Of a stretch of 43,553 nucleotides of DNA, positions 1 to 43,553 are shown one piece after another. The translations under genes and the position numbers were made by a program. The stretch covers positions 1 through 43,553 of the forward strand of contig NZ_JADEUF010000021.1 in the NCBI RefSeq assembly GCF_015163655.1, written 5' to 3'. Below the pieces are notes generated by a model. The model did not search any database. It was not told the origin of the DNA and saw nothing but the letters and a program-made list of their open reading frames with translations. Positions within the stretch are counted from its first letter, which is position 1; every line of letters begins with the position of its first letter. This stretch comes from Xenorhabdus griffiniae (GTDB lineage: Bacteria > Pseudomonadota > Gammaproteobacteria > Enterobacterales > Enterobacteriaceae).

Positions 1-410
1 GTTAATATAACAAAATCATTTACTATAACAATTTATTTACATTAGACTTTTGATATAAAAACATCCATAGTCACCTATGCTTTTTTCAATTGAATTTTTA
101 ATTAGTTAGTCATTTCAACCAGTCACATAGATAACGATGTGACTGGTGCCTCATTTCCCCTGTACTATGGCTTCAAATCTTAATAGTTCTGAACTAAAAG
201 TTCTATGCATTACTAAAATTTTCTGTCTCGATACAGCTGATTTTGTTAAAGTGTGCCAGTCGATCTTTAGGCCATCTTGAAGGGATTTCGAGATCATTTT
301 ATGACAACTGATATTAATTACTTTTCATTACAAAGTATTTAATAGAAATTAACCATAAATGCACCATAAAAGTAAGATGTAATCCTTAATCCGTGTTTTA
401 GGAACATTTG
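1..410. other. Non-coding stretch upstream of yqjA
   Basis: No convincing coding region is seen on either strand in this AT-rich 410-bp stretch. The only clear structure is an 11-bp perfect inverted repeat at 118-147, listed separately. The part next to yqjA must hold its promoter and ribosome binding site, but I could not pick a convincing -35/-10 pair. Confidence 0.6.
118..147. terminator. Perfect 11-bp hairpin, possible terminator of a gene left of the window
   Basis: ACCAGTCACAT at 118-128 is fully complementary to ATGTGACTGGT at 137-147, with an 8-base loop. Neither side has a clean T-tract, so it is either a weak terminator for a gene beyond the left edge or a protein-binding palindrome. 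Confidence 0.35.
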
Positions 411-1079
411 ATGGAAATTGTAACAGACCTTATTTATGCACTCTGGCACCAAGATTACGAAACATTGGCTAATCCGTCGTTGGTATGGGCGATCTACATA
501 CTGCTATTTACCATCCTGTTTCTGGAAAATGGGATATTACCTGCGGCCTTCCTACCGGGCGATAGTCTGCTCATATTAGTCGGTGTTTTAATTGCAAAAG
601 AGGCCATGAGTTTTCCTATAACATTAGTCATTCTCACCACTGGCGCCAGCCTCGGCTGCTGGATCGGATATCTTCAGGGAAGGTGGCTTGGCAATACAAA
701 ATTAGTTCAGGGCTGGTTGTCACATCTTCCTGCACATTATCATCAACGCGCACATAACTTATTCCATCGTCATGGCTTATCTGCCTTACTGATAGGGCGT
801 TTTCTCGCTTTTATCAGGACATTACTGCCCACACTGGCAGGCCTTGCGGGGCTAAAAAATGGACGATTTCAAATATTCAATTGGCTTAGCGGGTTCCTGT
901 GGGTCATTATTCTAACAACATTGGGTTATGCCCTTGGGAAAAGCCCTCTGTTCCGCCAGTATGAAGAATATCTGATGAGTTTTTTGGTGCTGCTACCTGT
1001 AGGTCTATTACTCATTGGCTTAATTGGCAGCCTGACTGTTATTTGGCGCAAAAAGCGCGCTAATAAACCTCTATCATAA
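411..1079 (+). CDS. yqjA: DedA-family inner membrane protein YqjA
   Basis: A polytopic inner-membrane protein of the DedA family (222 aa). In E. coli, YqjA and its paralogue YghB support proton-motive-force-dependent processes, alkaline tolerance and cell division; members are thought to act as lipid or ion transporters. The family segments PAAFLPGDSLL (about residues 46-56) and GRFLAFIRTLLPTLAG (about 130-145, with the conserved Arg) are intact, with several hydrophobic helices. A TTG lies one codon upstream, but ATG at 411 matches the E. coli N-terminus (MELLTQ) and has AGGA at 400-403. In E. coli mzrA follows directly; here there is no mzrA, and a hairpin and a repeat come next. Confidence 0.95.
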   Translation: MEIVTDLIYALWHQDYETLANPSLVWAIYILLFTILFLENGILPAAFLPGDSLLILVGVLIAKEAMSFPITLVILTTGASLGCWIGYLQGRWLGNTKLVQGWLSHLPAHYHQRAHNLFHRHGLSALLIGRFLAFIRTLLPTLAGLAGLKNGRFQIFNWLSGFLWVIILTTLGYALGKSPLFRQYEEYLMSFLVLLPVGLLLIGLIGSLTVIWRKKRANKPLS

Positions 1080-1096
1080 CTTTTTTCTTTAGTGCC

Positions 1097-1126
1097 CCTG
1101 TGGTATCACCGCGAAAATACCACAGG
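1097..1126 (+). terminator. Probable terminator of yqjA
   Basis: CCTGTGGTAT (1097-1106) pairs perfectly with ATACCACAGG (1117-1126) over 10 bp with a 10-base loop, 18 bp after the yqjA stop. A modest T-rich stretch (CTCTTTTCGTT) follows from about 1132, so termination may be inefficient. Confidence 0.5.
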
Positions 1127-1160
1127 ATATCGCTCTTTTCGTTCCTTTAAGATTAGAATA

Positions 1161-1255
1161 AAACTTCAAGTTGCAATTTACAACACGCTATGAAACCTGA
1201 TTTCTCCCCGCTGAGCGGGGAGAAATCACACGCATCTTGAAGTTAGATTGGTATA
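1161..1255 (+). repeat. Intergenic nested-palindrome repeat, copy 1
   Basis: First of four copies of a roughly 100-bp element. The outer arms carry AACTTCAAG and CTTGAAGTT as inverted repeats. The core is a GC-rich hairpin, TTTCTCCCCGC / GCGGGGAGAAA, at about 1201-1225. The right end finishes with ATTGGTATA, shared with copy 3 and, in inverse orientation, with copy 4. The far-left TATAC end present in copies 2 and 3 is degenerate here. It has no coding capacity and looks like a non-autonomous, MITE-like element. Confidence 0.8.
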
Positions 1256-1257
1256 TA

Positions 1258-1285
1258 TTGTGATAATTTTTCATCTATTCATACT
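1258..1285 (+). promoter_or_regulatory. Candidate promoter for yqjDEK
   Basis: TTGTGA at 1258-1263 and CATACT at 1280-1285 are separated by 16 bp, about 65 bp before yqjD. The -35 lies 2 bp past the end of repeat copy 1. In E. coli this cluster is RpoS-dependent; the sequence alone does not show which sigma factor is used. Confidence 0.3.
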
Positions 1286-1349
1286 TTCATCTCTTGATAA
1301 AAACGTCTATGTTTGAAATTCATCCATCGTATATTTAAGGAGACAGGCA

Positions 1350-1655
1350 ATGCCACAAAAGAAAAGCTCTGAAGATCTACGTGCTGAATTACAATCTCTT
1401 GCGGATACGCTAGAAGAAGTCCTCAATAGCTCCGGTGATAATTCAAAAGCGGAACTGGAAAAACTACGCAGCAAGGCAGAAAGAACGCTGAAAAACGCGC
1501 GTACTACGCTCAGTGAAGCGAGTGATAGACTGGTAGGTCAAACCAAAGAAATTGCAGGTCATGCGGATAATTATGTTCGTGAAAATCCGTGGGCCGGTGT
1601 CGGTATAGGTGCAGCAATTGGCGTTGTATTGGGCGTTTTGCTTTCAAGGCGCTGA
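1350..1655 (+). CDS. yqjD: Membrane-anchored ribosome-associated protein YqjD (DUF883 family)
   Basis: A small 101-aa protein. The N-terminal two-thirds is soluble, charged and likely helical (the E. coli protein binds ribosomes through this part). The C-terminal hydrophobic segment, GVGIGAAIGVVLGVLL followed by SRR, is a tail anchor with a glycine-rich helix face. In E. coli YqjD is made in stationary phase under RpoS and tethers ribosomes to the inner membrane. AAGGAGA sits just before the ATG. The stop is followed after one base by the yqjE start, so yqjD-yqjE-yqjK form an operon. E. coli has yqjC upstream of yqjD; it is missing here. Confidence 0.93.
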   Translation: MPQKKSSEDLRAELQSLADTLEEVLNSSGDNSKAELEKLRSKAERTLKNARTTLSEASDRLVGQTKEIAGHADNYVRENPWAGVGIGAAIGVVLGVLLSRR

Positions 1656-1656
1656 T

Positions 1657-2058
1657 ATGACTCAATCCCCTCACCCAAAAGGCCCAGGAAAAGGGCTCTT
1701 TGATACTGTACGGCGAGTAGCAGCCATTGCTGTTCACATAATTGAAACTCGTATCCAACTCGTTGCTGTTGAGCTGGAAGAGGGAGCGGCAACACTGGTA
1801 CAACTGCTACTGCTGGTAGGATTGACATTACTATTCGCAGGCTTTGGCCTGATGTGCCTATTGGCACTAATATTCTGGGCCATCGATCCAGCCCACCGGA
1901 TAATAGCAATAGCTGTCACTGCCGGAATATTACTGCTCCTCGCCGTATTTAGTGCAATATGGACGATAAAAAAGGCGCGAAAGCTGACCTTTCTTAACGC
2001 AACTCGAACACAATTGCATGTTGACCGTAAAATGCTGGAGGATGATTCTCATGAATAA
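1657..2058 (+). CDS. yqjE: Inner membrane protein YqjE (phage holin superfamily III-like)
   Basis: A 133-aa protein with two strong membrane segments (about residues 47-73 and 80-105) in a pattern typical of YqjE: a cytoplasmic amphipathic start with the motif ETRIQLVAVELEE, then two helices, then a basic tail. Its function is unknown; in E. coli it is co-expressed with YqjD and YqjK under RpoS. ATG at 1657, one base after the yqjD stop, gives the family's usual N-terminus. An in-frame ATG at 1609 would overlap yqjD and adds an unrelated extension. It overlaps yqjK by 8 bp. Confidence 0.9.
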   Translation: MTQSPHPKGPGKGLFDTVRRVAAIAVHIIETRIQLVAVELEEGAATLVQLLLLVGLTLLFAGFGLMCLLALIFWAIDPAHRIIAIAVTAGILLLLAVFSAIWTIKKARKLTFLNATRTQLHVDRKMLEDDSHE

Positions 2059-2344
2059 ATCGGGGTATCGCCAACGGAGTTTGCGCAAGCAGCAGCTATT
2101 AAAAGAGATCCAGCAGCAACGACAGTTACTAGCGACTTATAGCCAAAACTGGCTTGACGTGACACAGCCCTATGATAAAGGCTGGCAAACCCTCATGGCT
2201 TTCAAGCCTTATATCGCCATTGGATCTGGCCTTGCCCTGCTTTATGGACTCCGCCATCCCAGGCAGCTTCATCGCTGGTCACGTCGTATCATCAACATCT
2301 TCGGGATTATAAAAATCGTACGAAATACACTATACAAAAATTAA
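2051..2344 (+). CDS. yqjK: YqjK-like small basic protein
   Basis: A 97-aa, Arg/Gln-rich protein starting inside the end of yqjE (8-bp overlap), as expected for translational coupling. The first 40 residues are highly basic and likely helical. A weakly hydrophobic stretch follows at about 60-75 (PYIAIGSGLALLYGL). This matches the third member of the yqjDEK cluster; no biochemical role is known. The track start at 2018 lies deep inside yqjE, so ATG at 2051 is preferred. Confidence 0.85.
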   Translation: MNKSGYRQRSLRKQQLLKEIQQQRQLLATYSQNWLDVTQPYDKGWQTLMAFKPYIAIGSGLALLYGLRHPRQLHRWSRRIINIFGIIKIVRNTLYKN

Positions 2345-2536
2345 TACCTACAAATTCCTTCAAAAAAACTGCATGAAATAGTTAATATTCCTTACTATCA
2401 ACTCATGATACCTCTCCATAGAATACCTCCCATCAGATAATGACTAACAAATCGTGCTATTCAGTCCGTTTTTTGAACAACAAAAGCTAAACAGATAGTT
2501 TATTTATCGCAACCTGCGGTATTTGTGGAGACAATC

Positions 2537-2932
2537 ATGAAAAAATTTGAAGATAGTGGCCTGTTGGTTGCCCGTATTTTAATATCCGTTCTTTTCATTA
2601 TCGCAGGGTATGGAAAACTAGGTGATGCCTATGCAGGAACGCAGCAATTTATGGAAGCCATGAAAGTGCCAGGAATTCTATTGCCACTGACCATCTTACT
2701 TGAACTGGGGGGCGGACTTGCTGTGATGTTCGGCCTGTTGACCCGCACCACGACGGTGTTTACATTTATTTTCTGTATTCTGACCGCGCTCCTGTTCCAT
2801 AGCGATTTTTCAAATGACCTGAACCTGACTATGTTCCTGAAAAACATCTCCATTAGCGCAGGCTACCTGTTACTGGCGATGATGGGGCCAGGAAGATTCA
2901 GTATTGACCATGTAATGAAAAAAAATTGGTAA
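2537..2932 (+). CDS. yqjF: DoxX-family inner membrane protein YqjF
   Basis: A 131-aa protein with four predicted membrane segments and the DoxX signatures ARILISVLFIIAGYGKL near the start and MKVPGILLPLTILLELGGG in the middle. The DoxX family is linked to quinone- or thiosulfate-related redox chemistry in some organisms, but YqjF has no established reaction. ATG at 2537 has GGAG at 2527-2530 and matches the E. coli start; the GTG at 2525 would place this ribosome binding site inside the gene. It is probably transcribed separately, because 192 bp separate it from yqjK. Confidence 0.92.
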   Translation: MKKFEDSGLLVARILISVLFIIAGYGKLGDAYAGTQQFMEAMKVPGILLPLTILLELGGGLAVMFGLLTRTTTVFTFIFCILTALLFHSDFSNDLNLTMFLKNISISAGYLLLAMMGPGRFSIDHVMKKNW

Positions 2933-2967
2933 TCAAAGAAAAACAGCTTATTTCCCGTTCTTTTTAT

Positions 2968-2997
2968 CGCCCCTTTCTGTATTCGCAACAAGGGGCG
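2968..2997. terminator. Hairpin between convergent yqjF and yhaJ
   Basis: CGCCCCTT (2968-2975) pairs with AAGGGGCG (2990-2997), with a 14-base loop, between two convergent genes. There is no long T-tract on either strand, so it is a plausible but weak bidirectional terminator. Confidence 0.4.
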
Positions 2998-3060
2998 TTA
3001 TGATATTCACTACACGCTTTTTATCTTGCAGCACGAACCTGAATTATTTTTTCTTACATG

Positions 3061-3957
3061 TTATTGCTTTGCAAATAATTTAGGGATTTCACGCAAGCAC
3101 CAGGATTTGGCTTCGCCCATACTGTCACGCCGCCATGCCATGATAATGGTGGTTTCATGGCTGTATTCCGAACCAATAACCCGTAAATGACCTTCGGCAA
3201 TATCTTGTTCCACCATAGGGTATGGCATGGTTGCCACGCCTAACCCAGCCAAAAGTGCCCGACGTTTATCTTCCAGTGAACTCACGGTCAAGCGCGGTTG
3301 TTTATCCAATAATTTAACTGTCAATACCGGACGTTCTCTTGCCGTATCAGCGACAGCTATTCCACGATATTTCACCCGTGTAGCATCAGACAAGGGTTCG
3401 GGTTCATGATGAATAGGATGATCTGCACTGGCAACATAGACATTGTTAACAGAATAAAGCACCCGCGAATTCACTTCGGCTGACGCCCTGAAATGCAGAT
3501 CAGGTGCAATCACAATATCAGCATATCCTGTTTCCAGACGTTCCCAAGCGCCTGCTAATACTTCCGTCATTAGCGAGAGTTGCGTATTCGATTTAGCCGC
3601 CAATTTATCCACAAGAGGAAACAACGATGCTATTGGGAACAACGCTTCACACACAATAGTCAGGTGGGTTTCCCAACCACGGGCAAGCGCTTCTGCATCT
3701 GCGGCCAATTTATCTGCAGCTTCAAGTAGTAACCGTCCTCGTTCCAGTAGCATCCGGCCAACATTAGTAAATTTTGTGCGGTGGCCAGAGCGATCAAACA
3801 GCACAACATCCAATTCATCTTCCAATTTCTGCATAGTGTAACTCAGCGCAGAAGGCACCCGACCCAACTCATCCGCTGCCGCAGCAAAACTTCCCCGTCG
3901 GTCTATCGCATCCATTACCCGCAGGGATTCCAAAGTAAGCGCACGTTCTTTACCCAT
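3061..3957 (-). CDS. yhaJ: LysR-family transcriptional regulator YhaJ
   Basis: A 298-aa LysR-type regulator. The N-terminal winged helix-turn-helix (about residues 6-65) carries the YhaJ sequence SFAAAADELGRVPSALSYTM, followed by a linker helix and a periplasmic-binding-protein-like effector domain. It matches E. coli YhaJ almost without gaps. E. coli YhaJ responds to aromatic compounds such as dinitrotoluene breakdown products, and it controls virulence genes in pathogenic strains. Here it lies divergent from yhaK across a 112-bp gap, the usual layout of a LysR regulator and its target, so regulation of yhaK and itself is likely. Confidence 0.93.
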   Translation of the reverse strand: MGKERALTLESLRVMDAIDRRGSFAAAADELGRVPSALSYTMQKLEDELDVVLFDRSGHRTKFTNVGRMLLERGRLLLEAADKLAADAEALARGWETHLTIVCEALFPIASLFPLVDKLAAKSNTQLSLMTEVLAGAWERLETGYADIVIAPDLHFRASAEVNSRVLYSVNNVYVASADHPIHHEPEPLSDATRVKYRGIAVADTARERPVLTVKLLDKQPRLTVSSLEDKRRALLAGLGVATMPYPMVEQDIAEGHLRVIGSEYSHETTIIMAWRRDSMGEAKSWCLREIPKLFAKQ

Positions 3958-4041
3958 ATTTTTCTCAATCAGGAATTTTGAATATAGCCACCAGATTAAC
4001 TGGCTAACATTTCAACGTCCAGATAATTAAGATCGACAGTC

Positions 4042-4051
4042 ATAGATCTAT
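4042..4051. promoter_or_regulatory. Palindrome ATAGATCTAT in the yhaJ-yhaK divergent region
   Basis: A perfect 10-bp palindrome lies about 18 bp before the yhaK start in the shared regulatory gap. It could be part of a YhaJ operator (LysR sites are dyads with a T-N11-A core), but this rests only on position and symmetry. Confidence 0.25.
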
Positions 4052-4069
4052 AGTTGAAGAGATAACAGC

Positions 4070-4771
4070 ATGATAACAATGAGAACAGCAAATCAATGCG
4101 GAAAAGCCGATTATGGCTGGTTACAGGCTCGCTATACTTTTTCATTTGGTCACTATTTTGACCCAAAATTTTTGAACTATAGGACATTGCGTGTTCTTAA
4201 TCAGGAAGTTTTGGCACCGAAAGCCGAGTTCCAACCCAAATCTTACCCACATGTTGATGTCCTGAATATTATCCTGCAAGGAGAAGCCCAATATCGAGAC
4301 AGTGAAGGCAATAGCTTCCATGCACGCCAGGGAGATTGTTTGTTATTTTCGGCACGTCAAGGGATCCGTTACAGTGAACACAATACCAGTGACACACGCC
4401 CATTGACACGGCTGCAACTCTGGCTCAATGCCTGCCCTCAGCAAGAAGCACGGCCATTACAGCATATAACTCTGCCAAACAAACCACTTACCTTACTGGC
4501 CTCTCCTACGTCAGAAAATCACAGTATGCATCTGCGCCAACAAGTATGGATAAGCTATCTCGTACTTAAACCTCATGACAGTCAAATTTTGGCTTTACGT
4601 GGCAACCATGCTTACCTGCAATCCATCAGTGGCAAAGCAATAACTCACGGCAACCAAAGCGGGGGTGTAAAGATTAATTGTGGGGATGGTGTATTTATTC
4701 AGGAAGAGCAGGAGGTGTTGTTACAAGCGGAGACGCCATTTCGCGGCCTGCTGATTGATTTAGCTGATTGA
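4070..4771 (+). CDS. yhaK: Pirin-like bicupin protein YhaK
   Basis: A 233-aa protein, the same length as E. coli YhaK, with the pirin-family opening ADYGWLQARYTFSFGHYFDP and two cupin folds. E. coli YhaK is a cytosolic bicupin sensitive to oxidation, and its gene is up-regulated by nitrite/NO stress through NsrR. Its substrate is not known. Unlike quercetinase-type pirins, YhaK homologues have an incomplete metal site. Start ATG at 4070 matches the E. coli N-terminus (MITTRTA). It is divergent from yhaJ and followed by the rnpB terminator. Confidence 0.93.
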   Translation: MITMRTANQCGKADYGWLQARYTFSFGHYFDPKFLNYRTLRVLNQEVLAPKAEFQPKSYPHVDVLNIILQGEAQYRDSEGNSFHARQGDCLLFSARQGIRYSEHNTSDTRPLTRLQLWLNACPQQEARPLQHITLPNKPLTLLASPTSENHSMHLRQQVWISYLVLKPHDSQILALRGNHAYLQSISGKAITHGNQSGGVKINCGDGVFIQEEQEVLLQAETPFRGLLIDLAD

Positions 4772-4789
4772 TAATTTCTTATTTATAAA

Positions 4790-4823
4790 GAAAAAGCCCT
4801 ATAAAGCATCTGCTCTATAGGGC
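4790..4823 (-). terminator. Rho-independent terminator of rnpB
   Basis: On the minus strand GCCCTATA and TATAGGGC (plus coordinates 4816-4823 and 4796-4803) form an 8-bp stem, followed by TTTTTC. It sits just 3' of the RNase P RNA. On the plus strand the same stem lacks a T-tract, so it serves rnpB mainly. Confidence 0.85.
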
Positions 4824-4828
4824 AAAAT

Positions 4829-5201
<373 letters not shown>

Positions 5202-5208
5202 GGCGCGG

Positions 5209-5237
5209 ATTATAAGAGGTTTAATACCCAATGTATA
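5209..5237 (-). promoter_or_regulatory. rnpB promoter
   Basis: Reading the minus strand, TATACA (5237-5232) and a perfect TATAAT (5214-5209) are separated by 17 bp, with the predicted +1 at 5201 after a 7-bp gap. The GC-rich start region (CCGCGCC) resembles stringent-type discriminators of stable-RNA promoters. Confidence 0.8.
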
Positions 5238-5243
5238 GGGTTT

Positions 5244-6134
5244 TCACGCGTCTTCTTCAATTTGTCCCAAGAGCGTGTTTTGATCGAGCGAATAACGGTA
5301 CAAGGCATTTTTCTTCACACCGTGGATCTCTGCCGCCAATGCCGCCGCCTTTTTCAATGGCAGCTCTTTTTGCAACAATGCCAGTGTCCGCAAAGCTTCC
5401 TGTGGTAAGCTATCCTCGGCGGGCTTCTGATACCCTTCCACAATCAAAACCATTTCGCCACGGCGACGAGTTTCATCTTCCTTAACCCATGCCAGAAGCT
5501 CACCTGCGGGCATTCCTTGAATCGATTCCCACGTTTTGGTTAATTCCCGAGCCAACACGATATAGCGATCGGCTCCCCACACTTTCACAATATCTTCTAA
5601 ACTGTCTAACAGACGATGTGTCGATTCGTAGAAAATCAGTGTACGCGGCTCTTGCGCTAATTCACGCAAAGTATCCTGACGTCCCTTACTTTTAGCCGGC
5701 AAGAAGCCTTCATAACAAAAACGATCTGAAGGCAAGCCGGCAGCAGACAATGCTGTAATGGCCGCACAAGGACCTGGTAGTGGAACCACATTGATACCGG
5801 CTTCACGGCAACGGCGCACCAGATGATAACCCGGATCGTTAATCAACGGCGTACCGGCATCAGATACCAATGCGATACTCGCCCCTTGTTCAAGTTTCGT
5901 AATCAATTGATCTGCTTTTTGCTGTTCATTATGATCGTGAAGTGCGAACATGCGCGCATTAATGGCAAAATGTTGAAGCAACAAGCCAGTGTGTCGCGTA
6001 TCTTCGGCAGCAATCAGATCGACATGTTTAAGAACTTCAAGAGCCCGCTGAGTAATATCCCCCAGATTTCCAATAGGGGTTGGCACAACATATAGCGTGG
6101 ATGTCGTAACCACTGCTCGATTGGTTTGATTCAT
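5244..6134 (-). CDS. rsmI: 16S rRNA (cytidine-1402-2'-O)-methyltransferase RsmI
   Basis: A 296-aa SAM-dependent methyltransferase of the tetrapyrrole (Corrin/Porphyrin) methylase fold. RsmI adds the 2'-O-methyl group on C1402 in the ribosomal P site, next to the base methylated by RsmH. The N-terminal [39 protein letters not shown] and [20 protein letters not shown] are all intact. The gene is separated from divergent lpoA by 63 bp. Its 3' end lies 6 bp upstream of the rnpB -35, so rnpB may also be reached by read-through. Confidence 0.96.
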
Positions 6135-6197
6135 TGTTTCATCCGAATGACCGATTTAAAATTGAGCATCTATGAAAAAAACATCACTGGATACAGT

Positions 6198-7955
6198 ATG
6201 CTTCCCTCAATTTTTGTGCGTTTAAAAACTGGTTTAATTTATACAGCGTTGCTGTCAACTATCATTATTGCAGGATGTACCATGCCCGAACAGCAAGGGC
6301 AACCAACTTCTAAGCCTCAGGATAAGATCAGCGCAGAGATTAACCGCTACCAAGCTATTATTGACGCAGCACACAATCAACCATCGTTGGATGTGATCCG
6401 TGCTTACATTGCATTGGAATCTTTCGCAACAGATGAAGCTGCCCGCCAGAAAAACTTTGATGAAACCTGGCAATTACTGACGCAACTTTCCCCGCAGCAA
6501 ATGAATGAATTGGTGATTAATGCCAATGAATATACGTTGCAGGGCTGGCTTGATTTACTCAATACCTATCAGACCAATAAACAGGATCTCGATAAATTGC
6601 GTCTCGCTATTCACGATTGGCAAATCCGTTATCCAAATAACCCTGCGGCCCACAGTTTACCCACAGCTCTGCAACACATGTTGCAAGAAACTGAAAACAG
6701 CCATGCCACAATTGGGTTATTTCTGCCTTTGAGCGGCCAGGCCAAAATATTTGGTGACGCCACTCGCCAGGGTTTCCTTGATGCTCAAAAAGGCCTGCCA
6801 GAATCACCATCGCCAACAAATACCACCGATCCAAATGGTACGGTTAACGCCGAACCCTCTACCAGCCCTGAAAATACCAGTGCTGTAAATTCAGGGAATG
6901 CTGATCCCGCCACACCTGAACCCAAAATGGGGATGATTGATAGTGCACCTACCAATGATCAGACCGTAAAAATCTATGATACCAACAGCCAGCCTCTTAC
7001 TGAACTGCTGGAACAGGCTAAACAAGATGGTGTCACTCTGGTGGTTGGGCCATTACTGAAACCCAATGTGGAACAATTGGCTCAAATTGAAACGCCCCTG
7101 AATATTCTGGCGCTCAATGAACCCGATATGCCACAAGGACGGCCAAATATGTGTTATTTCTCACTCTCTCCTGAAGATGAGGCGAAAAACGCCGCCATGC
7201 ATATCTGGCAACAACAAAAGCGCAGCCCTTTGGTGTTGATACCTCGTACTAACTTAGGCACGCGAGTTGCACAAGCCTTTGCACAAGAGTGGCAAAAACT
7301 GGGAGGTCAGACGGTATTACAACAATCTTTTGGTACGCCAACAGAAATGAAGCAATCCATGAACCGTGGAATTGGCATTCGTTTGTCGGGTACGCCGGTT
7401 ATTTCCACCAATTCGGCCACAGATCCTGTCGATGCCGTTTATATCGTTGCGACAGCAAACGAACTGACAATGATCAAGCCCATGATCGATATGGCAATCA
7501 GCTCCCGTAAAAAGCCAGCACTTTATGCCAGCTCGCGTAGTAATAAAGCCGGTTCAGGCCCTGACTTCCGCCTGGAAATGGATGGCATGCAGTTTAGTGA
7601 CATCCCACTGCTGACTGGTGTAAATGTGCCATTAATGCAGCAAGCAGCCAAAAAATTCACCAATGATTATTCCCTGATGCGCCTCTATGCAATGGGCATT
7701 GATGCATGGTCACTGGCCAATCAATTTACGCAAATGCAGCAAGAAATGGGATTTCATCTGAGTGGTGCTTCGGGGGAACTCTCCGTGCTGAATAACTGCA
7801 CTATCTTACGTCAGTTACCCTGGATGCAATTCAATAATGGTCGCATAATCCTTGAAAATACCAATAGCACGGAAGGTATCGATAATGCAGGAAATACCCA
7901 TAACATAGAAAGCACCGATAGCACTGTTCAGGGAGATCATCCCGGAAGTGAATAA
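6198..7955 (+). CDS. lpoA: Penicillin-binding protein activator LpoA (shortened N-domain)
   Basis: An outer-membrane lipoprotein that reaches through the periplasm and activates PBP1A. The 585-aa product starts at ATG 6198 (MLPSIFVRLK, aligned with E. coli MVPSTFSRLK). It has a type II signal peptide with lipobox IAGC at Cys27. The C-terminal periplasmic-binding-like domain is complete (GLFLPLSGQAKIFG, VVGPLLKPNVEQL, YASSRSNKAGSGPDFRLEMD). A P/S/T/N-rich linker lies at about 198-238. Compared with E. coli LpoA (678 aa, from memory), roughly 80-90 residues of the N-terminal TPR-like domain are missing just after the lipid anchor, and about 30 low-complexity residues are added at the C-terminus. 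The ribosome binding site is weak. It is divergent from rsmI and heads lpoA-yraN-diaA-dolP. Confidence 0.93.
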   Translation: MLPSIFVRLKTGLIYTALLSTIIIAGCTMPEQQGQPTSKPQDKISAEINRYQAIIDAAHNQPSLDVIRAYIALESFATDEAARQKNFDETWQLLTQLSPQQMNELVINANEYTLQGWLDLLNTYQTNKQDLDKLRLAIHDWQIRYPNNPAAHSLPTALQHMLQETENSHATIGLFLPLSGQAKIFGDATRQGFLDAQKGLPESPSPTNTTDPNGTVNAEPSTSPENTSAVNSGNADPATPEPKMGMIDSAPTNDQTVKIYDTNSQPLTELLEQAKQDGVTLVVGPLLKPNVEQLAQIETPLNILALNEPDMPQGRPNMCYFSLSPEDEAKNAAMHIWQQQKRSPLVLIPRTNLGTRVAQAFAQEWQKLGGQTVLQQSFGTPTEMKQSMNRGIGIRLSGTPVISTNSATDPVDAVYIVATANELTMIKPMIDMAISSRKKPALYASSRSNKAGSGPDFRLEMDGMQFSDIPLLTGVNVPLMQQAAKKFTNDYSLMRLYAMGIDAWSLANQFTQMQQEMGFHLSGASGELSVLNNCTILRQLPWMQFNNGRIILENTNSTEGIDNAGNTHNIESTDSTVQGDHPGSE

Positions 7956-7990
7956 TTTTCTCTGATTAAAGGTATCGTGGTCATTTCAGG

Positions 7991-8374
7991 ATGAAAAAAC
8001 CAACAGGCAATCACTACGCGCTGGGGCGCCATTATGAACATCAAGCTAAACTGTTTTTACAAAAACAAGGGCTTGTCTTTGTTGCTGAGAATGTAAAAAT
8101 TCGCGGCGGGGAAATCGATCTGATAATGCGTGACGGGCATATCTGGGTTTTCGTTGAAGTTCGTTTCCGCCGAAATGCACAATATGGTGGTGCCATTGCT
8201 ACAATTACCCACAGTAAGCGCAGAAAGCTCTTGTATACGGCTGCTGTCTGGCTGTCCCAACGCAATGAATGTCTGGAAACAGCATCATGCCGCTTTGATG
8301 TTTGTGCAATAACAGGACAGAAATTTGAATGGCTGAAAAATGCCTTCACCCTGAATGAGAATCTATTTCAATAG
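7991..8374 (+). CDS. yraN: YraN, UPF0102 endonuclease-fold protein
   Basis: A 127-aa protein of the UPF0102 family, which has a restriction-endonuclease-like fold. The signature RGGEIDLIM...VFVEVRFR gives the D43 and E56-x-R57 arrangement of the PD-(D/E)XK-like site, with Arg in place of Lys as in other family members. The cellular role is not settled; RNA/DNA processing linked to recombination has been suggested. It lies 35 bp after lpoA in the conserved lpoA-yraN-diaA-dolP order. Confidence 0.93.
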
Positions 8375-8425
8375 ATTCTCAATTTTCTCGCTAAGTAAAT
8401 AATTCCAATATACATAGGTCATAAC

Positions 8426-9016
8426 GTGCTGGATAGAATTAAAGTCTGTTTTACAGAAAGTATTCAAACTCAGATCGCAGCAGCAGAAGCATTACCCGAC
8501 GCAATATCACGCGCTGCGATGATGATGGTTCAATCACTGCTAAGTGGCAATAAAATTCTTTGCTGTGGTAACGGTGGATCGGCCGCAACAGCACAGCGTT
8601 TTACTGCCAGCATGATCAATCGTTTTGAAACGGATCGGCCAAGTCTGCCAGCTCTGTCGTTGAATACTGATAATGTAGTGATCACCGCTATCGCCAACAG
8701 TAAACAGCCTGACGAAATTTACGCCAAACAAGTCAGGGCACTGGGGCAAGCAGGGGACGTCTTGCTTGCCATTTCTACGCATGGAAACAGTCGGGATATT
8801 ATCAAAGCGGTGGAAGCTGCTGTTACACGTGATATGACGATCGTTGCGCTGACGGGTTACGATGGCGGTGAACTGGCGGGCTTACTGGGGCCTCAGGATG
8901 TTGAGATACGTATTCCCTCACATCACAGCGTCAGAATACAAGAAGTTCATATGTTGACAATCAACTGTCTGTGCGACTTAATCGACAGCACGTTATTCCC
9001 TCATCAGGATGAATAA
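8426..9016 (+). CDS. diaA: DnaA initiator-associating protein DiaA
   Basis: A 196-aa SIS-domain (phosphosugar isomerase-like) protein that forms a tetramer, binds several DnaA domain I molecules and helps initiation complexes form at oriC. The start is GTG at 8426, preceded by AGG at 8416-8418; the N-terminus [20 protein letters not shown] aligns with E. coli without a gap. SIS-type segments [12 protein letters not shown] and [11 protein letters not shown] are present, with Gly where I recall E. coli having Thr (GNGTS). It is followed 11 bp later by dolP. Confidence 0.96.
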
Positions 9017-9027
9017 GGAGCCAACTC

Positions 9028-9603
9028 ATGCGGTTATTTTCTCTATTACTGGTCTGTTTCAGTGTAATGCTATTACAAGGATGTATTGGTGCCGCCGTCG
9101 TGGGCTCCGCTGCAATTGCTACAAAAGCCGGCTCAGATCCACGAACCATTGGGCAACAAGTTGACGATACTACGCTGGAAGCTCGTGTCAGCAATGCTAT
9201 CAGCAAGGACCCGCAAATTAAGGCACAAGCCCGTGTGTCAGTGACTGTGTATCAAGGCAAAGTTCTTTTAACCGGACAAAGCCCCAATATGGCTCTGGCT
9301 GAGCGGGCAAAACAGATTGCGGCAAAGGTTGAAGGCACCGACGTAGTATATAACGAGATCCGCCAGGGCAGTCCCGTGTCATTGGCGACGGCCTCTGCTG
9401 ATGCCTGGTTGACGACCAAAGTACGCTCCCAAATTTTAGCCAGTGATGAAGTGAGATCATCGAGCATCAAAGTGGTAACAGAAGATGGTGAAGTCTTTTT
9501 GTTTGGCATAGTCACACAACAAGAGGGGGCTGCGGCGGCGAAAATCGCCAGCGAAACTAGCGGCGTAAAACGTGTAACCACTGCATTTACCTACCTCAAC
9601 TGA
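9028..9603 (+). CDS. dolP: Outer-membrane lipoprotein DolP (division and outer-membrane stress-associated, two BON domains)
   Basis: A 191-aa lipoprotein. The signal peptide ends in LLQGC (Cys19). Two BON domains follow (about residues 45-115 and 124-190), each starting with the LEARVSNAI / LTTKVRSQI type helix. BON domains bind phospholipid; E. coli DolP (YraP) localises to the division site and supports outer-membrane integrity and BAM activity, and it is controlled by sigma-E. AAGGAG at 9015-9020 precedes the ATG. It closes the lpoA cluster and converges with mtgA. Confidence 0.95.
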   Translation: MRLFSLLLVCFSVMLLQGCIGAAVVGSAAIATKAGSDPRTIGQQVDDTTLEARVSNAISKDPQIKAQARVSVTVYQGKVLLTGQSPNMALAERAKQIAAKVEGTDVVYNEIRQGSPVSLATASADAWLTTKVRSQILASDEVRSSSIKVVTEDGEVFLFGIVTQQEGAAAAKIASETSGVKRVTTAFTYLN

Positions 9604-9613
9604 AAACCATCAA

Positions 9614-9635
9614 GGCGGCGTTAGTCAATGCCGCC
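9614..9635. terminator. Short GC hairpin between convergent dolP and mtgA
   Basis: GGCGGC (9614-9619) and GCCGCC (9630-9635) can pair with a 10-base loop 11 bp after the dolP stop, overlapping the end of mtgA. There is no T-tract, so termination is uncertain. Confidence 0.3.
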
Positions 9636-10377
9636 CAGCCTCACACTTTGTATTTAACGCCCATCCTAACTTATTTTGCTTTAAGTAATTCACGCCCCCC
9701 ATTAACTGCATTTGCCGCAAAATCCATTGCTGGCGTTGTAATACATACCTGGAGGGAGCATTCACTTTATAGCGATGAGGATTTGGCAATACAGCAGCAA
9801 GTAATGCAGATTCAGTCGCTGTCAATCGGCAGGCAGGCTTGCCAAAATAATGCTGGGCTGCTTCCTCGACACCAAAAATACCATTGCCAAACTCAGCAAT
9901 ATTGAGATAGACCGTTAAAATACGTTTCTTTGACCAGAGTAATTCCAGTACGACAGTCATTCCCGCTTCTAATCCTTTTCTTAGCCAACTACGCCCTTCC
10001 CATAGAAATAAATTTTTGGTTGTTTGCTGGGAAATTGTCGATGCTCCCCGAATTCGCTTCTCATATTTTTTGTTATATGCCATAGCAGTTTCGATAGCCT
10101 CAAAATCAAATCCCCAATGTTTTGGGAATTTTTGATCTTCTGCTGCAATGACGGCTAACGCCATATAGGGTGAAATGTGATTCTGTTCTTTCCATGAAGA
10201 ATGAGAAACATAAGACAAATTAATTGACATTAAGGCAGCGAGTTGTTTCTCTATCATTATCATAGAAAACGGCACTGGCAAAAATGAGAAGGCAATTACA
10301 GCAACGAACCACAAAACCGTGATCGACACGACAATTCTTTTCAGCCAGCGCCACAATATTGAAAAAGGATTTCTCAT
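9625..10377 (-). CDS. mtgA: Monofunctional biosynthetic peptidoglycan transglycosylase MtgA
   Basis: A 250-aa glycosyltransferase family 51 enzyme that polymerises glycan strands from lipid II. One N-terminal membrane anchor (about residues 15-37) precedes the GT51 domain, which has all main motifs: [17 protein letters not shown] with catalytic Glu80, [37 protein letters not shown] and [21 protein letters not shown] at 10377 gives MRNPF; a TTG at 10389 would add four residues and overlap elbB by 8 bp. It lies 4 bp after elbB, so the two are co-transcribed. Confidence 0.95.
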
Positions 10378-10381
10378 CCGA

Positions 10382-11035
10382 TTACTCAATCATTTCCAAT
10401 ATTTTTCTAACCAACTTATCAATTCCTTTTTCTGCCTGCGCCAAAGATTCTGCGAGCATATAAGCCGGCGTTGTTACAATTTTGTTTTCAAAATCAACGA
10501 CAATGTCATCAACCGGACACTCAACATGTACCCCTCCCATTTTTGCTATTTGGGCCGCAGTTTCTGGATCATTACCGATGGTTACTTTTATCGGTTTGTC
10601 TAATATTTTAGGCACCATAACAGGAGCGATACATATGAATCCCATCGGCTTGCCTTGCTGGTGCATATTTTGCACTATACTTAATAGTTCTTTATTTATT
10701 TCACAATCTGATCCTTTGAATGCGAAATTACATAAATTCTTGGCCACGCCAAAACCACCAGGAATAATTAGCGCATCCAACTCATCAATATTAACTTTAG
10801 ATAAAGGCTGTATATTTCCCCGTGTTATACGGGCAGATTCTTCCATTATGTCGCGGCTCTCTCGTTTCTCTTCTCCGTTAAGGTGATTAATAACATGATG
10901 TTGTGCCTCATCAGGCGAAAAAAAAGACACTTCAGCGCCAAGACGACTTAAAGAGAGCATAGTAAGAACTGATTCGTGAATTTCACTTCCATCGTACACT
11001 CCACATCCACTTAATATAATGGCAACAGATTTCAT
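10382..11035 (-). CDS. elbB: Glyoxalase ElbB (DJ-1/PfpI superfamily)
   Basis: A 217-aa protein, the same length as E. coli ElbB, with the class I glutamine-amidotransferase-like DJ-1 fold. The nucleophile-elbow segment is GFICIAPVM with the conserved Cys, and the opening [15 protein letters not shown] is intact. E. coli ElbB has weak glyoxalase activity in vitro; an early link to isoprenoid synthesis gave it its name. ATG at 11035 has GGAGAGG just upstream and matches E. coli; a further in-frame ATG at 11047 would put this ribosome binding site inside the gene. elbB-mtgA form an operon, while arcB is separated by the arcZ gene. Confidence 0.94.
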
Positions 11036-11137
11036 ATTCCTCTCCATTTGTAGTAGATTAATGCTTAACCCCTTAGAGGGTTAAACACCAATCTTCATCA
11101 CAGATTTTAATGAATCTTGTAACAAAAAATCTTATCT

Positions 11138-11168
11138 TTGCTATGTTGGTACTTGAGTTCGGTATAAA
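11138..11168 (+). promoter_or_regulatory. Candidate arcZ promoter
   Basis: TTGCTA (11138-11143) and TATAAA (11163-11168) lie 19 bp apart just upstream of the ArcZ-like sequence. The spacing is longer than ideal, so the -35 is uncertain, but the -10 fits a transcript of about 107 nt ending at the terminator. Confidence 0.45.
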
Positions 11169-11173
11169 AGAAT

Positions 11174-11281
11174 TCTTTAATTACTCGCATCGAAAATAAA
11201 CCTTAGATAAGCGGGTAAACAGATTTCCCTGGTGTTGGCGCAGTATTAGCGCACCCCAACTTCGGTTGGGGTTATTTTTTT
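11174..11281 (+). ncRNA. arcZ: Hfq-dependent small RNA ArcZ
   Basis: The segment 11221-11253 (AGATTTCCCTGGTGTTGGCG, then CAGTATTAGCGC) is nearly identical to the 3' part of E. coli ArcZ, which is processed to release the seed. It is followed by a CCCCAAC-TTCG-GTTGGGG hairpin (11254-11271) and a T-tract (11275-11281). The location, opposite arcB and beside elbB, is also as in E. coli. ArcZ activates rpoS and represses flhDC and other mRNAs; in Photorhabdus and Xenorhabdus an ArcZ homologue has been reported to control specialised metabolism and symbiosis. The 5' end is estimated from the -10; the upstream 50 nt are poorly conserved. Confidence 0.88.
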
Positions 11282-13614
11282 GTACCGCTTGATAACCAAT
11301 TTCTTAATATTTCTATATCTTGTTTCCACTCCAACTTTAACTCGTCCACCCATTCCTGAACATTATCCCACCATGCAGGTAAATCAGGTGACTGAATCTG
11401 CTGAGCCAATTGCTGCAAATGGCGTAAACCGACTGAACCCGCCGCACCTTTGATTTTATGCGCCTCTTCTGTAATGCCTTTTTGATCTTTGGCGGTCATA
11501 TTGGAGTCCAGCAAAGCAAGATAATTTGGCATCATGGTTTCAAAAATAACCAGGTTGTCTGTGATCATTTTTGGTCCAACCAATTCGATATATTGATTAA
11601 GCATCTCCGTATCCAACCGTTCTTCATCCTGACTGACAAGATCGACGCCCACTAAAGCAGTGTCCGATTCAGAGCCTTTACCCCAATATTTTTCTATCAC
11701 AGCAGTCAACGCCTTGACAGATAACGGCTTATTGAGCACATCATCCATGCCCGCATCCAGGTATTCTTTTTTATCCTTTAATACATTAGCTGTCAGCGCG
11801 ATCAAAGGCGGCAAGGAGTGGGAGGAGTAACGCTGGTGCAATTGACGGGCAATATCTAACCCCGTCATATCCGGTAATTGGATATCCAGTAACACTAAGT
11901 CATATTCATCAGGATCAAACATTGCCAATGCATCACGGCCATTCATGGCAACATCCACACTGTTTCCCAACTTCTCCAGAACAGAACGGGCTACAATGAC
12001 GTTCAATTCAATATCTTCTACCAGTAAGATATTAAGCACCGGCAATGGCAGAGTCTCTTGTTCAGCCTTACCTGCCGGTTGTTCAGCAATGGCTGGCGCG
12101 ACGACAGACAAGGTAAAGCAAGAACCTTTGCCCAATGTACTGTTCACCACAATGTCCCCTCCCATACTTAGGGCAAGACGCTTCGAAACAGCAAGACCAA
12201 TCCCCGTTCCGGTGGCAGGACGCCCACCAGCGCTGTCTTTCACCTGATAATACATGGCAAAGATTTTTTCCAACTCGTCAGGAGGAATACCAATACCGGA
12301 ATCCGTCACTTCGAAGAATAGGCGTTCCTCTTCTTCTTCACGCCAGATACGAACCTTAATTTCACCTTCAGGCGTAAATTTCACAGCATTACTAATCAAG
12401 TTCCACAAAATTTGGCGCAAACGGGTTCCATCGGTCAGCACTTTTGCAGGTAGTGGCAGTTCTGGCTCCAAAACAAATTTAATCCCCTTCGGCTGCGCTA
12501 ATAGAGCTGAAATATTTTCTAAATCTGTCATGAAACCGGTGAAATCAACTGGTTGGTTATCAAGCTGAACTTTGCGACGCTCAATTTTATCTAACTCAAT
12601 AATATCATTAAAAATATTACCCAAAGTAATGGCGCTGACGTGGATTGTTTCCAGGTACTTACATTGCTCCGGTGTTAAGTCGGTATCCATCAGAATGCGA
12701 CTCAAGCCCACAATGCCATTTAAAGGCGTACGAAGCTCATGGCTAATCGTAGAGATAAAAGTCGTCTTATCCCTGCTGGCGTTCTCTAATGCGTCCTGAT
12801 AGCGTTTACGCTCCGTTATATCGCGCCCAAATCCCATTAATCCGTGTCGCTTACCAACGCGATCATAAAAAGGCACTTTCCTGAGTTCAAAACAGGCTTT
12901 GCGTCCATCGGGGTAAACTAACCATTGCTCATAGGTCAGGGATACATTGTGGCGAAATACTTTTTCATCGGTTTCCATCACCTTGCTGGCAATTTCTTTA
13001 TCATAAACATCTGTCGGCGTCAGGCCGATGAGCTGTTTTTCGCTTTTGCCCGTCAGCAATTCCATCGCTCGATTACAACCGGAAAATTCATTATCTTCAT
13101 TGCGGTAATAAACCAGATCCGGGGAAGCATCCAGAAATGAACGCAATAGTACCGATTGCTGCTCAAGCTCAATCTGGGTTTTTTCACGCTGCTCCATTTC
13201 CAATTTGAGTTTATCCAACAGAACCAAATGGGCTTTTTCCGCCTTCTCCCTGTCGCTAATCTCTTGGTTTAATTGGTCAATGTTTTCTTTGAGTTGCAGG
13301 TTTAATTTCGCATCACGCTGGCGCATTTCTTCAAGTTTTGCGACCAGGCTTGATAAGCGCTGGCGAGATTCTTCAAGCTGTTCTACTACGATGGAGAGAA
13401 AATAAACTGCCCAAGGGGTAATTAACAAACCAAAAAAAATGGAACGAATTAAATCAATACCCTGTACTTCTCCATGCAGGACAAATGTCACTGCCATCTG
13501 CATTGCCATCGCAAGAATAACTAAAGCTGATGCAAGTAATATAGAAAAACGCACCAGCCCCAGCTTCATCATCAAATCTACATAATATTGGGCAAGCCCT
13601 CGAATCAGCTTCAT
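11272..13614 (-). CDS. arcB: Aerobic respiration control sensor kinase ArcB
   Basis: A 780-aa tripartite hybrid histidine kinase of the inner membrane (E. coli 778). It has two N-terminal membrane helices (about 22-45 and 58-77), a coiled-coil linker, a PAS domain (about 155-270), a kinase core with ISHELRTPLNG (His292) and ATP lid motifs (NLISNAVKF, DSGIGIP, TGTGIGLAVSKR), a receiver domain with DLVLLDIQLPD, and a C-terminal Hpt domain with EEAHKIKGAAGS. Under low-oxygen quinone states it phosphorylates ArcA. The final Lys-Lys-stop codons are read from the complement of the ArcZ T-tract. E. coli yhcC, expected between arcB and gltB, is absent. Confidence 0.97.
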   Translation of the reverse strand: MKLIRGLAQYYVDLMMKLGLVRFSILLASALVILAMAMQMAVTFVLHGEVQGIDLIRSIFFGLLITPWAVYFLSIVVEQLEESRQRLSSLVAKLEEMRQRDAKLNLQLKENIDQLNQEISDREKAEKAHLVLLDKLKLEMEQREKTQIELEQQSVLLRSFLDASPDLVYYRNEDNEFSGCNRAMELLTGKSEKQLIGLTPTDVYDKEIASKVMETDEKVFRHNVSLTYEQWLVYPDGRKACFELRKVPFYDRVGKRHGLMGFGRDITERKRYQDALENASRDKTTFISTISHELRTPLNGIVGLSRILMDTDLTPEQCKYLETIHVSAITLGNIFNDIIELDKIERRKVQLDNQPVDFTGFMTDLENISALLAQPKGIKFVLEPELPLPAKVLTDGTRLRQILWNLISNAVKFTPEGEIKVRIWREEEEERLFFEVTDSGIGIPPDELEKIFAMYYQVKDSAGGRPATGTGIGLAVSKRLALSMGGDIVVNSTLGKGSCFTLSVVAPAIAEQPAGKAEQETLPLPVLNILLVEDIELNVIVARSVLEKLGNSVDVAMNGRDALAMFDPDEYDLVLLDIQLPDMTGLDIARQLHQRYSSHSLPPLIALTANVLKDKKEYLDAGMDDVLNKPLSVKALTAVIEKYWGKGSESDTALVGVDLVSQDEERLDTEMLNQYIELVGPKMITDNLVIFETMMPNYLALLDSNMTAKDQKGITEEAHKIKGAAGSVGLRHLQQLAQQIQSPDLPAWWDNVQEWVDELKLEWKQDIEILRNWLSSGTKK

Positions 13615-13666
13615 AACAACTCCCAGTGAAATCTTTTCCAGTAAAGTTACTAAATTGAATCATAAC

Positions 13667-13694
13667 GTAAAAAAGTCCCAACTTCGTTACGGGA
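13667..13694 (-). terminator. Terminator-like hairpin in the arcB leader
   Basis: On the minus strand, TCCC-GT-AAC-GAA-GTTGGGA (13694-13676) folds into a 7-bp stem with a 2-base bulge and a 3-base loop, followed directly by CTTTTTTAC. It lies about 55 bp before the arcB start. It could attenuate arcB transcription or end a short upstream transcript; the stem is short, so this is tentative. Confidence 0.35.
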
Positions 13695-13915
13695 TATCAC
13701 CCATAACTTTTCACGAAGAATAAAAATGAAAATAATAAGAATGATTATGCAAAAAAATGTTCCCACGCCTCTTTAGGTTAAAAAAGCAACTAATCACTTC
13801 TTCTTACAAATTAAAAAATACACAATATAAATCCAACTTAAATAAAAAAATAAGAATAAGATATCAATATAGAGGAATTTCAAAGCATATCACAAATAGA
13901 TCATGCGGTGATTTT

Positions 13916-13931
13916 AGTGATATAACTCACA
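13916..13931. promoter_or_regulatory. CRP-like binding site
   Basis: AGTGA-TATAAC-TCACA matches 9 of 10 positions of the CRP half-site consensus TGTGA-N6-TCACA. It is about 300 bp upstream of arcB and about 350 bp upstream of gltB. E. coli gltBDF is known to be influenced by CRP and Lrp, so control of gltB is possible, though the distance is large. Confidence 0.4.
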
Positions 13932-14091
13932 TCATTTAAGCGGAATGATCTTCGTCACAAAATACAAAAACTCGCTATTTACTAATAAAAATCAACAAAA
14001 TAGATAAAAAATATCAACAAAAAACGTGATTTAACACGATTTGACCAACTCAGTTTTTACCGTTAAGTTGGGAATTCGCTGAAAGTCGCCT

Positions 14092-14109
14092 GTCAGAGGA
14101 TCCTCTGAC
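14092..14109. promoter_or_regulatory. Perfect 18-bp palindrome upstream of gltB
   Basis: GTCAGAGGA at 14092-14100 is followed directly by its exact complement TCCTCTGAC at 14101-14109, about 175 bp before the gltB start. The lack of a loop favours a DNA operator over an RNA hairpin. No known regulator consensus was recognised. Confidence 0.45.
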
Positions 14110-14283
14110 TCATATTTATGCAGTGACAGATAACATAACATCATTTTGACTCACCGCTTGTTAATGCCAACAACACAAGTGGCGCTTAACTGAGGGCGCA
14201 AATTAGACGCCTGTAGAAAAAATAGATATCGATACCCTCTCGCGAGTGATGTGAGAGTCGGACAGAACTTGGGGAGCTTTACC

Positions 14284-20170
<5,887 letters not shown>

Positions 20171-20472
20171 ACTCTATTCTTTTTAATGACTTCTCCGACC
20201 TCTTAGTCGGAGAAGTTCTCACAAGATAAAAATCTCACCATTTTTTTTATTTTCTTTTACTTCCAGATTAGTTGTATTTTTGGGTTTTATGCGACTATTC
20301 TTATATTCTAAAGTAAAATATATCGATTTAATCTCCTGCTCATTATAGCAATAGTGCAATACCGTAATACGGCAATAAGATCTATTTTTTTGCTAAGAAA
20401 ATTGCTGAACAGAACTGATTAAATAGATATGAAATAAAAAATCATTAAAGTGATAATAATAGGTAGAAATAT
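20171..20472. other. Non-coding gap between gltD and the small secreted protein gene
   Basis: Apart from the gltD hairpin at 20189-20216, the stretch is AT-rich and holds no gene-like ORF or clear promoter. The drop in G+C starts right after the hairpin and runs through the next gene. Confidence 0.5.
20189..20216 (+). terminator. Hairpin after gltD
   Basis: ACTTCTCCGAC (20189-20199) pairs perfectly with GTCGGAGAAGT (20206-20216) with a 6-base loop, 19 bp after the gltD stop. Only TCTC follows instead of a T-tract, so it is either an imperfect terminator or a stabilising 3' hairpin. Confidence 0.5.
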
Positions 20473-20979
20473 ATGCGCTTACTTTCCCAGATACTCTTCT
20501 TCTCTTTTATCTCCTTAGCAAGCTTGCCTTCACTTGCCAAATTCTCTACTCCCGCCGAAATTATGAAGCAAGTACAAGAAAGAGGAATAAATTCTGTTGT
20601 GGCAGAGATAAACGCAGAATATAAACAAGACAAAATTATCCAGAATATTGCGACTGGTGATAAACAATGGCTGCAAGTTGCCTTTAAGCTATACCCTAAT
20701 ATCCATCCAGAATTTTCCCGACAAATTATTAATGCTTTATCAGTTGCTTTAATTGAAAATCCTGAAGAGGTATTATCACTGATAAAAACACACCGCACTC
20801 TCTCATTCATTGATATATGCAATATGCCGTCAACAATCAAAGGACGGAGCCAACAAAAATTATTTATCAAGAGAATAATAAATAGCCTAAGAGCAGCGGA
20901 GCAATCTAATAAAGGAAAAGACCAATACAATATCGAAGCCTGTATATGGGAATTTGAGAGAGCACTTAGTTACATGTAG
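20473..20979 (+). CDS. Small secreted protein of unknown function, two cysteines
   Basis: A 168-aa protein with a clear Sec signal peptide (MRLLSQ, then a hydrophobic core, predicted cleavage after ALA-type SLA at residue 22), so it is periplasmic or exported. The mature part is helical, with two cysteines (116 and 157) that could form a disulphide. The pattern ATGDKQWLQVAFKLYP...PEEVLSLI...DICNMP...ACIWEFERAL resembles a widespread unnamed family of small proteobacterial secreted proteins; this is from memory and no function is assigned. AGGTAG precedes the ATG. Base composition is clearly more AT-rich than gltBD, and the gene is flanked by repeat copy 2, suggesting later acquisition. Confidence 0.75.
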   Translation: MRLLSQILFFSFISLASLPSLAKFSTPAEIMKQVQERGINSVVAEINAEYKQDKIIQNIATGDKQWLQVAFKLYPNIHPEFSRQIINALSVALIENPEEVLSLIKTHRTLSFIDICNMPSTIKGRSQQKLFIKRIINSLRAAEQSNKGKDQYNIEACIWEFERALSYM

Positions 20980-20989
20980 CTCTACTTAC

Positions 20990-21146
20990 TATACGCATTA
21001 AACTTCAAATTGTAATTTACAACACGATATAAAACCTGATTTCTCCCCGCTTCGCGGGGAAGAAATCACACGCATCTTTCTCACGAAACCCCTTTGACTG
21101 CCAAGCTGCGGCCTTATTGACTGCAACTTGAATCTACTATTGGGTA
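20990..21146 (+). repeat. Intergenic nested-palindrome repeat, copy 2, rearranged
   Basis: 20990-21078 follows the family consensus: TATACGCATTAAACTTCAA, the ACAACACGATAT segment, the TTTCTCCCCGC/GCGGGGA core (one extra A after the core), and CACACGCATCTT. The usual GAAGTTAGATTGGTATA end is then missing. After about 43 unrelated bases, 21122-21146 (TGCAACTTGAATCTAC...GGGTAT) looks like a family end again. Either an insertion split the element, or two partial copies recombined. Confidence 0.65.
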
Positions 21147-21160
21147 TGAGCTTTGAACGG

Positions 21161-21658
21161 TTATTTTACGACGCGCAAAGTTGGGCGGCCTTTTGGCGGT
21201 TGAGGTGGTTCGTCATCTGGCGAACCATCATCATGAGATGCTTTTTTACTATGCTTACTATTGTGGATATGCACCAGATTATCCGCTGCTGGCATATCCG
21301 TTTCTGCTGACTCAGCACTATCCGCGTCATAGGCAAGTTCTGGCTCAAACATCATTCCTGCGCCATTTTCACGGGCATAAACGGCAATCACAGCTGCCAT
21401 TGGAACAGTCACTTGACGACCAACACCACCAAATCGGGCATTAAATCTCACTTCATCGTTCGTCAATTGCAAATTGCCAACCGCTCTCGGCGAGATATTC
21501 AAGATAATTTGCCCATTTTGTGCATATTCCATCGGGACGTTAACGCCATAACAGTTAACATCCACAACAATATGCGGGGTCATGTCATTATCCAACAGCC
21601 ATTCATAATGTGCCCGCAGTAGATAGGGACGGCGTGGAGACATTTGAGTCATCTCCAT
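21161..21658 (-). CDS. sspB: ClpXP protease specificity-enhancing factor SspB
   Basis: A 165-aa adaptor that binds ssrA-tagged proteins from stalled ribosomes and delivers them to ClpXP. The N-terminal dimeric ssrA-binding domain (about 1-110) is well conserved: SPRRPYLLRAHYEWLLDN, VPMEYAQNGQIILNISPRAV, NDEVRFNARFGG. A flexible acidic linker leads to the C-terminal ClpX-docking tail RPTLRVVK, identical in its core to E. coli. It starts 3 bp after the sspA stop; sspA-sspB is the usual operon. Confidence 0.96.
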   Translation of the reverse strand: MEMTQMSPRRPYLLRAHYEWLLDNDMTPHIVVDVNCYGVNVPMEYAQNGQIILNISPRAVGNLQLTNDEVRFNARFGGVGRQVTVPMAAVIAVYARENGAGMMFEPELAYDADSAESAETDMPAADNLVHIHNSKHSKKASHDDGSPDDEPPQPPKGRPTLRVVK

Positions 21659-21661
21659 ATA

Positions 21662-22303
21662 TTAACTCCGTGATTGTAAACGCATTTCACGTTCTGCTTC
21701 CGTCAACGAGGCCAGGAATGCATCACGTTCAAATACACGCTGCATATAGACTTGAAGATCTTTGGCACCTGGTCCTGACAACTCAACACCCAAGACAGGC
21801 AAACGCCACAGAAGTGGAGATAAGTAACAATCCACCAGGCTGAACTCTTCACTCATAAAGAAGGGCATTTCTCTAAAAATTGGCCCAATCGCCAGTAATT
21901 CTTCAGCAAGCTGTTTACGTGCAGCATTCGCTTCCTGCACGCCACCTTCCTGAATGGTGTACATCAGGGAATACCAGTCTTTTTCAATTCTATGCATCAT
22001 CAGACGGCTGGAGCCTCGTGCGACAGGATACACAGGCATGAGGGGCGGATGCGGAAAACGTTCATCCAGATATTCCATAATGATGCGAGAATCATACAGG
22101 GTCAGTTCACGATCAACGAGGGTAGGAACAGATTGATAAGGATTCAAGTCAATCAAATCCTGAGGCAAATTACCCGCTTCAACGTGTTCAATCTCTACGC
22201 TGACCCCTTTTTCCGCCAGTACAATTCTCACTTGATGGCTAAAAATGTCGGTCGGGCCGGAAAACAGAGTCATTACCGAACGTTTGTTGGCAGCGACAGC
22301 CAT
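21662..22303 (-). CDS. sspA: Stringent starvation protein A (GST-fold RNA polymerase-associated protein)
   Basis: A 213-aa protein with a glutathione-S-transferase-like fold that binds RNA polymerase. It helps stationary-phase acid tolerance in E. coli and lowers H-NS levels; homologues affect virulence genes. The N-terminal thioredoxin-like part (SVMTLFSGPTDIFSHQVRIV) and surface-pocket region (YLDERFPHPPLMPVYPVARG) are intact. ATG at 22303 follows GGAGG and gives MAVAANKRSVMT as in E. coli; a start at 22315 would bury the ribosome binding site. Confidence 0.96.
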   Translation of the reverse strand: MAVAANKRSVMTLFSGPTDIFSHQVRIVLAEKGVSVEIEHVEAGNLPQDLIDLNPYQSVPTLVDRELTLYDSRIIMEYLDERFPHPPLMPVYPVARGSSRLMMHRIEKDWYSLMYTIQEGGVQEANAARKQLAEELLAIGPIFREMPFFMSEEFSLVDCYLSPLLWRLPVLGVELSGPGAKDLQVYMQRVFERDAFLASLTEAEREMRLQSRS

Positions 22304-22659
22304 GAAAACCTCCAAGTTTATCTAAAAAAAGGAACGAACAGCCCTTCAATGAACAGCGGCTATTCTCGCTCATATTCTCATCCTGTTTCGCACTTATTAT
22401 CCGAGGTATCCCCCTATCTTCCAGTGACCGCTCTATTGGCTGTAACAAGAAAATATTTTGGGGTATATTTTACCTCTGCCAAATCAGGCAAACTCATGGA
22501 TAAGGCAAAAAATTGTTACTAGTCTACCAGATTTTGCACATTTTGTGGGGAAGTACATTGAGAATTAATGATGAAATATTAGAATCTGGGAATTATTTTG
22601 CCAAAAATGTTCTTTTTTCGCCAAAAAAAGAGAATTATCGAAGAGTAAAAAATCGACAG
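22304..22659. other. Non-coding gap upstream of sspA
   Basis: No gene is seen between the sspA start and the rpsI terminator. On the minus strand a TAGACT motif inside GGTAGACTAG (about 22520) could be the sspA -10, but no good -35 was found. The stretch is rich in A/T runs. Confidence 0.4.
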
Positions 22660-22694
22660 AAATAAAAAACCCGCCATAAAAATGACGGGTTTTT
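22660..22694 (-). terminator. Rho-independent terminator of rplM-rpsI
   Basis: On the minus strand AAAACCCGTCA pairs with TGGCGGGTTTT around a short loop (one G-T/A-C exchange), ending in TTTTTTATTT. It is 35 bp after the rpsI stop. A second small hairpin, GCCACAGTTGTGGC, lies between the stop and the terminator (about 22709-22722). Confidence 0.85.
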
Positions 22695-22728
22695 AACTTT
22701 AACCCACTGCCACAGTTGTGGCAATAAA

Positions 22729-23124
<396 letters not shown>

Positions 23125-23136
23125 CTATAATCCCGA

Positions 23137-23571
<435 letters not shown>

Positions 23572-23664
23572 TTACCCAATTATAAGTTACACGTTGGTGA
23601 ACACTCGATGTTCAGAAACTGTTTTTGAGGTTCACACGACTCATGTCCAGCAAACCTACCCCTT

Positions 23665-23694
23665 CGAATAGCCTATATGCCGGCACTAATGCAA
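23665..23694 (-). promoter_or_regulatory. Candidate promoter of rplM-rpsI
   Basis: Reading the minus strand, TTGCAT (23694-23689) and TATTCG (23670-23665) are 18 bp apart, about 100 bp before rplM. The -10 is imperfect. If correct, the transcript has a leader of about 90 nt, long enough for L13 autoregulation. Confidence 0.35.
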
Positions 23695-23804
23695 GTTTTT
23701 TGGGAAATAAAAAATCCTGCTGTAACGTGGGGTCGCAAGATTATAGAGAACTCATCATAAAAAATCGACCCCAAATTCAATAATTATCCCAAAGGATAAA
23801 GGAA

Positions 23805-24932
23805 TCAGGGTAAATGTGGAAGTTTTAAGTATTCCTCACTTTGCATTTCCTGCAAGCGAGACAGGCAACGTTGATATTCAAACGCCAACAAATCACCCTG
23901 ATAAATCTGTTCCATCGGCGCGTCGGCATTAATGATAAGTTTTACCTGGCGCTCATAGAATTCATCCACCAGGGCAATGAAACGTCGGGCAGCATTTTCA
24001 TTTAATGCCGTCATGATCGGCATATCGTGCAACAAAACCGAATGATAAAGCTTTGACAAAGCAATATAGTCCAGCTGGCTACGCGGATCTTCACACAATG
24101 TTTTGAAATGGATTGCCAATACCCCATCAACACTCCTGATTGCGGGCATATTACGATGATTAATCTCCAATATTGGATTCGGCTCTCCTTCTCGTCCAGC
24201 CAAGCGCTGGAACATATGACGCATCTCCTGTCGATTTTCCTCTGACAATGGCGTCAGATAGAGATGAGCCTGTGTTAATGTCCGTAGGCGATAGTCGATA
24301 CCGGCATCGACATTCATCACATCACAATATTTTTTGATCAGTTCAATGGCTGGCAGAAATCGTGCGCGCTGCAATCCATTTCGGTATAACTCATCAGGCG
24401 GGATATTGGATGTCGCTACCAAGGCAATTCCTCGGGCAAATAAAGCTTCCAGCAAGGTACCGAGGAGCATAGCATCCGTAATATCGGACACAAAAAACTC
24501 ATCAAAACAGAGTATATCCGTCTGTGCCTTGAAACCATCAGCAATTATCTCTAAAGGATCTTCATGGCCTTGTAACGTTGTTAATTCTTCATGTACCCGT
24601 AACATGAAACGGTGGAAATGGAGACGCAGTTTTCGCTCGGTGGGTAAACTCTGGTAAAACATATCCATCAGCCACGTTTTACCACGCCCGACACCGCCCC
24701 ACATATAAAGTCCCTGAACAGGGCGGAATTGTGCAGAAATTTGCCGACCAAACAACTTACCCAATATGCCTTTCAGTCCACTTGCTTTTGGAATATGGCG
24801 CAGTTGAGCATTGATGAGGTCGCGATGAATAAGATCAAGGCGTTCAACCGTCTTGCGCTGTACTTCGTCAGGTTGATACTGCCCCTCAGACAAGGCTGAT
24901 TGATAGAGAGATGAAGGTGTAATCGGTGACAT
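23805..24932 (-). CDS. zapE: Cell division protein ZapE (AFG1-like ATPase)
   Basis: A 375-aa AAA-type P-loop ATPase. ZapE associates with the Z-ring and is needed for division under low oxygen or heat in E. coli. Walker A is GGVGRGKT (residues 79-86), Walker B is ILCFDEFFVSD, and the sensor region is ALVATSNIPPDELY. ATG at 24932. It lies downstream of no gene on its strand; zapG is divergent across a 441-bp gap that carries repeat copy 3. Confidence 0.95.
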   Translation of the reverse strand: MSPITPSSLYQSALSEGQYQPDEVQRKTVERLDLIHRDLINAQLRHIPKASGLKGILGKLFGRQISAQFRPVQGLYMWGGVGRGKTWLMDMFYQSLPTERKLRLHFHRFMLRVHEELTTLQGHEDPLEIIADGFKAQTDILCFDEFFVSDITDAMLLGTLLEALFARGIALVATSNIPPDELYRNGLQRARFLPAIELIKKYCDVMNVDAGIDYRLRTLTQAHLYLTPLSEENRQEMRHMFQRLAGREGEPNPILEINHRNMPAIRSVDGVLAIHFKTLCEDPRSQLDYIALSKLYHSVLLHDMPIMTALNENAARRFIALVDEFYERQVKLIINADAPMEQIYQGDLLAFEYQRCLSRLQEMQSEEYLKLPHLP

Positions 24933-24972
24933 GAAAATAACAATCCTTAAAGTTTTTTATTCTCAATACGTA

Positions 24973-25076
24973 TATACGCATTAAACCTCAAGTTGCAATT
25001 TACAACACGATATGAAACCTGATTTCCCCCGCATCGCGGGGAGAAACCACACGCATCTTGAAGTTAGATTGGTATA
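24973..25076 (+). repeat. Intergenic nested-palindrome repeat, copy 3 (most complete)
   Basis: A full copy of about 104 bp: left end TATACGCATTAAACCTCAAG, inner TTGCAATTTACAACACGATA, core TTTCCCCCGC-atc-GCGGGGAGAAA with one mismatch, then CACACGCATCTTGAAG and right end TTAGATTGGTATA. The two ends are imperfect inverted repeats (TATAC-CATT-AACCTCAAG against TATACCAATCTAACTTCAAG). It lies 40 bp upstream of zapE. Confidence 0.85.
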
Positions 25077-25373
25077 ATAATTTACCAATAAGAACTATAC
25101 CAATGCCCACTACTGTGAATTGAGGGATATGATTTTGCCTACCTACTTTGGGAAATCTGTATAAAATTAATATATTAAATTACAAATAAATGAATTAATT
25201 AATAATCAATATTCCACTCTGACTAAATTAACGGTTATAGTGGTCATCATGAACCAGGAGCCTATCCCAATTAGCTGTATATCCTTGCAAACAGAACGGC
25301 CTAATGGGATAACGCTCTAAGAACATTGCAGAAACGATATTGCAGAATTAACGCTGTTACTAAAGGAGTTGCC
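25077..25373. other. Non-coding region upstream of zapG with a long inverted repeat
   Basis: There is no gene here. TATCCCAATTAG (25263-25274) can pair with CTAATGGGATA (25301-25311) with one bulged base, leaving a 26-base loop; this would form a large hairpin about 60 bp before zapG. The rest is AT-rich and must hold the zapG and zapE promoters. Confidence 0.45.
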
Positions 25374-25772
25374 ATGACTTGGGAATATGCCCTGATCGGA
25401 TTAATCATCGGTTTTATCGTCGGCGCACTGGCTGTCCGCTTTGGCAGCTCAAAGCTACGCCAACAAAATACCCTACAGGCTGAATTGGAGAAAAATCGGG
25501 CGGAATTGGAAGAATACCGCAAAGAGCTGGTCAGCCATTTCGCCCGTAGCGCTGAATTACTTGACAATATGGCACGCGATTACCGCCAGTTGTATCAACA
25601 CATGGCGAAAAGTTCCAATGAACTGATGCCCAATATGCCTGTGCAGGATAATCCTTTCAATTATCGTCTGAGCGAATCCGAAACTGAGAAAAATAAAGTG
25701 ACTGCTAATACGCCGCCACGGGATTATTCTGAGGGTGCATCTGGCCTCTTCCGTCCGATTCAAGATAAGTAA
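25374..25772 (+). CDS. zapG: Cell division / envelope protein ZapG (YhcB, DUF1043)
   Basis: A 132-aa inner-membrane protein: one N-terminal membrane helix (about 3-22), a coiled-coil (about 25-80, SSKLRQQNTLQAELEKNRAE), and the conserved tail PRDYSEGASGLFRP. E. coli YhcB/ZapG interacts with division and elongasome proteins and coordinates envelope growth. ATG at 25374 follows AAAGGAG and gives MTWEYALIGL as in E. coli; the upstream in-frame ATG at 25326 lacks a site. It is upstream of degQ, as in E. coli. Confidence 0.95.
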   Translation: MTWEYALIGLIIGFIVGALAVRFGSSKLRQQNTLQAELEKNRAELEEYRKELVSHFARSAELLDNMARDYRQLYQHMAKSSNELMPNMPVQDNPFNYRLSESETEKNKVTANTPPRDYSEGASGLFRPIQDK

Positions 25773-25784
25773 TTAATGCACTTT

Positions 25785-25810
25785 GCCGTGGTAATAATCG
25801 CTACCACGGC
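25785..25810 (+). terminator. Hairpin after zapG
   Basis: GCCGTGGTA (25785-25793) pairs perfectly with TACCACGGC (25802-25810), loop 8 bases, 12 bp after the stop. A C-rich then T-poor tail follows (CCCCTTTAG), so termination is probable but not strong. Confidence 0.5.
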
Positions 25811-26008
25811 CCCCTTTAGCCCCCTTCATCCTATGGAAAGATTTTTGTTTTTTATTTTTGATTCACGTAAATACCTGTAAAGAAACGCATTGAAACGACT
25901 TTATTAGTGAACTTTGCTGAATAATTGAGAGTCATAACAACATTGAAACTATGTTGCTTAAGACCTATATAACTCCCAGGAATAAGTGATTTCTCAGGTA
26001 GTAACACC

Positions 26009-26036
26009 TTGACAGGACAGGTCTCTTAAGCACAAT
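26009..26036 (+). promoter_or_regulatory. Candidate degQ promoter
   Basis: A perfect TTGACA (26009-26014) with CACAAT (26031-26036) after 16 bp, ending about 36 bp before degQ. The -10 matches at four of six positions. Confidence 0.4.
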
Positions 26037-26072
26037 TTCCTTTTCTAGCTTAGGTATTAAGAGAACGTATTC

Positions 26073-27449
26073 ATGAAAAGAAAAAATACATTACTCAGCG
26101 CACTCGCTATTAGTATCGGATTATCTTTAGCTTCAGTTCCAATGGTAAGTAATGCAGCCTTGCCTGCTGTGTCTGCTCAAGAATTACCCAGTCTCGCTCC
26201 CATGCTGGAAAAAGTGCTGCCTTCTGTTGTCACTGTTCATGTTTCAGGTACAGAAGTACAAAGCCAGCAGCTCCAGTTACCTGACGATTTTCAGTTCTTC
26301 TTCGGGCCTGCATTTCCTCCGCAAGAACCAAGAAAACGTCCATTCACTGGGTTAGGCTCTGGGGTAATTATTGATGCTAATAAAGGTTATGTCCTGACCA
26401 ATAGTCATGTCATTAATAATGCAAATAAAATACGCGTTCAATTAAATGATGGCCGTGAATATTCAGCAAAACTCCTTGGACGTGATCCACAAACCGACAT
26501 CGCTCTTTTACAATTGAAAGATGCCAAAAATCTGACTGCCATCAAGTTCGCTGACTCAGACCAACTGCGCGTCGGAGATTATGCCATTGCCATCGGTAAC
26601 CCATTTGGCTTGGGGCAAACCGTCACATCTGGGATCATTTCTGCTCTTGGCCGTAGCGGTCTGAATCTGGAAGGTTTGGAAAACTTTATCCAGACCGATG
26701 CCCCGATTAACCGCGGTAACTCTGGTGGTGCATTGATTAATCTGAAAGGGGAACTGATCGGTATTAACACGGCTATCCTCGCACCAAGCGGGGGTAACGT
26801 CGGTATCGGTTTTGCCATCCCAAGTAATATGGCTAAGGTCCTTTCCGCTCAGCTTATTTCCCACGGCGAAGTCAAACGCGGCATACTCGGCATCAAAGGC
26901 ACCGAGATGACAGCAGACATTGCCAAAGCACTCAATGTTGAAGCACAGCAAGGGACATTTGTCAGCGAAGTTCTGCCTAAATCGGCCGCAGCTAAAGCCG
27001 GTATCAAACCAGGAGATGTCCTAATCTCCTTTGATGGCAAGAAAATTAATAGCTTTGCTGAGCTACGTGCGAAGGTTGGTACAACAGTTCCAGGCAAAGA
27101 AGTCACAATTGGTCTGTTGCGCAAAGGGAAACCACTTGAAGTCACCGTTACACTGGATAACAGTGATGGAGAGCCAACGAAAGCAGAAAACTTGAGTATT
27201 GCCCTGCAAGGCGCAACCCTGAGTAATGCCGCTATCAAAAATACCCAAGGCATCAAAGTGGATTCGATTACGCCGAACTCACCTGCTGCAATATCAGGCT
27301 TGCAGAAGGATGACTTAATTGTTGGTGCCAACAATGTGCGTGTACGAAATATCAGCGAATTACGTAAAATCACTGAACAGAAGCCAGCCATTATCGCATT
27401 GAACGTCTTACGTGGTGACGATAATGTTTATCTCTTACTGCGTAATTAA
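26073..27449 (+). CDS. degQ: Periplasmic serine endoprotease DegQ
   Basis: A 458-aa HtrA-family protease/chaperone that degrades or refolds damaged periplasmic proteins. A Sec signal peptide (cleavage near SNA at 28) is followed by a trypsin-like domain with catalytic triad His112 (TNSHVINN), Asp142 (DPQTDIALL) and Ser217 (NRGNSGGAL), then two PDZ domains (about 270-360 and 375-455, with LLGIKGTEM-like and LQKDDLIVGA segments). The sequence matches DegQ rather than DegP by its short Q-linker and C-terminus. No degP is in the window. degS follows, as in E. coli, with a hairpin between. Confidence 0.95.
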   Translation: MKRKNTLLSALAISIGLSLASVPMVSNAALPAVSAQELPSLAPMLEKVLPSVVTVHVSGTEVQSQQLQLPDDFQFFFGPAFPPQEPRKRPFTGLGSGVIIDANKGYVLTNSHVINNANKIRVQLNDGREYSAKLLGRDPQTDIALLQLKDAKNLTAIKFADSDQLRVGDYAIAIGNPFGLGQTVTSGIISALGRSGLNLEGLENFIQTDAPINRGNSGGALINLKGELIGINTAILAPSGGNVGIGFAIPSNMAKVLSAQLISHGEVKRGILGIKGTEMTADIAKALNVEAQQGTFVSEVLPKSAAAKAGIKPGDVLISFDGKKINSFAELRAKVGTTVPGKEVTIGLLRKGKPLEVTVTLDNSDGEPTKAENLSIALQGATLSNAAIKNTQGIKVDSITPNSPAAISGLQKDDLIVGANNVRVRNISELRKITEQKPAIIALNVLRGDDNVYLLLRN

Positions 27450-27461
27450 TCTATATCCACC

Positions 27462-27488
27462 ACAGACGCAGTATGATGCTGCGTCTGT
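27462..27488 (+). terminator. Perfect 10-bp hairpin between degQ and degS
   Basis: ACAGACGCAG (27462-27471) pairs with CTGCGTCTGT (27479-27488), 7-base loop, 12 bp after the degQ stop. Only short T runs follow (CCACTTCTATG), so it may reduce rather than stop transcription into degS. Confidence 0.55.
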
Positions 27489-27538
27489 CCACTTCTATGC
27501 TATTCTTCTTTCAACCAATTACTACGCTGAATAATGTC

Positions 27539-28600
27539 ATGCTGATCAAGTTATTGCGCTCTATACTCATAGGCTTATTGATTGCCGCTATTTTGCTGGT
27601 CGCTATACCGGCCCTGCGTCCCAGCGGCTTAAAAAATTTCCTGAGCGATAACAACAGCAACGATACAATATCCAGTTTCAGCAAAGCAGTCCGTCGGGCT
27701 GCGCCTGCGGTAGTCAATATTTACAGCAGCAGCATGGGCAGTTTTTCCCATGAAAGTCGGGAGCTCCTTCCCTTAGGTTCCGGCGTGATTATGAGTGAAC
27801 AGGGCTATATTCTCACAAATCGGCATGTTATCAATAAGGCAGCATCCATTATTGTCGCTTTACAAGATGGACACTTTTATGAAGCCCTGCTCGTCGGCTC
27901 AGATGGCCCAACCGATCTGGCCGTTTTAAAAATCAACGCCACAAACCTGCCTGTGATCCCAATTAATCCTAAACGTGTGGCCCATGTAGGCGATATCGTA
28001 TTAGCTATCGGCAATCCGTACAATTTGGGACAAACCATTACACAAGGCATTGTCAGTGCAACCGGACGTGTCGGTCTTAGCCCAACGCGTCGCCAGAATT
28101 TCCTGCAAACTGATGCATCAATTAACCAAGGCAACTCCGGTGGCGCTTTGGTCAATACGCTGGGAGAATTAGTGGGTATCAATACGTTGACATTCGATAA
28201 GTCTGAGTTTGGTTCAACACCAGAAGGATTAGGATTTGCCATTCCAACAAAACTGGCTACAACCGTTATGCAGAAATTGATCCGTGATGGCCGGGTTATC
28301 AGGGGATATATAGGCATCACCGCCAGAGAATTGCCCTATATTCGCTCATCAGGCAGTAATATCAATCAAATTCAGGGGTTACGCGTTTTCCAAATCGCAC
28401 CCAATGGCCCTGCTGAAAAAGCGGGGATCAAAGTGGGAGATATCATTACCCGCGTTAATCACCAACCGGCCATATCACCAATGGAAACAATGGACCAAGT
28501 CGCGGAAATTCGGCCGGGCAGTGTCGTTCCTGTCACTGTGCTACGCGATGGAACTTCCCTCACATTTAACGTCACAATCGATGAGTTTGATGGCTACTAA
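27539..28600 (+). CDS. degS: Site-1 protease DegS, envelope stress sensor
   Basis: A 353-aa inner-membrane-anchored HtrA protease. Its single PDZ domain binds exposed C-termini of misfolded outer-membrane proteins, after which it cuts RseA and starts the sigma-E response. An N-terminal membrane anchor (about 7-26) is not cleaved; the triad is His96, Asp126 and Ser200 (NQGNSGGAL); one PDZ domain (about 255-350) follows. ATG at 27539 gives MLIKLLRSILIG, parallel to E. coli MFVKLLRSVAIG; the upstream ATG at 27473 lies in the degQ hairpin. The ribosome binding site is weak, suggesting low expression. Confidence 0.94.
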   Translation: MLIKLLRSILIGLLIAAILLVAIPALRPSGLKNFLSDNNSNDTISSFSKAVRRAAPAVVNIYSSSMGSFSHESRELLPLGSGVIMSEQGYILTNRHVINKAASIIVALQDGHFYEALLVGSDGPTDLAVLKINATNLPVIPINPKRVAHVGDIVLAIGNPYNLGQTITQGIVSATGRVGLSPTRRQNFLQTDASINQGNSGGALVNTLGELVGINTLTFDKSEFGSTPEGLGFAIPTKLATTVMQKLIRDGRVIRGYIGITARELPYIRSSGSNINQIQGLRVFQIAPNGPAEKAGIKVGDIITRVNHQPAISPMETMDQVAEIRPGSVVPVTVLRDGTSLTFNVTIDEFDGY

Positions 28601-28610
28601 CCAACCTTTT

Positions 28611-28656
28611 CTTTCTCGCCCACTCTTTTTCACCTACAACGTGGCGAGCGAGAAAG
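28611..28656. terminator. Bidirectional hairpin between convergent degS and murA
   Basis: CTTTCTCGC (28611-28619) pairs with GCGAGAAAG (28648-28656) around a 28-base loop that can partly extend the stem (CCCAC/GTGG). It sits in the 71-bp gap between convergent genes. On the minus strand it is followed by GGTTGG rather than a T-tract. Confidence 0.4.
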
Positions 28657-28671
28657 AATATTTAATTCCGT

Positions 28672-29937
<1,266 letters not shown>

Positions 29938-29991
29938 TCACGATTCTCTTATTTAATTCAAAATGCGCTGTTCGCGGCGAGGCAAACAGCC

Positions 29992-30246
29992 TTAAAGTCC
30001 CTGAAGCTTGCGGTCACGCTGCCACTGTGCCGGTGTATAGGCTTTGATTGACAACGCGTGAATGCGGTTATCAGCGATATATTCCATCAGAGGAGCATAG
30101 ACAGCCTGCTGTTGTTTAACTCGGCTCAGGCCATCAAAAAATGCGCCAACGGCAATAACCTGAAAATGACTGCCATCACCGCTGACGATGACTTCATCAA
30201 GTGCCAATTTTTCCATTAGCACTTTTTTAATTTCATTCGTATCCAT
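29992..30246 (-). CDS. ibaG: BolA-family acid stress protein IbaG
   Basis: An 84-aa BolA-like protein. E. coli IbaG (YrbA) is induced by acid and binds Grx4 with a [2Fe-2S] cluster. The [14 protein letters not shown] and [20 protein letters not shown] segments are typical, including the conserved His used in cluster ligation by BolA proteins. ATG at 30246 has GAG at a fair distance; a GTG at 30258 would add four residues. A strong terminator separates it from mlaB, so here ibaG-murA is a unit apart from the mla operon. Confidence 0.93.
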
Positions 30247-30321
30247 AGTTCTGCTCACACTTGTCTTTAGAAAATAATAATAGTAGATGCCTATCCTAAT
30301 GGAATACAGGCAACTCTTAAA

Positions 30322-30362
30322 CCAAGAAAAACGCCCCTGTAAGTTGATGGCTTACAAGGGCG
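30322..30362 (-). terminator. Rho-independent terminator of the mla operon
   Basis: On the minus strand CGCCCTTGTAAG (30362-30351) pairs with CTTACAGGGGCG (30343-30332), loop 7 bases, with one G-T pair, followed by TTTTTCTTGG. It is 20 bp after the mlaB stop. Confidence 0.85.
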
Positions 30363-30382
30363 CTGATGATCAAAAAAAGGAA

Positions 30383-30736
30383 TTACGTCTTGGGCTGACT
30401 ATCATCAAGAAGAGCTTGCAGGCCATATAACGTTACCAACGTGTTCAACTGTTCCCCTATACCTGAAAAGGTCAGTGCCTTGCCACGTTTCTGGCATTCT
30501 CCTTTGAATTGGACAAACAGAGCCAACCCCGTGGAATCCACACGGCTTAACTGGGAGACATCAATATTGTCAATGCCCGCCAGAACCTGCTCTTTTTGTT
30601 GCCAAAGGGGTAGCAAACTATCACGATCCAATGTGCCTTGCAGAAACAATGTATTACCGGCCTTTTCCCAGCTAACCGTTCCCTGATTGACGTTTTCGTT
30701 AATCATCATAGCGTTATCAACCGTCGCTTTTTCCAT
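30383..30736 (-). CDS. mlaB: Phospholipid ABC transporter STAS-domain subunit MlaB
   Basis: A 117-aa STAS-domain protein that binds the MlaF ATPase in the cytoplasm and is needed for assembly and activity of the MlaFEDB complex. The helix-turn VSQLSRVDSTGLALF holds the conserved Thr in the position found in E. coli MlaB. There is an N-terminal extension of about 15-20 residues against E. coli MlaB (97 aa), which keeps the start at 30736, one base after the mlaC stop. It is last in mlaFEDCB. Confidence 0.92.
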   Translation of the reverse strand: MEKATVDNAMMINENVNQGTVSWEKAGNTLFLQGTLDRDSLLPLWQQKEQVLAGIDNIDVSQLSRVDSTGLALFVQFKGECQKRGKALTFSGIGEQLNTLVTLYGLQALLDDSQPKT

Positions 30737-30737
30737 A

Positions 30738-31367
30738 TCACTTTTTCTTTTCTAAAGTGATCGGTGCTTTTGCACTGATGGCTAATTGTTCAGTCAAGCC
30801 ATCAATACCTTTCTGACGCAGGATATCCACCCATTCATTCTGCTTGGTCGTGATCATACTCACGCCTTCTGCAATCATGTCGTAAGCCTGCCAATAACCG
30901 GTCTTACTGTTTTTACGCCATTGGAAATCTAAACGAACTGGCGGCTGCCCGTTAGGATCGGTGATCGTGACACGAATAGCCACTATCGTCTTATCAGCCA
31001 ACGGCTGTTCTGGGGCAATCTGATAATCTTGTCCGTGATACATCGCCAAAGCCTGACCATATGCCTGTTCCAGATAGGATTCAAACGCCTTGAAATAAGC
31101 ATCACGCTGTTCCGGTGTCGCTTGTTTGTAGTAAGGCCCCAGAACCAGTGCTCCTGCATATTTTATCTGTACATAAGGCAGCAATTCTTGACGCACAATC
31201 TGGCGCAAGACGTCTGGATTGGCCTGAATCTGCGGTTGATCGCTCTTCAAACGGCTAAACGTTTTTGCCGCCGCATCTTTCATCAATGCGTAAGGGTTGG
31301 TTTGATCTGTAGCGCTGGCCAATGGCGCAACCACCAGCAACGCAATCATAAGTAATCGCTTAAACAT
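30738..31367 (-). CDS. mlaC: Phospholipid-binding protein MlaC (periplasmic shuttle)
   Basis: A 209-aa periplasmic lipid carrier between the outer-membrane MlaA-porin complex and inner-membrane MlaFEDB. A Sec signal peptide (MFKRLLM..., cleavage after ASA at about residue 19) is followed by the MlaC/Tol2 fold with [28 protein letters not shown] at 31367 follows AGGAGAAA; the long upstream extension in the same frame lies in mlaD and is not used. Confidence 0.95.
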
Positions 31368-31401
31368 AAGTGTTATTTCTCCTGAGCAGTGGACTGCTAA
31401 C

Positions 31402-31905
31402 TTAGTGTGCTTGTTCCGGTGATTTTTCCTGACTTCCGCTACTACTCTTATACAGGAACTGACCAATCAAATCTTCAAGTACCATTGCAGGCTTGGTATC
31501 TTCAATACGATCGCCATCTTTCAACATGGCAGTGCCTAAATCAGGATCATCAAACCCAATATTGAGGGCAACATATTGTTCCCCCAGTAACCCTGAAGTT
31601 CGGATAGAAAGCGAACTGGTATTGGGAATATTGTCGTATTGCGTGAAAATATCCAATTCAACTTGCGGCGTATACGTTTTGTGATCCAACCAGATTTTCT
31701 CCACGCGACCAACAACAACTCCGCCAACTTTCACTGGTGAACGTACTTTCAGGCCACCAATATTGTCAAATGCGGCATATACACGATAAGTTGGCTGACT
31801 ACCGAAAGATCGGATATCTGCAACTTTGAGGCATAAAAATATGATTGCGGCCAGCGCAATCAAGACAAAAGCTCCCACCCAAATTTCATTTTTCTTGCTT
31901 TGCAT
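31402..31905 (-). CDS. mlaD: Phospholipid ABC transporter MCE-domain subunit MlaD
   Basis: A 167-aa protein with one N-terminal membrane helix (about 7-28) and one MCE domain ([46 protein letters not shown]) that forms the hexameric periplasmic ring holding lipid above MlaE. The C-terminal tail is shorter than in E. coli (183 aa). ATG at 31905 gives [11 protein letters not shown], parallel to E. coli; a TTG at 31920 would overlap mlaE. Middle gene of mlaFEDCB. Confidence 0.94.
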
Positions 31906-31909
31906 CGAC

Positions 31910-32692
31910 TTAGTTCCCAAACATCAGTGCTGTCAGCACAAAATCCAAACCTAATACCGCCAACGACGCATGAACTACCGTGCGCGTCGTCGCCCTGCTG
32001 ATCCCTTCCGATGTTGGGATAGCGTCATAACCATTGAACAGTGCAATCCAGGTTACCGTAATAGCAAAAACGACACTCTTGAGAAAACAATTGAGCAGAT
32101 CTTTTTGCCATTCCACCGCAGATTGCATGGATGACCAGAAGAAGCCACCATCAATGCCTTTCCAATCCACACTCACTATTGCACCGCCTAAGATCCCCAC
32201 AGCAACAAAGATCAAGGAAAGCAAGGGCATACTGATAAAACCAGCCCAAAAACGCGGGGCAATAACACGGCGCAGCGGATCAACCGCCATCATTTCCAGA
32301 CTGGAAATCTGTTCAGTCGTTTTCATCAAACCAATTTCTGCGGTCAACGCTGAGCCAGCTCGCCCTGCAAACAGTAATGCTGTCACCACAGGCCCCAATT
32401 CACGCAGCAGTGATAACGCCACCATCATGCCAAGGCTGCCTTCCGCACTAAATGTGGTCAACACCAGATAGCCCTGCAAGGCCAACACCATGCCAATAAA
32501 CAGCCCTGAAACCACGATGATTAAAAGAGATTGAACACCTACGCTATACAGTTGCTGACGCAATAGTGTCCATTGTTTGGCAGTTTCTGGCTTACCAATG
32601 ATTGCATTAAACAGCATAAAGCCCGCACGACCGAATGAAGCCGTAACCTCAATCGTACGTCGGCCCATTGCTGCTAATGCCCGTGTTAACAT
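31910..32692 (-). CDS. mlaE: Phospholipid ABC transporter permease MlaE
   Basis: A 260-aa permease, the same length as E. coli MlaE when ATG 32692 is used ([10 protein letters not shown] against MLLNALASLG); an ATG two codons upstream at 32698 is the alternative. The family core [20 protein letters not shown], followed by [20 protein letters not shown], and the C-terminal [20 protein letters not shown] are intact, with five or six membrane helices. It transports phospholipids between the inner membrane and MlaD/MlaC. Confidence 0.96.
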
Positions 32693-32702
32693 TAACATTC
32701 CA

Positions 32703-33506
32703 TCATCCTAATAACTCAGTTTTGTAATCCCCAGCAGGGAAACGGAAAGGCACAGGCCCATCAGCGATACCATCAAGAAACTGCCGTACCCGTTGATCCT
32801 GATTCATTCTCAGTTGATCTGGAGTACCTTCTGCGATCACTTTCTTCTCAGCCACGATATAAGCATAATCGGCAATACTCAGCACTTCAGGCACATCGTG
32901 GGAAACCACGACACACGTGACACCAAGTGCATGATTTAGCTCATCAATCAGCTTCACCAAAACGCCCATCGTGATGGGATCTTGACCGACAAAAGGTTCA
33001 TCAAACATGATCAAGTCAGGATCGAGTGCAATCGCCCTTGCTAATGCTGCTCGCCTTGCCATACCGCCAGAGAGTTCCGATGGCATCAAGTGCGCAGCGC
33101 CACGCAACCCTACCGCTTCCAGCTTCATCATCACGGTTGTATGAATCAACACTTCTGGCAGTTGGGTATGCTCACGCAAGGGAAAAGCCACATTGTCAAA
33201 AACATTCAGATCAGTGAACAAAGCACCAGACTGAAATAACATGCTCATTTTTTTGCGGGCGGCATACAGGCGTGGGCGGGACAATGCCGGAATATTATCA
33301 CCATCAAACCAAATTTCACCGCGCTCAGGGCGAATTTGCCCCCCGATCAGACGCAGCAACGTGGTTTTTCCGATACCAGAAGGTCCCATAATGGCGGTAA
33401 TTTTTCCTTTCGGAACGGTCAGATTAATATCAGCAAAAATCGGGCGTTGGCCTCGGGTGAAATGCATTCCGCAGATCTCAATAAGATTTGCTGTTTGTTG
33501 ACTCAT
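32703..33506 (-). CDS. mlaF: Phospholipid ABC transporter ATP-binding protein MlaF
   Basis: A 267-aa ABC ATPase. Walker A is GPSGIGKTT (41-49), the signature is [16 protein letters not shown], Walker B is DLIMFDEPF, with the D-loop GQDP and a switch His in VVSHD. It drives the MlaFEDB lipid transporter. First gene of mlaFEDCB; divergent from yrbG across a 231-bp gap. Confidence 0.96.
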
Positions 33507-33737
33507 TGTTGATAGCCCCTAACCGTTAATAGAACTGTATTCATGACTGTATTTAAATAATTAATCATGCATACTACAAAAAATTGCCCAATTTTGCGTT
33601 AGCAAAGTTGTGACAAATTTTACTTTTTATCGCTTGATCGTCAGAATGTATAAGTCTAGCTGAATAAACATTCCATGTTTAAAAATCAACCATTATTAGC
33701 ATTATGCTCGGAATAAAACTTATTTAAGGGACACTCC

Positions 33738-34715
33738 ATGTTTCTGACAATTGTACTGCTCATTACCGGGTTGATTTTACTGGTGTATGGTTCCGATAGA
33801 TTAGTTTATGGTGCGGCTGTTTTTGCCCGCGCCATGAAAATTCCCCCTTTTATTGTCGGCCTGGTTATTATGGGAATAGGAACCTCGCTGCCAGAACTGA
33901 TGGTCTCTGTCACAGCAATTTTAGACGGACAGCCAGACATGGCCATAGGCAATGCCATCGGCTCCAATATTACTAATCTGTTGCTCATTGCGGGAGCAGC
34001 AGCTTTCATTCGTCCAATCAGGGTAAAGTCAGAGATTCTGCGACAAGAAGTTCCCCTAATGTTGGCGATCACGGCATTTGCAGGGTATTTGCTATCCAAT
34101 GGATACCTGAGCCGGCTGGATGGTATTCTTTTAGTGCTTTCAGCCCTCTTCTTTATCTCCCTAATGATAAAGATGACCGCTTTTTCTCAACACAATAGGG
34201 CTGATAGCTATACCCAGGAACGAGATGCCGAATTGCCGCTCGAAGGCAACAAAGGAATTGCACTACTTTGGGTGGTTCTGGGGTTAATGATTCTTCCCAT
34301 TTCTACCCGCATGGTGATTGATAATGCAACCGTCATTGCACGTATTTATGGTATCAGCGAACTGGTGATTGGCCTGACAATGCTTGCCGTGGGAACCAGT
34401 TTACCTGAGCTTGCCACTGCTATTGCTGCGGCCATAAAAGGTGAGAACGACATGGCAATGGGCAATATTGTTGGCTCGAACGTATTCAATGCCACTCTTG
34501 TCTTGGGTATCCCCGCCATACTTTCCCCTAGTGCCTTTTCACCTCAAGCATTTTCCCGAGATTTTTGGGTCATGATGGCAGCGAGTATACTATTCACAGT
34601 ATTTTGTCTGGGAAAAAAGCATCGATTGAACCGATTGAACGGCATCTTGCTACTGGGCTGTTTTATCGCTTATTTTGTCGTACTTTTTGTTTCTAATTAT
34701 TACGGTACTGAGTAA
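33738..34715 (+). CDS. yrbG: Sodium/calcium exchanger family inner membrane protein YrbG
   Basis: A 325-aa CaCA-family protein with about ten membrane helices and two inverted alpha repeats. The first has IMGIGTSLPELMVS and AIGNAIGSNITN; the second has AVGTSLPELATA and AMGNIVGSNVFNA. The acidic residues that bind the ion are present in both. The E. coli protein is a putative Na+/Ca2+ antiporter with no firm phenotype. It heads the series leading to kdsD-kdsC-lptCAB-rpoN and is 35 bp upstream of kdsD. Confidence 0.94.
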   Translation: MFLTIVLLITGLILLVYGSDRLVYGAAVFARAMKIPPFIVGLVIMGIGTSLPELMVSVTAILDGQPDMAIGNAIGSNITNLLLIAGAAAFIRPIRVKSEILRQEVPLMLAITAFAGYLLSNGYLSRLDGILLVLSALFFISLMIKMTAFSQHNRADSYTQERDAELPLEGNKGIALLWVVLGLMILPISTRMVIDNATVIARIYGISELVIGLTMLAVGTSLPELATAIAAAIKGENDMAMGNIVGSNVFNATLVLGIPAILSPSAFSPQAFSRDFWVMMAASILFTVFCLGKKHRLNRLNGILLLGCFIAYFVVLFVSNYYGTE

Positions 34716-34750
34716 TTGCCGATTGAATGGGAAAAGAGTGGGAAGTAAAA

Positions 34751-35719
34751 ATGCCTAAAATCGATTTTCAGCAAGCAGGTAAGCAAGTATTACATATTGA
34801 ACTTGAAGGGCTGGTTGGCCTGGAACAATACATTAATGACGATTTCAGCCAAGCCTGTGAACTCATGTTTAGTTGTGAAGGAAAAGTCATTGTGATGGGG
34901 ATGGGCAAATCCGGTCATATTGGACGAAAAATCGCTGCGACATTTGCCAGCACCGGTACACCTTCGTTCTTTGTCCATCCTGGCGAAGCCAGCCATGGCG
35001 ATCTTGGCATGGTAACAGCAAAAGACATCGTGCTGGCAATTTCCAATTCTGGTGAATCAAATGAAATTCTGGCATTAATTCCTGTACTCAAGCGACAAAA
35101 AGTCCCGCTCATCTGCATGACAAATAATCGCAATAGCAACATGGGCAAAGCCGCAGACATCCACTTGTGCATCAAAGTTCCACAAGAAGCCTGTCCATTG
35201 GGATTAGCCCCTACCACCAGCACTACCGCCACACTCGTCATGGGTGATGCATTAGCCCTTGCACTCTTGCAAGCGCGTGGCTTTACTGCTGAAGACTTCG
35301 CGCTTTCCCATCCAGGTGGAGCACTCGGACGCAAACTTCTGCTGCTGACCAGTGATTTAATGACCACCGGTGGTGATATTCCCCGTGTTCCCCGCACAGC
35401 GACTCTGCGTGAAGCGTTGGTGGAAATCACCCGCAAAAAATTGGGCATGACGGTTATTTGTGATGATGACATGCAGATCTGTGGTATTTTTACCGATGGC
35501 GATTTACGCCGTGTTTTCGATATGGGCATTGATTTAAACAATGCAAAAATCTCTGATGTCATGACTGCCGGCGGCATTCGTATTAAACCCAATGCACTGG
35601 CAGTTGATGCCTTAAATCTGATGCAATCACGCCATATTACCTCACTATTGGTCACAGAAGGTGACAAATTACTTGGTGTGCTACACATGCACGATCTTTT
35701 GCAGGCCGGTGTTGTGTAG
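34751..35719 (+). CDS. kdsD: Arabinose-5-phosphate isomerase KdsD
   Basis: A 322-aa isomerase turning ribulose-5-phosphate into arabinose-5-phosphate, the first precursor of Kdo for LPS. A SIS domain (about 35-170, VMGMGKSGHIGRKIAATFAS, SNSGESNEI) is followed by two CBS domains (about 200-320, FTDGDLRRVFDMG). ATG at 34751 has GGAAG upstream; the ATG at 34727 has none. A small GC hairpin (AGGCCGG at 35703 with CCGGCCT at 35721) overlaps the stop. It works with KdsC, the next gene. Confidence 0.96.
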   Translation: MPKIDFQQAGKQVLHIELEGLVGLEQYINDDFSQACELMFSCEGKVIVMGMGKSGHIGRKIAATFASTGTPSFFVHPGEASHGDLGMVTAKDIVLAISNSGESNEILALIPVLKRQKVPLICMTNNRNSNMGKAADIHLCIKVPQEACPLGLAPTTSTTATLVMGDALALALLQARGFTAEDFALSHPGGALGRKLLLLTSDLMTTGGDIPRVPRTATLREALVEITRKKLGMTVICDDDMQICGIFTDGDLRRVFDMGIDLNNAKISDVMTAGGIRIKPNALAVDALNLMQSRHITSLLVTEGDKLLGVLHMHDLLQAGVV

Positions 35720-35787
35720 GCCGGCCTTCTATAAAACAAGTAAACTGATACAAACAAGCATGATATAAATCTTAAGAGAATTTCTTA

Positions 35788-36351
35788 ATGAGTCAAAAAG
35801 CGTACCTGGACACCTGTTATGGCCCAGTTAATAAAACAATTATCGAAAAAGCCCGTCGAATCCGTTTGCTGATTTGTGATGTTGATGGCGTGATGTCTGA
35901 TGGGCTTATCTACATGGGCAATGAAGGCGAAGAGCTGAAAGCCTTTAACGTTCGTGATGGTTATGGCATCCGTTGTTTAATCACCTCCGGTATTGAAGTT
36001 GCCATCATTACTGGCCGCAAAGCAAAACTGCTGGAAAATCGGGCAAAAACACTCGGCATTACACATCTTTACCAAGGACAAAACGATAAGGTTTTGGCGT
36101 ATAAGGAACTGTTGGATAAACTAGCGTTGCAGCCAGAGCAAGTCGCCTATATTGGCGATGACCTTATTGATTGGCCTGTCATGGCACAAGTTGGTTTATC
36201 CGTTGCAGTTGCTGATGCCCATCCTTTACTGTTGCCAAAAGCAGATTATGTGACTCAGATTGCCGGCGGACGCGGTGCAGTCAGGGAACTTTGTGATTTG
36301 GTGCTCTTCGCTCAGAACAAGCTCGAAGATGCCAAAGGGTTATCCATATAA
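35788..36351 (+). CDS. kdsC: 3-deoxy-D-manno-octulosonate 8-phosphate phosphatase KdsC
   Basis: A 187-aa HAD-superfamily phosphatase (C0 type, tetrameric) that releases Kdo from Kdo-8-phosphate. Motif I is LLICDVDGVMSDG with Asp31 and Asp33; motif II is IITGRKAKL; motif III is YIGDDLIDWPVM. It is 68 bp after kdsD and 18 bp before lptC. Confidence 0.97.
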   Translation: MSQKAYLDTCYGPVNKTIIEKARRIRLLICDVDGVMSDGLIYMGNEGEELKAFNVRDGYGIRCLITSGIEVAIITGRKAKLLENRAKTLGITHLYQGQNDKVLAYKELLDKLALQPEQVAYIGDDLIDWPVMAQVGLSVAVADAHPLLLPKADYVTQIAGGRGAVRELCDLVLFAQNKLEDAKGLSI

Positions 36352-36369
36352 ATTAAAATTGAAAAAAGA

Positions 36370-36963
36370 ATGAGCAAAATTCAATCCTGGCTGATCGCAA
36401 TACTGGCACTGATCGCGCTCGCGCTGATTGGCTGGAATTTCTCGAGTATCAATGATGATGCCTCATCAGCCATTGTGGATGATGGTTATCCGACTTACCA
36501 AACACAGGAAGCCATTACTTTTGTCTATGATCCGGAAGGTAAGTTGACTTACAAGCTGGTTGCTGACGATGTTAAAAACTATACGGAAACCAAATTGACC
36601 TGGTTTACCAACCCCGTATTGACAACATTTGCCCCCAATAGCCTCCCTGGCACCCCGATAGCGACATGGACAGTGCGCGCTAACAAAGCCAAACTGACCA
36701 AAGATAAAATGCTTTATCTGTACGGGGATGTCCAAGTGGATAGCCTGAACGATGCGTCACAATTGCAGCGGATCACAACAGATAATGCGATCGTCAATCT
36801 GACAACCCAAGATGTCGCATCCGATGACCGAGTCACGCTTATTGGTGTCGGTCTGAAATCTGTTGGCATGAAAATGCGCGGCAATCTGCGAAACAAAACT
36901 GCTGAACTGATTGAAAAGGTGACCACTCAATATGAGATTCCACATGAACAACCTAATCCGTAA
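36370..36963 (+). CDS. lptC: LPS export protein LptC
   Basis: A 197-aa bitopic inner-membrane protein: one N-terminal helix (about 6-25) and a periplasmic beta-jellyroll that passes LPS from LptB2FG to LptA. KLTYKLVADDVKNY, DKMLYLYGDVQVDS and TLIGVGLKSVGMKMRGNL match the family. It overlaps lptA by 32 bp, so translation is coupled. Confidence 0.95.
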   Translation: MSKIQSWLIAILALIALALIGWNFSSINDDASSAIVDDGYPTYQTQEAITFVYDPEGKLTYKLVADDVKNYTETKLTWFTNPVLTTFAPNSLPGTPIATWTVRANKAKLTKDKMLYLYGDVQVDSLNDASQLQRITTDNAIVNLTTQDVASDDRVTLIGVGLKSVGMKMRGNLRNKTAELIEKVTTQYEIPHEQPNP

Positions 36964-37492
36964 TTCCGTTATTGCCAGTACACTTTTTGCCGTCAGTTTG
37001 CCCGTACTGGCTTTAAAAGATGATACAAAAAAACCCATTACTATCGACTCAGCAAGACAGTCATTAGATTTAACGGGAAACATTGCCACCTTTACAGATA
37101 ATGTCACCGTAAAGCAAGGTTCGATCGACATTCATGCAGATAAGGTCGTTGTTACCCGCCCGGATGGGAATTCTGACAAGACAGTGATTGAAGCATTTGG
37201 TAATCCTGCCACTTTTTACCAATTGCAAGATGATGGTAAGCCCATCAAAGGTCATGCATCAAAGATGCGCTATGAGATGGATAAAGAGCTGGTCACCCTG
37301 ACAGGGAACGCCTATCTTGAACAGCTAGACAGCAATATTAAAGGCGATAAAATCACTTATCTGGTACCAACACAACAAATGGAAGCATTTAGTGATAAAG
37401 GTAAACATGTCACCACCGTCCTGTTACCTGCCCAGCTACAAGAAAAAGGCCCTGGTGTTAACGGTGCTGACGCTCAGAAAAAGGGTAAATAA
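36932..37492 (+). CDS. lptA: LPS transport periplasmic bridge protein LptA
   Basis: A 186-aa periplasmic protein whose jellyroll units line up head-to-tail to carry LPS across to the outer membrane. A Sec signal peptide (cleavage after VLA near residue 27) is followed by the OstA domain with DKVVVTRPDGNSDKTVIEAF and YLEQLDSNIKGDKITYLV. ATG at 36932 is inside lptC, as in E. coli. The C-terminus is basic and flexible. Confidence 0.96.
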   Translation: MRFHMNNLIRNSVIASTLFAVSLPVLALKDDTKKPITIDSARQSLDLTGNIATFTDNVTVKQGSIDIHADKVVVTRPDGNSDKTVIEAFGNPATFYQLQDDGKPIKGHASKMRYEMDKELVTLTGNAYLEQLDSNIKGDKITYLVPTQQMEAFSDKGKHVTTVLLPAQLQEKGPGVNGADAQKKGK

Positions 37493-37498
37493 CGACTG

Positions 37499-38224
37499 AT
37501 GGCAATATTAAACGCAGAAAATCTGGCGAAAGCCTATAAAGGCCGTAAGGTCGTTGAGAACGTCAGCCTAAATGTGAAATCAGGGGAGATTGTTGGCTTG
37601 CTTGGCCCCAATGGAGCGGGCAAAACCACGACTTTCTATATGGTAGTCGGCATTGTTCCACGTGATGCTGGCTCTATCACCATTGATGAAGAAGATATCA
37701 GCCTGCTGCCCCTGCATGAACGTGCACGCCGTGGAATAGGTTACTTACCTCAGGAAGCTTCCATCTTCCGTCGTTTGAGTGTATTCGACAATTTGATGGC
37801 GGTACTGGAGATCCGCAAGGATCTGACTCAAGAGCAGAGAAAAGTGCGTGCCGAAGAGTTGATGGAAGAATTTCACATCTCTCACCTGCGTGATAACCTT
37901 GGTCAATCACTTTCCGGTGGTGAACGCCGTCGGGTGGAGATTGCCCGTGCATTGGCGGCCAATCCCAAATTCATTCTGTTGGATGAGCCTTTTGCCGGCG
38001 TTGATCCCATTTCCGTACTGGATATTAAAAAGATCATTCAACATCTGCGGGATTACGGATTGGGAGTACTGATTACTGACCACAATGTGCGTGAAACACT
38101 GGATGTCTGTGAACGTGCCTATATCGTCAGCCAAGGCCATTTGATTGCCCACGGTACGCCGAATGACATCCTGAATAACGAGCAAGTCAAACGCGTCTAT
38201 TTGGGTGAAGGTTTCCGCCTTTAA
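37499..38224 (+). CDS. lptB: LPS export ABC transporter ATP-binding protein LptB
   Basis: A 241-aa ATPase of the LptB2FG exporter. Walker A is GPNGAGKT (36-43), Q-loop [20 protein letters not shown], signature [16 protein letters not shown], Walker [16 protein letters not shown] and switch [10 protein letters not shown]. It starts 6 bp after lptA. LptF and LptG are not in the window. Confidence 0.97.
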
Positions 38225-38293
38225 CTTTTATCCTTCTGTCAGGCGCGATTCAAGGAACTCTTCAAGCTAGGTTAAGGAGAAAGTGGTAACGCT

Positions 38294-39733
38294 ATGAAGC
38301 AAAGTTTGCAACTCAGGCTCAGTCAGCAATTGACGATGACGCCACAACTCCAGCAAGCCATCCGTTTGTTGCAACTATCTACGCTTGAGCTTCAGCAAGA
38401 GATCCAGCAAGCATTGGAAACCAACCCACTGCTTGAGCAAGATGATCTGCATCAGGAAGTGGAGAACCAGGCCCTTTCTGATGCCGATACTGAAGTCATG
38501 GATACCCGTGAAGCACTTGAACAGAGGGATATGCCTGAAGAGCTACCGTTAGATGCCAGTTGGGATGAAATTTACACCGCTGGCACGCCTTCAGGAACTC
38601 ACAGTGATTATAGCGTTGATGATTTCCCCGTATATCAGGGAGAAACCACCCAAACTTTGCAAGATTACCTCATGTGGCAGGCAGGATTAACGCCATTTAC
38701 CGAAACGGACGCTGCCATTGCCACTTCAATCATTGACGCCATTGATGACACCGGATATCTGACCATTTCTACCGAAGAGATCCTTACCAGTATTGGTGAT
38801 GATGAACTGACTTTGGCAGAGGTCGAAACCGTTCTCAAACGCATACAACATTTTGATCCGATCGGCGTTGCTGCCCGTGACTTACGCGAATGCTTGCTTA
38901 TCCAGCTTGCAATGCTGCCGCCAAAGACGCCCTATCTGAATGATGCCAAACTTATTGTCAGCAACTACCTGGCACTACTGGGTAATCGAGACTTCCGTAA
39001 TTTATTACGTCAGAGCAAATTAAAAGAGAGTACCCTGAAGGGGGCAATTGATATCATCCAATCACTGGAACCAAAACCTGGCCTGGTAGTCAATACTGGT
39101 GAATCCGAATATGTTATTCCAGATGTATTGGCACAGAGAGAAAATGGACGCTGGCAAGTCAGGCTAAATACCGATAGCATCCCCCGTCTGCGCATCAACC
39201 AACACTACGCAGCACTGGGACAACGGGCCAACAATGAGAGTGACAGCCTGTTCATACGCAATAACTTGCAAGAGGCCAAATGGCTGCTCAAGAGCCTCGA
39301 AAGCCGTAATGAAACATTGCTGAAAGTCGCCCGCTGTATTGTTGAACGGCAACAAGACTTTTTTGAATATGGTGAGGAACACATGAAACCACTGGTATTG
39401 GCTGATATCGCCTATCAGATTGACATGCATGAGTCCACCATTTCTCGCGTGACAACCCAGAAATACCTGTATAGCCCACGAGGGATTTTTGAACTTAAGT
39501 ATTTTTTCTCCAGTCACGTCAACACCGACAGTGGTGGTGAAGCTTCTTCTACCGCGATACGTGCGCTGGTGAAAAAACTGGTCGCGGCAGAGAATCCGGC
39601 TAAGCCACTGAGTGACAGTAAATTGACCAGCATACTCGCTGAGCAAGGTATTCAAGTGGCTCGCCGGACTGTCGCAAAATATAGAGAGTCGTTATCCATC
39701 CCGCCTTCAAACCAACGTAAGAAATTGGTTTGA
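38294..39733 (+). CDS. rpoN: RNA polymerase sigma-54 factor RpoN
   Basis: A 479-aa sigma factor for nitrogen-related and other enhancer-dependent promoters. Region I is the Gln/Leu-rich start ([20 protein letters not shown]), region II is acidic (about 50-110), and region III has the core-binding part, the helix-turn-helix ([13 protein letters not shown]) and the RpoN box [10 protein letters not shown] (456-465). It follows lptB and precedes hpf-ptsN-rapZ-npr, the standard order. Confidence 0.98.
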
Positions 39734-39757
39734 ACAACACAGAGAAGGAAAACACCT

Positions 39758-40060
39758 ATGCAACTCAAAACCATGCAACTCAATGTTACAGGCCACAATA
39801 TTGAAATTACCGATGCACTTCGCAACATTGTGAACACCAAATGCGGCAAATTGAATCAATACTTCGATAAAATTAACCTCATTCAGGTCATCCTCCGGGT
39901 GGAAAAGGTGCAACGGATTGCCGAAGCTACAGTGTATGTTAATGGAGGTGAGTTGCATGCAAGCTCAGAACATGAAGACATGTATGCGGCAATTGATGTA
40001 CTGGTAGATAAGCTAGCGCGTCAATTGACCAAACACAAAAGTAAATTGAGACAACATTAA
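39758..40060 (+). CDS. hpf: Ribosome hibernation promoting factor HPF
   Basis: A 100-aa short-form HPF that binds the decoding centre and promotes 100S ribosome dimers in stationary phase. The family motif VEKVQRIAEATVYVNGGELHA and DMYAAIDVLVDKLARQLTKHK are clear. The start at 39758 follows AAGGA; a second ATG at 39773 matches the E. coli start but has no site. The two starts come from a near-exact 15-bp tandem repeat (ATGCAACTCAA twice), which adds five residues. Confidence 0.94.
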   Translation: MQLKTMQLNVTGHNIEITDALRNIVNTKCGKLNQYFDKINLIQVILRVEKVQRIAEATVYVNGGELHASSEHEDMYAAIDVLVDKLARQLTKHKSKLRQH

Positions 40061-40176
40061 TCGCTTTTAGGCAACGGGGCTGTCATAAAATTATCACTGT
40101 TCTATCTATAACACCGTCTATAACGCCCTGTACTCAGTGCGATCTGTAGATCGGTTTTAGAGCGGCAGTGCATTAA

Positions 40177-40205
40177 TACCGGATGCCTTAATCAGGCATC
40201 TGGTA
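40177..40205 (+). other. Hairpin between hpf and ptsN
   Basis: TACCGGATGCCT (40177-40188) pairs with AGGCATCTGGTA (40194-40205) over 12 bp with one G-T pair and a 5-base loop. It ends 26 bp before the ptsN ATG. No T-tract follows, so it is likely an RNA processing or translation-control element rather than a terminator. A second small dyad, CGATC-TGTA-GATCG, lies at about 40140-40153. Confidence 0.5.
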
Positions 40206-40231
40206 TAACAAGGCCCTAAGTGAATAAAGAA

Positions 40232-40699
40232 ATGAACAACGAAACAGATTTACCACTAAGCTCAGTGCTTTCACCCGCATGTACACGCAACAACGTACCT
40301 TGTTCGAGTAAAAAGCGCGCCTTAGAGATTATCAGTGAGCTGGCATCAAAACAGCTTGAAGTGCCGGAAAATGCCGTCTTCGAAGCTATTCTTGCGCGCG
40401 AAAAAGTCGGTACAACAGGAATTGGCAACGGGATTGCAATCCCTCACGGCAAATTGGATAAAGAGTGTTCGGATAATGCCGTAGGGGTATTTTTGCACCT
40501 GGAACAACCCATTACCTTTGACGCCATCGATAATCAACCTGTTGACTTGCTGTTCGCTTTATTGGTGCCGTCAGACCAATGTCAGACTCATTTACACTCA
40601 CTATCATTGATTGCAAAGCGCCTTGCAGATAAAAATCTCTGCCGTCGCCTGCGCTCAGCGCAGAGTGATGAAGAACTGTATAAAATTATTACTGAATAA
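40232..40699 (+). CDS. ptsN: Nitrogen-related PTS EIIA protein PtsN (EIIA-Ntr)
   Basis: A 155-aa EIIA-type protein of the nitrogen phosphotransferase branch (PtsP-NPr-PtsN), which regulates potassium transport and other processes rather than moving sugar. Phospho-acceptor His72 is in GIAIPHGKL. SSKKRALEIISELASKQL and LLFALLVPSDQ are typical. It is about eight residues shorter at the C-terminus than E. coli PtsN. ATG at 40232 parallels E. coli; GTG at 40220 with AAGG before it is a good alternative adding four residues. Confidence 0.94.
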   Translation: MNNETDLPLSSVLSPACTRNNVPCSSKKRALEIISELASKQLEVPENAVFEAILAREKVGTTGIGNGIAIPHGKLDKECSDNAVGVFLHLEQPITFDAIDNQPVDLLFALLVPSDQCQTHLHSLSLIAKRLADKNLCRRLRSAQSDEELYKIITE

Positions 40700-40739
40700 A
40701 TAGCGATTATAATTATAAACATTTAGGGGGAGTCGCCTC

Positions 40740-41591
40740 ATGGTGCTGATGATAGTCAGTGGTCGTTCAGGTTCTGGGAAATCCGTTGCTTTGCGGGCAC
40801 TGGAAGATATGGGCTTCTATTGCGTGGATAACCTACCCGTTGTGTTGCTGCCAGAATTGGCAAGCACACTGGCCGAACGTGATATCTCGGCGGCGGTTAG
40901 CATTGATGTCAGAAACATGCCGGAATCGCCAGAAATTTTTGAAGAAGCCCTGACGCAATTGCCTGATAGTTTTTCACCACAATTACTGTTTCTTGATGCG
41001 GATCGTAATACCCTGATCCGCCGCTACAGTGACACACGCCGTCTGCACCCACTCTCCAGCAAAAATCTGTCACTGGAAAGTGCCATTGACCAAGAAAGCG
41101 ATTTGCTTGAACCCCTGCGCTCACGTGCTGACTTGATCATTGATACATCTGAAATGTCCGTTCATGAACTGGCGGAAATGCTCAGGACACGTCTATTAGG
41201 CAAACGGGAACGAGAATTGACGATGGTGTTTGAATCCTTTGGGTTCAAACATGGTATTCCCATCGACGCAGACTACGTTTTTGATGTGCGTTTCCTGCCA
41301 AACCCTCACTGGGACCCGAAACTGCGCCCAATGACGGGTTTGGATCGTCCTGTGGCCGCGTTTTTGGATCGCCATACAGAAGTTCATAATTTTATTTATC
41401 AAACCCGTAGCTATCTTGAGCTTTGGTTACCTATGCTGGAAACCAATAATCGCAGTTATCTGACCGTCGCTATTGGTTGCACAGGCGGAAAACACCGTTC
41501 AGTCTATGTAGCAGAACAGTTGGCTGATTATTTTCGTTCCCGTGGCAAAAACGTGCAATCACGCCACCGCACACTGGAAAAACGCAAATAA
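40740..41591 (+). CDS. rapZ: RNase adapter protein RapZ
   Basis: A 283-aa protein that binds the sRNA GlmZ and guides RNase E to cut it, so glucosamine-6-phosphate synthase falls when amino sugar is plentiful. Walker A GRSGSGKS is at residues 8-15, with YCVDNLP next; the C-terminal RNA- and sugar-sensing domain has [12 protein letters not shown] and ends in a basic tail. GGGGGAG precedes the ATG. Nearly identical to E. coli along its length. Confidence 0.98.
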
Positions 41592-41608
41592 TATGAATAA
41601 CACAAGCC

Positions 41609-41881
41609 ATGACAGTCAAACAAAGACTTGAAATTAAAAATCGGCTCGGAATGCATGCTCGGCCTGCGATGAAACTGCATGATCTGGTACAACAGTTTCA
41701 ATCAGAAGTGATTCTGCGTAACAGCAGTAACTTACAGGCCGAGGCCCGCAGCGTCATTGCCATGCTGATGCTCGATTCTGAACAAGGCAGCCATATTGAC
41801 GTTGAAGTCAATGGGCCGGATGAACAACAAGCACTGGCGGCCATTATCGAACTCTTCAACGCCGGGTTTGATGAAGAGTAA
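41609..41881 (+). CDS. npr: Phosphocarrier protein NPr
   Basis: A 90-aa HPr-like phosphocarrier that passes phosphate from PtsP to PtsN. Phospho-site His16 lies in [13 protein letters not shown]; the Ser46-type region has [12 protein letters not shown]. It starts 17 bp after rapZ and ends the conserved rpoN-hpf-ptsN-rapZ-npr group. In E. coli yrbL and mtgA follow; here an AT-rich accessory segment begins instead. Confidence 0.97.
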
Positions 41882-42169
41882 CACCTCCCTTCTATATATA
41901 TTGCATATTGTCTCTAATGGCTTCTTATTCAAGACAATACTCCCACCAGTCCCCAAATATAACGATACAACAAACGGATTTAACTTGAATCTTGATTTAT
42001 TCCTTGATATATAGCAGATAATAGTTATTACTCTTATTACAAACAACTTTTTATTCAACATTTGAAGTCAAGCATTAGTGACAGCATACACAATCAATGT
42101 TAGGACTTAGTTGAAATAAATTAATGTTAATTCAATCCCCCAGGAAAATATAAAAATAAGTTAAAGACA

Positions 42170-42988
42170 ATGAAAGAAAAGAATAAAATAATACAACATC
42201 ATTTCGATAATGACTTGATAAAGTTAATTAACTTTAATCTCGATTGTGCTGAAAAAGAATGGCAACAAGTTCGACATAAATTAAATAAAAATGAAACTAA
42301 TATATCAATGGATTGGATTAATAATAATTTCCATCAGCATGTTGATAGCAATAATAACGTTATCACCACTGAATTAAATTCTGAATACAGTCACAAAGAT
42401 AGCGTTAAACCAGTACCGGAAAAAGAAATGGTACAAACGTTCATACCCGGCTATCCAGTTTTAGAGAATAATAAACCTGAAGTTGATGAATTTGTTGTAT
42501 TTATGATGGATATGAGAAACTCCAGCTCCAGCTTTAAACAACGTCCCACCGCCACTATAGAATGTGGTTTACAAAGGATTTTCTATGAAACGTCCGCATT
42601 AATTCCAGCAGTAGTTTATACAGCCGCACAAGAAAGTGGGAAAATGACAGAGCTACTTGGCGATGGGGCATTAATTCTTTTTCACATTAAGCCTAACAAC
42701 CGCGTAAATATAATAAATAAAGCTTATATGGCTGGCAAACAATGCATTAACAATACAATTAATCATGTTAATGCTATCTTATGGGATAGATACAATTTAC
42801 CCCCTTTAAAAATTGGTATAGGCCTTGCTTATGGAACTGCCATCGTTAAGGTCATAAATATAAACGGACATCATCCTAAAGTGATAGGCCAGTGTGTTTG
42901 GGAAGCAACAAAATTAAGCCACGGAGAAAATACGATAGGGTTGTCAGAAGAAATTCAAAAAATATTAAATTTAAATAAATCATGTTGA
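42170..42988 (+). CDS. Class III nucleotidyl cyclase-like protein, divergent active site
   Basis: A 272-aa protein with no signal peptide or membrane helix. Residues 1-100 are polar, rich in Asn, Lys and Gln, and not recognised. Residues 105-265 resemble a class III cyclase: VVFMMDMRNSS (metal Asp114), TELLGDGALILF (metal Asp165), KIGIGLAYG and VIGQCVWEATKLS. By motif alignment the base-recognition positions are Glu161 and Lys237, and the usual transition-state Asn/Arg are Trp244 and Lys248, so substrate and activity are open. Small stand-alone cyclases of this type include Pycsar (PycC) anti-phage enzymes, but no effector gene is next to it. It is strongly AT-rich, with a weak ribosome binding site, and bordered by repeat copy 4. 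Confidence 0.65.
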   Translation: MKEKNKIIQHHFDNDLIKLINFNLDCAEKEWQQVRHKLNKNETNISMDWINNNFHQHVDSNNNVITTELNSEYSHKDSVKPVPEKEMVQTFIPGYPVLENNKPEVDEFVVFMMDMRNSSSSFKQRPTATIECGLQRIFYETSALIPAVVYTAAQESGKMTELLGDGALILFHIKPNNRVNIINKAYMAGKQCINNTINHVNAILWDRYNLPPLKIGIGLAYGTAIVKVININGHHPKVIGQCVWEATKLSHGENTIGLSEEIQKILNLNKSC

Positions 42989-42993
42989 TATTA

Positions 42994-43098
42994 TATACCA
43001 ATCTAACTTCAATATGCGTGTGTTTTCTCCCCGCTTCGCGGGGAGAAAACAGGTTTCATATCACGTTGTAAATTGCAACTTGAAGTTTAATGTGTATA
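42994..43098 (-). repeat. Intergenic nested-palindrome repeat, copy 4 (inverted)
   Basis: A full copy of about 105 bp in the opposite orientation to copies 1-3: TATACCAATCTAACTTCAA, ATGCGTGTG, the core TTTCTCCCCGC-ttc-GCGGGGAGAAA (43024-43048), AGGTTTCATATCACGTTGTA, then GCAACTTGAAGTTTAATGTG and the end TATA. It starts 5 bp after the cyclase-like gene stop and ends just before the monooxygenase remnant. Confidence 0.85.
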
Positions 43099-43105
43099 AA
43101 AATAG

Positions 43106-43381
43106 TTAGCCAAAAAGCGCTGCGAAAAATCACTAAAAATCTTACCTGGTTTATTCCCCCATCGCAGGTTCAACTATCAGCATATTTTACAAAATATGGG
43201 AATTCATCGCATGTTATTGGGAACGCCTGAAATGATCGCTGATGATGTGGAAAAATGGTTTTTTGGAGAGTGCCGCCGATGGGTTCGGGCTGACTATACA
43301 GAACAGATACGCTTCGGTGTGTCCTCTTGCCAAGGCAGGGCGAGATCTCACATTTTTAGCAAGGTTATTGAGGTTAAATAA
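43106..43381 (+). pseudogene. Remnant of a luciferase-like (LLM class, NtaA/SnaA-type) flavin monooxygenase
   Basis: In one frame 43106-43264 reads KSLKILPGLFP, then directly QHILQNMGIHRMLLGTPE and MIADDVEKWF. These resemble a mid-protein segment and a C-terminal segment of NtaA-type FMN-dependent monooxygenases, with the part between missing. After a run of six T at about 43259-43264, removing one base continues as ESAADGFGL, the expected family sequence, so the gene also carries a frameshift. The left part of the gene is missing beside repeat copy 4. It is not functional. Family membership is judged from motifs only. Confidence 0.6.
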
Positions 43382-43464
43382 AGACCAGAATATGACTTTC
43401 TATAGCTATTTCTCCCATTAAAACGCTAAGATCACGCTATTCCATAAAAATAGCGATCATAACA

Positions 43465-43553
43465 ATGAGTATTTTTTATTTTATCAGCAAGATAGATGAC
43501 CCACGTTCTGACATCAATAAAAAACATGAATTGATGGATGTGATTTTTTTGGC
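43465..43553 (+). mobile_element. Start of an ISAs1-family transposase, cut by the window edge
   Basis: The frame from ATG 43465 reads MSIFYFISKIDDPRSDIN, then KKHELMDVIFL, to the last base. This fits the N-terminal domain of ISAs1-type (H-repeat-associated) transposases, where a pattern like I-x-D-P-R...H-x-L-x-D-I-I-F-L is usual. Only about 29 codons are visible, so the state of the gene and the IS ends cannot be judged. Confidence 0.6.

Follow-up and report, generated by a model that had tools for sequence, protein, structure and literature searches.

A probable PycC-type cyclase gene without a recognised effector beside npr in Xenorhabdus

The question raised by this locus is what a class III cyclase gene does when its active site departs from the usual pattern and no effector gene stands beside it. 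The gene occupies 42170..42988 on the forward strand of the window, by which we mean the whole 43,553-nucleotide stretch analysed, one contig of a 4.22-Mb Xenorhabdus genome; the parts of the gene and its immediate neighbours described below lie on the same strand. The initial annotation, made from the letters alone, had proposed a defence-related or otherwise specialised cyclase, or else a nucleotide-binding protein that had lost activity. The reading we favour, with somewhat better than even confidence, is a soluble PycC-type cyclase that stands without a recognised effector gene in Xenorhabdus, is retained there, and signals to another receptor.

The gene and its predicted fold

The open reading frame is intact, with 272 codons from an ATG start. 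The residues singled out by the initial annotation were all found as claimed: Asp114 within MMDMRNS, Asp165 within LLGDGAL, Glu161, Lys237, Trp244 and Lys248. So was the AT-rich composition, the gene having 33.0% GC against 44.8% for the whole window. On sequence grounds this is a real gene and not a chance open reading frame, because full-length orthologues are present in five other Xenorhabdus genomes and synonymous change far exceeds non-synonymous change. Pfam gave no convincing match on the protein and NCBIfam assigned it to no family. A promoter scan returned 5 candidates, where 7.4 were expected.

The protein adopts the class III cyclase fold, with its ferredoxin-like core, in an AlphaFold model of pLDDT 79, as the order of motifs had suggested. 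The core, placed by the model, the structure comparison and the invariant columns, covers about residues 92–255 (42443..42934). It is preceded by a predicted N-terminal helix of residues 2–40 (42173..42289; pLDDT 92–94 at residues 11–30) and by a low-confidence linker at about residues 41–86 (42290..42427; pLDDT below 50 at 42–46 and 53–81). The N-terminal part had been thought a possible sensor or effector, a proposal that the model does not support; an N-terminal effector domain was rejected in view of the helix, the low-confidence linker and a hydropathy maximum of 1.45 over 19-residue windows. A helix at this end is called a hallmark of PycC (PMC11224242), and one is predicted here. The two metal-type aspartates, the class III fold and this helix are shared with the four solved PycC-type structures (EaPycC 8jsf, BcPycC 7r65, AnPycC 8jsz and PaPycC 6yii), and the protein superposes on EaPycC at 4.1 A, the alignment beginning at residue 10.

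Comparison of a predicted structure with PycC and adenylate cyclases had been put forward as a check, and it recovered the fold with both groups equally near: ordinary cyclases, adenylyl cyclases among them, lie as close as the four PycC-type structures. This tie counts in favour of an ordinary class III cyclase, making cAMP or cGMP and with no defence past, from whose like the effector-linked relatives would have been recruited. Taking all the evidence given below together, we regard such an origin as very unlikely, and the PycC-type reading as the better one.

A subfamily with its own active-site residues and a PycTM neighbour

Relatives fell into two tiers. The close tier gave matches in 8 of 30 genomes of the genus, namely six intact full-length orthologues (G000, G199, G224, G223, G221 and G215), a broken gene in G198, and in G214 a distinct copy with 43% identity across residues 90–256, whose 8.8-kb contig also has two reading frames resembling integrases by eye. 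The five orthologues other than the window's own, all beside npr, share 62–77% amino acid identity with the window protein, and the distant tier 29–40%. In Enterobacter, Klebsiella, Acinetobacter and Desulfosporosinus the distant relatives are plasmid-borne, and one in Salmonella lies on a contig next to a gene of an integrating conjugative element. Others came from five E. coli genomes out of 5426 (a RepL gene lying near both loci inspected), from two more genomes of the order (G317 and G399) and from four IMG/VR contigs. A family-level sample matched in 1 of 198 genomes, the window's own, and a DNA search of E. coli with the window gene gave no match. A phylum-wide profile search matched in 118 of 398 genomes, the matches beyond the window covering part of the core only, at E 6e-12 or weaker.

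The count of 14 distant relatives used here leaves out L014 and L015, which are partial matches of the order search (E 0.002–0.003), six Rhizobium plasmid records at 28–31% identity, one of which (L022) encodes a long protein that has a cyclase part at one end, and A. pittii LC777725.1, which scores the same as L019. For E. coli, L088 was counted once together with L087, and three of the five genomes were left out. These 14 effector-linked members and the six orphans made up a 20-row alignment; an independent second alignment was also made.

Identical in all 20 rows are D114, R116, S118, T160, E161, L163, G164, D165, G166, C242, A246, K248, S250, G252 and N254. They include both putative metal-binding aspartates, Asp114 (42509..42511) and Asp165 (42662..42664), and Glu161 (42650..42652), the base-recognition position four residues before the second of them. 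Lys237 (42878..42880), the second base-recognition position, is Lys in 19 rows and Arg in one. From Trp244 to Lys248 (42899..42913), where Asn and Arg are usual, position 244 is always aromatic (W, F or Y) and Lys248 invariant, so that the classical transition-state Asn/Arg pair is missing from every member; the altered class III site described for the window protein is thus a property of all 20. Effector-linked members such as those of the E. coli 4/1-1 chromosome, Klebsiella pE25a, Acinetobacter pA2702 and Xenorhabdus G214 have the same catalytic-site letters. The residues that had seemed odd are therefore the subfamily's own letters rather than damage, because they are conserved throughout it, effector-linked members included. 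Decay of the active site was rejected on this ground and, with purifying selection on the Xenorhabdus copies, the same conservation tells against the loss of activity that had been suggested. The lack of the Asn/Arg pair also argues against an ordinary cyclase, as does the Pfam Guanylate_cyc model, with a match in all ten ordinary cyclases scanned and in no member of the 20-row alignment. The cyclase neighbouring the Desulfosporosinus relative reads KVFGDCVNIASKL in this region; it carries Lys in both the K237 and the K248 column, has kept the Asn, and forms a bridge from the classical to the altered site.

In the guanylyl cyclase Cya2 (2w01), the Glu that aligns with E161 presumably reads guanine, and V-N stands where the subfamily has V and an aromatic residue; Lys237 is not known to have a counterpart in classical guanylyl cyclases. 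This alignment of Glu161 is a point for an ordinary cyclase. Because Glu161 sits at the Glu position of guanylyl cyclases, the substrate base of the subfamily may also be something different from C and U. When counted from the metal Asp, the base residues given in PMC11224242 for EaPycC (F100, R142 and Q144) and AnPycC (F60, K104 and F109) correspond to Met/Val, Glu, Leu and Leu in the subfamily, and the Met112, Glu161, Leu163 and Leu168 of the window protein match neither set. The uncharacterised cyclase-like proteins of PMC4886424 have a Glu and Lys substrate-specifying pair, as predicted by its authors, and His in place of Asn in 24 of 53 (counted from Table 1), 21 of the 24 being from Bacteroidetes; they differ from the present subfamily in having Arg, Gln, Tyr, His or Cys at the other position. 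A literature search, with supplements and most subscription papers outside its scope, found no paper naming both Xenorhabdus and Pycsar, and none of the abstract openings surveyed for Pycsar cyclases and for Xenorhabdus anti-phage defence describes this subfamily or an effectorless PycC.

A gene for a membrane-type protein lies directly upstream of the cyclase, on the same strand and with a gap of −11 to 53 bp, in all 14 distant relatives counted, three of which are close copies (Enterobacter, Klebsiella and L086, the first two 87.5% alike). The upstream proteins have 164–204 residues and two or three hydrophobic regions, and the PADLOC PycTM model PDLC02364 matched all 13 that were scanned, the L086 effector being left out. 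An effector profile matched at 15 of 15 positive loci, a partly circular figure since 13 of the proteins built the profile. It matched at none of the 29 loci of ordinary class III cyclases, for each of which some 1.5 kb to either side of the match was covered. Because PycTM stands beside 14/14 relatives and 0/29 ordinary cyclases, the subfamily may be assigned to Pycsar-like pairs. In Pycsar itself, PycC makes cCMP or cUMP and PycTM disrupts the membrane (PMC11224242). Tabulating the neighbours of homologues had been another proposed check, and its outcome, together with the cyclase fold, upholds the suggested link to defence as far as kinship goes. That every counted relative outside the orphan clade is effector-linked, nine of the 14 being on plasmid records or IMG/VR contigs, again counts against an ordinary cyclase.

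The name PycC-type rests on this linkage. The PADLOC PycC models matched all 20 subfamily members at E<=0.01 (the window protein at E=6e-4), and matched all ten ordinary class III cyclases more strongly, with a best E for each between 2.6e-16 and 8.4e-33. These ten controls are the ones scanned among 29 loci from the phylum-wide profile search; all match Pfam Guanylate_cyc, and part of them are fused to ferredoxin or CHASE2 domains. The models also matched in 3 of 14 control genomes. A PADLOC PycC match was accordingly rejected as a sign of PycC kinship, and since it carries no weight the name depends on the PycTM beside the relatives. The failure of the models to separate the two groups is a further point for an ordinary cyclase. 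As a separate observation, the PycC models of PADLOC-DB 2.0.0 score strongly on ordinary class III cyclases that carry a ferredoxin or CHASE2 fusion, and a PycC match without an effector neighbour is therefore a poor sign of Pycsar.

At two of the 14 loci, G214 and Desulfosporosinus, PycTM is itself immediately preceded by another cyclase gene (530 bp upstream being covered for L084). At L009 1387–3470 (G214) and L018 4520–6684 (the Desulfosporosinus plasmid), PycTM thus lies between two different cyclase genes, the first matching Pfam Guanylate_cyc and the second of the altered type; the two could form a heterodimer. As a tblastn query the first cyclase of L009, the PycC adjoining the G214 copy, found no subfamily member, a point against our favoured reading, and against the PDB it gave chance matches only. 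Defence models matched near two relatives, with PifA at L017 (E=1e-252) and ThsB-like and caspase-like proteins at L021; two further neighbours scanned against these models gave no match. At L021 6654–8028, in the Salmonella contig, the genes for the ThsB-like TIR protein and the caspase-like protein lie directly behind the cyclase and are possibly a further defence unit.

The orphan branch in Xenorhabdus

The gene at 41609..41881, which we take to be npr, encodes an HPr-like PTS protein and marks the locus as a conserved upstream neighbour, with a strong match in 29 of the 30 genomes of the genus; G160, which has only a weak HPr-type match (2e-6), was left out. At the 29 npr loci, the cyclase was intact in 6 and broken in 1, monooxygenase traces stood alone in 4 (G012, G206, G222 and G210), and this search gave no trace in 18. 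The cyclase follows npr in all six orphan genomes. An intact monooxygenase gene begins 22–39 bp behind it in five of them, with alr further down; the window contig ends before the expected position of alr. Since 23 of the 29 npr loci lack the cyclase or have it in broken form, the gene is dispensable. The single chromosomal site, with a metabolic gene at so short a distance in all five of these genomes, is what an ordinary cyclase might show, and the patchy distribution is not.

Downstream of the cyclase, the initial annotation had seen mobile-element debris. This is ruled out in favour of two other features: a monooxygenase remnant whose gene is intact beside five orthologues, and one copy of a dispersed repeat. 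The repeat, about 105 bp long, lies at 42994..43098 between the cyclase and the remnant, has a 14-pair hairpin (43021–43051), and matches at least 41 places in the genome, its own included (40 of 364 candidates scored); another copy is at 1158–1257 in the window. The remnant, at 43175..43381 (tblastn stretch 43175–43339, ORF 43196–43381), is of an LLM flavin monooxygenase of the NtaA/DmoA family, the intact X. griffiniae copy matching TIGR03860 at E=5.8e-141. The window genome has lost the monooxygenase and kept the cyclase; in G012, G206, G222 and G210 only traces of the monooxygenase are left.

No effector was found for the orphans, in keeping with the orphan status first assigned to the gene. 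The effector profile found PycTM at none of eight orphan loci, which represent six genomes (L002, X. griffiniae BMMCB Contig31, is from the same genome as L004, and L003, X. szentirmaii, from the same genome as L007), and no PycTM or PycTIR gene adjoins a Xenorhabdus orphan, the neighbours being npr and the LLM monooxygenase. Over the 30 genomes the same profile gave 1.9e-67 for G214, matches at E 0.04–0.15 in three more genomes, and nothing significant in the orphan genomes; PF18967 matched in 0 of 30, this model missing the G214 effector as well. Both results, which cover PycTM effectors, speak against phage defence through an effector that lies elsewhere in the genome or is of an unrecognised type, a possibility that overlaps with our favoured reading and that the defence genes near two relatives, PifA (L017) and the ThsB-like and caspase-like pair (L021), make somewhat more attractive; in this form we consider it rather unlikely. 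A second PycC as partner was also rejected, the five matches of PDLC02368 among the 30 genomes being four of the orphan genes themselves and G214.

The orphans differ from their relatives in more than the lack of a PycTM neighbour. They stop 18 residues after N254, whereas the effector-linked members have 37–46 residues there, so that their C-terminus ends 19–28 residues earlier; in EaPycC the C-terminal region is close to the active site (PMC11224242). Their linker is longer, with 89–120 residues before Ile92 in the six orphans against 47–69 in the 14 relatives. The six orthologues group as a single clade, set off by a branch as long as 2.38 changes per column, and a tree with two outgroup cyclases left the root unplaced; because of this long branch and root, we can only infer a PycTM-bearing ancestor. 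In a rapZ-npr tree, with weak deep support, the cyclase carriers fall in several lineages. One old insertion followed by many losses is the simplest reading of the distribution, and repeated transfer into the same npr site is possible. The transfer proposed earlier gains from the frequent occurrence of relatives on plasmids or viral contigs, and loses from the single site in diverged Xenorhabdus species and from the absence or breakage of the gene in most.

Selection on the orphans was measured over 15 orthologue pairs, many of them with dS above 1; the G224 gene entered from locus base 1501, its first codons missing, and the G223 gene from an upstream TTG. Omega was 0.090–0.221 for the core, 0.174–0.225 for the whole gene and 0.229–0.518 for the N-terminal part (11 of the 15 pairs computable), compared with 0.055–0.073 for the monooxygenase and 0.003–0.018 for rapZ (10 pairs each). 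The close pair G224/G223, with a core dS of 0.29, gave a core omega of 0.123, in agreement with the other pairs. The orphan cyclase is under purifying selection, less strict than that on its neighbours.

These values bear on the idea of a decaying Pycsar-like remnant, which lost its effector first, is now losing the cyclase and has no function of its own. An intact gene in only 6 of 29 npr loci, the broken one in G198, the four loci with monooxygenase traces only, the shorter C-terminus and the already broken monooxygenase of the window genome would all fit such a remnant. The core omega, low in all 15 pairs and in the close pair too, and the catalytic-site residues kept in all six orphans would not, and we judge decay unlikely beside a retained, signalling cyclase. 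In G198 itself (L010 around 1500–1900), the cyclase is internally deleted and part of what is left continues into the monooxygenase reading frame.

Possible roles of the orphan cyclase

For the reading of a retained PycC-type cyclase, we propose the following sequence of events. In an effector-linked pair, infection would lead the cyclase to make a cyclic mononucleotide, which would activate the small membrane effector PycTM. One Xenorhabdus lineage of the cyclase would then have become fixed beside npr without the effector, its C-terminus shortening, its linker lengthening and purifying selection continuing. The orphan enzyme is probably still active and would cyclise a nucleoside triphosphate as a homodimer. 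Its product would act on another receptor, whether a defence effector encoded at an unlinked site or a newly acquired regulatory target, and the enzyme probably works with a different partner or has taken up a new function.

More tentatively, and on balance doubtfully, the cyclase may have been domesticated, with the toxic effector gone and the cyclic nucleotide put to everyday signalling, perhaps linked to the monooxygenase behind the gene. Beyond that, the base used throughout the subfamily, in the effector-linked members too, may be neither C nor U; if so, the subfamily would be a Pycsar-like defence with a different signal.

The subfamily adds a conserved set of active-site residues to the PycC-type cyclases, in proteins that are invisible to the Pfam cyclase model. 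Its orphan branch in Xenorhabdus offers a natural experiment on the fate of a suicide-signalling enzyme after its killing partner has gone, the possible outcomes being a hidden receptor, or else a cyclic nucleotide put to new use outside defence.
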